This document shows positions 1 to 64,000 of a stretch of 64,000 bases of DNA, piece by piece. The DNA lies in assembly GCA_902606115.1 (NCBI GenBank), contig CACLFM010000005.1, forward strand, positions 1 to 64,000, read 5' to 3'. Positions within the stretch are counted from its first letter, which is position 1, and the number at the start of each line of letters is the position of its first letter. The position numbers and the translations under genes were made by a program. The notes beneath the pieces are model-generated. The model worked only from the letters and a program-made list of their open reading frames with translations, was not told the origin of the DNA and searched no databases. Source of the stretch: an uncultured Pelagibacteraceae bacterium. GTDB lineage: Bacteria > Pseudomonadota > Alphaproteobacteria > Pelagibacterales > Pelagibacteraceae.

Positions 1-139
1 CAAAATTATTTTGATTTGGATATTGATCAGCAAAAACTTTAATCATTACATTTTCAGATAATGATTTGGCTAAACCATACATTAGATTTTGCATACCACC
101 TACTTCTGGAGGAAAGGTTCTAGTAACAATTAAATGCAT
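1..139 (-). CDS. Glycosyltransferase family 4-like protein, N-terminal fragment (truncated by window edge)
   Basis: Reverse complement from ATG at 139 reads MHLIVTRTFPPEVGGMQNLMYGLAKSLSENVMIKVFADQYPNQNNF, typical of a GT4 N-terminus (FPPEVGGMQ); no stop in window. Confidence 0.7.
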   Translation of the reverse strand, partial: MHLIVTRTFPPEVGGMQNLMYGLAKSLSENVMIKVFADQYPNQNNF

Positions 140-696
140 TATTTTTTAAACCATTTTATACTACAGCCAAGGCTCGGCTCTTGTATATTAGGTCCCTTTT
201 GGGTTTCAGATATTAGTTTCATAGCTTCGAATAATTCACTTGATCCGTTTCTGATAGGTTTTAAATCTCTAAGTTCTCTAATTCTACCTCGATAATTAAG
301 TTTAAGAACCTTATTATATCCAAAAAAGTCTGGAGTACATACAGCGTCGTATTTTTTCGCTATCTCTTGAGTTTCATCGATCAAATAAGGGAAACAAAAT
401 TTATATTTTTCGGAAAATTTAACCATATTATCAAAAGAGTCCTCCGGATAATTTATTGTATCATTAGACATGATTGCTGCTGAATTTATTCCTAAGTCTT
501 TAAGTTTTTCACAATCTTCAACCAAGTCTTTAATGACTGCTTTTACATATGGACAATGATTGCAAATAAACATTATTAGTGTTCCATTTTCACCCTTGAT
601 ATCATTAAGTGATAAGACAGTGTTTTCAACAGATTTTAATTTGAAATCAATTGCATGAAGATTAAAATCACATATTGGAGTTTTTGTTAATGACAT
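139..696 (-). CDS. Thioredoxin-fold / AhpC-TSA family protein
   Basis: 185 aa ORF with FICNHCPYVKAVIKDL redox motif and cis-Pro region CTPDFF. Confidence 0.75.
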   Translation of the reverse strand: MSLTKTPICDFNLHAIDFKLKSVENTVLSLNDIKGENGTLIMFICNHCPYVKAVIKDLVEDCEKLKDLGINSAAIMSNDTINYPEDSFDNMVKFSEKYKFCFPYLIDETQEIAKKYDAVCTPDFFGYNKVLKLNYRGRIRELRDLKPIRNGSSELFEAMKLISETQKGPNIQEPSLGCSIKWFKK

Positions 697-716
697 GTTA
701 AAATAATTTATAAATT

Positions 717-1229
717 ATGTTTTACGATTTAAAAGATAAAAAACCAAAGAACTCTGGCGAAAATTGGGTGGCACCTAATGCAGTGATAATTGGTGATGTA
801 ACCTTAGAAAAAAATTCTAGTATTTGGTTTAATGCTACTTTAAGGGGAGACATAGAAAATATTTATATTGATGAAGGCTCCAATGTTCAGGATGGTTGTG
901 TACTACATACAGATCCCGGTTGTCCTTTAAAAGTTGGAAAAAATGTAACTATTGGACATTTAGTGATGCTTCATGGATGCACAATAGGAGACAATAGTTT
1001 AATTGGAATAGGTGCAGTCATCCTAAACAAAGCAAAGATAGGAAAAAATTGTATTATTGGCGCAAAAGCTTTAATAACAGAAAACAAAGTAATACCAGAT
1101 AATTCACTAGTGATAGGATCGCCAGGAAAAGTAATCAGAGAGGTTACAGAAGAAGAAAAAAAAGCTGTTGATGAAAATACTAAACACTATCAGGATAATT
1201 GGAAGAGATATTCACAATCTATATTTTAA
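717..1229 (+). CDS. Gamma-carbonic anhydrase-like hexapeptide-repeat protein
   Basis: NSSIWFNATLRGD...GSNVQDGCVLHTD...IGHLVMLHGCTIGD left-handed beta-helix signature. Confidence 0.85.
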   Translation: MFYDLKDKKPKNSGENWVAPNAVIIGDVTLEKNSSIWFNATLRGDIENIYIDEGSNVQDGCVLHTDPGCPLKVGKNVTIGHLVMLHGCTIGDNSLIGIGAVILNKAKIGKNCIIGAKALITENKVIPDNSLVIGSPGKVIREVTEEEKKAVDENTKHYQDNWKRYSQSIF

Positions 1230-1232
1230 ATA

Positions 1233-1673
1233 ATGCCAACTTATACAGTAACTATATCAAATGTTAATCTTAACTCTAAAAAACAAAAAGAACTAGCTCA
1301 AGGAATTACTAAAATTCATAACGTTGTAACTGGTGCAAATACTTACTTTGCTCAAGTAATATTTAATAACACAAAGAAAAAAAATCATTTTATGGGAGGT
1401 AAAATAGTAAAAGAACCTTCTATTTTTTTACTTGGTCAAATTAGAGCAGGACGTCCAAAGAAAACAAAAGATAGATTAATTTCTGATTTAAAAAATATTA
1501 TTGTTAAAACATCAAAATTAGATGAAACACAGGTATGGGTTTACATAATAGACTTACCACCATCACAAATGATTGAATATGGTACTGTTTTACCAGAGTC
1601 TGGAAAAGAAAAACAATGGTTTATGGGATTATCTAATAAACTTAAAAAGAAATTGTCTGCTCTAGAAAAATAA
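1233..1673 (+). CDS. Tautomerase-like family protein
   Basis: MPTYTVTISNVNLNSKKQKELAQGITKIHNVVTGA, Pro-1 type N-terminus and tautomerase-like pattern. Confidence 0.65.
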   Translation: MPTYTVTISNVNLNSKKQKELAQGITKIHNVVTGANTYFAQVIFNNTKKKNHFMGGKIVKEPSIFLLGQIRAGRPKKTKDRLISDLKNIIVKTSKLDETQVWVYIIDLPPSQMIEYGTVLPESGKEKQWFMGLSNKLKKKLSALEK

Positions 1674-1691
1674 TATTAAAGTGTATTTTAA

Positions 1692-2369
1692 ATGATAAAA
1701 AAAATAATTGGAAATCCAAATCAAACTAACGAAGAGTTAAAAAAAGTTATTAGTAAAATTAAGGTAAATTATTTTTACATTAATAATCAAAAAGATTTTA
1801 GATCGCAGATTCTAAAAGAAATTTCAGAATATGATACTGTTCTTGATATTGGTAAGGCTATGAGGGACAAGCATTCCCAGATTAAAGCAAAAAAAATTGA
1901 TACATTAGATGTAAACGATTTTGGTGATTATCCTGACATTATTTGTGATATATGTTCTGACATTAACGGATTACAAAATACATATGACAAGATAATTTGT
2001 ATAGCGATACTAGAACACGTATACAATCCTTTCAAAGCAATAGATAATCTTAAAAAAATGCTAAAAGATAATGGAACAATCTATGGATATGTACCCTATT
2101 TATTTTATTACCACGCTCCTAAAGATTTAAAATACCAGGATTATTTTAGATTTTCAAAAGATGCTTTGGCATATCTTTTTAAAGATTTTAGTAAAGTTGA
2201 ATTATATCCAATACGGGGAAGGATTTCTACACCTTTAAATATAATGTTTGCTGGTCGTTGGAAAAAATATATTGAAAAAACTAATTTTAATATTTTTTTG
2301 GATAAATTTGCAAGTGATGAAAAAAATCTAAAACAATGTAGTGGTTTTAATTTTATAGTTAAAAACTAA
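1692..2369 (+). CDS. SAM-dependent methyltransferase
   Basis: YDTVLDIGKAM...YDKIICIAILEHVYNPFKAIDNLKKMLKDNGTIYGYVPY. Confidence 0.7.
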   Translation: MIKKIIGNPNQTNEELKKVISKIKVNYFYINNQKDFRSQILKEISEYDTVLDIGKAMRDKHSQIKAKKIDTLDVNDFGDYPDIICDICSDINGLQNTYDKIICIAILEHVYNPFKAIDNLKKMLKDNGTIYGYVPYLFYYHAPKDLKYQDYFRFSKDALAYLFKDFSKVELYPIRGRISTPLNIMFAGRWKKYIEKTNFNIFLDKFASDEKNLKQCSGFNFIVKN

Positions 2370-2965
2370 GGAACTAACCAAGTATCTTTATTGCTCTCTA
2401 AATCAAATTTTGCTCTTCTATGTCCTTTGGCAGCCAAGTAAAGCCATTCAATAGATTTTATTTTACATTGAATAACAGTAAAGTTTTTATAACCTTCTTC
2501 ACTTTGATCTTTTGTATATTCAAAATTATCTAATTCAGGTTTTAGTCCTGATGTTGGAAAATCAGACTCTGTTCCAGGACCATTATCTACTAGGTAACAT
2601 TTTCTACTTATATGTTGAGTTTTATTCCATGAAGTTTTTGTAATTTCATTATTATAATTAATTACACAGTTCACTTTTAACCTTACTTGGATTTTTTCCT
2701 CTTTATCATAAAATAACAGAGCAGCATTTGGGTTTTTTTTTAGAATTTCTATTTTATCTGATCTTATATCACTATGGAATTGCACTAGATTATTTGATTG
2801 ATCCGACTTTCTTAAAACTACAATTCTCCCATCTAAATTATCACCGTTACCACAAATAAAAGTCGGAATTCGAAATTGTGAACTTCTATTTTTTATAGCG
2901 TCGTTCAGCATGTCCCAGATTTTTTTTTTAATTTCGTTAAAGTCCTCGTAGTATGCGGGCTGCAT
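2366..2965 (-). CDS. Pyridoxamine 5'-phosphate oxidase family protein
   Basis: FMN-binding split-barrel pattern RIVVLRKSDQSNNLVQFHSDIRSDKIEILKKNPNAALLFYD. Confidence 0.75.
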   Translation of the reverse strand: MQPAYYEDFNEIKKKIWDMLNDAIKNRSSQFRIPTFICGNGDNLDGRIVVLRKSDQSNNLVQFHSDIRSDKIEILKKNPNAALLFYDKEEKIQVRLKVNCVINYNNEITKTSWNKTQHISRKCYLVDNGPGTESDFPTSGLKPELDNFEYTKDQSEEGYKNFTVIQCKIKSIEWLYLAAKGHRRAKFDLESNKDTWLVP

Positions 2966-2971
2966 ACGATA

Positions 2972-3841
2972 CTACTTTCTAAATCTTTTAATTAAACTCG
3001 ATGTATCCCACCTATTACCACCCATGTCTTGAACTTCACCATAAAATTTATCAACCAATTCAGTCACAGGCAACAAGGACCCATTATTTTTTGCTTCATC
3101 CATTGCTATTTTTAAGTCCTTTCTCATCCAGTCAACAGCAAAACCAAAATCAAATTTATCTTCAATCATAGTTTTATATCTATTTTCCATTTGCCAAGAT
3201 TGAGCTGCGCCTTTTGAAATAACTTCAATTACATCCTCCATTTTTAATCCAGCTTTCTGACCAAAGTTAATCGCCTCAGATAAACCCTGAACCAAGCCCG
3301 CAATACAAATTTGGTTAACCATTTTTGCTAACTGACCACATCCTGCTTTGCCAAGCAATTTCATTTTTTTGCTATAACAATCTATTTTATCTTTAGCTTT
3401 ATCAAAGTCTGTTTGATCTCCACCTATCATAACTGTGAGAGCACCATTTTCAGCTCCAGCTTGACCACCAGAGACTGGTGCATCTAACGCTCCAAAATTA
3501 TTTTTTATTGCATAATCATAAATTTCTCTAGCAATTGTTGCTGACGCGGTTGTGTTATCAATATAAATAGCACCTTTTTTAATAGTTTTAAAAATTCCTT
3601 TTTCACCAAATGTAACTTCTCTTAAGTCATTATCGTTTCCAACGCATGTAAAAATAAAATCAGCATCTTTTGTTGCCTCTGCAGGTGTTTCCGCTACTTT
3701 TCCTTTATGCTCACTAATCCATTTCTCAGCTTTAGATTTTGTTCTATTAAAAACAGTTACATTATGACCGCCTTTTGATATATAACCTGCCATCGGATAA
3801 CCCATGACACCAAGACCTATGAAAGCTACATTACAACTCAT
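2972..3841 (-). CDS. NAD(P)-dependent beta-hydroxyacid dehydrogenase (3-hydroxyisobutyrate dehydrogenase / tartronate semialdehyde reductase family)
   Basis: MSCNVAFIGLGVMGYPMAGYISKGGHNVTVFNRT; DAPVSGGQAGAENGALTVMIGG; GCGQLAKMVNQ. Confidence 0.85.
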   Translation of the reverse strand: MSCNVAFIGLGVMGYPMAGYISKGGHNVTVFNRTKSKAEKWISEHKGKVAETPAEATKDADFIFTCVGNDNDLREVTFGEKGIFKTIKKGAIYIDNTTASATIAREIYDYAIKNNFGALDAPVSGGQAGAENGALTVMIGGDQTDFDKAKDKIDCYSKKMKLLGKAGCGQLAKMVNQICIAGLVQGLSEAINFGQKAGLKMEDVIEVISKGAAQSWQMENRYKTMIEDKFDFGFAVDWMRKDLKIAMDEAKNNGSLLPVTELVDKFYGEVQDMGGNRWDTSSLIKRFRK

Positions 3842-3849
3842 AATATTTT

Positions 3850-5055
3850 ATGTTTAAAAGTTTAAGTTTAAAAGTAATTATATTTGGATTTATATTTACA
3901 TTTTTTTCAAGCTTTGGACAGAGTTTTTTTTTAGGTTTGTTTAATTCAAGCATTCGAGACGCTCTATCAATATCTTATGGACAATTTGGCACAATATATG
4001 CATCAGCAACTTTGTTAAGCGGTTTAATTATTATTTGGGTTGGGAAAAAAATTGATGATGTAGATATATTTAAATTTGCATCATTTGTAACATTAATATT
4101 GTCTTTCTCATGCTATTTTTTTTCTAAAGTTTCATCAATAACTTTTTTGTTCATTGCCATTTTTTTAATGAGATTTTCAGGCCAAGCTCTAATGTCTCAT
4201 ACTGCTACCACAACAATCTCAAGGTATTTTACTAAATCAAGAGGAAAAGCTTTAAGCATAGGGTGGTTTGGATTATCTACAGCTGAATTTATTCTACCAG
4301 TTTTTATAATATACTTATTAACTTTTATGGATTGGAGAAATATATGGATCAATATTTCTTTTGTAATCTTATTATTACCTTTGATTTCGTATCTTCTTAT
4401 TAAAAACATTAAGCTCGATTCTAGGGAGATTGACAATGATAAAAATAAAAAAAATATAAAAATTAAAAATTGGAAAAGAATTGAAGTTATAAAAGATTAT
4501 AGATTTTATGTTGTGTGTGCAAATATGATTGCAATGCCTTGGATAGCAACCGGTATATTCGTTTACCAATCCTTTATACTTTCATCAAAAAATTGGGGTC
4601 CATATGTCATAGCTCAATCATTTATGGCTTATTCTGTCTTATCAGTAATAACTTTATTTATCGCAGGATTTTTAATTGATAAGTTTTCAAGTAGAAAACT
4701 TTTAATTTATATGAACATACCTTTTCTACTTTCTCTATTTTTAATTGTTATTTTTGACAACCCTTTAATCTCTTTTTTATTTTTAGGATTGATAGGGATT
4801 TCAAATGGTTTAGCAAACGTTCTTGGATCTTCTACATGGGCCGAAGTTTATGGTGTAAAATATATCGGTTCAATCAAAGCTTTAACAACAGCCATCATGG
4901 TATTTTCAACTGCTTTTGGGACAGCAGTGTTTGGTTTATTGATAGATAAAGGCTTTTCTATAGAGGAGATTTCAATTATTTCAGGTATGTATATTTTTCT
5001 AGCTTTGGTAGCGCTTTTTTTTGTTAAAAATAAACTAAATCCAACTAAAATTTAA
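3850..5055 (+). CDS. MFS transporter
   Basis: 401 aa, about 12 hydrophobic segments, MFS-type topology. Confidence 0.75.
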   Translation: MFKSLSLKVIIFGFIFTFFSSFGQSFFLGLFNSSIRDALSISYGQFGTIYASATLLSGLIIIWVGKKIDDVDIFKFASFVTLILSFSCYFFSKVSSITFLFIAIFLMRFSGQALMSHTATTTISRYFTKSRGKALSIGWFGLSTAEFILPVFIIYLLTFMDWRNIWINISFVILLLPLISYLLIKNIKLDSREIDNDKNKKNIKIKNWKRIEVIKDYRFYVVCANMIAMPWIATGIFVYQSFILSSKNWGPYVIAQSFMAYSVLSVITLFIAGFLIDKFSSRKLLIYMNIPFLLSLFLIVIFDNPLISFLFLGLIGISNGLANVLGSSTWAEVYGVKYIGSIKALTTAIMVFSTAFGTAVFGLLIDKGFSIEEISIISGMYIFLALVALFFVKNKLNPTKI

Positions 5056-5097
5056 ATAAAACTTGATTTTATAAAGCCCTATCTATAAACATTCCGC

Positions 5098-5625
5098 ATG
5101 GCAAGAGTAACAGTAGAAGATTGTATAGACAAAGTTGATAGTCCTTACGAGTTAGTTTTAGTAGCTAAGGAAAGAGCAACTCAACTCAATTCAGGAATAG
5201 ACCCTTCGGTAGATAAAGATAACGATAAAAATACTGTTATAGCTTTGAGAGAAATTGCCGTGGAAAATGTTCAAGTAAAAGAGTTAACAGATAGTGCGGT
5301 TTATAAATTAAGAAAACATATTGAACAAGTTGATGATTTAAATGAGGATGATGAGGAAATTGGAGATGATTTTGATAGTTTATATAAAGGAGAAATCTCT
5401 AAAAGTGGTGCACCAATTTTACCATCTAAAAGAGCAAGAAAAGTTCCTGAAAAAATACAGGTTTCCCAAGAAGATTTAGCTGAATTACAAAATACTGATA
5501 CACCTGCACAATCTGAAAGTGTTTCATCAGAGTCTCAAGAAAATGAAACGGGTGAAGTATCATTAGACGAAATTGCTGAAACGGATAGTCAGTCTGAAGA
5601 AAATTCTGACACCTCAGAACAATAA
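5098..5625 (+). CDS. rpoZ: DNA-directed RNA polymerase omega subunit with long acidic C-terminal tail
   Basis: [33 protein letters not shown]...[11 protein letters not shown] is a canonical omega N-terminus. Confidence 0.9.
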
Positions 5626-5663
5626 TATTTAATAAACATTTAAAATAAGATATTCATTAATTA

Positions 5664-6311
5664 ATGAATAAATCACTGATTATTGCATGTGATGGGGAAG
5701 CAGCCAGCGGCAAAAGCACAGGTGCAAAACTTTTATCTAGAAAATATAAATTGTTATTATTAAACTCTGGTTTATTGTATCGTTATGCAAGCAAGATATT
5801 AATAGCAAACAAACCAAAAAAACCAATTTCGCATCTAAAAAAAATATTTAAAACAACCTCTTATAATTTAATAAAAAAACAATCACTTCATTCTCAAGAA
5901 ATAAGTAATCATGTTAGTTATTTAGCTAAAAATAAAAGTGTTAGAGAAATAATGAAATTTTATCAAAAAAGAATAATTAAAAAGAATAAAAGAATTTGTG
6001 TAGAAGGAAGAGATATTGCAACAAAAATTTTAAATAAAAATCCAAAATATGATTTAGCATTTTATTTTACTTGTAAAATTGATATTGCGGCTAAAAGAAG
6101 ATGGAAAGAATTAAAAAAAAAAGTACCTTTAAAAGAAGTTAAGAAAAGTCTAATGAAAAGAACAAATATGGATAAAAATAGAAAACACTCACCATTAAAA
6201 AAAGTGAAAAATGCTATTTTAATTCGCACAGATGAATTAAATAAAAAAGAAGTTTTAAATAAAATGTCAAAAGAGATTGATAAACTATCTAGTTACAAAA
6301 CTCCTCAATAA
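5664..6311 (+). CDS. cmk: Cytidylate kinase
   Basis: ACDGEAASGKSTGAKLLSRKY, LLNSGLLYR, CVEGRDIATKI motifs. Confidence 0.85.
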   Translation: MNKSLIIACDGEAASGKSTGAKLLSRKYKLLLLNSGLLYRYASKILIANKPKKPISHLKKIFKTTSYNLIKKQSLHSQEISNHVSYLAKNKSVREIMKFYQKRIIKKNKRICVEGRDIATKILNKNPKYDLAFYFTCKIDIAAKRRWKELKKKVPLKEVKKSLMKRTNMDKNRKHSPLKKVKNAILIRTDELNKKEVLNKMSKEIDKLSSYKTPQ

Positions 6312-7434
6312 TTTTTTTTCTATGTTCATCCAAATCAGGTATATCACCTCTTGTGTTACTGTCTTTATAGTTAGACATTTTAATTGGGTTTCCTGCTGTT
6401 TTAAATTCACCTATCTTTTTGTGAAAAGAATTCACAATCATATTCCTAGACTCTATTTGTGGATTCTCTACCGCTTGTTTTATATTAAATATTGGTCCGC
6501 ATGGTATTTTGTCTTTTTCCATAAGGCTTATCCAATCTGATGTTGACTTTAATAAGAGTCTTTTCTCAAGAATATCCTTCAACTCATCCATATTTTTACT
6601 TCTGACAGAATTTGAATTAAATTTTTCATCTTTTGAAATTTCGGAAATATTCAATAATTCACAAAGTTTTTCAAAAAGCTTGTCATTCCCAGCAGCAATA
6701 ATTATGTAACTATCCATAGTTTTAAAAGCTTCAAATGGTGCAATTGATGGATGTCTAGATCCCATTGGTTTTGGTATTTCTTTTTTTGACAGATATCTTG
6801 CAATAGCGTTTTCTAAAATTGCAATTTGACAGTCAAGCATCGAAATATCTATAAATGTTCCCTTTCCTGTTTTTTCTCTATCATATAAAGCAGCATTAAC
6901 ACCTATAGCTGTAAATAAACCTGCTGTAATGTCACCAATAGATGTACCAACTCTTGTAGGCTCAGAATCTGGTTGACCTGTAACACTCATCAGTCCCCCC
7001 ATACCCTGAACAACCATATCATAAGCCGGCAATTCTCTTAAAGGACCCGTTTGGCCGAAACCAGAAGCAGATGCATATATTAATTTTGGATATTTTTTAC
7101 AAACATCTTTCCAGCCATATCCCCATTTTTCTAATGTACCAGGTTTAAAATTTTCAACAAGTACATCAGCTTTCTTTAAAATTTTGTCAAAGATTTTTTT
7201 ATCTTTTTCATCTTTTAAATTTAATGCTATACTTTCTTTGCCTCTATTAAGGGACATGAAATACGCTGAATACTCCTCTATAAATGGGCCAAATTTTCTA
7301 GAGTCATCTCCTGTTCCGGGAGCCTCAACTTTAATAACTCTTGCACCAAGATCCGACAATATCATCGTACAATATGGTCCAACAAGTACTCTTGTTAAAT
7401 CAAGAACTAATAAATTTTTTAAAGGACCATTCAT
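6289..7434 (-). CDS. CaiB/BaiF CoA-transferase family protein
   Basis: LKNLLVLDLTRVLVGPYCTMILSDLGARVIKVEAPGTGDDSR; LVENFKPGTLEKWGYG. Confidence 0.9.
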   Translation of the reverse strand: MNGPLKNLLVLDLTRVLVGPYCTMILSDLGARVIKVEAPGTGDDSRKFGPFIEEYSAYFMSLNRGKESIALNLKDEKDKKIFDKILKKADVLVENFKPGTLEKWGYGWKDVCKKYPKLIYASASGFGQTGPLRELPAYDMVVQGMGGLMSVTGQPDSEPTRVGTSIGDITAGLFTAIGVNAALYDREKTGKGTFIDISMLDCQIAILENAIARYLSKKEIPKPMGSRHPSIAPFEAFKTMDSYIIIAAGNDKLFEKLCELLNISEISKDEKFNSNSVRSKNMDELKDILEKRLLLKSTSDWISLMEKDKIPCGPIFNIKQAVENPQIESRNMIVNSFHKKIGEFKTAGNPIKMSNYKDSNTRGDIPDLDEHRKKIIEEFCN

Positions 7435-7526
7435 AAAATATAATTATATAGTACTTTTATATATATTGACTCTTATTAATAAGTTACATTTAATATACCA
7501 TTAAATAATTAAAGAGAGGGATAAAT

Positions 7527-8537
7527 ATGTTTAAAAAAATATCTTTGTATTTTATTTCATTAATCTTTGTATTAACAACTATTGGATCAGCTTTTGCAGT
7601 AACTTTAAAAGCTAGTCACCAGTGGCCTGGTACACCGAGAGCAGATGGATCATTCGATGTAAGACATGAAATGGTTCAAATTATTGCTGATGAAATGAAA
7701 AAAGCAAACGTAGGTGTAGATGTAAGAATCTATCCTGCAAAATCATTATATAAACCAAAAGAACAATGGAAACCAATGACTACAGGTCAGTTGGATATTT
7801 CAGCATTTCCTTTAGCGTATGCTGCTAAGTTTCACCCTGAGTTTGATATTACTTTAATGCCTGGCATGGTTAAAAATCATAAACACGCACTAAGAGTAAA
7901 CTCTTCCCCAATGATGACAGAAATTAAAAAAATCATCAATGATGCAGGAGTTGTAGTATTATCAGATGCTTGGTTAGCCGGTGGATTTGTTTCAAAGAAA
8001 AATTGTATTTCAAATCCAGCTTCTGTAAAAGGTCAAACTTTTAGAGCTGCTGGAAAAGCATTTAATCAGATGTTAGAGGCGGCAGGAGCAGGTATACAAT
8101 CTATGCCATCTTCTGAAATCTACAATGGTTTACAAACTGGTGTTCTTGACGGCGCTAATACAAGTTCAGGAAGTTTTGTATCATACAGAATTTATGAGCA
8201 AGTTAAATGTGCAACTCCTCCAGGAGATTATGGATTATGGTTTATGTATGAACCAATATTGATGTCAAAAAAATCATTTGATGCATTAGATAGCAAACAA
8301 CAAAAAGCTTTAATGAACGCTGGTAAGGTCGCGGAGAAATATATGACTAAAGAAGCTGCTGGTTTAGATACGACAATGGAAAAAGCTTATAAAGAAGCTG
8401 GTGTAAAGTTGTCTTACATGAAAAAATCAGATTTTGATGCTTGGTTAGCTATTGCAAAAGAATCTTCATATAAAAACTTTGCAGATAAAGTGCCAAACGG
8501 TCAAAAATTGATCGATATGGCTCTTGCTGTTAAATAA
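7527..8537 (+). CDS. TRAP transporter substrate-binding protein (DctP family)
   Basis: Signal peptide, DctP-type YNGLQTGVLDGANTSSGSF; followed by DctQ and DctM. Confidence 0.9.
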   Translation: MFKKISLYFISLIFVLTTIGSAFAVTLKASHQWPGTPRADGSFDVRHEMVQIIADEMKKANVGVDVRIYPAKSLYKPKEQWKPMTTGQLDISAFPLAYAAKFHPEFDITLMPGMVKNHKHALRVNSSPMMTEIKKIINDAGVVVLSDAWLAGGFVSKKNCISNPASVKGQTFRAAGKAFNQMLEAAGAGIQSMPSSEIYNGLQTGVLDGANTSSGSFVSYRIYEQVKCATPPGDYGLWFMYEPILMSKKSFDALDSKQQKALMNAGKVAEKYMTKEAAGLDTTMEKAYKEAGVKLSYMKKSDFDAWLAIAKESSYKNFADKVPNGQKLIDMALAVK

Positions 8538-8551
8538 TTAAAATCTAAATT

Positions 8552-8583
8552 ATACCCCTGCTTATTTAAGCAGGGGTATTTTT
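8552..8583 (+). terminator. Perfect 12-bp inverted repeat with 4-nt loop and T-run between dctP and dctQ (terminator/attenuator or mRNA processing hairpin)
   Basis: ATACCCCTGCTT-ATTT-AAGCAGGGGTAT followed by TTTT; read directly. Confidence 0.85.
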
Positions 8584-8584
8584 C

Positions 8585-9082
8585 ATGACAGATAAATTTA
8601 TAAGATTAACAAATTGGCTAGCGAAAGCTTGTGGTGTTTTTGCGGCAGGATGCCTTTTTTTATCTATCGTTATTATTACAGAATTAGTATTTGAAAGATA
8701 TTTATTTAAGAATGCTATTACATGGCAGACTGAACTAGTTACTATGTTATTAGTTGCATCTACATTTATTGGTAGCGCTTATGTTTTGAGCGTTAAAGGT
8801 CATGTAAACATGGAATACCTCTATACATTTTTAAGTAAAAAAAATATTACAAGATTAAAGATTTTTACAGATAGTCTTTGTTTAATTTTCTTCTTAATCT
8901 TATTTTATGTAAGTTATGAAATAACTTATGAAGCTTTTATAAAAAATTATAATACAGGTACGGTTTGGGGTCCTCCTTTATGGATACCTTATTCATCTAT
9001 GCTTATTGGTGCTACTCTTATGACAATGTCTTACATATCTGAATTAATTTTACATATAAGAAAACTTAAGGAGTTTAAATAG
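8585..9082 (+). CDS. TRAP transporter small permease (DctQ family)
   Basis: 165 aa, 4 TM, FERYLFKNAITWQTELVTMLLVASTFIGSAYVLSVKGHVNMEYLY. Confidence 0.85.
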   Translation: MTDKFIRLTNWLAKACGVFAAGCLFLSIVIITELVFERYLFKNAITWQTELVTMLLVASTFIGSAYVLSVKGHVNMEYLYTFLSKKNITRLKIFTDSLCLIFFLILFYVSYEITYEAFIKNYNTGTVWGPPLWIPYSSMLIGATLMTMSYISELILHIRKLKEFK

Positions 9083-10413
9083 TGGATCCATTATTATTAG
9101 GACTAGTTGTTGGTGTTTCTACTGTAGTGATGCTTTTTTCAGGTATACCTATTGCATTTGGACTGTGTTTTATATCTGTAATATTTTTAGTAATTGCTGA
9201 AGGCTTTGCAATTTTAAATGTTTTTGCAGAGACTTTTTATGCGGGCTTAAATTCCTTTGTTCTATTATCTATTCCAATGTTCATTTTAATGGGTATGGCT
9301 GTTGCAAATTCTCCAGCGGGTAAAGATTTATATACTGGGCTAGACAGATGGCTTTGGAGACTACCGGGTGGATTAGTTGTATCGAATATTGGAGCCTGTT
9401 CTATTTTTGCAGCATTAAGTGGATCGAGCCCTGCAACTTGCGCAGCTATAGGAACTATGGGAATTCCTGAAATGAGAAAAAGAGGTTATTCAGCTAGATT
9501 GGCTACAGGTTGTATTGCAGCTGGAGGAACTCTTGGTGTATTAATTCCGCCTAGTATTGTTTTAATTGTTTATGGTCTAGCAACAGGAACGTCTATTGGT
9601 AGGTTATTTTTATGCGGTGTTATCCCTGGCTTACTTCTTGCGGGATTGTTTATGTTATGGGCTTATATCTACTCATACTTTATTGATAAAAAATCAGCTG
9701 AAATTTTAAGAAATAGAAAACCACCAACCTTAAAAGAGAAATTAGAAGTTATTCCAAGAGTGCTTCCATTTTTAGCAATCGTAGTTGGGGTTTTATATGT
9801 TTTATATGGTGGAGTAGCCACACCATCTGAAGCCTCAGGTGTAGGAGCATTTCTAGTATTTGTTATGATTGCAGTAGTCTACAAAATTTATCAACCAAGA
9901 AAAATATGGGACATTGTTAAAGTGTCCATGAAAGAAAGTGTAATGATAATGTTTATTATTGCAGGCTCATATATTTTTGCATTTAGTTTATCCACTCTTT
10001 ATGTAACCCAGTCAATTGCCCAAACTATAGTAGAGATGGGATTGAACAAATGGGTTTTGTTTTTTTATATAAATATTTTCTTATTAATTGCTGGTTTCTT
10101 TTTACCCCCAGTTGCAGTAATTGTTATGACATCATCAATATTACTTCCAATAATTACACAGTTTGGTTTCGATCCTTACTGGTTTGCAATAGTATTTACC
10201 ATTAATATGGAGATTGGATTAATAACACCACCAGTTGGTTTAAATTTATATATTATAAAAGGTATTACTCCTGATGTAAGTCTATCTGAAATATTAAAAG
10301 GCTCTATTCCTTTTATGATTATGATGGTTATCTGTATAATAATATTGTGTATTTTCCCAGAAATAGTAACTTGGTTACCTGACAAACTAATGGGGAAAGC
10401 ACTTGCATATTAA
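9082..10413 (+). CDS. TRAP transporter large permease (DctM family)
   Basis: SIPMFILMGMAVANS...AALSGSSPATCAAIGTMGIPEM...GGTLGVLIPPSI; GTG start overlapping dctQ stop. Confidence 0.92.
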   Translation: MDPLLLGLVVGVSTVVMLFSGIPIAFGLCFISVIFLVIAEGFAILNVFAETFYAGLNSFVLLSIPMFILMGMAVANSPAGKDLYTGLDRWLWRLPGGLVVSNIGACSIFAALSGSSPATCAAIGTMGIPEMRKRGYSARLATGCIAAGGTLGVLIPPSIVLIVYGLATGTSIGRLFLCGVIPGLLLAGLFMLWAYIYSYFIDKKSAEILRNRKPPTLKEKLEVIPRVLPFLAIVVGVLYVLYGGVATPSEASGVGAFLVFVMIAVVYKIYQPRKIWDIVKVSMKESVMIMFIIAGSYIFAFSLSTLYVTQSIAQTIVEMGLNKWVLFFYINIFLLIAGFFLPPVAVIVMTSSILLPIITQFGFDPYWFAIVFTINMEIGLITPPVGLNLYIIKGITPDVSLSEILKGSIPFMIMMVICIIILCIFPEIVTWLPDKLMGKALAY

Positions 10414-11407
10414 CAACAAAATTAATCGAAAAATATCAGTTGCTCCGATGATGGATTGTACTGACCGTCATGACAGATTTTTTTTAAGACTAATAAGCAA
10501 AAACGTTATGCTTTACTCCGAGATGGTTGCAACAAAATCAGCAATACATGGTGATAGAGAAAAGATTTTAGGTTTTAGAAATGAGGAACATCCTGTTGCC
10601 CTTCAAGTAGGCGGTTCAGATAAAAATGAACTTGCAGAAGTAGCTAAGTTGGCTGAAGAATATGGGTACAAAGAAATTAATCTCAATCTTGGATGTCCAA
10701 GCAAAAAGGTGCAGAAAAATTCTTTTGGTGCTTGTTTAATGAAAGATCCAAATTTAGTTGCAGATTGCTTAAACAAAATGGTAAATGCCTGCAACATACC
10801 TGTTACTGCTAAAACAAGAATAGGGGTTGATGATATTGAGGATTTTGACTACTTGAATAATTTTGTTAATAGAATAAATGAAGCGGGATGCAAAACAATT
10901 ATATTACATGCTAGAAAAGCGATTTTAAAAGGACTTACTCCAAAACAAAATCTTTCAATACCAAAATTGAATTATGAAAGAGTTTATGAGATTAAAAAAG
11001 AAAATCCTGATCTAGAAATTATAATTAATGGTGGGATTGCAAATATTGAAGATATTAAGAAACATTTAAAAATATGTGATGGTGTAATGATTGGAAGAGC
11101 AATTTACCAAAATCCATATTTTTTGTCTGAAATAGAAAAAGAAATATTTAATAACAATATCATTCCATCTAGGGAGGACATAGCTAAAGAAATACTAAAA
11201 TACTTAGAAGAAGAGGTAAAATTAGGAACAAAAGTAAATCATGTTATGAGGCATACTGTAGGATTGTATCATGGACAACCTGGATCAAAAGATTGGAAAA
11301 GATACTTAAGCAATAACATGATGGCAAGAGATTCTGATTTTCAAAAGGCTAAACACATTATGACAATCGTTCAAAATAATGAAAAAGCTAATCAAATTAA
11401 CGCTTAA
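10403..11407 (+). CDS. dusA: tRNA-dihydrouridine synthase A
   Basis: ISVAPMMDCTDRHDRFFLRL...INLNLGCPSKKVQKNSFGACLM; DusA-like. Confidence 0.9.
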   Translation: MHINNKINRKISVAPMMDCTDRHDRFFLRLISKNVMLYSEMVATKSAIHGDREKILGFRNEEHPVALQVGGSDKNELAEVAKLAEEYGYKEINLNLGCPSKKVQKNSFGACLMKDPNLVADCLNKMVNACNIPVTAKTRIGVDDIEDFDYLNNFVNRINEAGCKTIILHARKAILKGLTPKQNLSIPKLNYERVYEIKKENPDLEIIINGGIANIEDIKKHLKICDGVMIGRAIYQNPYFLSEIEKEIFNNNIIPSREDIAKEILKYLEEEVKLGTKVNHVMRHTVGLYHGQPGSKDWKRYLSNNMMARDSDFQKAKHIMTIVQNNEKANQINA

Positions 11408-12243
11408 TGGAAAATTTAACTTTAAGTGAAATAATAAATTTACTAACAGTTCTTGGTGTTGCCGCTGCGGTAGCTGGTTTTATGGCTGGTTTACTAGGGG
11501 TAGGTGGTGGAATAATTATGGTTCCAGCACTTTATTATGCATTTACAGTTTTAGATTTTGATTTAGTTACAAGAATGCATTTATCTGTTGGAACCTCACT
11601 TGCAATAATTATACCTACTTCAATTATTTCAACCAAAACCCATATGGAGCATAATGCTGTAGATTTTAATATGGTAAAATCTTTCGGAATTTTCATTATT
11701 TTAGGTGTCTTTTTTGGAACATTTTTAGCTGTTAGTTTAAAGACACCAGCATTAGTTTTATTTTTTGCAATCTTTTCATTTTGTGTGGGTCTATTCTTTA
11801 TTTTTTTAAGAGAACAATTAATGGATAAGCCTAAGAAAATCTCAAAACTTATTAAAAAAATTTCAGGAATATTGATAGGGTTTATTTCTGTTCCACTTGG
11901 GATTGGAGGAGGTTCTTTAATGGTCCCTTTTATGAGAACATTTGGTTATGATATTAGAAAGTCTATAGGCACAGCAGCAGCAGTTGGTTTTTTAATAGCC
12001 TTAACTGGATCAATTACTATGATAACAGGAGGTGAAATAATGAATAATGTTAAATCTCCATTTAGTTTTGGTTATATTAATTTATTGGGTTTTTTAGTTT
12101 TTGTTCCTGTAACGATGATAATGGCTCGAATTGGAGCCAAAGTTGTTTATAAAATTAATAAAAAGTTATTGAGTAAAATATTTGGGTGTTTTTTATTAAT
12201 GGTTTCTGTTAGGTCATTTATTGAATATTTTAATATAAATTAA
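11407..12243 (+). CDS. TauE/SafE family anion exporter
   Basis: GFMAGLLGVGGGIIMVPALYY and second half SVPLGIGGGSLMVPFMR. Confidence 0.85.
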   Translation: MENLTLSEIINLLTVLGVAAAVAGFMAGLLGVGGGIIMVPALYYAFTVLDFDLVTRMHLSVGTSLAIIIPTSIISTKTHMEHNAVDFNMVKSFGIFIILGVFFGTFLAVSLKTPALVLFFAIFSFCVGLFFIFLREQLMDKPKKISKLIKKISGILIGFISVPLGIGGGSLMVPFMRTFGYDIRKSIGTAAAVGFLIALTGSITMITGGEIMNNVKSPFSFGYINLLGFLVFVPVTMIMARIGAKVVYKINKKLLSKIFGCFLLMVSVRSFIEYFNIN

Positions 12244-12256
12244 CCAACTGATTCTT

Positions 12257-13090
12257 TTGTCCTTGTCAATTTTAATAAATGAATATTGGTACTTTATTTT
12301 ACTGATAGTTTTTGCAGCTGCTGCTGTTGGATTTTTTGCTGGACTATTTGGTATAGGAGGAGGTTTGATTTCTGTGCCTTGTCTTTTCTTTATATTTGAA
12401 ACATTAAATATTGAAAAAAATTTTTTAATGCATTTAACCGTAGGGACTGCTTTTACAATTACAATTTTTACCTCTTCAGCATCTGTCTTTACCCATTACA
12501 AAAATAAACTAGTTGATTTGAACGTAGTCAAAACATTTGGTCTTTTTGTAGTTACTGGAGTTTTATTAGGAACAGTTTTTGCAGCATACATGACTACAAA
12601 AAATCTTGTTTTATTTTTCTCAGTCGTCGTTTATATTTTTGGAGCTTACTTAATGCTTGCAAACGAAAAAGTCAAAAAAGTAAACGCAAATAAAACATTT
12701 TATCCAAAAGCTATTTTTGGATTAATGTCAGGTTTTATATCTGCGCCCATGGGGATTACTGGAGCAATGATGAATGTACCGCTTCTTAGATATTTAGGTT
12801 ATCCTATAAGTAAATGCATAGGAAGTGCGGCAACTATAGGTCTATTCATATCTCTTACCGGTTCAGTAGGATTTTTAATTTCAGGTTTTTATTTTAATGC
12901 AGATTTGCCATTTAGTATTGGCTTTGTAAATATTCCAGCTTTTTTATTATTCGTTCCAATTACAACTTTTATGGCTAGATTTGGAGCCAATACAGTATAC
13001 AAGATGAATAAAATTAAAGCTCAAAGACTTTTTGGAGTTTTTCTTTATGCTGTCGGCACAATATTTATTTACAGATATTTTAATATTTAA
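12257..13090 (+). CDS. TauE/SafE family anion exporter (tandem paralog)
   Basis: GFFAGLFGIGGGLISVPCLFF; SAPMGITGAMMNVPLLR; TTG start. Confidence 0.85.
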   Translation: MSLSILINEYWYFILLIVFAAAAVGFFAGLFGIGGGLISVPCLFFIFETLNIEKNFLMHLTVGTAFTITIFTSSASVFTHYKNKLVDLNVVKTFGLFVVTGVLLGTVFAAYMTTKNLVLFFSVVVYIFGAYLMLANEKVKKVNANKTFYPKAIFGLMSGFISAPMGITGAMMNVPLLRYLGYPISKCIGSAATIGLFISLTGSVGFLISGFYFNADLPFSIGFVNIPAFLLFVPITTFMARFGANTVYKMNKIKAQRLFGVFLYAVGTIFIYRYFNI

Positions 13091-14535
13091 TTAATCTTTT
13101 GATCGTATTCACCAATTTTCCCGGTGTCTTGAAGCAACTTATCTATAAAATAAAAGATTTCTTTCTTTATTTCGTCAGAAGTTGGGCTTTCAGTGACTAC
13201 AACTAAAGATGGTTTGTTTGAAGAAGCCCTTACCAATCCCCACGATCCATCCTCTAATGTAAATCTAATTCCATTAACTGTAAGAATACTATTAATTCTT
13301 TGTCCCTTAATTTTAAATTCATCATCTTTTAATTTATTAATTTTATTGATTATGTCGTCAATGACGCCATATTTTTCTTCATCTCTACAAAAAGGACCCA
13401 TAGTTGGACTTTGAAAAGTCTTGGGCAAACTTTTTATAAGGATATCTAATTTTTCGTTTTGATTATCCAAAAGATTACAAACCTGGATTGCTGAATTAAT
13501 TCCATCATCAAAACCATAACCAAGCGGTTTATTAAAAAAGAAATGTCCACTTTTTTCAAATCCAGCAATCGCTTTATCTTCATTTACTTTTCTTTTGATG
13601 TATGAATGACCTGTCTTCCAATATATAGTTTCACAATTATTTTTTTTTAAAACCTCATCTTTCATGAATAAACCTGTTGACTTTACATCAACTACAAATT
13701 TTGAATTTTTATATTGATTTGAAATATTTCTTGCAATTAACAGTCCAATTTTATCTGCAAAAATTTCATCACCTTTGTTATCTATGACACCAACTCTGTC
13801 CCCATCTCCATCAAAACCAAAACCCACATCAGCATTATTTGTCTTTACACATTTTGCAATTTCGTGAAGCATCTCCATATCCTCTGGATTGGGATTATAT
13901 CTTGGAAAAGTGTAATCTAAATTACAATCTAACTCTATTACCTCACATCCAATACCTCTCAAAATTTCTGGAGCAAATATACCAGCTGTCCCGTTCCCGC
14001 AAGCAGCAACAACTTTTAATTTTCTTTTTAATTTTGTTTTAGAAAGTTCATCAATATATACTTTGTTAAATTCTTTTATTTCTTCAAACCGTCCTTTACC
14101 CTTTTCGAATTTTTGATTTAAGACAATATCTTTAAGTTCAGACATTTCATCTTTACAATGAGTAAGACCTTTTTCAATCCCCATTTTGATACCTGTCCAA
14201 CCATTTTCATTATGGCTGGCTGTTATCATGGCAACTGCATCAGAATTTAATTTAAATTGAGAAAAATAAACTGTAGGTGACAAACATAATCCAATATCTT
14301 TAACATTACATCCAGTAGATAATAATCCTTTTACAAAGTTTTTCTTAACATTTTCACTGTAAGATCTGTAATCATGACCAACTATTACTGTTGGATCTTT
14401 CACTTTATTAACAACTTGAGTACCAAAACCCTTACCTACAGCTTCTATCCCAAGCTCGTTTATACTATTTGGGAATAGCCATCTTGCATCGTATTCACGA
14501 AAACCAAATTCATCTATTAAGATTTTTTCTGACAT
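13087..14535 (-). CDS. Phosphomannomutase/phosphoglucomutase
   Basis: MITASHNENGWTGIKMG, GFGFDGDGDRVGVID, GFEKSGHFFF motifs. Confidence 0.9.
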   Translation of the reverse strand: MSEKILIDEFGFREYDARWLFPNSINELGIEAVGKGFGTQVVNKVKDPTVIVGHDYRSYSENVKKNFVKGLLSTGCNVKDIGLCLSPTVYFSQFKLNSDAVAMITASHNENGWTGIKMGIEKGLTHCKDEMSELKDIVLNQKFEKGKGRFEEIKEFNKVYIDELSKTKLKRKLKVVAACGNGTAGIFAPEILRGIGCEVIELDCNLDYTFPRYNPNPEDMEMLHEIAKCVKTNNADVGFGFDGDGDRVGVIDNKGDEIFADKIGLLIARNISNQYKNSKFVVDVKSTGLFMKDEVLKKNNCETIYWKTGHSYIKRKVNEDKAIAGFEKSGHFFFNKPLGYGFDDGINSAIQVCNLLDNQNEKLDILIKSLPKTFQSPTMGPFCRDEEKYGVIDDIINKINKLKDDEFKIKGQRINSILTVNGIRFTLEDGSWGLVRASSNKPSLVVVTESPTSDEIKKEIFYFIDKLLQDTGKIGEYDQKIN

Positions 14536-14538
14536 AAT

Positions 14539-15519
14539 CTATTTTTTTATTAATTCTGACCAGATCGATAAGTTCTTCATTATGGACAAAGAATCATTGA
14601 TATTTACTAAAAATTTATCATCTTTTTTATTTTTTTCAAAATTATCGGCTACTATTCTAATTTGGTTTGCATACAAAGATAAATCTGAATTAACTAGCTT
14701 CTTATAATACGAATTTCCTTGTGATATTTCTAATGTGGTTTTATTACTAGGTAGCCATGGTTCATTAATAATTAATTTACCTTTTTTACCTTCTATAATC
14801 GTCCTATTTTCATAATTTTCTTTAAAACTAACTTTAATTTGACATTTGACTTTATTGTCAATTTCAATCACGGCTTCAGCATAATCTTCAACATTTGTTT
14901 CTGTAAAGCTTCCATAAGCATCAAGGAATTTGTACTGATTATTATCTTTATAAAGTAAGTTTAACAAACTTAATGGATAGCAGCCTATGTCTAGTATTGC
15001 GCCACCTCCTAACTTTTTATTAAAAAGTCTGGATTCTGGTTTAACTTTATTTACTTTAAAACCAAAGTTTGATTGTATATTTATTACTTCTCCTAATTCA
15101 TAAGTAATGATCTCTTGGATTATTTTTGTTTGTGGATGAGATCGATATGCAAATCCTTCATAAATAACCACATTATTTTTTGTTATATAATCCGATACTT
15201 TAACTGCTTCTGAATAATTTAGCGTTAGTGGTTTTTCGCATAAAATATTTTTATTATTTTCAGAACATTTTTTTATTAAGTCAAAATGAGTATTGTTAAG
15301 AGTGGCTATATAGATTGCATTTATACTTTTATCTTTAATAATATCTTCATAATTATTGTAAGTATTTATATTCTTGTAATTAAATTTATTTAGAAAATCT
15401 TTAATCCTATTTTTATCATGACTTGCTATACCAACTAGACTTGAATTGTTTGTTTCTGTAATTGCACTAGCAAAATTTTGAGCCATATTTCCTAAACCAA
15501 TTATTCCCCAGTTAATCAT
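14539..15519 (-). CDS. Gfo/Idh/MocA family oxidoreductase
   Basis: INWGIIGLGNMAQNFASAI...NKNILCEKPLTLNYSEAVKVSDY. Confidence 0.85.
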   Translation of the reverse strand: MINWGIIGLGNMAQNFASAITETNNSSLVGIASHDKNRIKDFLNKFNYKNINTYNNYEDIIKDKSINAIYIATLNNTHFDLIKKCSENNKNILCEKPLTLNYSEAVKVSDYITKNNVVIYEGFAYRSHPQTKIIQEIITYELGEVINIQSNFGFKVNKVKPESRLFNKKLGGGAILDIGCYPLSLLNLLYKDNNQYKFLDAYGSFTETNVEDYAEAVIEIDNKVKCQIKVSFKENYENRTIIEGKKGKLIINEPWLPSNKTTLEISQGNSYYKKLVNSDLSLYANQIRIVADNFEKNKKDDKFLVNINDSLSIMKNLSIWSELIKK

Positions 15520-15523
15520 TTAA

Positions 15524-16420
15524 CTAATCAAACCACAGATTAAGTTTTTTTTGAATTTCTTCTGATTGTAGATAAGTAGGTAATTTATCATTATTTATTT
15601 TTTTTAATTTATAATCAAAATTCCATCTTTCTTTATATTTTTCTTTATCTGCAAAGTGGTTAAAAAACATTTCTTTATCATCAATTTTTTTTTGCAAATC
15701 ATCAACCGTTAAACCACTCAATTTAAATTCATCATGGTGTCCAAAATTAGAATATTTTTCGTACATTTTTTCTGCAGACATGAGATTAGTAAAATGCCAA
15801 CCTCCATCATTTATGATTTCAAGATTTATATATTTGTTTTTTGAAAATATTGTATCTAATCTCCAGTAAGGATATCTTTTATTTTTTAAATTTCTTAGCC
15901 AAGACATGGATAAGAGTTTTTTTTTCTTAACTGCTTTGGACCCATACCACGGTATTAAGTCATATAATAAATTAAATTTATAATAAAAGAATAATTGCTT
16001 AAAAATTAATATATTTTTTTTAGAATTTTTAAATTGTTTAGAATCTAAGTTTGGTATTTCATCATTATCGCTTAGTATAATTAAATCATCATCATTGACA
16101 TCTGATAAAGCTTTAATCATATAATCATAAGATAACTCTATTCTTTTTAAACTATCACTTCTTTTCTCAAATGGCTTTGCTAAACCATCTTTATCCCCAA
16201 TTATATTCGGAGGCTCTTCGTCAATGACAATATATGAAATCTTGTCCTTGAATTTTGGATAATTATTAATATCAAAATTTAATTTTTTCTTTTTTCCACT
16301 GTGTGAAAATGTAGATTCGCAAACTATAAATTTTTCCACAAAGTCATTAAGAACATTAAATCTTATATCCATCATTAAGTGTTCTGAATAGAAGGTGGTA
16401 CAATCATAGATTTTCATCAA
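15524..16420 (-). CDS. Glycosyltransferase family 17-like protein
   Basis: MMKIYDCTTFYSEHLMMDIRFNVLNDFVEKFIVCESTFSHSGKKKKLNF; DDLIILSDNDEIPN; DGGWHFTNL. Confidence 0.7.
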   Translation of the reverse strand: MMKIYDCTTFYSEHLMMDIRFNVLNDFVEKFIVCESTFSHSGKKKKLNFDINNYPKFKDKISYIVIDEEPPNIIGDKDGLAKPFEKRSDSLKRIELSYDYMIKALSDVNDDDLIILSDNDEIPNLDSKQFKNSKKNILIFKQLFFYYKFNLLYDLIPWYGSKAVKKKKLLSMSWLRNLKNKRYPYWRLDTIFSKNKYINLEIINDGGWHFTNLMSAEKMYEKYSNFGHHDEFKLSGLTVDDLQKKIDDKEMFFNHFADKEKYKERWNFDYKLKKINNDKLPTYLQSEEIQKKLNLWFD

Positions 16421-16541
16421 TTTTTTAAATTCTAGCTAAATTGCTTCAATTTTATGGTAAGGCTTACTTTAATTTGTTGATAAATGTAATTTATTAGTTG
16501 AAATTTATTTTGAGTGTTCTATAAATGTTCTATTGATTTTT

Positions 16542-16588
16542 AATTTATATAGTATATTTAAAGATCTTACACACAACATATAGTTGTT
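16542..16588 (+). promoter_or_regulatory. Candidate NrdR box pair upstream of nrdA
   Basis: Palindromic ACAAC-ATATA-GTTGT (16573-16587) resembles the NrdR box; a weaker AATTTATATAGTATAT lies about 31 bp upstream centre to centre. Confidence 0.45.
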
Positions 16589-16619
16589 TTTAATATAAAG
16601 TTTTATAAAAGGGAGTTAA

Positions 16620-18560
16620 ATGAACAAAGTTTTGTCTCAGGCTATAAAGAAAGCTGTCTCTGATTTTAAACCTAGGATTGAAATCAAGGATAAAAATAAA
16701 GGTCCAGACCTTTTCTCTCTAAGTGACAACACAGAGTTATTTCAGAATTCAAGAGGCATAACTATTAAAATAGATAGAACGAGAGATAAAAACTTAACAG
16801 ACTTCGGTAGAGCAACATTAAACGATAGATATCTAGGAGAAAACGAGTCATTCCAAGATTTATTTGCAAGAGTTGCAAGTCACTATGCAGACGATAATTT
16901 GCATGCTCAAAGATTATATAATTACATTAGTAATCTATGGTTTATGCCTGCAACACCAGTTCTGTCTAATGGCGGCACATCAAGAGGTTTGCCGATTTCT
17001 TGTTTTTTAAATGAAGCTAATGATAGCTTACAAGGTATTTTAGGACTTTGGAGTGAAAATGTTTGGTTAGCAGCCAGAGGTGGTGGTATAGGAAGTTATT
17101 GGGGCAACTTAAGATCAATAGGTGAGAAAATAGGTAGAGTAGGTAAAACATCAGGAATTATTCCATTCATAAAAGTTATGGACTCGCTTACGATGGCAAT
17201 TAGCCAAGGATCTTTAAGAAGAGGCTCCGCAGCATGTTATTTACCAATTGATCATCCAGAAATTGAAGAATTTATTGAAATGAGAAGACCAACTGGAGGT
17301 GACCCAAATAGAAAATCACTTAATTTACATCATGGAGTACTTGTATCAGATGCATTTATGAGAGCTGTAGAATTAGATGAGCAATGGGCGTTAAAAAGTC
17401 CAAAAGATGGAGCAGTTCAACAAACAGTATCTGCTAGAAATTTATGGATAAGATTACTAACTGCAAGAGTGGAAACAGGCGAACCATATATTATTTATAT
17501 TGATACTGTTAACAGACAAATACCACAGCACCATAAATTAGCTGGGCTAACAGTTAAAACTTCTAATTTATGTAGTGAAATAACTTTACCAACAGGAATT
17601 GATAAAGAGGGAAGAGATAGGACAGCCGTTTGTTGTTTATCATCTTTGAATGTAGAGAAATATGACGAGTGGAAAGATGATGAAAAATTCGTAGATGATG
17701 TGATGAGATTTTTAGATAATGTTTTAAGTGACTTTATAAAGAACGCACCTAGTGAATTTAGTGATGCAGTATATTCTGCAGAAAAAGAAAGAAGTGTCGG
17801 ACTTGGAGTTATGGGCCTTCATTCATATTTCCAAAAAAAAATGATCCCTTTAGAGTCTGTTATGAGCAAAGTTTGGAACAAAAAGATTTTTGAAAATATT
17901 CAAAATAAAGTAGACAAATCTTCAAAAGATTTAGCAGAGGAAAGAGGTTCTTGTCCTGATGCTGAGGACTATGGTTTTAAAGAAAGGTTTTCTAATAAAA
18001 CTGCCATAGCACCGACAGCATCTATTTCTATTATATGTGGTGGCACATCACCAGGTGTAGAGCCCATTGCAGCAAATAGTTATACTCATAAAACTCTTTC
18101 AGGATCTTTTAATGTTAGAAATAAATATTTAAAAGAAATATTAGAAAAATACGGCAAAGATAACGATGAAGTTTGGTCCAGTATTACAACAAACCAAGGT
18201 TCAGTTTCTCATCTTGACTTTTTAAAACAAGAAGAAAAAGATGTGTTCAAAACAGCGTTTGAGCTAGATCAAAGATGGCTTGTTGATTTAAGTGCAGATA
18301 GAACCCCGCACATATCTCAAGCTCAATCAATTAACTTATTTTTACCTGCTGATGTTCATAAGAAAGATTTACATCAAATTCATTTCCAAGCTTGGAAAAA
18401 AGGACTAAAAAGTCTTTATTATTGCAGGTCAAAATCAATACAAAGAGCTGAGAATGTTAACGATGCAAAATCAACAGATATTACAGCTAATGTTTACAAG
18501 TCGAAAAATCAACAACAATCAGAAGAAAACAAATATGAGGAGTGTTTATCATGTCAGTAG
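16620..18560 (+). CDS. nrdA: Ribonucleoside-diphosphate reductase alpha subunit (class I)
   Basis: FMPATPVLSNGGT, AARGGGIGSYWG, NLCSEI, C-terminal redox pair EECLSCQ; no N-terminal ATP-cone evident. Confidence 0.9.
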   Translation: MNKVLSQAIKKAVSDFKPRIEIKDKNKGPDLFSLSDNTELFQNSRGITIKIDRTRDKNLTDFGRATLNDRYLGENESFQDLFARVASHYADDNLHAQRLYNYISNLWFMPATPVLSNGGTSRGLPISCFLNEANDSLQGILGLWSENVWLAARGGGIGSYWGNLRSIGEKIGRVGKTSGIIPFIKVMDSLTMAISQGSLRRGSAACYLPIDHPEIEEFIEMRRPTGGDPNRKSLNLHHGVLVSDAFMRAVELDEQWALKSPKDGAVQQTVSARNLWIRLLTARVETGEPYIIYIDTVNRQIPQHHKLAGLTVKTSNLCSEITLPTGIDKEGRDRTAVCCLSSLNVEKYDEWKDDEKFVDDVMRFLDNVLSDFIKNAPSEFSDAVYSAEKERSVGLGVMGLHSYFQKKMIPLESVMSKVWNKKIFENIQNKVDKSSKDLAEERGSCPDAEDYGFKERFSNKTAIAPTASISIICGGTSPGVEPIAANSYTHKTLSGSFNVRNKYLKEILEKYGKDNDEVWSSITTNQGSVSHLDFLKQEEKDVFKTAFELDQRWLVDLSADRTPHISQAQSINLFLPADVHKKDLHQIHFQAWKKGLKSLYYCRSKSIQRAENVNDAKSTDITANVYKSKNQQQSEENKYEECLSCQ

Positions 18561-19561
18561 CAAAGAAAGAAGAGAGTGGAAAAATTATTCAACCAAAAAA
18601 AATGGGATTATTAGTTGAAAATCCTGTTTACAAACCATTTAGATATCCATGGTGTTATGATGCATGGTTAACTCAACAAAGAATTCATTGGTTGCCAGAA
18701 GAAGTTCCTTTAGGTGACGACGTTAGAGATTGGCAAAAAAATTTAACAGGACCAGAAAAAAACCTAGTAACCCAAATTTTTAGGTTTTTTACTCAAGCTG
18801 ATGTTGAAGTAAATAATTGTTACCTCAGACATTACACAAGTGTTTTTAAACCAACAGAAGTTTTAATGATGATGACTGCATTTGCATCAATGGAAACTGT
18901 TCATGTCGCTGCATACTCACATTTATTGGATACTATTGGGATGCCAGAGTCTGAATATTCTGCTTTCATGAAATACAAAGAAATGAAAGATAAATACGAT
19001 TATATGCAAGGCTTTAATGTAAACTCTAAAGAAGATATTGCAAAAACTGTTGCAGTTTTTAGTGCTTTTACTGAAGGACTTCAATTATTTGCTAGTTTTG
19101 CAATTTTATTAAACTTTCCAAGACACAACAAACTTAAAGGCATGGGTCAAATTGTAACTTGGTCTGTAAGAGATGAAACTCTTCATTGCAATTCAATGAT
19201 TAGAATATTTAAAGAGTTCATAAAAGAAAATCCTGAAATTTGGACTCCTAAATTAAAAAAAGAACTCTATGAAGCATGCAGAACTATAATTGAGCATGAA
19301 GACGCATTTATAGATTTAGCTTTTGAGATGGGCCCTTTACAAGGATTAACTGCTAAAGAAGTAAAAGATTACATTAGATTTATTGGAAACAGAAGATTAG
19401 TCCAATTAGGTTTAGAACCTATTTATGATGTACAGAAAAACCCATTAACATGGTTAGACACTATGTTAAATGCAGTAGAGCACATGAACTTTTTTGAAGG
19501 AAGAGCTACGGAATACTCAAAAGCATCAACACAAGGAAGTTGGGTAGAAGCTTTTTCATAA
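18542..19561 (+). CDS. nrdB: Ribonucleoside-diphosphate reductase beta subunit
   Basis: Metal ligand and radical-Tyr pattern METVHVAAYSHLL; VRDETLHCNSM. Start probably the second ATG (MSVAKKEES). Confidence 0.9.
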   Translation: MFIMSVAKKEESGKIIQPKKMGLLVENPVYKPFRYPWCYDAWLTQQRIHWLPEEVPLGDDVRDWQKNLTGPEKNLVTQIFRFFTQADVEVNNCYLRHYTSVFKPTEVLMMMTAFASMETVHVAAYSHLLDTIGMPESEYSAFMKYKEMKDKYDYMQGFNVNSKEDIAKTVAVFSAFTEGLQLFASFAILLNFPRHNKLKGMGQIVTWSVRDETLHCNSMIRIFKEFIKENPEIWTPKLKKELYEACRTIIEHEDAFIDLAFEMGPLQGLTAKEVKDYIRFIGNRRLVQLGLEPIYDVQKNPLTWLDTMLNAVEHMNFFEGRATEYSKASTQGSWVEAFS

Positions 19562-19562
19562 T

Positions 19563-20189
19563 TTGAAATATAAAAAGTATTTTAGAAAAACTAGCTTAAA
19601 GCAAAAAAATATAGGCAACCTTTTTTTAAACATCATTAAACAAAAGAATCCAAAATCTTTTTTAGAAATTGGTGTTTTTCACGGTGTGACAGCAAGAAAT
19701 GTTTGTGAGCTGATGTTTAAAAATCATGGTGATAACTTTAACTACATCGGTATAGATATTTTTGATGAAAGTAATAATTACAAAAATGAAGTAGTTCCAT
19801 CAAAAACTTTTAACAACCCAATTAAAACATTCTATTTTAAATATATAAAAAAACAAAATCCATATAGCCTAATTGCAGTTGAAGATCTTTTGTCAAAGTT
19901 TAAAAAAAATATAAAACTTATAGAAGGGGATACTAATAAAATATTTCACAATATTGATTTAAAAAATATTGATTTTATTTTTATTGATGGTGGACACGAT
20001 TATAAAACAGTAAAAAATGATCTTGAACAAAGCTATAAAATAATCAATAAAACTGGAACTATTTTATGTGATGATTGGAATTTAAGTCAGGCTCTAGGTG
20101 TTAGAGAGGCAATAATAGATTTTTCAAGAGAACGAAATGTTAATTATGAAATTGTACATGAAAGGTTTGCTCAGTTTAACTTATCTTAA
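19563..20189 (+). CDS. Class I SAM-dependent methyltransferase
   Basis: PKSFLEIGVFHGVTARNVCE; DFIFIDGGHDYKTVKNDLE; TTG start. Confidence 0.75.
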   Translation: MKYKKYFRKTSLKQKNIGNLFLNIIKQKNPKSFLEIGVFHGVTARNVCELMFKNHGDNFNYIGIDIFDESNNYKNEVVPSKTFNNPIKTFYFKYIKKQNPYSLIAVEDLLSKFKKNIKLIEGDTNKIFHNIDLKNIDFIFIDGGHDYKTVKNDLEQSYKIINKTGTILCDDWNLSQALGVREAIIDFSRERNVNYEIVHERFAQFNLS

Positions 20190-21314
20190 TTATCTCTGAT
20201 TAATAGGTACAACTTTACGATAAGAACTACCTTTATAACTTGCCAGTGGTCTAATTAGTTTATTTGCTGCATGTTGTTCAAGAATATGAGCTGACCATCC
20301 AGTAATTCTAGATATGACAAAAATAGGTGTAAAGAAGTCTGTATCAAAGCCCATAAGATGATAAGTTGGCCCAGTAGGATAATCTACATTTGGATAAATA
20401 TTTTTTCTATCAATCATAACTTTTTCTACTATGTCGTATATTTTTTCAAATTTTTTATCTTTTTTCACTTTAGCTACTTTTGCAAAATATTCTCTCATTG
20501 TTGGTACTCTTGAATCTCCACTCTTGTAAACTCGATGTCCAAATCCCATCACAACAGTTTTTTTTTCTAAAGCGTTATTAATCCATTTAAGGGCATTTTC
20601 TGGTTTCTTAATCTTGTTCATCATATGCATTACCTCTTCATTTGCACCACCATGTAATGGTCCTTTTAAACTAGCTATTGCTCCAGTAATTGCGCCGTGA
20701 ATATCTGACAAGCTGCTTGTTATAGTCCTTGCTGTAAAGGTTGAAACATTAAAGCTGTGCTCTGCGTATAAAATTAATGACACATCAAAAGCCTTTACAA
20801 TTTCACTCTTGGGAACTTTTCCGAAACACATGTAAAAGAAATTTTCAGAAAAAGAGAGATTTTTTTTTGGTTTGATTATTTTTTTACCTTTTCGTAATCT
20901 GTAAAAAGCTGCTAAAGCAGTCGGAGTTTTTGCAAAAATTCTCATAGCTTTATCAATACTTGCTTTAGGTGAGTTATTTTTTGTATCTTTATCTTCTAGA
21001 CCCATAATGCTTACCGCAGTTCTTGCAACATCCATAGGATGGGATTTTTTAGGAAAATTTTTAATACTATCTAATAAAGTTTTAGATAATTTTCTCTCTT
21101 TTTTCTCAATCTTCTCGAAACCCTTTAATTGTTTTTTATTTGGTAACTCACCGTTTAGAATCAAATAAGCAACTTCTTCAAACTTACATTTTGCGCATAA
21201 ATCCTGAGCAGCGTAACCCCTGTAAGTAAGAGAATTAATTTCTGGCATAACTTTAGAAACTTCTGTTTCATCTACAACTATGCCTAATAAACCTTTTTTA
21301 ATATCTTCTGCCAT
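20190..21314 (-). CDS. prpC: 2-methylcitrate synthase / citrate synthase family
   Basis: EINSLTYRGYAAQDL; GPLHGGANEEVMHMM; MGFGHRVYKSGDSRVPTMRE; adjacent to prpB and prpD. Confidence 0.85.
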   Translation of the reverse strand: MAEDIKKGLLGIVVDETEVSKVMPEINSLTYRGYAAQDLCAKCKFEEVAYLILNGELPNKKQLKGFEKIEKKERKLSKTLLDSIKNFPKKSHPMDVARTAVSIMGLEDKDTKNNSPKASIDKAMRIFAKTPTALAAFYRLRKGKKIIKPKKNLSFSENFFYMCFGKVPKSEIVKAFDVSLILYAEHSFNVSTFTARTITSSLSDIHGAITGAIASLKGPLHGGANEEVMHMMNKIKKPENALKWINNALEKKTVVMGFGHRVYKSGDSRVPTMREYFAKVAKVKKDKKFEKIYDIVEKVMIDRKNIYPNVDYPTGPTYHLMGFDTDFFTPIFVISRITGWSAHILEQHAANKLIRPLASYKGSSYRKVVPINQR

Positions 21315-22210
21315 TATTTATGTCCATCTGTATTAAAATTGTAAATTTTTTTATCTAGTGAATTATATTTTTTATAATCTACTAAATCGTACAATCTACT
21401 TCTAGTTTGCATTTTATCAATGATGTTTTTTTGATGTCCATCCTTAAAAATGACTTTTAGGCCTTCTTCGACACTTTTCATAGCAAGTCTCTGGGTAGTA
21501 ACTGGATAAATAACAATATTATACCCTAAATTTTCCAATTCTTTATAGTTTATTAGATCAGACTTTCCAAACTCAGTCATATTCGCAAGTAAGTATGAAT
21601 TAAGATTCTTTCGAACTTTTTCAAATTCTTTTTTATCTTTTAAGGCTTCTGGAAAAATTATTTCAGCACCTGCATCGATATAGGCTTTACATCTGTCAAT
21701 CATTTTGTCTATGCCCTCGACACCTTTAGCATCAGATCTTGCAATAATTTTGAAATTTTTATCCTTTCTTGCTTTTGCACACTCTTTAATTTTTTTTATC
21801 ATTTGTTTTGCGGAGATAAGTTCTTTATTATCCAGATGACCGCATCTTTTTCTCTCAACTTGGTCTTCAATATGGACAGCAGTTATTCCAATTTTTTCGA
21901 AAGTTCTTATAGTTTTACTACATGATTTAAAGCCGGTATCAATATCTACAATTGTAGGAAGATTTGTTACTCTAGCAATTTGTTTTGATCTATTACTTAC
22001 GTCTGCAAGTGTAGTTAATCCTATATCTGGATATCCAAGATCGTTAGACATTACTCCTCCAGAAACATAAACAGCATCATAACCTATTTCCTCAATTACT
22101 TTTGCAGTTAATGGATTATATGCACCAGGCACTCTTAGAATTTTTCCACTTTTTAATTTTTTTACAAAATCTTTTCTTTTTTCTTTAATTTTTTTTTTAA
22201 CAAAATGCAT
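21314..22210 (-). CDS. prpB: Methylisocitrate lyase
   Basis: LRVPGAYNPLTAKVIEEIGYDAVYVSGG; VHIEDQVERKRCGHLDNKELI. Confidence 0.88.
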   Translation of the reverse strand: MHFVKKKIKEKRKDFVKKLKSGKILRVPGAYNPLTAKVIEEIGYDAVYVSGGVMSNDLGYPDIGLTTLADVSNRSKQIARVTNLPTIVDIDTGFKSCSKTIRTFEKIGITAVHIEDQVERKRCGHLDNKELISAKQMIKKIKECAKARKDKNFKIIARSDAKGVEGIDKMIDRCKAYIDAGAEIIFPEALKDKKEFEKVRKNLNSYLLANMTEFGKSDLINYKELENLGYNIVIYPVTTQRLAMKSVEEGLKVIFKDGHQKNIIDKMQTRSRLYDLVDYKKYNSLDKKIYNFNTDGHK

Positions 22211-23712
22211 TAAAAAATTCCAATTTTATTATTTTTTTTTATATTTTTCTTATTAATTATAATATTCAATTTATTCAATTGATTTGATTTTAATTTCTTT
22301 AAATTTTGTACATCCTTTAAAAATCTATCAGATTCCTTTTTGCTAATTATATCTTTGGTTAATGTTATAAATTTTTTGATATAATTTAGTCTTTTAAAAG
22401 GTCTCAAACCGTAGGGGTGAGCATCGGCTACTCCTTGTTCTTCAATAACTTTTTTATTATTTTTTAAAGTAACAATAACTTTTGCACCAAAAGCTTTATT
22501 TTTTGGGTTAGGATCATGATATCGTTTTGTCCATTTTTTATCTTCATGAGTTTTAATAGATCTCCAAATTTTTAGAGTACTTTTTCTTTTGGCTCTTGAT
22601 TTGCTATAAGATTTTACATGATGCCAATCTGCATCTTCTAATGCAACAGCAAATATATACATTATTGAGTGATCCAGAGTTTCTCTACTTGCATTTGGAT
22701 CCATTTTTTGGGGGTCATTAGCACCAGTTCCTATAACGTTGTGGGTATGATGACTGGTGTATATATCTATCTTTTTGATATCATTTAAATTTTTAATCTT
22801 TTTATTCAATTTTTTTCCAAGATCTATCAGTGCTTGTGCTTGATATTCAGCAGAATATTCTTTTGTATAGGTTTCAAGTATTGCATTCTTTTTTTCATTC
22901 TTTTTTGGTAAAGGAATTTTATATAACGCCTTTTTTCCATCTAATATTCTTGCTACGACACTATCTTCTCCTTCATATATTGGGCTTGGAGCTCCTTCTC
23001 CTCTCATAGCTCTATCTATAGACTCAATGCCAAGTTTTCCAGCATGAGCAGGAGCAAATGCTTTCCAACTAGAGATTTCACCTTTTCTAGACTGTCTAGT
23101 AGAAACAGTTATGTGTAATGCTTGTTGAATTGCTTGATAAATAGTTTCTGTTTTTAAATTTAACATTGTACCTAATCCAGCAGCAACACTTGGACCTAAA
23201 TGCGCAATGTGATCTACTTTATGTTTATGCAAACATATACCTTTTACGAGATTAACTTGTACTTCGTAGGCAGTAATAATACCTTTTATTAAATTTAGAC
23301 CAGAAATCTTTTTTTGTTGAGCGACCGCAATTAATGCGGGAATATTATCACCTGGATGACTATAATCTGCTGCTAAAAAAGTGTCATGAAAATCTAATTC
23401 TCTCACTGCTGTTCCATTAGACCATGCCGCCCATTCACAATCAAATCTTTGGTTGGAGTTAACACCAAATAAAGTAGCACCATTTTTACGTGGATGCTTA
23501 ATAGCCATTTCTCTTGAGGTAACAACGGCCTTTCTATTTAAAGAGGCAATTGCAACTGATGCGTTATCTATAATTCTGTTAATTACCATTTCTACTGAAT
23601 TTTTATTTAACTTTGCATTATCGCTGGCTAGCTCTGCTAACTTCCAGGCCAATTGTTTTTTTTTAGGTAATTTAACTGCAGACGGATAAACTTTTAGTTT
23701 ATGTATTATCAT
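22210..23712 (-). CDS. prpD: 2-methylcitrate dehydratase (MmgE/PrpD family)
   Basis: NGTAVRELDFHDTFLAADYSHPGDNIPALIAVAQ; WKAFAPAHAGKLGIE. Confidence 0.88.
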   Translation of the reverse strand: MIIHKLKVYPSAVKLPKKKQLAWKLAELASDNAKLNKNSVEMVINRIIDNASVAIASLNRKAVVTSREMAIKHPRKNGATLFGVNSNQRFDCEWAAWSNGTAVRELDFHDTFLAADYSHPGDNIPALIAVAQQKKISGLNLIKGIITAYEVQVNLVKGICLHKHKVDHIAHLGPSVAAGLGTMLNLKTETIYQAIQQALHITVSTRQSRKGEISSWKAFAPAHAGKLGIESIDRAMRGEGAPSPIYEGEDSVVARILDGKKALYKIPLPKKNEKKNAILETYTKEYSAEYQAQALIDLGKKLNKKIKNLNDIKKIDIYTSHHTHNVIGTGANDPQKMDPNASRETLDHSIMYIFAVALEDADWHHVKSYSKSRAKRKSTLKIWRSIKTHEDKKWTKRYHDPNPKNKAFGAKVIVTLKNNKKVIEEQGVADAHPYGLRPFKRLNYIKKFITLTKDIISKKESDRFLKDVQNLKKLKSNQLNKLNIIINKKNIKKNNKIGIF

Positions 23713-24394
23713 TTAAGTAACTCGAAATAATCTTTTCTATACCAATAAAATCTTTAATTAAGTGTTTATGAGGTATTTGATTTATATTTTTATCAGTGTA
23801 ACCATCTTCAACTAAAATAAAAGGAATATCAGCAGAGCTTGCAGCCATACTATCAACTTCGCTATCTCCTATCATTAATGATCTTTTAATATTTCCCTGT
23901 AAAATATCAATTATATTTGTTATGTGTCTTGGATCTGGTTTGCAATAATCAAATGTATTGCTTCCTGCAACATAATCAAAATAATCGTAAACATTAATTT
24001 TTTTTAAAAGATCAATAGCTAAATGTTCTTGTTTGTTTGTACAAACTGCTAATGAAATATTGTGTGTTTTGCTCCATTTTAAAAAATCTAATACACCATT
24101 TAATAATTTACTTTCAACAACAATATTTTTTCCATAATAGTCAATAAATTCTTTAACCATTTCATCTTTAATATTTTTATCTGTAATTTTGCTAAACTCT
24201 TTTTTGGCACTTCCCCAAATTGACCTTCCTATTAATACGCCAGCACCTTTACCAACTAGGTTTCTTATTTCTTCTGTTGTCTTAGACTCGTAACCAAATT
24301 TGCTCATGACGTGATTATGTGCCATCATTAGATCTGGCGCTGTATCAACTAATGTTCCATCTAAATCTAACAAAACTGTATAATTTTGACTCAT
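23699..24394 (-). CDS. HAD family hydrolase, phosphoglycolate phosphatase-like
   Basis: VLLDLDGTLVDTAPDLMMAHNHVM; MIGDSEVDSMAA. Confidence 0.8.
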   Translation of the reverse strand: MSQNYTVLLDLDGTLVDTAPDLMMAHNHVMSKFGYESKTTEEIRNLVGKGAGVLIGRSIWGSAKKEFSKITDKNIKDEMVKEFIDYYGKNIVVESKLLNGVLDFLKWSKTHNISLAVCTNKQEHLAIDLLKKINVYDYFDYVAGSNTFDYCKPDPRHITNIIDILQGNIKRSLMIGDSEVDSMAASSADIPFILVEDGYTDKNINQIPHKHLIKDFIGIEKIISSYLNDNT

Positions 24395-24463
24395 TCTAAA
24401 AGTATTATTAAGAAATAATTTGTGAATTAATTAACATAGATACTTAACTATAAGAAAAAATCA

Positions 24464-25072
24464 ATGAAACAAATAAATTTACAAAAAAAAATTAGAGAAA
24501 AATTTGTAAAACAAGGTGTCAAAATGATAGACCCAAACACTGTTTATTTTTCTAAAGATACTAAAATTGGAAAAAATGTAACTATTGAGCCTTACGTGGT
24601 AATTGGTTCAAAGGTAAAAATAAAAAATAATGCAAAAATATTATCTTTTTCCCATATTGAGGGTGTGGTAATTCATGAAAATGTTTCTGTTGGACCATTC
24701 TGCAGATTAAGACCAGGAACTATTTTAGAAAAGAATTCTAAAATAGGAAATTTTGTAGAAATTAAAAAAAGTAAAATAAAAAAAAATTCTAAGGTAAGTC
24801 ACTTAAGTTATATTGGAGACACAATTGTAGGTGTTTCTGCAAATATAGGCGCTGGAACAATTACTTGTAATTATGACGGATTTAAAAAAAACAAGACTGT
24901 AATAGGAGATCACTCATTCGTTGGGTCTAATACATCACTAGTTGCGCCAGTTAAGGTAGGGCGTAATTCAACAATTGGAGCCGGATCTGTTATCACACAA
25001 AATGTTAAAGATGGAAACTTATCTCTAACTAGATCAATACAATTGCAAACTAAATATAAAAGAAAAAAATAA
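24464..25072 (+). CDS. GlmU C-terminal-like acetyltransferase domain protein (no uridyltransferase domain)
   Basis: GPFCRLRPGTILEKNSKIGNFVEIKKSKI...HLSYIGDTIVGVSANIGAGTITCNYDGFKKNKTVIGDHSFVGSNTSLVAPV; only 202 aa. Confidence 0.88.
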   Translation: MKQINLQKKIREKFVKQGVKMIDPNTVYFSKDTKIGKNVTIEPYVVIGSKVKIKNNAKILSFSHIEGVVIHENVSVGPFCRLRPGTILEKNSKIGNFVEIKKSKIKKNSKVSHLSYIGDTIVGVSANIGAGTITCNYDGFKKNKTVIGDHSFVGSNTSLVAPVKVGRNSTIGAGSVITQNVKDGNLSLTRSIQLQTKYKRKK

Positions 25073-25075
25073 ATC

Positions 25076-26896
25076 ATGTGTGGAATTATAGGAATAAATA
25101 GCAATAAAGAGGTTTCTTCAACTATTCTGAATTCACTTAGAAAATTAGAATATAGAGGTTACGATTCTGCTGGTATAGCAACGTTAAACAGTGGCTATAT
25201 TCAGGAAGTTAAGTGTGAGGGAAGAGTAGACAATCTTGAAAAAAATATTATCAAAAATAAATTACTTGGAACAGTTGGTATTGGTCATGTTAGATGGGCA
25301 ACTCATGGTATACCCAGCACACTAAATGCCCATCCGCATTCATCTGAAAACGTCTCTGTAGTTCATAACGGTATTATAGAAAATTCAACCTTATTAAAAA
25401 AATTTTTATTAAAAAAAGGCCATAAATTTAAATCTCAAACAGATACAGAAGTTATTGTTCATTTAATTACAGAATATTTAAAAAAAAATAATCTAAGAGA
25501 TACATTAACAAAAGTTTTAAAAAAATTACATGGTAGTTTCGCATTAGGAATAATTTTTAAAGATGAGCCAGATTTAGTTGTTGGTGTAAGAAGAGGGTCA
25601 CCTTTAGCAGTAGGTTATGGTCCTGGAGAGAATTATCTTGGTTCAGATTCTTATGCATTGAAATCAATGACAAACAAAATTACTTATCTTGATGATGATG
25701 AATTTTGTATTATTAAAAAAACAGAGGTAAGTTTTTTTAATGAACATGGAAAAAAAATTAATAAAAAAGTTCTTTCCTTAACAACTGATGAGCAAAATTA
25801 TGACAAGGGTGATTATAAGCATTTTATGGCAAAAGAAATAGACGAGCAACCAGTTACAATTAAAAATTGTATAAATGAATATATAGATAAAAAAAATAAT
25901 GAAATTAATATTTTTAATTTTCCTTGGAAAATAAAAGATATTTCATCTGTAGTTCTTATAGGTTGTGGAACTGCATATCATTCTTGTTTAATTGCAAAAT
26001 ATTGGTTTGAGCAATTAACTTCATTTAATGTAAATATAGATATTGCCTCAGAATTTCGTTATAGAAAAAATAGATTTAAAAAAGATACCTTATACGTATT
26101 TGTTTCACAATCAGGCGAAACAGCAGATACTTATGCAGCTTTAGATTTATGTAACAAAAATAACATGAAGACGTGCTCAGTAGTTAATGTTGTTGAAAGC
26201 TCGATAGCGAGGGAGTCAAAGTTTGTTCTACCAATACACTGTGGCCTTGAAATAGGAGTTGCTTCCACTAAAGCTTTTTTAGGACAGATGCTTGTTCTTT
26301 ATTTACTTAGCCTTAAAATGGGTATCCTTAACAAAAATATTGAGAAAAAAAAATATAATTGCAAAATCAAAAGTCTTTTAAATTTATCAAAAAAAATTGA
26401 ACTTTCGTTAAATTCTGAAAATGACATCCAGTCTATTTCTAACAGTTTTACAGATATAAAGGGGTCAATGTTTTTAGGTAGAGGGTATTCATATCCAATT
26501 GCATTGGAAGGTGCTCTTAAATTAAAAGAACTTTCATACATACATGCTGAAGGATATCCAGCTGGTGAAATGAAACATGGTCCTTTAGCGTTAATAGAAG
26601 ATGGTATGCCAGTTGTTGTTATTGCTCCAAGAGATGAATATTACAAAAAAACATTGTCAAATATGCAAGAAGTTATAGCGAGAGGAGCTAAAGTTTTGTT
26701 AATAACGAATAAAAGTAAAGATGAGATATTTTCAGAAAATATTTGGCAAAGAATTGAAGTAGAAAATACGGATGACGATTTGTTACCTTTCTTGGTGACT
26801 ATCCCTCTTCAGAAATTAGCTTATTATACTGCTTTAAAAAAAGGTTTTGATATTGATAAACCTAGAAATCTAGCAAAATCGGTAACTGTAGAGTAA
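25076..26896 (+). CDS. glmS: Glutamine--fructose-6-phosphate aminotransferase
   Basis: MCGIIGI N-terminal nucleophile; LEYRGYDSAGIA; VSQSGETADTYAAL; C-terminal DKPRNLAKSVTVE. Confidence 0.97.
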   Translation: MCGIIGINSNKEVSSTILNSLRKLEYRGYDSAGIATLNSGYIQEVKCEGRVDNLEKNIIKNKLLGTVGIGHVRWATHGIPSTLNAHPHSSENVSVVHNGIIENSTLLKKFLLKKGHKFKSQTDTEVIVHLITEYLKKNNLRDTLTKVLKKLHGSFALGIIFKDEPDLVVGVRRGSPLAVGYGPGENYLGSDSYALKSMTNKITYLDDDEFCIIKKTEVSFFNEHGKKINKKVLSLTTDEQNYDKGDYKHFMAKEIDEQPVTIKNCINEYIDKKNNEINIFNFPWKIKDISSVVLIGCGTAYHSCLIAKYWFEQLTSFNVNIDIASEFRYRKNRFKKDTLYVFVSQSGETADTYAALDLCNKNNMKTCSVVNVVESSIARESKFVLPIHCGLEIGVASTKAFLGQMLVLYLLSLKMGILNKNIEKKKYNCKIKSLLNLSKKIELSLNSENDIQSISNSFTDIKGSMFLGRGYSYPIALEGALKLKELSYIHAEGYPAGEMKHGPLALIEDGMPVVVIAPRDEYYKKTLSNMQEVIARGAKVLLITNKSKDEIFSENIWQRIEVENTDDDLLPFLVTIPLQKLAYYTALKKGFDIDKPRNLAKSVTVE

Positions 26897-26961
26897 TTTT
26901 TTTTATAATATCTATTCTCATTTTACATATTTTATATATATATTCATCTTAAGGTTGAAAT

Positions 26962-28341
26962 ATGAAAAATTGGAAAATAAACTCTTGGAGAAAATATCCT
27001 GTTAAACACATCCCATCATATGATGATGAGAAGGCACTTAACATGGTATTAAATAAGCTAAAGTCTTCACCACCACTAGTATTTGCAGGAGAAACTAGAC
27101 ATCTAAAAGATCAACTTGCAGAAGTTGTAGATGGCAAGGCCTTTTTACTTCAAGGAGGTGATTGTGCGGAAAGTTTTGCAGAATTTCATCCAGATAATAT
27201 TAGAGATACTTTTAAATTAATTTTACAAATGTCACTTGTATTAACATATTCAGCTTCATTACCAGTTGTTAAACTTGGAAGAATTGCAGGTCAATTCTCT
27301 AAACCACGAAGTGCTCCAACTGAAAAACAAGGTGGCAAAGAATTACCTAGCTATTTAGGAGACAATATAAATGGAATTGAATTTGATGAAAAAGCTAGAA
27401 GAACAGATCCTAAAAGATTATTTAGAGCTTATTCTCAATCAGCGGCAACATTAAATTTATTAAGAGCATTTTCAAATGGTGGTTTTGCAGATTTGAAAAA
27501 AGTTCACTTATGGAATTTAGGTTATATTAAAAATAGCCCTCAGGCTAAAAAATTTAAAGAATTAGAAGATAAAATTGCTGATGCTCTAGGATTTATGGCG
27601 GCTTGTGGAATAACACCGGAGTTTAATAGAAGGTTATACACAGTAAACTTTTGGACTTCACATGAAGCTCTTCACTTACCATTTGAAGAAAGTATGACAA
27701 GGACAGACTCAACTACAGGAGAATATCATGACACTTCAGCTCACTTTGTTTGGATTGGTGATAGAACTAGACAATTAGACGGTGGTCATGTTGAATTTTG
27801 CAGGGGTATAGAAAATCCTATAGGAATTAAATGTGGACCAACTTCTAAAGCAGATGAAATTGCAAAAATTTGTGAAGTTATCAATCCCAAAAATGAAAAA
27901 GGAAAAATTACCCTTATTTCTAGATACGGACATGATAAAGTTGAAAAGTTTTTACCGAAACTAATTAGAGGGATTAAAAAAGAAGGATTAAATGTGGTGT
28001 GGTCATGCGATCCTATGCACGGCAATACTTTAGTTTCTACAACCGGATTTAAAACAAGACCATTTAATGATGTAGTTAAAGAGGTTAAAAATGTTTTTGG
28101 AGTTCATCAAAGTGAAGGTTCTTATGCAGGTGGTCTTCATATTGAAATGACAGGTCAAAATGTGACAGAATGTACCGGTGGCGCTAAAAATATATCAGAC
28201 CAGGATTTATCAAGCAGATATCACACTCATTGTGATCCAAGATTAAATGCTGATCAGGCTTTGGAATTGGCATTTTTAATTTCTGATGAGATTAAAAAGA
28301 ATTCCAACTATGCAAAAAATGCAATTAAAGCGGCATCTTAG
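26962..28341 (+). CDS. Class II 3-deoxy-7-phosphoheptulonate synthase
   Basis: LLQGGDCAESFAEF; RIAGQFSKPRS; CDPMHGNTL; type II DAHPS. Confidence 0.95.
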   Translation: MKNWKINSWRKYPVKHIPSYDDEKALNMVLNKLKSSPPLVFAGETRHLKDQLAEVVDGKAFLLQGGDCAESFAEFHPDNIRDTFKLILQMSLVLTYSASLPVVKLGRIAGQFSKPRSAPTEKQGGKELPSYLGDNINGIEFDEKARRTDPKRLFRAYSQSAATLNLLRAFSNGGFADLKKVHLWNLGYIKNSPQAKKFKELEDKIADALGFMAACGITPEFNRRLYTVNFWTSHEALHLPFEESMTRTDSTTGEYHDTSAHFVWIGDRTRQLDGGHVEFCRGIENPIGIKCGPTSKADEIAKICEVINPKNEKGKITLISRYGHDKVEKFLPKLIRGIKKEGLNVVWSCDPMHGNTLVSTTGFKTRPFNDVVKEVKNVFGVHQSEGSYAGGLHIEMTGQNVTECTGGAKNISDQDLSSRYHTHCDPRLNADQALELAFLISDEIKKNSNYAKNAIKAAS

Positions 28342-28378
28342 TCATTTAAAAATTTAATTTTTACATTATATAAGAATT

Positions 28379-29116
28379 ATGGATTCATCTAAAAAAGCTA
28401 TATTCATCAAGGATTGGATATCAAATTATGTAAATTCAATGCCAAAAAAAGCAGAATCACTAGTTATTGGTATCTCTGGAGGTATTGATTCTTCAGTTTC
28501 CAGCACCTTAAGCGCTATGACAGGCTTAAAAACAATAGTTCTATCTATGCCAATAAAACAAAAAGATACCCAACACGACTTAAGTTTAAGACATCAGGAA
28601 TGGTTAAAAGAAAACTTTAAAAATGTTCAAGGTCATACTTTGGAGCTAGATAGTTTATTTAAAACATTTGAGAATACATTAGATAATTTTGACAGTGAAC
28701 ATGGAATGGCAAATTCTCGTGCAAGATTAAGAATGACAACACTATATCAAGTTGCTGCAGCAAATAACGGAATTGTTGTTGGTACTGGAAATAAAGTTGA
28801 AGATTTTGGTGTTGGTTTTTATACAAAATATGGTGACGGTGGAGTTGATATATCTCCAATAGCAGATTGTAATAAAACAGAAGTTTGGGAATTAGGAAGA
28901 GAATTAAAAATACTTGATGATATTATTAATGCAGCTCCAACAGATGGTCTTTGGGATGATGGTAGAACAGATGAAGGTCAATTGGGTTTATCATACAAAG
29001 AAATAGAAGAAGCCATGAATAACGAAGATTCAAAAAATAGAGATAAATACATTCAAATTAGAAAATCAAACTTGCACAAAATGGATCCTATTCCAGTTTG
29101 CAAGATTCCCAATTAA
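28379..29116 (+). CDS. nadE: NAD+ synthase (no glutaminase domain)
   Basis: LVIGISGGIDSSVSSTL; VVGTGNKVEDFGVGFYTKYGDGGVDISPIADCNKTEVW. Confidence 0.93.
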   Translation: MDSSKKAIFIKDWISNYVNSMPKKAESLVIGISGGIDSSVSSTLSAMTGLKTIVLSMPIKQKDTQHDLSLRHQEWLKENFKNVQGHTLELDSLFKTFENTLDNFDSEHGMANSRARLRMTTLYQVAAANNGIVVGTGNKVEDFGVGFYTKYGDGGVDISPIADCNKTEVWELGRELKILDDIINAAPTDGLWDDGRTDEGQLGLSYKEIEEAMNNEDSKNRDKYIQIRKSNLHKMDPIPVCKIPN

Positions 29117-29161
29117 TCAAATAGATTCACAAATCTAAATTAAAAGTATATTCCTTATACA

Positions 29162-30523
29162 ATGAACAAAGATATATATTTAAGCAACAGTCTAGGTGGA
29201 AAAAAAGAGATATTTAAACCCATCGATCCGAAGAGGATAAGAATGTATGTCTGTGGTCCTACTGTTTACGATGATCCACATATAGGTAACGCAAGACCTT
29301 TAGTTGTATTTGATATTTTATTTAAAGTTCTTAAATGTAAATATGGTAAATCTTCTGTTCTATATGTTAGAAATATTACTGATGTAGATGATAAGATCAT
29401 TGTGGGCGCAAAACAGAAAAATATATCAATAAATAAACTTACTACAGATACTACAAAACGTTTTAATGACGATTGTGATTATTTAAACTGCGAAAAACCC
29501 TCTTTTGAACCAAAAGCAACTGAAAATATTCCTTTAATGATTGATATGATCAATATTCTTATTAAAAAAAATAATGCATATGAAAATAAATCTCATGTTT
29601 ATTTTGATGTATCAAGTTTTAAAGATTATGGAAAATTATCAAATAAAAATGTTGATGAACTTTTTGCAGGAGCTCGCGTTGAGGTATCAGAAAACAAAAA
29701 AAAACCTGAAGATTTTGTTTTATGGAAACCTTCTACTAATGAAGAACCAGGATGGGATTCTCCTTGGGGAAGAGGTAGACCAGGTTGGCATATAGAATGT
29801 TCTGCAATGTCAAAAAAATTTCTTGGAGATACTTTTGATATACACGGTGGGGGAAGAGACTTATTATTTCCACATCATGAAAATGAGATAGCTCAATCAA
29901 GATGTGCAAATGAAAACAAAAATCTTTCAAATTTTTGGATACACAATGGTTTTATCACAATTTCAAATGAAAAAATGTCGAAGTCACAGGGAAATATTTT
30001 TAAGATAAAAGATTTTTATAAAAAGTATAACGGACAAGTTCTAAGATTAGCACTAATGTCAACTCATTATAAGCAAGCTATGGATTGGAGTGAGGATCTA
30101 TTAATACAATCAAAAAAAACATTAGATAAATGGTACGAGTGTCAAAAGAAACCAGAAGGGAAAGTTTTAATACCAGATGAAGATTTAAATCCTCTTTACG
30201 ATGATATCAATACACCTGGTTACATAAGCAATATTCATAAATTATATGATAAAGCTGTAAAAGGCTCAGACAAAGATAAAGAAATTTTTACAACAGCATG
30301 TAATTTTGTTGGTCTTTTATCCGAACCAAAATCAAAATGGGAAGAGTTTAAAAAGAATATTCTCGAAATTTCAGAGGAAGTTATTTTACAAAAGATAAAA
30401 GACAGAAACACAGCTAGAGATAATAAAAATTACGAATTAGCTGATAAAATAAGAAATGAGCTTTTAGACAAAGGTGTATTAATTGAAGATAAAGATGATA
30501 AAACAACCTGGAAGATAAAATGA
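29162..30523 (+). CDS. cysS: Cysteine--tRNA ligase
   Basis: MYVCGPTVYDDPHIGNARPLVVFDIL; GRPGWHIECSAMS; FPHHENEIAQS; EKMSKSQGN. Confidence 0.96.
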   Translation: MNKDIYLSNSLGGKKEIFKPIDPKRIRMYVCGPTVYDDPHIGNARPLVVFDILFKVLKCKYGKSSVLYVRNITDVDDKIIVGAKQKNISINKLTTDTTKRFNDDCDYLNCEKPSFEPKATENIPLMIDMINILIKKNNAYENKSHVYFDVSSFKDYGKLSNKNVDELFAGARVEVSENKKKPEDFVLWKPSTNEEPGWDSPWGRGRPGWHIECSAMSKKFLGDTFDIHGGGRDLLFPHHENEIAQSRCANENKNLSNFWIHNGFITISNEKMSKSQGNIFKIKDFYKKYNGQVLRLALMSTHYKQAMDWSEDLLIQSKKTLDKWYECQKKPEGKVLIPDEDLNPLYDDINTPGYISNIHKLYDKAVKGSDKDKEIFTTACNFVGLLSEPKSKWEEFKKNILEISEEVILQKIKDRNTARDNKNYELADKIRNELLDKGVLIEDKDDKTTWKIK

Positions 30524-32121
30524 GCAAAGAAAGACTTTATATATTCGATACGACATTAAGAGATGGAGCACAAACTCAAGGTGTTCATTTTTCAATTGAT
30601 GAAAAAACAAAAATAGCTCATGCCTTAGACAGCCTTGGCGTAGATTATATTGAAGGTGGTTGGCCTGGCGCTAATCCCTCGGATACAGAATTTTTTCAGA
30701 AAGGTCTTAATCTAAAAAATTCAACTTTTACTGCATTTGGAATGACAAAAAAAACTGGCAGGAGTGCTGAAAATGATCCTGGATTATCAGCCTTACTAAA
30801 CTCAAATACAAATTCAGTTTGTGTTGTTGGAAAATCTTGGGATTTTCATGTAGATGTGGCTTTAGGTATTTCTAATGAAGAAAACTTAGAAAACATTAAA
30901 GAAACCACAAAACATTTTGTCAAAAATAACAAAGAATTTATGTTTGATGCCGAGCACTTTTTTGATGGCTATAAAGCAAATCCTAAATATGCATTAGAGT
31001 GTATTAAGGCTGCTTATGACAATGGCGCTAAATGGATAGTACTTTGTGATACAAACGGTGGAACACTTCCTCATGAAGTAACGGACATAGTAAAAGAAGT
31101 TTCTAAACATATTCCTGGAGAAAACTTAGGAATTCACGCTCACAATGATACAGGTAACGCAGTTGCCAATTCAATTGCAGCCGTCATGTCAGGGGCAAGA
31201 CAAATCCAAGGGACAATTAATGGTTTAGGTGAAAGATGTGGAAATGCAAATTTAATGTCAATCATTCCAACTTTTCATCTTAAAAAAGAACTATCCAACA
31301 AATTTGAAATTAGTATTAAGGAAAAAAATATTAAACATATTACACAATGTTCAAGATTGCTGGATGAAATATTAAACAGAAAACCAAATAAACACTTACC
31401 GTATGTGGGCGCTGCTGCATTTTCACATAAAGGCGGGTTGCATGTATCTGCGGTTCAAAAGGATCCAAAAACTTATGAGCATATTAATCCTGAAGATGTA
31501 GGAAATAATAGAAACATTGTAGTTTCTGATCAATCAGGAAAATCAAATATTTTATCAAGATTAAAAACTATCGGAATTGAAATTGAGGAAAACGATCCCA
31601 AAATAAAAAGATTACTTGAAGAAGTAAAAGATAGAGAATTTATTGGATATAGTTACGACGGTGCGGATGCATCTTTTGAATTATTAGCTAGGCGAGTAAT
31701 GGGCGAAATACCTAGGTACATTTCAATTAAAGAATATGACGTATCTGTAACAAAAAATAAACAGGAGCAAATTATTTCAAAAGCAAAGGCAAAATTAGAA
31801 GTTGATGGAGAACAAATCATTTGTGAAGGGGAGGGCAATGGTCCTGTCCACGCTCTTGATAACGCAATAAGAAGAAATGTGACAAAACTTGAAAAGTATT
31901 CAAAATATTTAAAAGATCTTAAACTTGTCGATTATAAAGTAAGAATTTTAAATACAGGAACAGAGGCAACCACAAGAGTATCAATTGAAAGTACAGACTC
32001 TCAAGGTAAAAATTGGTTTACAATTGGTGTGTCACCAAACATTATTGATGCATCATTTAAAGCTCTTATAGATAGTCTTGATTTTAAATTGTTTAAGGAC
32101 AAGGCTCCTGCAAGCAAGTAG
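30520..32121 (+). CDS. cimA: (R)-citramalate synthase
   Basis: LYIFDTTLRDGAQTQGVHFSIDEK; HNDTGNAVANS; HKGGLHVSAVQKDPKTYEHI. Confidence 0.92.
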   Translation: MSKERLYIFDTTLRDGAQTQGVHFSIDEKTKIAHALDSLGVDYIEGGWPGANPSDTEFFQKGLNLKNSTFTAFGMTKKTGRSAENDPGLSALLNSNTNSVCVVGKSWDFHVDVALGISNEENLENIKETTKHFVKNNKEFMFDAEHFFDGYKANPKYALECIKAAYDNGAKWIVLCDTNGGTLPHEVTDIVKEVSKHIPGENLGIHAHNDTGNAVANSIAAVMSGARQIQGTINGLGERCGNANLMSIIPTFHLKKELSNKFEISIKEKNIKHITQCSRLLDEILNRKPNKHLPYVGAAAFSHKGGLHVSAVQKDPKTYEHINPEDVGNNRNIVVSDQSGKSNILSRLKTIGIEIEENDPKIKRLLEEVKDREFIGYSYDGADASFELLARRVMGEIPRYISIKEYDVSVTKNKQEQIISKAKAKLEVDGEQIICEGEGNGPVHALDNAIRRNVTKLEKYSKYLKDLKLVDYKVRILNTGTEATTRVSIESTDSQGKNWFTIGVSPNIIDASFKALIDSLDFKLFKDKAPASK

Positions 32122-32982
32122 ATGAAAATCAAAAAATTTTCTGAAAAGCCTAATGATATAAAAAGTAGAATAGGCGCTAAACCTGTGGTTTGTTATCCAA
32201 ACAATAATCTTAATGATAATTTATCTTTGTTACACGAGGCTAGGAAATATATTAAGCAAATTGATGAGGTTATAATCCCCCCAAGAGATGCTAAAACTTT
32301 TAAAGTAAAATCAGGTAATTTTTTTAGAATAGAAAGTGTTGATGGCCCACAAGTTGGGGATCTTAATCTTTTTAATGCTGAAAATTTGGATGAAAAATTT
32401 TATTCAGGAAAGACAAGAGCATTGTATGGGACGCATATTTCAGTAGGTGATAAAATGTTTAGCAGCTTTCCTTATCTAAGATCTTTAGCAACAATTACTT
32501 GGGATACTTTAGACTGGTATGGATATGATAAAGATGGGGGATCTGTGCATGATGTTATAGGAACAAGATGCGATCCTTATACATCTAAGTTAATTTCAGA
32601 TAAAGATTACCATTACTGTTGTCACTCAAATTTAACTAGAGCATTAGTAAAAGAAAAAAATGTAAAATTAGATGATGCAGAAAAAATAGTTCACGATGTA
32701 TTAAATGTATTCATGCTGACTGGTTTTACTAATGATACAAAGCAATATTTTATGAAATCAAGCCCAGTAAGACCTGGTGATTACTTGGAATTTTTTGCAG
32801 AAACAAATTTATTAGGTGTACTATCTGCATGCCCGGGTGGAGATTGTGGATCAGAGCATTCATCTGATGTTGCAAAATGTTATCCCCTTAAAGTTTCCAT
32901 TTGGGATGTCGACCAAAAATATTTAGAGGGAATAAGTTTTTCTAAAATATCTAATTATAACAGAAATCACGGCATTAAATAA
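32122..32982 (+). CDS. DUF1989 / urea carboxylase-associated family protein
   Basis: DGPQVGDLNLFNAENLDEKFYSGKTRALYGTHISVGDKMFSS; GTRCDPYTSKL; NVFMLTGF. Confidence 0.8.
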   Translation: MKIKKFSEKPNDIKSRIGAKPVVCYPNNNLNDNLSLLHEARKYIKQIDEVIIPPRDAKTFKVKSGNFFRIESVDGPQVGDLNLFNAENLDEKFYSGKTRALYGTHISVGDKMFSSFPYLRSLATITWDTLDWYGYDKDGGSVHDVIGTRCDPYTSKLISDKDYHYCCHSNLTRALVKEKNVKLDDAEKIVHDVLNVFMLTGFTNDTKQYFMKSSPVRPGDYLEFFAETNLLGVLSACPGGDCGSEHSSDVAKCYPLKVSIWDVDQKYLEGISFSKISNYNRNHGIK

Positions 32983-32985
32983 TTT

Positions 32986-33699
32986 ATGGCTAAAAATAAT
33001 GTTACATTTATTTTACATAAACCACAGTTATCAGAAAACATTGGAGCATGTGCTAGAGGAATGAAAAATTTTGGATTTAATAAACTCGCTATAATAAATC
33101 CCAAACCTCTTTTTCCAAATGACAAGATAATAGCTACTTCTGTGGGAGCTAAAGACATTATTAAAAAAAGTAAAGTTTATAACAACCTTGAAAAAATGAT
33201 CGATAAAATTGATGTATTAATTGCTACATCTGCAAGGATTAGAAATAAAAATATTAAACATATAGGTCTAAAAGATTTAAAGAACATAAACTTTAATAAA
33301 AAAATTGGTTTTTTGTTCGGTTCTGAGGCATCTGGTTTATCTAATGACGAAATAAGTTATACAAATTATACTTTAAACATTTCAACTGATAAAAATTTTA
33401 AGTCCTTAAATTTATCTCATAGTTTAATTATAATTGCTCAACATATTTCAAACTTAATGTCTTATGAGAAGTTAAAAATTACTAAATCCAAAAAGTTTAG
33501 ATCAGCATCAAAAAAAGAAATACAATCAATGACAAATCTTTGTATTAAACACCTTGATCAGATAAATTTTTTTAAACAAAAAGAAAAAAAACCTATAATG
33601 CTTGAAAATTTAAGAAATATTTTTTACAAGATGGAATTATCTGATAAAGAAACACGTATTTTATCAAGTGTATTTGCAAGTTTAGGAAAAAAACGCTGA
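32986..33699 (+). CDS. trmJ: TrmJ-like tRNA/rRNA 2'-O-methyltransferase (SPOUT)
   Basis: FILHKPQLSENIGACARGMKNFGFNKLAIINPK; GFLFGSEASGLSNDEI; LNLSHSLIIIA. Confidence 0.85.
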   Translation: MAKNNVTFILHKPQLSENIGACARGMKNFGFNKLAIINPKPLFPNDKIIATSVGAKDIIKKSKVYNNLEKMIDKIDVLIATSARIRNKNIKHIGLKDLKNINFNKKIGFLFGSEASGLSNDEISYTNYTLNISTDKNFKSLNLSHSLIIIAQHISNLMSYEKLKITKSKKFRSASKKEIQSMTNLCIKHLDQINFFKQKEKKPIMLENLRNIFYKMELSDKETRILSSVFASLGKKR

Positions 33700-33739
33700 T
33701 TGACAAAATTTTAAGTATCTTTATAAGTCGCAATAATTA

Positions 33740-34357
33740 ATGACAAAAAGATTAAAATCTAAACATAAAGTTGACAGAAGACTAAAAGTTAACCTTTGGG
33801 GCAGACCAAAAAGTCCTTTTAACAAAAGAGCATATCCTCCGGGACAACACGGCCAAACAAAAAATTCTAAACCATCAGATTACGGAATTCAACTTCAAGC
33901 AAAACAAAAACTAAAATCATACTACGGTAATTTAAATGAGAGACAATTTAGAAATATGTATAGAAAAGCTATTCTGAAGAAGGGTGATACTGCTGAAAAC
34001 TTAATAGGTTTATTAGAGAGAAGATTAGACTCAGTTGTCTATAGAGCAAAATTTTCAACAACTATTTTTTCATCGAGACAATTCATTAACCATGGCCATG
34101 TAAGAGTTAATGGCAAGAAAGTTAATATATCAAGCTTTCAGTTAAGAGATGAAGATACGATAGAAATTAGAGATAAATCAAAACAATTAGCTATAATTGA
34201 TATTGCTTTGGCTAGTAAAGAAAGAGAAACTCCTGAGTATCTTCAAGTTGATGAAAAAAACCGAAAAATCAAATTTGTAAGAACACCAAAATTTGAAGAA
34301 GTTCCTTATCCAGTGGTAATGGAACCAAATTTAGTAATTGAATATTATTCTAGATAA
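33740..34357 (+). CDS. rpsD: 30S ribosomal protein S4
   Basis: YPPGQHGQTKNSKPSDYGIQLQAKQKLKSYYG; RLDSVVYRAKF; INHGHVRVNGKKV. Confidence 0.97.
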   Translation: MTKRLKSKHKVDRRLKVNLWGRPKSPFNKRAYPPGQHGQTKNSKPSDYGIQLQAKQKLKSYYGNLNERQFRNMYRKAILKKGDTAENLIGLLERRLDSVVYRAKFSTTIFSSRQFINHGHVRVNGKKVNISSFQLRDEDTIEIRDKSKQLAIIDIALASKERETPEYLQVDEKNRKIKFVRTPKFEEVPYPVVMEPNLVIEYYSR

Positions 34358-34359
34358 AA

Positions 34360-34692
34360 TTATTTTTTATGTTGAATTTGTTTATCTTCTAAAAGTTTTT
34401 TTAGCTCTCCGTTTTCAAACATTTCTTTAACAATATCACATCCGCCAACAAATTCTTTTTTAACATATAACTGTGGAACTGTTGGCCACTCGCTATATTT
34501 TTTTATCCCTTCCCTAATATTTTGGTCGCTTAAAACATTTACACTTTTAAAATTAACTTCTAAAATTTTTAACATATTTGCAACAGCCATTGAAAAGCCG
34601 CATTCAGGTGCTTCTGGTGTTCCTTTCATGAACAGGCAGATTTCATTAGCATTTATATTGCTTTCAATTAACTCTTTAGTTTGTTGATCCAT
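34360..34692 (-). CDS. grxD: Monothiol glutaredoxin
   Basis: ICLFMKGTPEAPECGFSMAVANML; WPTVPQLYVKKEFVGGCDIV. Confidence 0.95.
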   Translation of the reverse strand: MDQQTKELIESNINANEICLFMKGTPEAPECGFSMAVANMLKILEVNFKSVNVLSDQNIREGIKKYSEWPTVPQLYVKKEFVGGCDIVKEMFENGELKKLLEDKQIQHKK

Positions 34693-34921
34693 TTTTTTCC
34701 TTTGTTTTTAGTGCTAGAGCATGCAATTCATTCCCCATTTTACCTTTTAAAGAATTATAGATTATTTTGTGCTGCTCAATTTTACTTTTTCCATTAAATG
34801 CTGAAGAGATAACGGTTGCAGAATAATGATTTCCATCTCCAGCTAAATCTTGAATATCAACCACAGCATCAGGTAATGCTTCTTTAATCATGCTCTCTAT
34901 TTCTTTTAAATTCATTGCCAT
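34676..34921 (-). CDS. BolA family protein
   Basis: IKEALPDAVVDIQDLAGDGNHYSATVISSAFNGKSKIEQHKIIYNSLKG. Confidence 0.92.
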   Translation of the reverse strand: MAMNLKEIESMIKEALPDAVVDIQDLAGDGNHYSATVISSAFNGKSKIEQHKIIYNSLKGKMGNELHALALKTKEKNGSTN

Positions 34922-37116
34922 TAGTTTACCATATACTTATTAAGCCAATCTTTATTGAATTCTGTCAATTTGTCTACTGATAAAGTTGGCTCATCATTAA
35001 TTGAAATATTATCCTCTATTACCTCGCCTATTACATCATAATGATTAGAATTTTTATCAAGTATTTTTTTGACCTTTTCAAGATTATCTTTTTTAACTTC
35101 GATAATGTATCTACCTTGATCTTCAGAAAAGTAATATTCAAACTTATCTAAGAATCCCTTAAATTTGTAAAATTTTATACCTTTTTTTCCTTTAATACAC
35201 ATTTTTGCAATTCCTGTAATTATTCCACCTAAAGAGACGTCATGAACTGACTGTATTAACTTATCATTAATTAAATTCAATACGGCTTCACCATTATTCT
35301 TTTCGTTAAAAAGATTTATTTCAGGTGGAGGCCCCTTTTTTTCATTCAAAATTTCTTTTGCAAAAATACTTTGCTCTAAATGACCTTCTGTTTTTCCCAG
35401 TACAATGATTATATTTCCAGTTTCTTTTAAATCCATTGTCATCATATTTTTATAATTTTTAATTAATCCTACTCCACCGATAGTTGGTGTAGGTTTAATA
35501 CCTTTGTCTTTTGTTTCATTATAAAAAGAAACATTTCCAGAAACGACAGGAAAATTTAAATACTTACTTGCTTCATTTAAACCTTCCACACATTCTACAA
35601 ATTCACCCATATTCTCAGGTTTTTCAGGATTTCCAAAATTTAAACAATTAGTTATTGCTATCGGTTCAGCACCAACACAAATTAAATTTCTCCATGCCTC
35701 ACAAACTATTTGTTTACCACCACTCAATGGGTGGGCATAACAATAGGTTGCAGAGGAGTCTACTGAAGCTGCAACTGCTTTTTCACTTCCATGAACTCTT
35801 ACAACGCCAGCGTCTCCTCCTGGTTTTTGAATAGTGTCACCCATTACAGTATGATCATATTGTTCCCAGATCCATTCTTTTGAACATACATTTGGACTAG
35901 ATATAATTTTTTTTAATACTTCTGTAATTTTAAATTTATTAAAATCTTTTTTCTTAAATTTTATTTTTTGAGGTAATTTACTTTTTTTCCATTTTCTATC
36001 GTATTCTGGAGCATGTTCTGCCAATAAATCAATTGGTATATTCGCAACTTTATTATTATTAAAATATAACTCGATGTTTTTTGAGTTAGTGGTTTTGCCA
36101 ATCACAGAAAAATCTAAATTCCATTTATCAAATATTTCTTTTGCTTTACCCTCTTTACCATTTTCAAGGACTATTAACATTCTCTCTTGACTTTCTGATA
36201 ACATAATTTCATAAGGGGACATATTTTCCTCACGACATGGAACCTTATCTAAATGTAGTTCAATGCCAAGTTTTCCTTTAGAGGCCATTTCAACGCTTGA
36301 TGATGTTAAACCCGCTGCTCCCATATCTTGAATTGCAATAATTGAGTCATCTTTCATCAATTCAAGACACGCTTCTAATAGCAATTTTTCTGTAAATGGA
36401 TCACCTACTTGGACAGTTGGTTTTTTTTCCTCAATTTTGTCATCAAATTTTGCAGAAGCCATACTTGCGCCGTGAATTCCGTCCCTACCAGTTTTTGAAC
36501 CAACGTAGATAACTGGTTTATTTAGCCCTGCAGCTTTCGAATAAAAAATTTTATCTTTTTTTACTAGACCGAGTGTCATTGCATTAACAAGAATATTGCC
36601 GTTGTAAGATTCATCAAAACTTGTTTGACCTGCAATAGTTGGTACTCCAATACAATTTCCGTATCCACCTATACCCTGAACCACTCCTCTTAAAAGATTT
36701 TTTGTTTTTTTATTAGCCGGGGATCCAAAATGTATAGAATTTAGATTAGCTATTGGCCTTGCGCCCATTGTAAAAACATCTCTAAGTATTCCACCAACAC
36801 CTGTTGCTGCTCCTTGATAAGGTTCGATAAAAGAAGGGTGGTTGTGACTTTCAATTTTAAAAACAATTGCATCTTCATCACCAATATCTATTACACCCGC
36901 ATTTTCACCTGGACCTTGGATTACTTTTTTTCCTTTTGTATTAAGTTTTTTTAAATGTTTTTTTGATGATTTATATGAACAATGTTCGTTCCACATTGCA
37001 GAAAAAATACCTAATTCTGTAATATTTGGATTTCTTTTTAATAGCTCACAAATCTTCTTGTACTCATCTTTTTTAAGACCATGTTCTATTGCAATTTTTT
37101 CAGTAACTTCAATCAT
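34921..37116 (-). CDS. purL: Phosphoribosylformylglycinamidine synthase subunit PurL
   Basis: [52 protein letters not shown]. Confidence 0.97.
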
Positions 37117-37796
37117 TTCATGTTACTTAAAAGATTTTCAAAAAAATATGATCCATCATTACTTGACAAACAATTATCAATTACTCGTTCAGGATGAGGC
37201 ATCATACCTAAAATATTTTTCTTTTTATTAAAAACACCAGCAATATTTTGTATCGATCCGTTAGGGTTAGAATTATCTGATATTTCACCATTTATATCAC
37301 AGTATCTAACAGCGATTTGATCATTATCCTCCATTGTCTTTAAATCATCTTCAGAGCAAAAATAATTGCCATCATTATGGGCTATATGAAGTTCTAAAAC
37401 ATCTTTTTTTATTTTATTAAAATATTTATTGTGTGATTTGTTTGCTTTAACAAATATATTCTTGCAAATAAATTTCAAATATTTATTTCTTAATAAGGCC
37501 CCTGTTACAAGTCCTGTTTCTATTAAAATTTGAAAACCATTACAAATACCAATAACTAAGCCACCTTTATTAGCAAATTCTATTACGGAATTGATTATAT
37601 TTGATTTTGCAGCAATACTTCCACATCTTAAATAGTCTCCATATGAAAAGCCGCCTGGTAAAACAACTAAATCTGATTTTGGTATTACATTATCATTGTG
37701 CCATACCATTTTATTTTTAAAACCGAACTTATTTAAAGCAACATCCATATCTCTATCACAATTAGATCCTGGGAATATGATTACTGATGATTTCAT
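37113..37796 (-). CDS. purQ: Phosphoribosylformylglycinamidine synthase subunit PurQ
   Basis: [42 protein letters not shown]. Confidence 0.97.
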
Positions 37797-38029
37797 TAAA
37801 GGATTTCGAAATCCTCAATTACTAAGTTTGCTAAAAGTTTTTTACACATATCTTCAACATTTTTCTTAGCATCTTTTTCGTCTTCTAAGTTTGTATTAAT
37901 TTCGAAGTATTTACCTTGTCTTACTTCGTTCACATCTATAAAATTCATACTATTTAAAGTTTGCTGTATAGCTTTACCTTGAGGATCTAAAACACCTTTT
38001 TTTGGTGTAACGATAACTTTTATTTTCAT
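37796..38029 (-). CDS. purS: Phosphoribosylformylglycinamidine synthase subunit PurS
   Basis: MKIKVIVTPKKGVLDPQGKAIQQTLNSM; immediately upstream of purQ and purL. Confidence 0.95.
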   Translation of the reverse strand: MKIKVIVTPKKGVLDPQGKAIQQTLNSMNFIDVNEVRQGKYFEINTNLEDEKDAKKNVEDMCKKLLANLVIEDFEIL

Positions 38030-38817
38030 TTATTTTTTTTTAGTTTAACCGCTTTTGGTTTTTTGAAATTAACTTCTCTTATATTAGATTCTTCATATAA
38101 AATCCCAAGTCTGGATGCGACTTCTTTGTAAGCTTGTATTAAATTTCCAAGGTCTTTTCTAAATCTATCTTTATCTAATTTTTTTTCGCTTTTAGCATCC
38201 CATAATCTACATGTGTCAGGACTTATCTCATCAGCTAAAATAATTTCATTTCTACTTGAATTTTTTACTTTTCCAAATTCAACTTTAAAGTCTACAAGTT
38301 TGATTCCAACACCTCTAAATAAACCAATTAAAAAATCATTAATTCTAAGAAGTTGTTTATTAATTTTTTCAATTTCATTTTTTTTTGCCCAATTAAATGC
38401 AAAGATGTGTTCCCTTGAGATTAAAGGGTCTCCCAAATCATCATTTTTTAAACAATATTCAATTAATGGATCATTTAAAACTGTACCTTCAACTATACCA
38501 AGTCTTTTAGTCAGAGAACCTGTGGCTATATTTCTTACAATAAATTCTATCGGTAAAATATCTACAAATTTTATTAATTGCTCTCTCATATTTAATCTTT
38601 TTACTAAATGATTTTTTATTCCAATTTGAGATAAATTTTTTAGTATATGCTCTGATATTCTGTTATTTAATACTCCCTTACCATCAATCACAGATCTCTT
38701 TTGATTATTGAAAGCTGTAGCATCATCTTTAAAATATTGAATTACATAATTTTTGTCTGAAGTTGCGTAAATTATTTTAGCTTTCCCCTCGTATAGTTTT
38801 TTCCCCTTTTTCATCAA
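38026..38817 (-). CDS. purC: Phosphoribosylaminoimidazole-succinocarboxamide synthase
   Basis: LYEGKAKIIYATSDKNYVIQYFKDDATAFN; EIILADEISPDTCRLWD. Confidence 0.96.
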   Translation of the reverse strand: MMKKGKKLYEGKAKIIYATSDKNYVIQYFKDDATAFNNQKRSVIDGKGVLNNRISEHILKNLSQIGIKNHLVKRLNMREQLIKFVDILPIEFIVRNIATGSLTKRLGIVEGTVLNDPLIEYCLKNDDLGDPLISREHIFAFNWAKKNEIEKINKQLLRINDFLIGLFRGVGIKLVDFKVEFGKVKNSSRNEIILADEISPDTCRLWDAKSEKKLDKDRFRKDLGNLIQAYKEVASRLGILYEESNIREVNFKKPKAVKLKKNK

Positions 38818-40106
38818 TTGAATACTCTTCTATAAATTAAATTTATATTTTTGAAATGTTTAGAGTAACTAAAAATAGTTTTAAGTTTTTTAGATGAAAT
38901 TTTACTCATTATATATTTGTCAGACTGAATGACGTTAAACAAATTAAGATTTTCAGAAAAGCATTTTTTTGCGTAATTTTGAACTATTTTATATGATTTT
39001 TCTCTAGTTAAACCTGTTTTTGTAAGTTCCAACATTAGTTCTTGGGAAAAAATTAAACCCTTAGTAATATTTAAATTTTGCATCATTCTCTTTGGATATA
39101 CAATCATATTGTCTAAAATATTTGCAAGTCTAACTAAAGCAAAGTCTAATGTTATGTTTGCATCCGGCCCTATGTTTCTTTCAACACTCGAGTGAGAGAT
39201 GTCTCGCTCATGCCATAACGCTATATTTTCAAGTGCAGGAACAACAGAACTTCTAATCATTCTTGCTAGTCCAGTTAAATTTTCACTTAAAATTGGATTT
39301 TTCTTATGTGGCATTGCAGAGGATCCTTTTTGTTTTTCTGAAAAATATTCTTGTAATTCATATACTTCTGTTCTTTGTAAATGTCTTATTTCTGTAGCTA
39401 CTCTTTCAACAGATCCTGCTATAATTCCCAGAACTGAAAAGTAAAATGCATGTCTATCTCTTGGAATTACTTGAGTTGAAATTGGTTCAACTTTTAAGCC
39501 CAATTTTTTTGCGACATGTTTTTCAACACTTGGATTAATGTTTGCAAAGGTTCCAACAGCTCCTGATATTGCACATGTAGATACTTCATCTATTGCAATT
39601 TCTAATCTTTTTTTATTTCTTTTAAATTCTGCATAAAAAGATGCTAATTTTAAACCAAATGTTATTGGTTCAGCATGGATACCATGGCTTCTCCCCATAC
39701 ATGGTGTGAATTTATATTTCTTTGCCTGTTTTTTTATAACTTTTAAAATCTGATCTATATCTTTAAGAATTATTTTTCCTGATTGAACTAATTGAATATT
39801 AAAACTCGTATCTAAAACATCAGACGATGTCATTCCTTGATGAAGGTATCTAGCTTTTATGCCTGCTTTTTCAGTAATTGAAGTTAAAAAAGCAATTACA
39901 TCGTGTTTTACTTGACTTTCAATTTGATGAATTCTTTTTACATTTATTTTTGCTTTTTTTCTTACAATTGAAGAAACACCTTTGGGTATTTGGCCGAGTT
40001 TCTCCATTGCTTGTGCTGCTGCAACTTCTACATCAAGCCAAATTTTGTATTTATTTTCCTCAGACCAAATATTTGTGAGTTCTTTTCTGGAGTATCGAGA
40101 TATCAT
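38814..40106 (-). CDS. purB: Adenylosuccinate lyase
   Basis: GMTSSDVLDTSFNIQL; MGRSHGIHAEPITFG; GSSAMPHKKNPILSENLTG. Confidence 0.96.
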   Translation of the reverse strand: MISRYSRKELTNIWSEENKYKIWLDVEVAAAQAMEKLGQIPKGVSSIVRKKAKINVKRIHQIESQVKHDVIAFLTSITEKAGIKARYLHQGMTSSDVLDTSFNIQLVQSGKIILKDIDQILKVIKKQAKKYKFTPCMGRSHGIHAEPITFGLKLASFYAEFKRNKKRLEIAIDEVSTCAISGAVGTFANINPSVEKHVAKKLGLKVEPISTQVIPRDRHAFYFSVLGIIAGSVERVATEIRHLQRTEVYELQEYFSEKQKGSSAMPHKKNPILSENLTGLARMIRSSVVPALENIALWHERDISHSSVERNIGPDANITLDFALVRLANILDNMIVYPKRMMQNLNITKGLIFSQELMLELTKTGLTREKSYKIVQNYAKKCFSENLNLFNVIQSDKYIMSKISSKKLKTIFSYSKHFKNINLIYRRVFN

Positions 40107-40879
40107 TAATTATATGGAGGCCTCTTTAAGTTTTTAACAGATTCTGTAAAAATTTCATATCCATTATCAGTGATACCAACAGTATGCTCAAATTGTGCAG
40201 ATAATAGCTTATCTTTAGTAACCGCTGTCCATCCATCGTTTAAAACTTTAACCTCGTATTTGCCTGCATTAATCATAGGTTCTATAGTAAAGGTCATTCC
40301 AGGTTGTAATTCTTGGCCTGAATTTTTTTTTCCATAATGCAAAACATTAGGACTTTGATGGAAAACATCTCCTATACCATGTCCACAAAAATCCCTTACA
40401 ACACTGAAACCAGCTTTTTCAACGTAAGTTTGTATTTCATGACCAATGTCACCTAATTTATTTCCAGGTTTTAAAATTTCTATTGATTTCATTAGAGACT
40501 CATAAGTTATATTGATTAAGTTAATTGATTTAATTGATGGTTTACCAACAGTAAACATTCTACTCGTATCTCCGTAGTGATTATAAAGTATAGCAGTTAC
40601 ATCAATATTTAATATATCTCCATCTTCTAAGATCCTTTCATTAGGTATTCCATGACAGACAACATGATTTAAAGATGTACATAAAGATTTGGTAAAACCA
40701 CGGTAATAAAGTGGAGCAGAGTAACCCCCATTATCTTTTATGAACTCGTAACATAATTCATCAATTTTATTAGTGCTTAATCCGGGCTTTATATAATTTG
40801 TAATCATATCCAGAGCACTTGATGCAAGTGATCCAGCTTTTCTCATTTTCTCAAATTTTTCAGAGTAGTTATTCATCAA
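40106..40879 (-). CDS. map: Type I methionine aminopeptidase
   Basis: TSLNHVVCHGIPNERILEDGDILNIDVTAILYNHYGDTSRMF; GHGIGDVFHQSPNVLHY. Confidence 0.95.
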   Translation of the reverse strand: MMNNYSEKFEKMRKAGSLASSALDMITNYIKPGLSTNKIDELCYEFIKDNGGYSAPLYYRGFTKSLCTSLNHVVCHGIPNERILEDGDILNIDVTAILYNHYGDTSRMFTVGKPSIKSINLINITYESLMKSIEILKPGNKLGDIGHEIQTYVEKAGFSVVRDFCGHGIGDVFHQSPNVLHYGKKNSGQELQPGMTFTIEPMINAGKYEVKVLNDGWTAVTKDKLLSAQFEHTVGITDNGYEIFTESVKNLKRPPYN

Positions 40880-41555
40880 TAATATTTATTTTTTTTTCAA
40901 TCTTAATTTCTTTGCTGCTCAAAAAACATCTATAAGCTAAAAATTTTACACCACTCTCTTTAGCTATTAGATAATTTTTGTAATAATTTAAATCTATATC
41001 TTTAGCTATTTTAAAGTTATTAATACCCTGTATTTGAGTTAAAAATAAGACAAATGGTTTATAGCCTTGTTTTAAAGCCTCAATTAATTTTTTAAGATGT
41101 TTAGAACCTCTCTCAGTTACTGCATCAGGGAATTCAGCTATTTTTTCATCTCTGATAAGAGTTACATTTTTTACTTCAATCATATTTTTATCACATAAAA
41201 AATCAAATCTTGTATCGCTAGAAAATTTAAATTCAGGTTTAATATTTTTGATAGACTTGAACTCACTAATTAAACCTCTATTTAAACCATCAGCCACAAT
41301 TTTATTTGCTCTATGAGTATTTACACCAACTAACTTTTTGTTTGCCTCTATAATTTCTAGGGTAAACTTTAATTTTCTTTTTGGATCGTCATTTTTTGAT
41401 AAATATACAGTGTTATTTTTATCTAAAAGTCCCTTCATAGATCCAGTGTTAGGGCAATGGGCTGTAACAATTGAATTATTTACTTTTATATCTATAAAAA
41501 ATCTTTTATATCGCTTGATTAATTTGCCTTTAATTAAAGTATTGGTAAATTTCAT
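40869..41555 (-). CDS. sfsA: Sugar fermentation stimulation protein SfsA family (start trimmed from the ORF track)
   Basis: MKFTNTLIKGKLIKRYKRFFIDI...TAHCPNTGSMKGLL; DFLCDKNMIEVKNVTL; FPDAVTERGSKHLKKL. ORF extension to 41750 overlaps the divergent cinA-like gene. Confidence 0.9.
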   Translation of the reverse strand: MKFTNTLIKGKLIKRYKRFFIDIKVNNSIVTAHCPNTGSMKGLLDKNNTVYLSKNDDPKRKLKFTLEIIEANKKLVGVNTHRANKIVADGLNRGLISEFKSIKNIKPEFKFSSDTRFDFLCDKNMIEVKNVTLIRDEKIAEFPDAVTERGSKHLKKLIEALKQGYKPFVLFLTQIQGINNFKIAKDIDLNYYKNYLIAKESGVKFLAYRCFLSSKEIKIEKKINIIDE

Positions 41556-41577
41556 TATAATTAATTTATATTTGTAT

Positions 41578-42321
41578 ATGTCAAATAAGAAAGAAATAAT
41601 TGCTGGAATTATAATCATTGGAAATGAAGTACTCTCTGGAAGAACTAAAGATATCAACACAAGTGCTTTAGCGACATGGTTGAACTCACTTGGGGTAAAA
41701 GTTAAAGAGGTAAAAATTATCCCAGATGAGGAGCAAATAATTATAAACACTGTTAATCAATACAGAAGTTTATACGATTATGTATTTACAACTGGTGGAA
41801 TTGGACCAACTCATGATGACATAACTGCAGAGTCAATTTCAAAAGCTTTCAATATAGAGTATGGCTTTCAAAAAGAAGCCTACTCAATTTTAGAAAATTA
41901 TTATAAACCAGGCGAGTTTAATGAGGGACGTCAGAAAATGGCTAAAATGCCAGTAACAGCTAATCTAATATATAACCCATCAAGTGGATCTCCAGGCTTC
42001 TATGTAAAAAATGTTTTTTGTTTACCGGGAGTTCCTTCAATACTTCAATCAATGCTTGGAAGTTTAACAGATAAAATTACAGGTGGAGATCCTATTTTAA
42101 GTGAGACTATAAGTTTAAGAACTGTTGAAAGTGAAATTGCAAAATCACTTACAGAAGTTCAAAATAAAAATAAAGATGTTGAAATAGGAAGTTACCCTTT
42201 TTTTAAAGCTGGAAAACTTGGAGTAGCAATAGTTCTTAGGTCTACTAACAAAAATAAAATTGAATTTTGTAAATCAGAAATAATTAAGTTTGTTCAAGAT
42301 AAAGAAATTCAAATAGTTTAA
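41578..42321 (+). CDS. CinA-like molybdopterin-binding domain protein (start trimmed from the ORF track)
   Basis: AGIIIIGNEVLSGRTKDINTSALATWLNSLGVKV; FTTGGIGPTHDDITAESISKAF. Confidence 0.9.
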   Translation: MSNKKEIIAGIIIIGNEVLSGRTKDINTSALATWLNSLGVKVKEVKIIPDEEQIIINTVNQYRSLYDYVFTTGGIGPTHDDITAESISKAFNIEYGFQKEAYSILENYYKPGEFNEGRQKMAKMPVTANLIYNPSSGSPGFYVKNVFCLPGVPSILQSMLGSLTDKITGGDPILSETISLRTVESEIAKSLTEVQNKNKDVEIGSYPFFKAGKLGVAIVLRSTNKNKIEFCKSEIIKFVQDKEIQIV

Positions 42322-42327
42322 ATTAAA

Positions 42328-42732
42328 ATGTTATACTTTGCTTATGGAAGTAATTTGAATCATTTTCAAATGAGGAAGAGGTGTAAAGATTCAAATTATG
42401 TAAAAAAATTTGATATTAAAGATTTTAAACTTACATTTAGAAGTAAATACGGAGTTGCCGATATAGAGAGTAAAAAAGATCACACAATACAGGGTGGTCT
42501 TTATGAGATTTCCAAATCTGATGAAAAAAAACTTGATTTGTATGAAGACTTTCCAATCTTATATAAAAAAATATACTTCGATTACAATCGTGAAAAAATT
42601 ATGGCTTATACCATGGTAAAAAAAAGTTTATTTATTTACCCAAGTAAAAGATATCTTGATGTAATTAAACAAGGGTACAAAGACTGTAAATTAGATATCA
42701 AATATTTAGAAAAAGCTCTAAGAAATTTTTAA
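42328..42732 (+). CDS. Gamma-glutamylcyclotransferase family protein
   Basis: YFAYGSNLNHFQMRKRCKDS...GGLYEISKSDEKKLDLYEDFP. Confidence 0.85.
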   Translation: MLYFAYGSNLNHFQMRKRCKDSNYVKKFDIKDFKLTFRSKYGVADIESKKDHTIQGGLYEISKSDEKKLDLYEDFPILYKKIYFDYNREKIMAYTMVKKSLFIYPSKRYLDVIKQGYKDCKLDIKYLEKALRNF

Positions 42733-43419
42733 ATGCGCTCAAAGTACGAAACTTTCAAAATTGGAATTAAAGATGTTGCCCCACATTTATTATCAGTATT
42801 TCCATTTGGAATAATTTTTGGTGCAATTGGCATTGAGTTGGGTTTTAGTCCATTATTTACTTATGCAACTTCATTAATAATTTTTGGTGGTGCTTCACAA
42901 ATAGTTTTTTTACAATTATTATCTGGAGGCGCATCTTCATTAATTGCAATAACATCTGTTGGTATAATAAATTCAAGACATTTCTTATATGGCGCAGTGT
43001 TATCAGAATATCTACAAAAATTATCTTTAATTAAAAAACTTTTTATCTCTTATTTTATAGTTGACCAAGGTTTTGCAGTTTCAAATCAATATTTTAAAAA
43101 AAATCCAACTGAAAAATTTAATCATTATCATTTAATTGGCTCTGGAATAATACTTTGGTTTATTTGGCAAGTTTCAACAATAATAGGTATTTATCTTGGC
43201 TCAATTGTACCTGAGGAACTTGGATTAAAATTTGCAATTCCCCTAACTTTTATTGCAATAATAGTAAATGAATTAAGAAAATTTGATCATGTTTTAGTTA
43301 TGCTAATTTCAGGGTTAGCAGCTACTTTTTTTTATAATGCTCCTTTCAAAACATACATAATAATTTCACCATTAATCGGACTTTTTGCAGCAATGATAAT
43401 TAATAGATTAAAAAAATGA
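42733..43419 (+). CDS. azlC: AzlC family branched-chain amino acid exporter subunit
   Basis: PFGIIFGAIGIELGFSP; IFGGASQIVFLQLL; INSRHFLYGAVLSEYL; followed by azlD. Confidence 0.88.
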   Translation: MRSKYETFKIGIKDVAPHLLSVFPFGIIFGAIGIELGFSPLFTYATSLIIFGGASQIVFLQLLSGGASSLIAITSVGIINSRHFLYGAVLSEYLQKLSLIKKLFISYFIVDQGFAVSNQYFKKNPTEKFNHYHLIGSGIILWFIWQVSTIIGIYLGSIVPEELGLKFAIPLTFIAIIVNELRKFDHVLVMLISGLAATFFYNAPFKTYIIISPLIGLFAAMIINRLKK

Positions 43420-43727
43420 CTTGGACCTCAATTTTTATAGCTGGAATTTTAACTTATTTCACAAGAATGAGCATGGTTACATTAATTAGAAAAGAAATGA
43501 TTAGTGATAATTTAAGAAAGATTTTAAATTATGTACCATCTGTAGTTTTCCCATCAATAATTTTCCCTGGAGTTTTGTTAGACGATTTTGGAGCTTTTGT
43601 TACAATAAGTGATCCAAAAATATTTGGAGCAATGACTGCTTTAATAATTGGGTTTTTTACAAGGAATGTTATTTTAACAATTGTATCAGGACTGTCTTCA
43701 TATTGGATTGTTATTTTTATTTTTTAA
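43416..43727 (+). CDS. azlD: AzlD family protein
   Basis: 103 aa small membrane protein with LNYVPSVVFPSIIFPGVL, overlapping azlC stop. Confidence 0.85.
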   Translation: MTWTSIFIAGILTYFTRMSMVTLIRKEMISDNLRKILNYVPSVVFPSIIFPGVLLDDFGAFVTISDPKIFGAMTALIIGFFTRNVILTIVSGLSSYWIVIFIF

Positions 43728-45457
43728 TTAGATAGCCAAACTGTTTCAAATGGTTTTAAGGTTAATCTTCTAGTAATAACATTAATCTTTTCGCTTAAAA
43801 GGTTTTTATACCTATTTTCATTATTTCCCAATATAACACTTTGTGATTTTGATGACATATTTGTAATACAAATGATGATTTGTTTTTTATCTAAACTTAC
43901 TCTTTTAAAAGCAAATATTTTATTACCAAAAGATAAACAACGCATAGCTGCGTTTGGATGAAAAGCTTTTTGTTTTTTTCTTATTTTTAATAGATTAGTA
44001 ATGTGATCATAATAAATTTTTTGTTTAGATTTTTTATCTTTTAAAAACCTATCTAATTTTACTTTGTTCCACTTATATCTATTAAGATCTCTTTTATTAT
44101 TTGATATTACATATTTGTACTCATCATTAGACTTTCCAAATATTGAATTAAAATAAACAGCTGGCACTCCCTCAATAGAAAACATTATTGCATGTGCAGC
44201 GACATATCTTTCTAACGCATGTAATCCTTTTTTATCAAAATCAGTATTTTTGAAAGCGTTAAATAAAGTTACATTAACTTCGTAAACTTTTTTTTGTGTT
44301 TTGTTTATTTTTCTAAATGAAAGCTGAGCACCATTTTTTTTTAATCTTTTAAACAATAAATTAAGAGCAATCTTATTTAAATACCCCTCAACAGGCCTCA
44401 TTCCTATACCATCGTGTGATGCTATAAAATTAAAATAATTATTTTTTAACTTTGTAGATGGTAATTTTTTTATCCATTGATTTAATTTCGAACTATCTTC
44501 AAAAAGAAGAGCATGAATTAGAAGGGGAGGTAGTGTAAAATTATAGATCCAGTTGGCCTGATCATTTTTCTTTCCAAAATAACTTAAGTTTTCCTTTTCA
44601 GGTAAATTAGTTTCAGTGAGTAAATAAGGTGAGTTTTGCAAAGAGCTACATATTATTCTTAGTAATTTAATTATTTCATGTGTTTGTTTAAGATTTATAC
44701 ATTTAGTACCACTTTCTTTCCATAAATAGGCAATTGCATCTAATCTAAAAATTGTAACTCCGTGACAAGCTAAGTTGATCATAATTTTAACAAAGCGCAT
44801 CAACACCTTTGGGTTCTTAAAATTCAAATCTATTTGGTCAGAACTAAATGTTCTCCATATAAAATCAGGCTTATTAAAAACATTAATTTTTTTTAATAAC
44901 TTATTTTCACGAGGTCTAACAACATTTGAGATATCAAATTTTTTGTTAACTTTTATGAAGTAATCTTTGCCTGGTGATTTATTTCTCAAAAAATTTTTAA
45001 ACCATAAACCTTTTGATGACGCATGATTAATCACAATATCTGCCATTATATTATTTTTCTTTGAAAAATTGTTTATGTCTGTCCAAGAACCTAACTTATT
45101 ATCTATTTTGTAGTGATCCTTTACCGCAAAACCACTATCACTACTTGAAGGGTAAAATGGCAAAAAGTGAACGGTATTAAAAAACTTTGATAAATATTTA
45201 TTGTAAAAACTTTTGAATGACCTGATAGAATTTAATTTACCATTATCAAAAACACTGTCACCGTAACAAATTACTACTGTAGTATCTTCAGATACCTTTA
45301 GATTTGTCCTTTTAGATTTTGATATTTTCTTGTTTGAAATTTTAATTAATTCATAAATTTCATCGGAAAATAACTTTAAATCATCATTTTTAAAATTTTT
45401 ACTATAAATATTTTTAAGCTTAGAATTTATTTGACTTTTTACCGTGCTAGATAACAT
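43724..45457 (-). CDS. GH13 sucrose phosphorylase-like family; probable glucosylglycerate phosphorylase by context
   Basis: FLPFYPSSSDSGFAVKDH; IMADIVINHASSKG; TIFRLDAIAYLWKESGT; LLTETNLPE; FIASHDGIGMRPVEG; overlaps gpgS-like gene. Confidence 0.75.
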   Translation of the reverse strand: MLSSTVKSQINSKLKNIYSKNFKNDDLKLFSDEIYELIKISNKKISKSKRTNLKVSEDTTVVICYGDSVFDNGKLNSIRSFKSFYNKYLSKFFNTVHFLPFYPSSSDSGFAVKDHYKIDNKLGSWTDINNFSKKNNIMADIVINHASSKGLWFKNFLRNKSPGKDYFIKVNKKFDISNVVRPRENKLLKKINVFNKPDFIWRTFSSDQIDLNFKNPKVLMRFVKIMINLACHGVTIFRLDAIAYLWKESGTKCINLKQTHEIIKLLRIICSSLQNSPYLLTETNLPEKENLSYFGKKNDQANWIYNFTLPPLLIHALLFEDSSKLNQWIKKLPSTKLKNNYFNFIASHDGIGMRPVEGYLNKIALNLLFKRLKKNGAQLSFRKINKTQKKVYEVNVTLFNAFKNTDFDKKGLHALERYVAAHAIMFSIEGVPAVYFNSIFGKSNDEYKYVISNNKRDLNRYKWNKVKLDRFLKDKKSKQKIYYDHITNLLKIRKKQKAFHPNAAMRCLSFGNKIFAFKRVSLDKKQIIICITNMSSKSQSVILGNNENRYKNLLSEKINVITRRLTLKPFETVWLSN

Positions 45458-46677
45458 TAAATAAATTTTTTATTATCTTCAGAAACAGCTTTATTTAATC
45501 TTACAAGAAAATCTGGTATTGCGCTTTTAACTCTACTCCAAGTTGGAATAAATGGGGTGTCCATTGGGTTAATATAAAAAGCCTCTCCTGCCTTCATTAT
45601 ATTAACAGCAAATAGTTCAACAGCTTCCTCTTCTTTGTGAGAGTCAAATTTTAATCCATTCATTTCAGCATCACTTCTATAGATATCAATTAGGTCTAGG
45701 GCTGATCTATAATAAGTTGCTTTTAAAGATCTGAATTTTTCTCTACTAAATGAGTTTCCTTGTGTAGCTAATTTTTTAATAAACGTTTTAATAATATCAA
45801 TAGACATTTTTGATAAACCTTGTGTTTCATCGTCAATAGATAATTCTTGATGCTTATGATCGTAAGTATCAGCCAAATCAACTTGACAAATATTATTTGG
45901 AGAAAAACTTCTTTGCATTTCAGATAAAATTCCAACTTCTATTCCCCAATCTGATGAAATTCTCAATTCTGGCAAAACATTACGTCTAAATGAAAATTCT
46001 CCTGCAAGAGGATACTTAAAAGATTTCATAAAATTTATATAATCACTTTTACCGATTGTTTTTTCTAGTGCAGTCAACAAAGGTCCTACTAATAGTCTTG
46101 CTACTCTCCCATTCATTTTATTATTTGCTATTCTTGGATAGTAACCTTTGCAAAATTCAAAATTAAATAAAGGATTTACTACAGGATAAAATAATTTTGC
46201 CAACATTCTTCTATCATATGTTTTTATATCACAGTCATGTAGTGCTACTGATCTTGCTGTATCTCTTGATATACACATACCTATGCAATACCAAACATTT
46301 CTACCTTTACCCATTTCGTTAGGTGATAAATTTTTCTTTTTCAATTCATTGTCGAGTTTTTTTAGTTTTGGACCATCATTCCATAAAATTGTAAAAGGAA
46401 CGTTAATTTTTTTAAAAAATTTCCAAGCCTTCTTCGCCTGACTTTCTGAAGCTTTGTCTAATCCTATAATTACGTGATTTAAATATTTAGTTTTACTGAT
46501 TTGATCTACAATATTTGGTAATGCAGAACCCTCCAGTTCTGAATATAGACAAGGAAGTATTAATTCCATTTTTCTTTCTTTTGAAAAATTTAATAAATCT
46601 TTTTCAATTTCATTTGTAGACTTGGTTCCAAAGTCATGAAGAGTTGAAACTATTCCATTTTGAGAAAAATCACCCAT
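45457..46677 (-). CDS. Glucosyl-3-phosphoglycerate synthase-like glycosyltransferase
   Basis: LILPCLYSELEGSALPNIVDQI; GKGRNVWYCIGMCIS...VALHDCDIKTYDRRMLAKLFYPVVNP. Confidence 0.8.
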   Translation of the reverse strand: MGDFSQNGIVSTLHDFGTKSTNEIEKDLLNFSKERKMELILPCLYSELEGSALPNIVDQISKTKYLNHVIIGLDKASESQAKKAWKFFKKINVPFTILWNDGPKLKKLDNELKKKNLSPNEMGKGRNVWYCIGMCISRDTARSVALHDCDIKTYDRRMLAKLFYPVVNPLFNFEFCKGYYPRIANNKMNGRVARLLVGPLLTALEKTIGKSDYINFMKSFKYPLAGEFSFRRNVLPELRISSDWGIEVGILSEMQRSFSPNNICQVDLADTYDHKHQELSIDDETQGLSKMSIDIIKTFIKKLATQGNSFSREKFRSLKATYYRSALDLIDIYRSDAEMNGLKFDSHKEEEAVELFAVNIMKAGEAFYINPMDTPFIPTWSRVKSAIPDFLVRLNKAVSEDNKKFI

Positions 46678-46694
46678 AATCTATTCTAGTAATA

Positions 46695-47489
46695 TTATTT
46701 TATTTTATCCAGAGCCAATTTGACTACCTCTTCCCACCCCTCTGGAGCAGGTTTTTTTGATACTAAACAGTTATTTATATTTATTTTTTCCATCGTAAAT
46801 TTATCATTAAAAACTAAACAAGGTATATCGCTATTTTTTAACATTTCTAGATCATTGAAATTGTCTCCAACCCCAATTGTAATTAATTCCTCTTTGCTTA
46901 TTTTTTTTAATATTTTTATAACTTTTTTCATTGCCTGAGCCTTGCTAACTTTATCACAAAGATTAATAACCCTTCCTCCTTCTTGAAGTGACAGACCTGC
47001 ATCACTTACTGATTTAAAAAAAGATATTTTCTCAGTTTTAGAACCCTCAAATAATAATGGAACTGTGTACTCTCTATTTAATGCAAACTTAATCATTTGC
47101 TTAGATAGCCCTAAAATTTTTAGTTGTTTATCAATACTTAATTTATTGATAAATTTACACTTTGATCTAAATTTGACGGATACTTTCTTTTCAAATATTT
47201 TTAATATTTCACTTGTTTCTCTACTTAAACTTATTTTTTCTGGAAAACTTGAATTAATTAAATTTAATTTATAAATAGCTGCACCATTTTCAATAATAAA
47301 TGGTAAATCTTCATCTAATTCAAGATTAAAGTTATTAATCTCCGCTAGGGTTTTACTGGAATTAGGAATTATATAAATATCTTTTTGAATTAACTCTTTT
47401 ATATAATTGATTATTTTATCGAATTTAAAGTTGTCTCTATCAAGTAATGTTCCATCTAGATCTGTGAAAATAAGTATTTTTGAGGTCAT
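46695..47489 (-). CDS. HAD hydrolase, mannosyl/glucosyl-3-phosphoglycerate phosphatase family
   Basis: LIFTDLDGTLLDRDNFKFD; FIIENGAAIYKL; TIGVGDNFNDLEMLKNSDIPCLV. Confidence 0.82.
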   Translation of the reverse strand: MTSKILIFTDLDGTLLDRDNFKFDKIINYIKELIQKDIYIIPNSSKTLAEINNFNLELDEDLPFIIENGAAIYKLNLINSSFPEKISLSRETSEILKIFEKKVSVKFRSKCKFINKLSIDKQLKILGLSKQMIKFALNREYTVPLLFEGSKTEKISFFKSVSDAGLSLQEGGRVINLCDKVSKAQAMKKVIKILKKISKEELITIGVGDNFNDLEMLKNSDIPCLVFNDKFTMEKININNCLVSKKPAPEGWEEVVKLALDKIK

Positions 47490-47525
47490 AACTTAAATTT
47501 ATCACAATTTTATAGATCAAGTTAA

Positions 47526-48971
47526 CTACATATCAACAATTAAAGTATCTTTGGAACCGCCTCCTTGAGAACTATTTACAATAGTACTACCTTTTCTTAA
47601 AGCTACCCTTGTTAATCCGCCGGTAGTTACGTAAGAAGTTTTTCCACTTAATACAAAAGGTCTTAAATCTAAATGCCTTGGCTCAATATCATTTTCAGTT
47701 ATAGTTGGAGCTGTAGATAAAATTTCTAACGGTTGTGCAATAAATTCTCTAGGGTTTTTTTTAATTTTATTTATTACTTCTTCTCTTTCTTTAAGAGGAG
47801 CTTTTGGTCCAATCATAATGCCATAACCACCTGATGCATTTGCTGGCTTTACAACTAATTTTGAAATATTTTCTATTACGTAATCTCTTTGTATTTTTTC
47901 ATGACATAGATAAGTTTCTACTTGATTTAAAATTGGTTGCTCACCCAGATAATAAACTATCATTTTATTCACATAAGAATAAACTACTTTGTCATCTGCA
48001 ATTCCTGTTCCAATAGCATTAAGAATACCAACGTTACCTTTTCTCCAGGATTTAAATAAACCAGGAACTCCAATTACAGACTCTTTATTAAAGGCTTTTG
48101 GATCTAAAAAACTATCATCTAAACGTCTGTATATACAATCAACTCTCAAGGGTCCTTTTACGGTTTTCATGTAAACTATATCATTTTCTACAAATAGATC
48201 TTTCCCTTCTACTAATGCTATTCCCATCTGTTCAGCTAAATAGGAATGCTCAAAATAAGCAGAATTATAAATTCCTGGTGTTAAAACTACCATATGAGGA
48301 TCTTTAGTTTTCTTAGGAATACACTCCATCATGCAATTAAAAAGTTTATTTGTGTAGTGGTTAATCGATGCGACTTTATATCTAGTAAAGAGTTCTGGAA
48401 AAACATCTCTCATTACCATTCTATTTTCAAGCATATATGAAACACCAGATGGAACTCTTAAATTATCCTCTAATACTAAATAATCTCCAGATTTATTTCT
48501 TATTAGATCAACTCCAGAAATGTTAGACCATGCCTTATATTTAGGGGAGAAACCCTCACACTCTTTTACATAATAAGGTGATTTAAATATTATTTCTTTA
48601 GGTACTATATTATCTTTAAATATTTTCTTTTGATTATAGACATCATCAATAAATAAATTTAAAGCCTTAACTCTTTGTTGTAATCCTTTAGAAACTTTAT
48701 TCCATTGAGATCTTGGAATAATTCTAGGTATTATATCTAGTGGCCATTTTTTTTCCTCAGCTCGGTTATTTGCTGCGTAAACTCTAAAATTTATTCCTCT
48801 TGCACTAATTGTACTTTGACAATTTTTCTCAATTTCTTGCAACTTTTTTTTTCCATACCTCTCGAGAATATTTGAAATTATCGTAGCGTGTTTACGTAAC
48901 TTGTTGTCCTCAGTAAAGTATCCATCATATGCAAATTTTGCATTATAGTTTTTCCACAACTTAGTGACCAT
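47526..48971 (-). CDS. Circularly permuted ATP-grasp type 2 family protein
   Basis: LEDNLRVPSGVSYMLENR; VVLTPGIYNSAYFEHSYLAEQMGIALVEGKDLFV; KPANASGGYGIMIGP. Confidence 0.88.
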   Translation of the reverse strand: MVTKLWKNYNAKFAYDGYFTEDNKLRKHATIISNILERYGKKKLQEIEKNCQSTISARGINFRVYAANNRAEEKKWPLDIIPRIIPRSQWNKVSKGLQQRVKALNLFIDDVYNQKKIFKDNIVPKEIIFKSPYYVKECEGFSPKYKAWSNISGVDLIRNKSGDYLVLEDNLRVPSGVSYMLENRMVMRDVFPELFTRYKVASINHYTNKLFNCMMECIPKKTKDPHMVVLTPGIYNSAYFEHSYLAEQMGIALVEGKDLFVENDIVYMKTVKGPLRVDCIYRRLDDSFLDPKAFNKESVIGVPGLFKSWRKGNVGILNAIGTGIADDKVVYSYVNKMIVYYLGEQPILNQVETYLCHEKIQRDYVIENISKLVVKPANASGGYGIMIGPKAPLKEREEVINKIKKNPREFIAQPLEILSTAPTITENDIEPRHLDLRPFVLSGKTSYVTTGGLTRVALRKGSTIVNSSQGGGSKDTLIVDM

Positions 48972-49080
48972 TTTGACAGCTTTTATTAGTTACATGTATT
49001 ATGCAAATGCATTTTAGATATATCAGATATGATATAAATCGATTATAAATACTATGCTTAATTAAATAATACATATTTAA

Positions 49081-49806
49081 ATGACTTATTGCATAGGAAT
49101 TAAAACAAAAGAGGGTTTAATTGTCGCCTCAGACTCAAGAACTAATGCTGGTTTTGATAACGTAAATATTTATTCAAAAATGTTTACTTATGACGTTGGT
49201 GATAGAACTATATTGATTGTAACATCAGGAAATCTAGGCACGTCTCAAGCTGTTTATAAATCTATTGAAAAAGATCTAGAAGATAAAAAAGCGGTTAAAA
49301 ATTTAAATACCTGTGAGGATTTCGACCAAGTCGCAAAATACGTTGGAGGTTTAAACATAAAACATTCTTCTCCAAAAGGTATTAATACTGACACTGTATT
49401 ACTTGGTTCAACTTTTATAGTTGGAGGACAAATTAAAGGTCAACCAATGGAATTGTTTTTAGTTTATCCCCAAGGTAATTATATAAGACCTGCTGACAGC
49501 AAACCATATTTAGTAATTGGCGAGGTAAAATATGGAAAACCAATTTTAGATAGAGTTGTTACACCTGAAGTTTCTATTGGTGATGCATCAAGATGTGCTT
49601 TAATATCAATGGACTCTACATTGAAAAGTGACTTGACTGTTGGTCCCCCAATAGATTTTGTAGTTTATAAAAAAGATGAATTAAAAATTACATCTCAAAA
49701 ATGTTTGAATTTAAATGATAAAGAATTTTCAAAGGTTTCTGGTGAGTGGTCCGAAGGTATTTTAAAAATATTTAATTCTTTTCCAAGATTTGATTGGGAA
49801 AAATAA
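49081..49806 (+). CDS. Anbu-like proteasome-type peptidase
   Basis: MTYCIGIKTKEGLIVASDSRTNAGFDNVNIYSKMF, N-terminal Thr after Met, proteasome beta-like fold motifs. Confidence 0.88.
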   Translation: MTYCIGIKTKEGLIVASDSRTNAGFDNVNIYSKMFTYDVGDRTILIVTSGNLGTSQAVYKSIEKDLEDKKAVKNLNTCEDFDQVAKYVGGLNIKHSSPKGINTDTVLLGSTFIVGGQIKGQPMELFLVYPQGNYIRPADSKPYLVIGEVKYGKPILDRVVTPEVSIGDASRCALISMDSTLKSDLTVGPPIDFVVYKKDELKITSQKCLNLNDKEFSKVSGEWSEGILKIFNSFPRFDWEK

Positions 49807-49830
49807 TTATTTTAAAATTATAATATTATA

Positions 49831-52518
49831 ATGATAAAAAGAGATCTTTATTACGAGAGAATCCCTACAAAAAGTTTAAGAGATGACGTGAGGTACTTAG
49901 GAAATATTCTAGGGCGGGTTATTAAAGAGCAGGAGGGGACAAAATTTTTTAAACTAGTTGAAAAAACAAGACTCTTATCTAAAGCCAATATTGCAAACAA
50001 AAGTAACAAAAACCCTTTTAAAAATTTATCTAGCGAAATAAAAAAGCAAAACTCTGTTGATTTACTCAAATTAACAAGAGCCTACAATCACTTTATGAAT
50101 TTATATAATTTAGCTGAGTCGATTGATGCCTCAAGAACATTGGATCAATATGAGAATTCTTCAAAAAATAAAAAGAATAAAAATATTTTCATTGAAGAAA
50201 TATTTGAGAGTTTTTTCAAAAATAAAAATATCTCGAATAAAAAGATTTACGATTTAACAAAAAAACTTAATATCGGAATAGTTTTAACTGCTCATCCAAC
50301 AGAGGTTAAACGAAGGACTTTAATTCAAAAGTATCACACATTAACAGAAATATTAGAACAAAGAAATTTACTTCAAAATTTTCCGTCTAAAATTAAAGTT
50401 TTAGACAAAAAGATATTTGATGAAATAACCATCATATGGAACACGGATGAACTTAAAAGACACAAACCTTCACCTTTTGATGAAGCAAGATGGGGCCTAG
50501 CCATAATAGAAGATAGTTTATGGGAAACAATTCCAAAGGTTTACAGAAGATTGAACGAGATATTTGTAAAGAACATGAAAAGAAATTTACCAAAGAACTT
50601 TAACCCAATCGAATTTGGTTCATGGATGGGTGGTGATAGAGATGGCAACCCATTTGTTACATCAGAAGTCACCAAAGAAGTTCTTCTTTTATCAAGATGG
50701 GAAGCAGCAAAACTCTATGAAAAATCATTAACAAAACTAATTAGATCTTTTTCAATGCAAAAGTGTTCCAAAAAAATTTTAAAATACACAGGTAATTCTC
50801 ATGAACCTTATAGAGTTTATCTGAGACCATTAAGAGATAAAATGAGAAGAACTCACAGATTAATTGAAAGACACTTAGTTCAAAAAAAACCGTTAAATGA
50901 AAATGAATTGGTTTCTTCTAAGGAAACTATACTTAAGCCTTTACGAGTTGTCAGAGAATCTTTAGAGCAAACACAAAATGAAAATATAGCTAGTGGTGAC
51001 CTATTAGATCTAATGAGAAGAGCAAAATGTTTTGGGATCAATCTTGCTAAATTAGATATCAGGCAAGAATCTTCAAGACATACAAAACTAATCGCGGAGA
51101 TAATAAAGAAAAAATTTAAAAAAAATTATCATTCTTGGTCAGAACAAGAAAAAATAAAATTTTTAAGTAAAAAAATAAAAGAAAAAAGCTTTATTAATAA
51201 TTTTGAATTTAAGGATAAGGAAAACCAAGAAGTTTGGTCAACTTTCAAAACTATAGCTAGCCAACCTAAGGAGTGTCTAGGTGCCTATATTATATCAATG
51301 ACATCTTCTGCATCAGATATTCTTTCGGTTATCCTTTTACAAAAAGAAGCAAAGATAAAAGATAAACTCAGAGTTGTTCCACTATTTGAAACTTTAGATG
51401 ATTTAATAAATGGCAGTAAAATTATGTCTTCATTATTTGAATTAAAATGGTATCGAAATTTAATTAAACACGAACAAGAAATTATGATTGGTTACTCAGA
51501 CTCAAGTAAAGATGCAGGTAAATTATGTGCAAACTGGCATCAATATAAATTACAGGAAGAAATTTTAGCTTTATCAAAAAAATTTAAAGTTAAAGTATCT
51601 TTCTTTCATGGAAGAGGAGGTTCAGCTGGTAGGGGAGGTGGACCTATACAAGCAACTCTAAGATCTCAGCCACCTGGTTCTGTTAATGGCAAAATAAGAA
51701 TTACAGATCAAGGAGAAGTGATACAGCAAAAATATGGATATGAACCTTTAGCAAAATATAATTTATGTAGTTATATAAGTTCTGTAATGCGTGCTACCTT
51801 AAATCCTCCACCAGAACCAAAAGAAAATTGGAGAAATCTAATAGAGAGCATGTCAGATATATCTAAAAGCTCATATAGAAAAAATTTAACATCAAATTCA
51901 GAATTTATAAGATATTTTAAAACTGTTACACCTCATCTTGCATTAGGAAAACTTTCAATTGGATCCCGTCCATCTAAAAGAAAACAAGTTGATAGCATTA
52001 AAGGTTTAAGAGCAATACCTTGGGTATTTGCATGGACACAAATTAGATTAATGTTACCAGCCTGGTTGGGAACAGCTGAAGCCTTAAGATACTCCTCAAT
52101 TAAAAAATTTAGAAAAACTTTAATTGATATGGAAAAAAACTGGCCGTTTTTTAATTCTACAATGGACTTATTAGATATGGTTATATCTAAAGTTGATCCT
52201 GAAATTTCCAAAGTTTATGAAAATAATTTAGCAGACGAAAGTTTAAAAAGAGTTGGTAAAAAGCTAAGATTTCAATTTGAAGCTCTTAAAACACTTAATA
52301 AAAAAATTACACCAGCAGAAATTTTAAGACAAAGAAAAATTTTTAGAAGTCCTGCAATAATAAGAAATGTTTACTCTGAAGTTTTAAATATTTTACAGGC
52401 AACTGTAATGATGAAACTTTCAAAAAAAAATAATAACAAGATAAATAAAGATTATTTAAATGATGCTTTGATGACTAGCATTGCTGGAATATCAGCTGCA
52501 ATAAAAAACACTGGATAA
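49831..52518 (+). CDS. ppc: Phosphoenolpyruvate carboxylase
   Basis: VLTAHPTEVKRRTLIQK; GSWMGGDRDGNPFV; FFHGRGGSAGRGGGP; GYSDSSKDAG; C-terminal AAIKNTG. Confidence 0.97.
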   Translation: MIKRDLYYERIPTKSLRDDVRYLGNILGRVIKEQEGTKFFKLVEKTRLLSKANIANKSNKNPFKNLSSEIKKQNSVDLLKLTRAYNHFMNLYNLAESIDASRTLDQYENSSKNKKNKNIFIEEIFESFFKNKNISNKKIYDLTKKLNIGIVLTAHPTEVKRRTLIQKYHTLTEILEQRNLLQNFPSKIKVLDKKIFDEITIIWNTDELKRHKPSPFDEARWGLAIIEDSLWETIPKVYRRLNEIFVKNMKRNLPKNFNPIEFGSWMGGDRDGNPFVTSEVTKEVLLLSRWEAAKLYEKSLTKLIRSFSMQKCSKKILKYTGNSHEPYRVYLRPLRDKMRRTHRLIERHLVQKKPLNENELVSSKETILKPLRVVRESLEQTQNENIASGDLLDLMRRAKCFGINLAKLDIRQESSRHTKLIAEIIKKKFKKNYHSWSEQEKIKFLSKKIKEKSFINNFEFKDKENQEVWSTFKTIASQPKECLGAYIISMTSSASDILSVILLQKEAKIKDKLRVVPLFETLDDLINGSKIMSSLFELKWYRNLIKHEQEIMIGYSDSSKDAGKLCANWHQYKLQEEILALSKKFKVKVSFFHGRGGSAGRGGGPIQATLRSQPPGSVNGKIRITDQGEVIQQKYGYEPLAKYNLCSYISSVMRATLNPPPEPKENWRNLIESMSDISKSSYRKNLTSNSEFIRYFKTVTPHLALGKLSIGSRPSKRKQVDSIKGLRAIPWVFAWTQIRLMLPAWLGTAEALRYSSIKKFRKTLIDMEKNWPFFNSTMDLLDMVISKVDPEISKVYENNLADESLKRVGKKLRFQFEALKTLNKKITPAEILRQRKIFRSPAIIRNVYSEVLNILQATVMMKLSKKNNNKINKDYLNDALMTSIAGISAAIKNTG

Positions 52519-52624
52519 TTGTGGTTTTAAGGGTTTTTTTACCGATATTACATACTGATAAAAAAATAGATATACCTCTACTATCTGATAAAAGTCGTCC
52601 TAATTAACTGTTAAAATTCAGTAT

Positions 52625-54835
52625 ATGAAAAAAATAATAAGTTTTCTAATAATTTTTTTTCTTGTGACTCAAATTACAAATTTGAAAGCAGAAGTTGTTA
52701 AACCAACATTTGTTCAATCATTTAGTCTTGTTCTTCAAGTTAGAGATCCATCAGATGTAGATTTAAGTCCAGATGGTACTAAAATTTTTTTTAGTGAGTA
52801 TAGAGATGGCACAACAGGCTCTCAACAAATGAGACAATATACACTAACTACACCTTTTGATATATCTACTTTGGACCTTTCATCCAACGTTGGATTTAAT
52901 TTAGATGCTGGCTCAGATGCTATTGGTGGCGGAGCAACAAATGGCGTCCAGGGTTTTTCATTTAATAATGATGGTACCAAAGTTTTTGCTGTAGACACGG
53001 TTAGAAGAATGAATGTTCATACCCTTGCAACACCTTATGACATATCAAGTGTGACCCAAGATGATAATGATGGAATTACTTGGACAGATCATTTATCGCC
53101 TGTCACAGCCGGTGGTGCAATTGAAATGAGGGATATAGAATTTAATAATGATGGTACTAAAATGTTTCTTGTAGATGCATGGAGTGATGAGTCTATAATT
53201 ACTTATAACTTGAGCACTCCATATCTTCCAAGTTCAGCAACATTAGGACCAGAATTTGATCTTGGTAATCCTAATGGAAGAGTTTTACAGGATTTTGAAT
53301 TTGATGATGATGGAACTAGAATGTATTTAATAGAATCTCACACAGGGGTAGCTGCTACAAAATTTTATGTTTATAAACTATCCACCCCTTTTGATGTTTC
53401 AACTGCAACATTTGTTGGAAGTACACCAAACTTTTTTGATGCAGAGGGCGGAAACTCAACACCGCTTGGTCTAGGTTTTTCTAAAGATGGAATGAAGCTT
53501 TATCAGGTAACATATACCCAAACTGGAACAGAAAGAAATTTTGTTTATGAGTATGATTTAAGTTGTCCTTATGGAATTGTAATTTGTGAAGAAGACACTG
53601 TTTCGAATACTAGTGCCCAAGTAGATGTGGCTAAACAAATAATCACTCAAAACTCGTCTGTTATATTTAAAAGATTTGATTGGTTAAGACGTAATGAGGG
53701 CAATGATAATCTTAATACAAATAATATTAATTTAAATATTAATAATCCTATTTTATCAGCATTAAGTGAAACTCTTAAAAATACTTTCAATCAAAAATAT
53801 ACAAAAGCTTCTGTAGAAAACAAAAAAGAGAATAGAAGTAATTTTAAAAATTTATCTTTTTGGTCACACGGAGATATTTCAATTGGTAGAACAGGTGATA
53901 AAGCAACTACAACACCACAAACACTTAAAGTTGGTGGTTTAATGTTTGGTGTCGATAAAAAGCTTAAAAATAATAAGTTCGTAGGTGCTGCGATTAGATA
54001 CGGTCAAGGTAATTCTTACAACAAAACAGCTAATGGTTTTAAATTAGATTCTGAGTCTTTAACTTTAAATTTGTACAGCACAAACCAATTAGATAATAAA
54101 TTAAACTTAAATACACTTTTAGGTTTAAGTGTTTTAAAAATTGATCAACTCAATTCATCCGATGTAGTAACTGGAAATAGAAATGGAAAGCAATTATTTA
54201 CAGCGATAAATATGAATAGTGACGATGGTTATGGAGAATTTAATATTAGACCAACAGGTGGATTTATGTTTGGGATTACTAATCTTTCTAGTTATACAGA
54301 CTTTAATACATCCTCTTTTCAAGATATTTACGATTCTTTAGTTTTTAATACAGGAAACATAACCGCAGGTTTAAAATTTGATAAACTAGTTCAAAATAAC
54401 GACTTTAATATATTTAGAAATGGAAGCATAGAATACATACAAGATTTATCATCTAATATTGGATATACAGTAACAAGTCACAGTGATCTTACCTCTCAAC
54501 GTAAATCTGTTAAGAGACACTCATTACATAATCTTAAAGTCAATTTTGGAGTAGAAAGTGCACTTGATAGCGGTCACACGTTTGGTTTAAATTATGAGAG
54601 ATTTCAAGGACTAGATGAGAGCAGTCATCTTCAAAGTATCTTGTTTAAGTTTGGATATTTAAGAGAAAATAATACTGATATCGCTTTTAACTTTGATCCT
54701 TTAACAAATAATACAGCTAACTTAAGTTATCTTAAACATTATAATTATTTTGATTTAAAACTTGATACCAATTATTCTTTCAAGGATGAAAATCCTGATT
54801 ATGGTTTAAATCTTCAACTATCTAATACTTTTTAA
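52625..54835 (+). CDS. Autotransporter-like protein: repeat (probable beta-propeller) passenger plus C-terminal beta-barrel
   Basis: Signal peptide; repeated F-NNDGTKMF...YTLSTPYDIS units; barrel-like C-terminal half ending in aromatic F (LQLSNTF); barrel similar to the next two autotransporters. Confidence 0.75.
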   Translation: MKKIISFLIIFFLVTQITNLKAEVVKPTFVQSFSLVLQVRDPSDVDLSPDGTKIFFSEYRDGTTGSQQMRQYTLTTPFDISTLDLSSNVGFNLDAGSDAIGGGATNGVQGFSFNNDGTKVFAVDTVRRMNVHTLATPYDISSVTQDDNDGITWTDHLSPVTAGGAIEMRDIEFNNDGTKMFLVDAWSDESIITYNLSTPYLPSSATLGPEFDLGNPNGRVLQDFEFDDDGTRMYLIESHTGVAATKFYVYKLSTPFDVSTATFVGSTPNFFDAEGGNSTPLGLGFSKDGMKLYQVTYTQTGTERNFVYEYDLSCPYGIVICEEDTVSNTSAQVDVAKQIITQNSSVIFKRFDWLRRNEGNDNLNTNNINLNINNPILSALSETLKNTFNQKYTKASVENKKENRSNFKNLSFWSHGDISIGRTGDKATTTPQTLKVGGLMFGVDKKLKNNKFVGAAIRYGQGNSYNKTANGFKLDSESLTLNLYSTNQLDNKLNLNTLLGLSVLKIDQLNSSDVVTGNRNGKQLFTAINMNSDDGYGEFNIRPTGGFMFGITNLSSYTDFNTSSFQDIYDSLVFNTGNITAGLKFDKLVQNNDFNIFRNGSIEYIQDLSSNIGYTVTSHSDLTSQRKSVKRHSLHNLKVNFGVESALDSGHTFGLNYERFQGLDESSHLQSILFKFGYLRENNTDIAFNFDPLTNNTANLSYLKHYNYFDLKLDTNYSFKDENPDYGLNLQLSNTF

Positions 54836-54862
54836 ATAATTGTAATTTTTAGATTGTTGAAT

Positions 54863-56116
54863 TTACTTATATATATAAAGATATCCTATCAGGGCTGAAA
54901 CAATTAATATTATTAATAAGATGACCCATGATATTTTTCTAAATATTAAAAGCCCAGTTTTTTCATGTTTTTGTATTCCTAAAATTTCTTTTGTACCGTG
55001 CTTCATGAAGTGACCAATATAAATAGACTCTATAAACGTCATAATTAGAACTGAAATTGCATTTATATAAGCTGTGAAAATAAACCAATCAAATACATTC
55101 AAATAAGGCATATCTGGAATTTTTGATGCAGCAGCAACAAGATTGAATGCTACCAAAGATAAAACTAGAGTAATACACACTTCAATTCTGTGAAATTCAA
55201 AGGGTACAAATATTGTAAAATAAGTAACCATTATTATCATAACTATTGGCATAATAAATTTAAAAACAAAACTAATAGAATTTCTTTGAATTAAAAATTC
55301 CGTTGTTATTGAATGCTTTGCATAATCTGAATATGCATCAACAAGAGTTTCCATATACGGATAAGAAATAAATTGATTAATAGTCCAACCTGGAGATGAA
55401 ATATTTGTAAAATTTATATTTCGCATTTCATCATTTAAAACTTTAAATTTATCGGATGCTCGAAAAGAAACTTTTTCAAAGACTTTTGAATAAACTACAA
55501 ATTTAAAAGATTGTTCATCAAAAGGATATTTTTTATAATTAAAGTCAGATATATTGTATGTAACAACCTCGTCATAATAGATATATTCAATTGTCCCATC
55601 ATAAAAAATTAATATTTTAGGATCAACATTACTTTCAACTTTTGTGGAATCCTGGTAAGTCATTTGAAAATCAAAAAATTTACCTTCTGATATTGATTTA
55701 TGTAAGTCGTATTCACATACTACAATTTTTTGAGTTTTAGCTTCAATTACTTTTTTATTGATTGCAGACATTTCATCAGAAAAATCATCTGATAAACTAT
55801 TAAAAATTATAAGATTTAATTTAGGCTCAGTATAATAGAAAGATCTTTGATCTAAAAAAAGAGATAAACTAGAATTTTGCTCATTTAAGTTTATTCTTTT
55901 TAAATTAAAGAAATTTTTTAAAACAACATCCTCTTTTAGTTTTTTTTCAGTACCGAAAGTACTTTTTTCATATATATCATCGCAAATTCTTTTCGGAAAT
56001 AATTCACTAAACTCTAATCTTTTCTCAGCTTCAAGTGTAGACACTTCAATGGAATATGAGTTATTGCTAATTAATAAAACGCTTATAAGAATAAGAAATT
56101 TGTAAATAGATTTCAT
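54863..56116 (-). CDS. Pentameric ligand-gated ion channel (Cys-loop receptor superfamily) homolog
   Basis: Signal peptide; extracellular part with YKKYPFDEQSFKFVV; four C-terminal TM segments including P-rich M1 (SFVFKFIMPIVMIIMVTYFTIFVP), M2 (RIEVCITLVLSLVAFNLVAAASKIPDMPYL), M3 and M4. Confidence 0.8.
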   Translation of the reverse strand: MKSIYKFLILISVLLISNNSYSIEVSTLEAEKRLEFSELFPKRICDDIYEKSTFGTEKKLKEDVVLKNFFNLKRINLNEQNSSLSLFLDQRSFYYTEPKLNLIIFNSLSDDFSDEMSAINKKVIEAKTQKIVVCEYDLHKSISEGKFFDFQMTYQDSTKVESNVDPKILIFYDGTIEYIYYDEVVTYNISDFNYKKYPFDEQSFKFVVYSKVFEKVSFRASDKFKVLNDEMRNINFTNISSPGWTINQFISYPYMETLVDAYSDYAKHSITTEFLIQRNSISFVFKFIMPIVMIIMVTYFTIFVPFEFHRIEVCITLVLSLVAFNLVAAASKIPDMPYLNVFDWFIFTAYINAISVLIMTFIESIYIGHFMKHGTKEILGIQKHEKTGLLIFRKISWVILLIILIVSALIGYLYIYK

Positions 56117-56278
56117 ATAGGTATGTTAATACCTAAGTCTTTGTATCTTCAACTTTTTAATCTAATAAAAATTAAGAAATTCAACCTAAATTACTTTTAA
56201 AATTTACTAGTATTTTTCAATAATAAATTTGAAACGTTAATATGTTAGTAAATCAATACTTAATACTTAAATTTATAA

Positions 56279-59179
56279 ATGAAAAAAATATTTACTAAAA
56301 TCTGTTTTATAAAATTATTCTTTTTTTTAATATTTTTTTATTCGAGTAATCCAATACAAGCCTATACAGTTTTAGGAACTAATACTAGCTCTTTGCTTGG
56401 AGGAGATCTTACTGATCCCGAAGATAATGGTACTGATGGCTCGAATTCTAATTGGAATTGGACTTCTATAGATGCAAGCTCTGAAGAAGCATGGAGCGGA
56501 GAAGGATCTTTTAACGTTTTTGACAATAAAGTTGGTTCGGGTGATAACAAGTGGTGCTGTAATGGGCCAACACAGTGGATATCAGTAGGATTTTCTCAAG
56601 CCTATGTCTTAACTCATTTTACAATTACATCGGGAAATGACTCTTCTAGTAGAGATCCAGATATTTTTAAAATCCAAGGTTCAAACAATGGTAGTGATTG
56701 GACTGATATTTATTCTTACAGCAACAACAACACATCACCTTGGGGCTCAACAAGAAATCGAGTAATAAAGTGGACTGGTGGTGGTGATGACTATGCTACT
56801 CCTTCAGCATATTCTTATTTTAGGTATTATGTTACCTCTGTTGTAAGTGGTAGTATGCACCAAATTAATGAAATTGAATATTTTGGAACAGCAGATGCTA
56901 CTCCAACTTTAAGTTCATCTACTCCAGCTGATGATGCAACAGATATATCAGTTTCATCGAATATAGTTTTAAATTTTAGTGAAATCGTCAATGCTGTAAG
57001 TGGTAATATTACTATTAAAAAAACATCTGATAATAACACGGTTGAAACGATTAATGTAACAGGTGGTCAGGTTACTGGATCAGGCTCAACTCAAATTACG
57101 GTTAATCCATCATCTGATTTAACCGGATCAACAGAATATTATGTATTAATTGATGATACAGCTTTTGATGATGCTACTGGTAACTCTTATGCAGGAATAA
57201 GTTCTACAACGGCATTAAGTTTTACAACGGAGGATAATATTGCTCCAACTCTATCTTCCTCAGTACCAGCTGATGATGCTACTGGAGTTGCAGTTAATGC
57301 AAATATTGTTCTTACATTTAGTGAGAGCGTGAGCGCAACATCAGGAAATGTTACAATCAAAAAAACTTCAGACGATAGTACGGTTGAACAAATATCAGTT
57401 ACAGGTGGTCAGGTTTCAGGTAATGGAGCACAAGGACCACAAGGTCAAGCAGGTGGTGATCAAATCACTATAAATCCATCAAGTGATTTTGATAGTTCAA
57501 CTGAATATTATGTTTTGATTGATGACACAGCATTTGAAGATGGAGCAAATAACGCTTATGCTGGAATAAGCTCTACAACAGTATTAAGTTTTACTTCAGT
57601 CGATAATGCTAATCCTACACTTTCATCTTCATCACCATCTGATGATGCAACTGATGTAGAAGTTGATGCTAACATTGTTTTAAATTTTAATGAGAGTGTT
57701 GATGTAGAAAGTGGTTACATTACATTAAAAAAAACATCAGGTGATAGCACAGTTGAGCAAATTGATGTTACAAGTGGACAGGTTTCAGGAACAGGATCAA
57801 GCCAGATAACTGTTAATCCTTCATCTGATTTTGATCCAGGTGTTGAATATTATGTTTTAATTGATGACACAGCTTTTGATGATGCCTCAAGTAACTCTTA
57901 TGCAGGTATTAGCTCAACAACTGCACTAAGTTTTACATCAACTTCAAAAAGTGATCCTACTACTGACAAAAATGTGACAGGTTCTCTTAAATCACTTACA
58001 GAACAAGTCAAAACCTCATTCACCTCATCAGTTGCAATAGTTACAAGTAGGCTTAATTATTTAAGACAGAATAGAACTAGCAATAATTTCAATAGTAATA
58101 ATATAAAATTAGATTTTGATAATGCTATTCTAGCATCCTTAATGGATACTATACCTATATCAACTTACACAAAGCCAAATTTTTTACCTGATGATTGGTC
58201 ATTATGGAGTGAGGGATCTATAAGTGTTTCCAAGGTTGGTGATGGCGGCATCTCTAATAATTCCTCAAAAGAAACTGATAGTCAAAGTATAGCTTTTGGA
58301 TTTGATAAAAAAATAAATGACACCGACCTCTTAGGTTTTGCTGTTCAATATGGCTTAAGTGACACAGATGTAGGGAATGATGGCACTGGTATTGACAGTG
58401 AAAGTCTAAGTTTATCAATTTATAGAACAAAACCATTTAGTAATAATAATTTTATGCAAGGTTTAATTGGATTTGGATTTATAGAATCTGATAGTGTTAG
58501 AAAAAACTCTGGAAATACTTTAACGGGCTCAAGGAATGGTAACCAATTATTTGGATCAATAAATTATGGTAAAACCTTTGGTCAAGGTGAATTTAATGCA
58601 ACACCAATTGTAAGACTTGATTTAGGATATACCGAACTAGATTCTTATACAGAAACTGGAACTGATGCATTATCGTATTCTAAACAAACATTTGAAAGTG
58701 CACTTGGATCAATAGGTCTAGAGATTAATGATCTAATTAAATTCTCTGATAATTCATTTAAACCATTCGGTATATTTGAATACAGTTTAGACTTTAGTAA
58801 TTCCTCTGATGTAAAAATGAATTATGTATCTGACACATCTACAACATATACTTATACACAAGGCGTAAGTTCAACTCATTTAGCATCATCTGAAATAGGG
58901 TTTAATTTTGAAGCTAAAGATAATCTTAAATTAACATCTAGCTACAAACGTATCCAAGGAAATAAAAGTGAAAGAACAGACTCTTTAAGATTTGGTTTTA
59001 ATTACAGATCTATGCGTGAAACTGATTATTCATTAAATATTGGTGGAAATAATGAACTAGCAACACTTGTAGACGTAACAAAAAGAGTAAATGGTTTGCA
59101 CCTGAATTTTAATGCAAGACAAGCGTTTGATGATTCTTCTGATCGAAATGCTAATATTTCACTATCTAAAAAATTTTAA
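56279..59179 (+). CDS. Autotransporter-like protein: discoidin-like domain, three Ig-like repeats, C-terminal beta-barrel
   Basis: FKIQGSNNGSDWTDIYSY...SYFRYYVTSV...INEIEYFG (F5/8C-like); three repeats PTLSSS(T/V/S)PADDATD...YYVLIDDTAFDDA...YAGISSTTALSFT; barrel ending SLSKKF. Confidence 0.75.
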   Translation: MKKIFTKICFIKLFFFLIFFYSSNPIQAYTVLGTNTSSLLGGDLTDPEDNGTDGSNSNWNWTSIDASSEEAWSGEGSFNVFDNKVGSGDNKWCCNGPTQWISVGFSQAYVLTHFTITSGNDSSSRDPDIFKIQGSNNGSDWTDIYSYSNNNTSPWGSTRNRVIKWTGGGDDYATPSAYSYFRYYVTSVVSGSMHQINEIEYFGTADATPTLSSSTPADDATDISVSSNIVLNFSEIVNAVSGNITIKKTSDNNTVETINVTGGQVTGSGSTQITVNPSSDLTGSTEYYVLIDDTAFDDATGNSYAGISSTTALSFTTEDNIAPTLSSSVPADDATGVAVNANIVLTFSESVSATSGNVTIKKTSDDSTVEQISVTGGQVSGNGAQGPQGQAGGDQITINPSSDFDSSTEYYVLIDDTAFEDGANNAYAGISSTTVLSFTSVDNANPTLSSSSPSDDATDVEVDANIVLNFNESVDVESGYITLKKTSGDSTVEQIDVTSGQVSGTGSSQITVNPSSDFDPGVEYYVLIDDTAFDDASSNSYAGISSTTALSFTSTSKSDPTTDKNVTGSLKSLTEQVKTSFTSSVAIVTSRLNYLRQNRTSNNFNSNNIKLDFDNAILASLMDTIPISTYTKPNFLPDDWSLWSEGSISVSKVGDGGISNNSSKETDSQSIAFGFDKKINDTDLLGFAVQYGLSDTDVGNDGTGIDSESLSLSIYRTKPFSNNNFMQGLIGFGFIESDSVRKNSGNTLTGSRNGNQLFGSINYGKTFGQGEFNATPIVRLDLGYTELDSYTETGTDALSYSKQTFESALGSIGLEINDLIKFSDNSFKPFGIFEYSLDFSNSSDVKMNYVSDTSTTYTYTQGVSSTHLASSEIGFNFEAKDNLKLTSSYKRIQGNKSERTDSLRFGFNYRSMRETDYSLNIGGNNELATLVDVTKRVNGLHLNFNARQAFDDSSDRNANISLSKKF

Positions 59180-59303
59180 ACTTAAAAAACTTAGGTTAGA
59201 GATATTTTATAGTCTCGTACAGTCTTAAATCCCATTATATTCTACATTTTAAGAAAACAGTGAATTATTTTTATTGTAAAATATGAATAATAAACTCTAC
59301 CAA

Positions 59304-59337
59304 ACTAGAAACTAACTAGAAACTAGAGAAATAAAAT
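59304..59337 (+). promoter_or_regulatory. Two perfect tandem 11-bp repeats followed by a -10-like element, upstream of pilin operon
   Basis: ACTAGAAACTA x2 (59304-59325) then GAGAAATAAAAT; pilin 1 starts at 59353. Confidence 0.5.
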
Positions 59338-59352
59338 TATATAATTTTCTTT

Positions 59353-59841
59353 GTGAAAAACAAAGGCTTCACTTTAATAGAACTCTTAGTAGTAGTAGCC
59401 ATCATTGGTATTTTAGCTGCGGTAGGAGTGGTTGCATATAATGGGTATACTCAGAGCGCAAAACAAAATGCTATAAAAAAACAACACAAAATGTTGATCA
59501 ACTCAGTAAATGCTGAATTGATGAAATGTGATTTAGGAGAAAAAAAAATAATGGCAGATCAAGTATGGTGTAGTTGGGCAAATAATACACAAATGCTTTG
59601 TAATCATATTGTTATATATAATTTTTTTGGTCCAAAACTTAAAAACCCCTATGATACAAACCAACAAAATCATGTCGAATGTTCTGCTAGCGTGCCTAAT
59701 AGTGATGTGATGATAGGAAAAATTATCTATGATACATATGGTGGGGCAGGAGGTTTAAAAGTTACTATATGTTTAAAAACACCTTGTAATAACGCATCAA
59801 ACAGATTTACAGATACATTTAAAATCAATAATCAATTTTAA
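59353..59841 (+). CDS. Type IV prepilin-like protein 1 of 5
   Basis: (GTG)[36 protein letters not shown]. Confidence 0.9.
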   Translation: MKNKGFTLIELLVVVAIIGILAAVGVVAYNGYTQSAKQNAIKKQHKMLINSVNAELMKCDLGEKKIMADQVWCSWANNTQMLCNHIVIYNFFGPKLKNPYDTNQQNHVECSASVPNSDVMIGKIIYDTYGGAGGLKVTICLKTPCNNASNRFTDTFKINNQF

Positions 59842-59847
59842 TTTTTA

Positions 59848-60366
59848 ATGCATAGCAAAGGCTTCACGTTAATAGAACTCTTAGTTGTAGTAGCTATCAT
59901 AGGTATCTTAGCTGCAGTAGGTGTTGTTGCTTATAATGGATATACTAGTAGTGCAAAAGCTGGTTCTACAAAGGCTAATTTTAAAATGATGCAAAGATAT
60001 ATGTCCGCAGAAATAGCAAAATGTGATTTAGGTGAAACACAAATTATGAAGAGGGATAGTGGATCAGGTTTAAAATGTTCAGGAATTACATATGGATTAA
60101 TTATTCCTCATTTACAACAGCTGTTTAATACAGACAAAAAATTAGTTAGTGTTTATACGGATTTGACTTATGTAAGAAATACTGGACCATCAACAAATTC
60201 TAGCAGTATAGGTTCAATTCATTTAAACGGAATATCACATGATAAAACTTTTAATCCTGGAGCCTCGCCACCTCTCGATAAAAATGATATAAGATTAACT
60301 TCATGTTTTAAGGAACCATGTACTGATGCAAATAACAACCTCTCTGCTGTTGTCAACATTGATTAA
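59848..60366 (+). CDS. Type IV prepilin-like protein 2 of 5
   Basis: [37 protein letters not shown]. Confidence 0.9.
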   Translation: MHSKGFTLIELLVVVAIIGILAAVGVVAYNGYTSSAKAGSTKANFKMMQRYMSAEIAKCDLGETQIMKRDSGSGLKCSGITYGLIIPHLQQLFNTDKKLVSVYTDLTYVRNTGPSTNSSSIGSIHLNGISHDKTFNPGASPPLDKNDIRLTSCFKEPCTDANNNLSAVVNID

Positions 60367-60865
60367 AAACAAAGGATTCACCCTAATAGAACTTTTAGTC
60401 GTTGTAGCTATCATAGGTATCCTTGCTGCAGTAGGTGTGGTGGCTTATAATGGATATACATCTAGCGCTAAAAAGAAAGCAATGGAAAGTAATCAAAAAA
60501 TGATTCAAAAATATGCAATGGCTGAAATTGCCAAATGTCAGATGGGAACAAATCTTACAGAGGGGCCAACTGTAAGCAAACATATAACTTCATGTTCAAC
60601 TGGAGGTGCTGGAAATTTAAACAGCAATGTTTGGGCACAATATTTCATAGACGTTTTCCAAACTAAAATTAAAAATCCTTATAATACAACTCCTAGCAAC
60701 CCAAGCGGTCTATTAAATAGCGGGCCGACTAGAAATTCTGGTGAAATTGTTTTAGTAGGATGGAACCAATGTAAAACCGACCCCTGCTTTTTAATTGATG
60801 CCTCTTATGACGATAGCGGAACTAAAAAATCTTTAGATCAGTTACAAGTGCCAACAGGATTTTAA
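60359..60865 (+). CDS. Type IV prepilin-like protein 3 of 5 (start trimmed to TTG overlapping pilin 2 stop)
   Basis: (TTG)[40 protein letters not shown] track starts at 60326. Confidence 0.85.
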
Positions 60866-60866
60866 T

Positions 60867-61364
60867 TTGAAACAAAAAGGCTTCACGTTAATAGAACTCT
60901 TAGTCGTTGTAGCAATCATAGGTATTCTAGCTGCAGTAGGAGTGGTCGCTTATAATGGTTATACAGCTAGAGCAAAGGATACTGTCTTAAAAAAAAATCA
61001 CGACATAGTTATGAAGTTTTTAAATATGAAAGTTATGGAATGTGAACTTGGTAATGAAAATATAAGTTTTAAAAATGCATCAGGAAATAATGTAAATTAT
61101 AGTTGTAGCTCAAAAAACAAAACAGATTTTGCCAATAAAATAAAAGACCATGTTAATAACCAGATTTGTGAAAATATTTATAGATCAAATAGAGGCTGTA
61201 TGGAGTTAACAGGTGGATATATAGAAGAGACAATTGCAGTTGATATTAATACAGGACATAAATCGTGTGCGATTTATATAAGAACATATGTAGATAGAAA
61301 CCTAAATGATCCACCCTATGAGTATGGAGGCGTTATTTTTGAAATGCCTATTTGGTGTAAATAA
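60867..61364 (+). CDS. Type IV prepilin-like protein 4 of 5
   Basis: (TTG)[36 protein letters not shown]. Confidence 0.9.
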
Positions 61365-61934
61365 GTGAAACGATGTAATAACTGCAAAGCCTTCACACTA
61401 ATAGAACTCTTAGTCGTTGTAGCTATCATAGGTATTCTTGCTGCGGTCGGAGTGGTTGCTTATAATGGGTATACTTCTAGTGCAAAAAAAAATACTGTAA
61501 TACAAAATGTTAAGTTAATCCAAAAATTTATAATGAACGAAGTAAAAAAATGTGAAATGGGAGTAAATGGCACATCTTCTCCAAAGTCATCGGCTCATAT
61601 TACACGTTGTGAAATTGGTGGAGGTAATATATCAACAAATGATTGGGCAATTTATGCGATTGATGCTTTTAAAGATAAAATTGTTAACCCATACAATACA
61701 ACTCCGAGCTATCCATCCGGTCTTCAAAATTTAAAATGGTTTAATAGTAGGAAAGTTGAATTTGCAGGTGAAATATTGATTGATGGCATGGGAGGGCATC
61801 AAGGTTATTGTCCTAAAACAACGGCTCTATACGGTTCTCAGAACAGAAGAGCATGCGTTATAATTGCTGCTGCTTATGAAGAAAATGGAGTAAAAGTTGA
61901 TCTTCCGATTATTGAAATAGTAACACTTTTTTAA
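61365..61934 (+). CDS. Type IV prepilin-like protein 5 of 5 (Ala at the -1 cleavage position)
   Basis: (GTG)[40 protein letters not shown]. Confidence 0.88.
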   Translation: MKRCNNCKAFTLIELLVVVAIIGILAAVGVVAYNGYTSSAKKNTVIQNVKLIQKFIMNEVKKCEMGVNGTSSPKSSAHITRCEIGGGNISTNDWAIYAIDAFKDKIVNPYNTTPSYPSGLQNLKWFNSRKVEFAGEILIDGMGGHQGYCPKTTALYGSQNRRACVIIAAAYEENGVKVDLPIIEIVTLF

Positions 61935-61976
61935 ATTAAAAAATTAAAGTTAAAAGGTATAAACTGTAATTAATTT

Positions 61977-62285
61977 ATGAATAAATTTTCTAAGTTTGGA
62001 TTAGGTATGGCTATTGGTTTAACTTGGATGATTGCAATAATTTCAACTGGTTTTTTTGCAATGTATATTTTAAAAGATGGTTATAATTCCAATTGGCATG
62101 AAAGCATCATTAATTCTGTAGTTATATTCAGAGGTATATTTGGCTTACCTTATCCAGGCTGGGCATTAGACTCTATCAGTACAATTTTGGCTGGTTTGTG
62201 GGGATTTGTCCATGGATTTATTGCAGGATTTTTAATAGCTTTTTTTTATAACATTTTTGAAAAACTTTTTAGGAATTTAAAATAG
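61977..62285 (+). CDS. Small membrane protein, resembles the family often annotated 'bacteriophage holin'
   Basis: 102 aa, two to three TM segments, GLGMAIGLTWMIAIIS...LAGLWGFVHGFIAGFLIAFFYNIF. Confidence 0.55.
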   Translation: MNKFSKFGLGMAIGLTWMIAIISTGFFAMYILKDGYNSNWHESIINSVVIFRGIFGLPYPGWALDSISTILAGLWGFVHGFIAGFLIAFFYNIFEKLFRNLK

Positions 62286-62348
62286 TTCTTAAATAGTTAG
62301 GATTTTATAGGATAACTAGAACTAGATTAGAACCTAAAGGGATAAAAT
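62281..62348 (+). repeat. Tandem 11-bp-period direct repeats followed by -10-like GATAAAAT
   Basis: AATAGTT at 62281 and 62292; TAGAAC-N5-TAGAAC at 62317-62333; then AAAGGGATAAAATAAA. Confidence 0.55.
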
Positions 62349-62417
62349 AAAAAAATTTTACTTATTCATCTTGTTGAATTATAAATATTAGCATAAATAC
62401 TCATGAAATTCATTTAT

Positions 62418-62464
62418 GCCCTCGTGGTGAAATTGGTAGACACAAAGGACTTAAAAGCCGAGGG
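62418..62464 (+). pseudogene. Internally deleted tRNA-Leu(UAA)-like sequence
   Basis: GCCCTCGTGGTGAAATTGGTAGACACAAAGGACTTAAAA matches the 5' half of tRNA-Leu(UAA) through the anticodon loop, then joins directly to GCCGAGGG, which can pair with the acceptor 5' strand; no 3' anticodon stem, variable arm or T-arm. Confidence 0.6.
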
Positions 62465-62476
62465 ATTCACAAGTGA

Positions 62477-62506
62477 GTTAGTCCGTGGTAGTCCAAGGTA
62501 GTCTAA
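62477..62506 (+). repeat. Three tandem 10-bp repeats (GTTAGTCCGT/GGTAGTCCAA/GGTAGTCTAA)
   Basis: Read directly just after the tRNA-Leu fragment; GGTAGTCT recurs at 62637. Confidence 0.7.
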
Positions 62507-62584
62507 AACATCCTATAAGATCACATAACTTTAATTTAGCTTTCTATTAAGATTAGAAAATAAAACTTAATTAATTTGAACAGA

Positions 62585-62677
62585 CTTGTACTAAACTTGT
62601 ACTTAAAGGTATAAAATAAAGCTATAACCCATTCTGGGTAGTCTTACACTAAACATGAACTTAAATAAGTTTATAAA
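62585..62677 (+). repeat. Two further copies of the 11-bp-period direct-repeat element
   Basis: CTTGTAC-TAAA-CTTGTAC-TTAAAGG-TATAAAAT (62585-62617) and CTTACAC-TAAA-CATGAAC-TTAAATAAGTTTATAAA (62643-62677). Confidence 0.55.
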
Positions 62678-62683
62678 GCATCA

Positions 62684-64000
62684 ATGGTTGTAAAAAAATT
62701 TTTTAAAATTCATTATATTGTAATTTTTTTAGCTTTATTTCTTTCTAAAGCTATAGCGGAGCCAACCTTTGTACGAAGTAAATCAATAAATGCAGACCAA
62801 GGAGAATTTGGATTAACATTTAATAATGATGGTACCAAAATGTATACTACACAATATGATAAGAGTGGTGGCGGTCAACAAAGTGATAATGTTTACGAAT
62901 ATGTATTAACTACTGCCTATGATATTTCAACAGCAACCTTAAACAATACTAAAACAGTACATGTAACAGGAACTCATGGAAATGGTGATACACTTATACC
63001 AAACCAAGTAGTGTTTAATAACGATGGAACAAAAATGTTTATTGCTGACCATGGTTCTAATAATATAGATTACTGGTCACTAACCACTGCATTTGATGTT
63101 TCAACTGCTTCACTTGAGGGTAGATATGATGTTTCTAGTAAAGAAGTAAGATTAACTTCCGTTGCATTTAATAATGATGGTACCAGAATGATTATTGCTG
63201 GTGTAGGAAATAATACTCAACATCACCTTAATGAATATTCACTAGATACAGCATTTGATCTTAGCTCAGGAGTTACACATCTTAATACTGAAGACTTAAG
63301 TTCTTTTCACACTTACTTAGATGGAGTTACTTTTAATCACGATGGTACTAAAATGTATACCATTGATAATACAACCAATCAGGTTTCTCAGTTTAAATTA
63401 ACTACACCTTATGATGTTTCTACTTACTCCCTTGAAGGTACCTATAATGTAAATTCTCATGATACTGATGCAAGAGAAGTTGCGTTTAGTCATGATGGAA
63501 GTAAAATGTTTTTCATTGGTAATACCAATAATAAAGTTTTTGAATTTAATCTAAGCTGTAATTGGAGTGTAGTTGATGGTGCTTGTGATGATCCGGCTGA
63601 TACAAGTGATGAAGGTAAAGATATTTCAAGTTCAATTGAATCTCAAACAGCAACAGCTAAACAAATTGCTATTCAAGCAAGCACTCCAGTTCTTAATCGT
63701 ATGTATTGGTTAAGACGTCATAGAAATGAAGATAAATTAAGTAATCAAAATATTAAATTTAACTTTTCAAATTCAATGATGGCATCTCTTTCAAAAGTTA
63801 TTCCAGTATCTAACAAAACAAATGATATTTTAGATAAAATATCTGATAATTGGTCATTTTGGAGCGAAGGTAGCGTTAGTGTTGGTAGAGTAGGTGACAC
63901 ATCTTCTTCATCATCAAAAAAAATTGATAGTAAAGGTATTACAATTGGAATGGATAAAAAAATTAGTGAAAACAAAATGTATGGATATGCTCTTCGATTT
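62684..64000 (+). CDS. Autotransporter-like protein with repeat passenger, truncated by window end (not in ORF track)
   Basis: ATG at 62684 opens 439 codons without stop: MVVKKFFKIHYIVIFLALFLSKAIAEPTFVRSKS...TFNNDGTKMYTTQYD...; linker and barrel start DNWSFWSEGSVSVGRVGD parallel to the two upstream autotransporters. Confidence 0.78.
   Translation, partial: MVVKKFFKIHYIVIFLALFLSKAIAEPTFVRSKSINADQGEFGLTFNNDGTKMYTTQYDKSGGGQQSDNVYEYVLTTAYDISTATLNNTKTVHVTGTHGNGDTLIPNQVVFNNDGTKMFIADHGSNNIDYWSLTTAFDVSTASLEGRYDVSSKEVRLTSVAFNNDGTRMIIAGVGNNTQHHLNEYSLDTAFDLSSGVTHLNTEDLSSFHTYLDGVTFNHDGTKMYTIDNTTNQVSQFKLTTPYDVSTYSLEGTYNVNSHDTDAREVAFSHDGSKMFFIGNTNNKVFEFNLSCNWSVVDGACDDPADTSDEGKDISSSIESQTATAKQIAIQASTPVLNRMYWLRRHRNEDKLSNQNIKFNFSNSMMASLSKVIPVSNKTNDILDKISDNWSFWSEGSVSVGRVGDTSSSSSKKIDSKGITIGMDKKISENKMYGYALRF

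Follow-up and report, generated by a model that had tools for sequence, protein, structure and literature searches.

The pilins of the Neisseria pilE/pilS system consist of a constant N-terminal and a variable C-terminal part, and they are varied by homologous recombination between a single expressed gene and truncated donor copies that are silent. In Haloferax volcanii, the hydrophobic N-terminal domain of the pilins PilA1-PilA6 is almost completely conserved while the rest of the proteins differs; each of these pilins is able to build a pilus, and the conserved segment is essential (PMC4371748). In SAR11, pilins are known from regions of variable gene content: according to the available part of the report on HTCC1062, the hypervariable region HVR1 contains pilins beside autotransporters, and HVR4 has pilins as well (Wilhelm et al., 2007, PMC2217521). 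That part treats gene gain and loss by region and does not describe a shared core, large arrays or a decoupling of core and head. Furthermore, an adhesion autotransporter of SAR11 was reported to have pilus or secretion genes as neighbours in every case and to be located in hypervariable regions in some (PMC12636525); as at the locus studied here, a surface autotransporter is found by pilus genes, and the pilins themselves were not analyzed in that work. Recombination in SAR11 was described, in the accessible portion of the source, as promiscuous and genome-wide (PMC12374537).

The locus lies in a window of 64,000 nucleotides, which represents positions 1-64000 of contig C5 of a 1.02-Mb, 86% complete genome (G000). 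The closest pilins on named contigs belong to Pelagibacteraceae (SAR11), mostly to single-cell genomes. As the initial annotation had stated, five consecutive prepilin genes (p1 to p5) are located at 59353-61934, and they encode an identical stretch of 28 residues (the core) followed by divergent C-terminal parts (the heads). The genes of the array and of its surroundings are as follows:

56279..59179, + strand, gene of an autotransporter-like surface protein (966 aa), which immediately precedes the array
59353..59841, + strand, prepilin p1 (162 aa), GTG start, leader MKNKG, common 28-residue core, own head
59368..59451, + strand, 84-bp core of p1
59848..60366, + strand, prepilin p2 (172 aa), ATG start
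60359..60865, + strand, prepilin p3 (168 aa), TTG start; an alternative in-frame upstream ATG at 60326 is possible
60867..61364, + strand, prepilin p4 (165 aa), TTG start
61365..61934, + strand, prepilin p5 (189 aa), GTG start, longer leader MKRCNNCKA
59863, 60377, 60882 and 61392, + strand, starts of the 84-bp core in p2, p3, p4 and p5
61977..62285, + strand, gene of a 102-aa membrane protein beside the array, function not assigned
62684..64000, + strand, second autotransporter-like gene, which extends to C5:64813

All five ORFs are intact, each with a start codon, a leader and a stop. The end-to-end packing and the alternative starts noted earlier were likewise confirmed, with spacings of +6, -8, +1 and 0 nt between successive genes and with GTG or TTG as the start codon except in p2; judged by this spacing, translational coupling of the five genes is plausible. 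No Rfam match was found within 58000-64000. As in HVR1, the array is flanked by autotransporter-like genes (56279 and 62684) and its content varies between strains, the match with HVR1 being one of gene content, and a homologue 87% identical to the upstream autotransporter-like protein is located upstream of the pilins of genome G112. A protein 37% identical to the 102-aa membrane protein adjoins pilins in genome G200 (L087:9611-9898). A 162-bp duplicate, 90% identical, of the tRNA-Leu upstream region and the 5' half of the tRNA was observed at 62298-62459; the intact tRNA-Leu copy is found at C5:64953-65038, and the two flank the second autotransporter gene.

Five pilins are what the window contains, but the genome carries nine: two further such genes are located on C5 just past the window (C5:65886 and C5:68019), and two at C9:28186-29213, where they immediately follow a pilD-like and a small lipase-like gene. 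It had also been pointed out that motor and secretin genes are missing, which is true of the window, but a full type IV pilus machine is encoded on contig C9 (a pilD-like gene, pilB, pilC, pilM-Q and a pilT-like ATPase), and the machine serving the array is located elsewhere in the chromosome. The C9 ATPases were identified by searches with PF00437 and TIGR02538, and the other machine names, prepilins aside, were assigned by reading the translations. The same contig carries genes for the minor pilins FimT, PilV, PilW and PilX and for a PilY1-like protein, with N-termini unlike those of the nine. Among 115 genomes of the genus, pilins and PilB/PilT-type ATPases occurred together in 62, while 50 had neither and three had only one of the two (pilins in 63 and ATPases in 64, as counted from listings), and the pilin-bearing genomes had 1 to 15 pilin copies each. 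The distribution of the type IV pilus within this SAR11 genus is patchy, and nearly half of the near-complete genomes are devoid of pilins and motor ATPases.

The 28 residues of the core are invariant in p1-p5 and in all nine genomic copies, and FTLIEL-type motifs occur five times in the window, compared with an expectation of 0.05. In all nine, the prepilin leader ends with KG (KA in p5) and is followed by FTLIE, in keeping with a class III signal peptide, and the peptidase and the assembly machine that this class of prepilin requires are encoded in the genome (C9). All nine matched PF07963 with E-values of 1.1e-8 or better, above the curated cut-off, and profile matching of the pilins reached solved type IV pilins. 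An AlphaFold model of p3 (mean pLDDT 78.5, pTM 0.69) displayed two helix segments and four strands; a fold search of the PDB with this model gave no match below E = 0.001, the top hit being the gonococcal pilus (E = 0.33). In a sample of 182 pilins from 30 genomes, 148 of which have the standard core, the number of cysteines was even in 145 of these 148, with all cysteines in the head and none in the core. Going by these features, each pilin is most likely a real subunit, and the locus would represent five of the nine full-length type IV pilins that this SAR11 bacterium encodes. The 28 residues would form the membrane and polymerization helix (alpha1-N with hinge), and since this helix has to be compatible with PilD, PilC and the remaining subunits, the core would be held constant, while the heads would constitute the variable exposed surface with their cysteines probably paired as disulfides.

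A different assignment of these genes, as minor pilins or pseudopilins of a DNA-uptake or secretion machine and not as major subunits, would agree with the presence of small prepilins in a cluster and with the weak similarity of some of them, at the N-terminus only, to GspG/GspH and ComG profiles. We consider this assignment very unlikely, since the usual minor pilins are encoded separately on C9 with different N-termini, none of the nine (0/9) reached the NCBIfam cut-off for any specific minor pilin or pseudopilin family, and ComEC is absent from the genome and the genus. ComEC (PF03772) was found neither in G000, where absence was judged from six-frame searches in an assembly of 86% completeness, nor in any of the 113 near-complete genomes of the genus (0/113), and it was present in 10 of 14 control genomes. 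Canonical DNA uptake and natural transformation are therefore unlikely, and the earlier suggestion of a DNA-uptake fibre was not borne out.

Within the genome of the window, the heads show a mutual identity of 18-48% (48% for p5 and p3). As in Haloferax, the nine copies share one hydrophobic domain, here with 28 identical residues, while the remainder diverges, and PilA1-PilA6 may, by analogy, be the closest functional parallel; the Haloferax set differs in being archaeal and in that its conserved domain also regulates motility. To our knowledge, neither tandem operons with changing membership nor a signature of head swapping has been described for the Haloferax pilins.

At a threshold of 50% identity, the heads of the sampled pilins formed 62 families, including 39 singletons. 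The head of p1 is 77% identical to a copy in one relative, that of p2 is 96% identical to a G112 copy located in a different array, and that of p3 is 87% identical in G112 and 78-80% identical in G176 and G244. Among the genomes sampled, the head of p4 has a counterpart only in G188 (82% identity), and that of p5 has no close relative. For the nine pilins of the genome together, the heads of p2, p3, p6, p8 and p9 are 87-96% identical in G112, partly at other loci (p8 adjoins pilD in the window genome, but is found within an array in G112), and those of p1, p4, p5 and p7 have no close counterpart in G112. A comparison of copy number and C-terminal turnover across SAR11 genomes, as suggested in the initial annotation, did not reveal the same genes in the same order: content, order and copy number of the pilins differ strongly among relatives, even at one locus. 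In G176, G150 and G244, the same locus with flanking genes of 93-96% identity yet contains different heads. Within genomes, no pair of heads with at least 70% identity was observed (0 of 444 pairs), where about 4 would be expected at the cross-genome rate.

As in Neisseria pilE/pilS, a constant N-terminal part is combined with a variable C-terminal part, and change by homologous recombination is proposed here, too. If only one pilin were expressed and the others formed a donor reservoir in the same cell, multiple copies with a conserved 5' segment and a variable 3' part would be present as well. However, unlike in Neisseria, all five copies in the window are complete with start, leader and stop, and no promoterless, 5'-truncated donors are found among them; one internal stop was the only sign of a broken pilin copy among the relatives' matches listed, and no head is repeated inside a SAR11 genome. 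Antigenic variation of the Neisseria type is thus extremely improbable at this locus, and the reservoir for variation considered in the initial annotation is not supported in the sense of silent copies. Its other suggestion, a mixed pilin repertoire, was supported by the intact genes with starts and leaders, the even cysteine numbers, the co-occurrence with the machine and the lack of redundancy within genomes.

Between the cores of p1-p5, 9-16 of the 84 nucleotide positions differ per pair; the five cores are therefore not one recent copy. Every one of these differences is silent, as would be expected of an ordinary pilin multigene family in which whole genes are duplicated or transferred as units and the core is identical only by purifying selection on the helix. 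At residue 25 of the core, six genomes, that of the window among them, have N, and most others have S. Head families cross the divide between these two dialects; of the 92 cores in such mixed families, 86 show the dialect of the host genome, so that the cores track the genome and not the head family, which argues against a multigene family of this kind. On the other hand, the dialects follow clades, and whole-gene transfer with subsequent adaptation of residue 25 could account for the match.

The silent divergence of core and head was compared for 20 independent pairs whose heads share 90% identity or more. As four- and six-fold degenerate codons are frequent in the core and inflate raw contrasts, the core was set against amino-acid-matched head codons; the raw contrast of 0.38 vs 0.16 was replaced by a silent difference of 0.38 in the core and 0.22 in the composition-matched head codons (pooled over the 20 pairs), an effect that is weaker but still there. 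The core was more silently diverged than the head in 16 of the 20 pairs (p = 0.012), contrary to what transfer of whole genes would produce, and the strongest matched pairs were G142/G216 (p = 7e-6) and G055/G188 (p = 6e-5). Without composition matching, the silent difference in G220/G289 was 54% for the core, compared with 4% for the head (p = 6e-9). Pairs between the window genome and G112 showed the expected direction in three of four cases, none of them significant singly (p 0.11-0.78). In several pairs, such as G252/G150 and G000C9_28683/G112, core and head were equally diverged, which is in line with genes moving as units. Most of the genomes are single-cell or metagenome assemblies, in which chimeras are possible; the complete single-contig genome G055 still shows strong cases.

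Near-identical heads were also found behind unrelated upstream sequence and diverged cores, which again speaks against an ordinary multigene family. In a set of 23 pairs with unaligned upstream sequence, several of which are actually same-locus pairs offset by small indels, the silent difference was approximately 0.5 in codons 1-21 and then 0.29, 0.22 and 0.16; from this fall along the gene, most junctions are located near the end of the core. At a locus common to G011, G244 and G252, identity was 85-98% upstream, 80-87% in the core and 95-96% in the head, the core alone being divergent between two similar sides. Cores belonging to orthologous heads were 13.2 nt apart, compared with 16.5 nt for other cross-genome pairs, and since they are somewhat closer, the decoupling of core and head is partial, not complete. 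Pairs of copies from a single locus showed no core island, as a multigene family would predict; the core is therefore not simply hypermutable, and this explanation was rejected. Weighing these observations, we regard the transfer of whole genes under purifying selection on the helix as unlikely to be the full account.

The third-position GC content of the core is elevated and rises with copy number (Spearman 0.58, p = 0.001), a correlation that is confounded with clade. GC-biased gene conversion in the core was rejected as well, with p = 0.06 within the S dialect and no effect of array membership (0.165 vs 0.171). In the collected SAR11 cores, genome-rare codons (e.g., TTC, CTC, GTC, ATC and GGG) were observed at fixed positions across paralogues and species, a pattern that is also confounded with clade.

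Across SAR11 genomes, heads are gained, lost and moved between loci. We consider it probable that the pilins form a repertoire without redundancy, in which the cell carries different heads on one common stalk design, and that heads are exchanged mainly through homologous recombination within the common 5' core or close to it. Crossovers would fall within the 5' core or shortly downstream of it, and also within the core of the following gene, and incoming heads would consequently end up on the local core version. Core-core homologous recombination, putatively of the RecA type, or gene conversion of the core would allow the heads to move while the local core persists. The pilins would be expressed and either co-assembled or used alternately, and phage adsorption, surface binding or both may provide the selective force.

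Related pilins, with nearly the same core and a head family of their own, were found on six viral contigs in a viral contig scan:

L228:3442-3969, phage-type pilin
L229:1359-1886, phage-type pilin
L230:4983-5510, phage-type pilin
L231:1119-1646, phage-type pilin
L232:4983-5513, phage-type pilin
L311:5251-5778, phage-type pilin

Several of these pilin genes adjoin clear phage genes, among them those for an N4-like RNA polymerase, a thymidylate synthase, an endolysin and a Gp2.5-like single-strand binding protein, which identifies at least L228, L230 and L232 as phage. The cores of the L231 and L232 pilins are identical except for 1 of the 84 bases, and their heads are clearly diverged. No SAR11 pilin in the comparison shares a head with the phage pilins, the nearest being about 32% identical, and no pilin of phage type was found in named phage genomes. 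That a phage pilin alters the host pilus is our guess. More broadly, it is conceivable, though we are doubtful, that the fixed 84-bp anchor acts as a crossover platform for a pool of head cassettes shared among populations, in which phages take part, and that the anchor-plus-head pilin of an N4-like phage could enter and alter the host pilus, e.g., to block other phages.

SAR11 bacteria are among the most abundant in the sea and have streamlined genomes, and in the lineages that have retained the pilus, as many as 15 genes are given over to different heads. Should heads be exchanged via a common anchor, surface variation would arise from complete, non-redundant genes and not from silent cassettes, which offers a reason for the hypervariable look of SAR11 pilin regions. 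The purpose of the pilus and phage-driven change become testable, with the phage-borne pilins as a direct lead. While the hypervariability of SAR11 pilins was already known, the modularity of core and head appears to be new; a literature search, with most subscription journals outside its scope, found no description of core/head exchange in SAR11 pilins or of a SAR11-type pilin on a phage.

Many relatives also have a second, shorter pilin of roughly 121-136 residues from the core on, which lacks the common core and has a different one, such as AILGIIASIGIMSYNGYV. This pilin is often located beside pilus machine genes, and examples are found at L045:5913-6341 and, on the minus strand, near position 18859 of L084 and near position 700 of L086.
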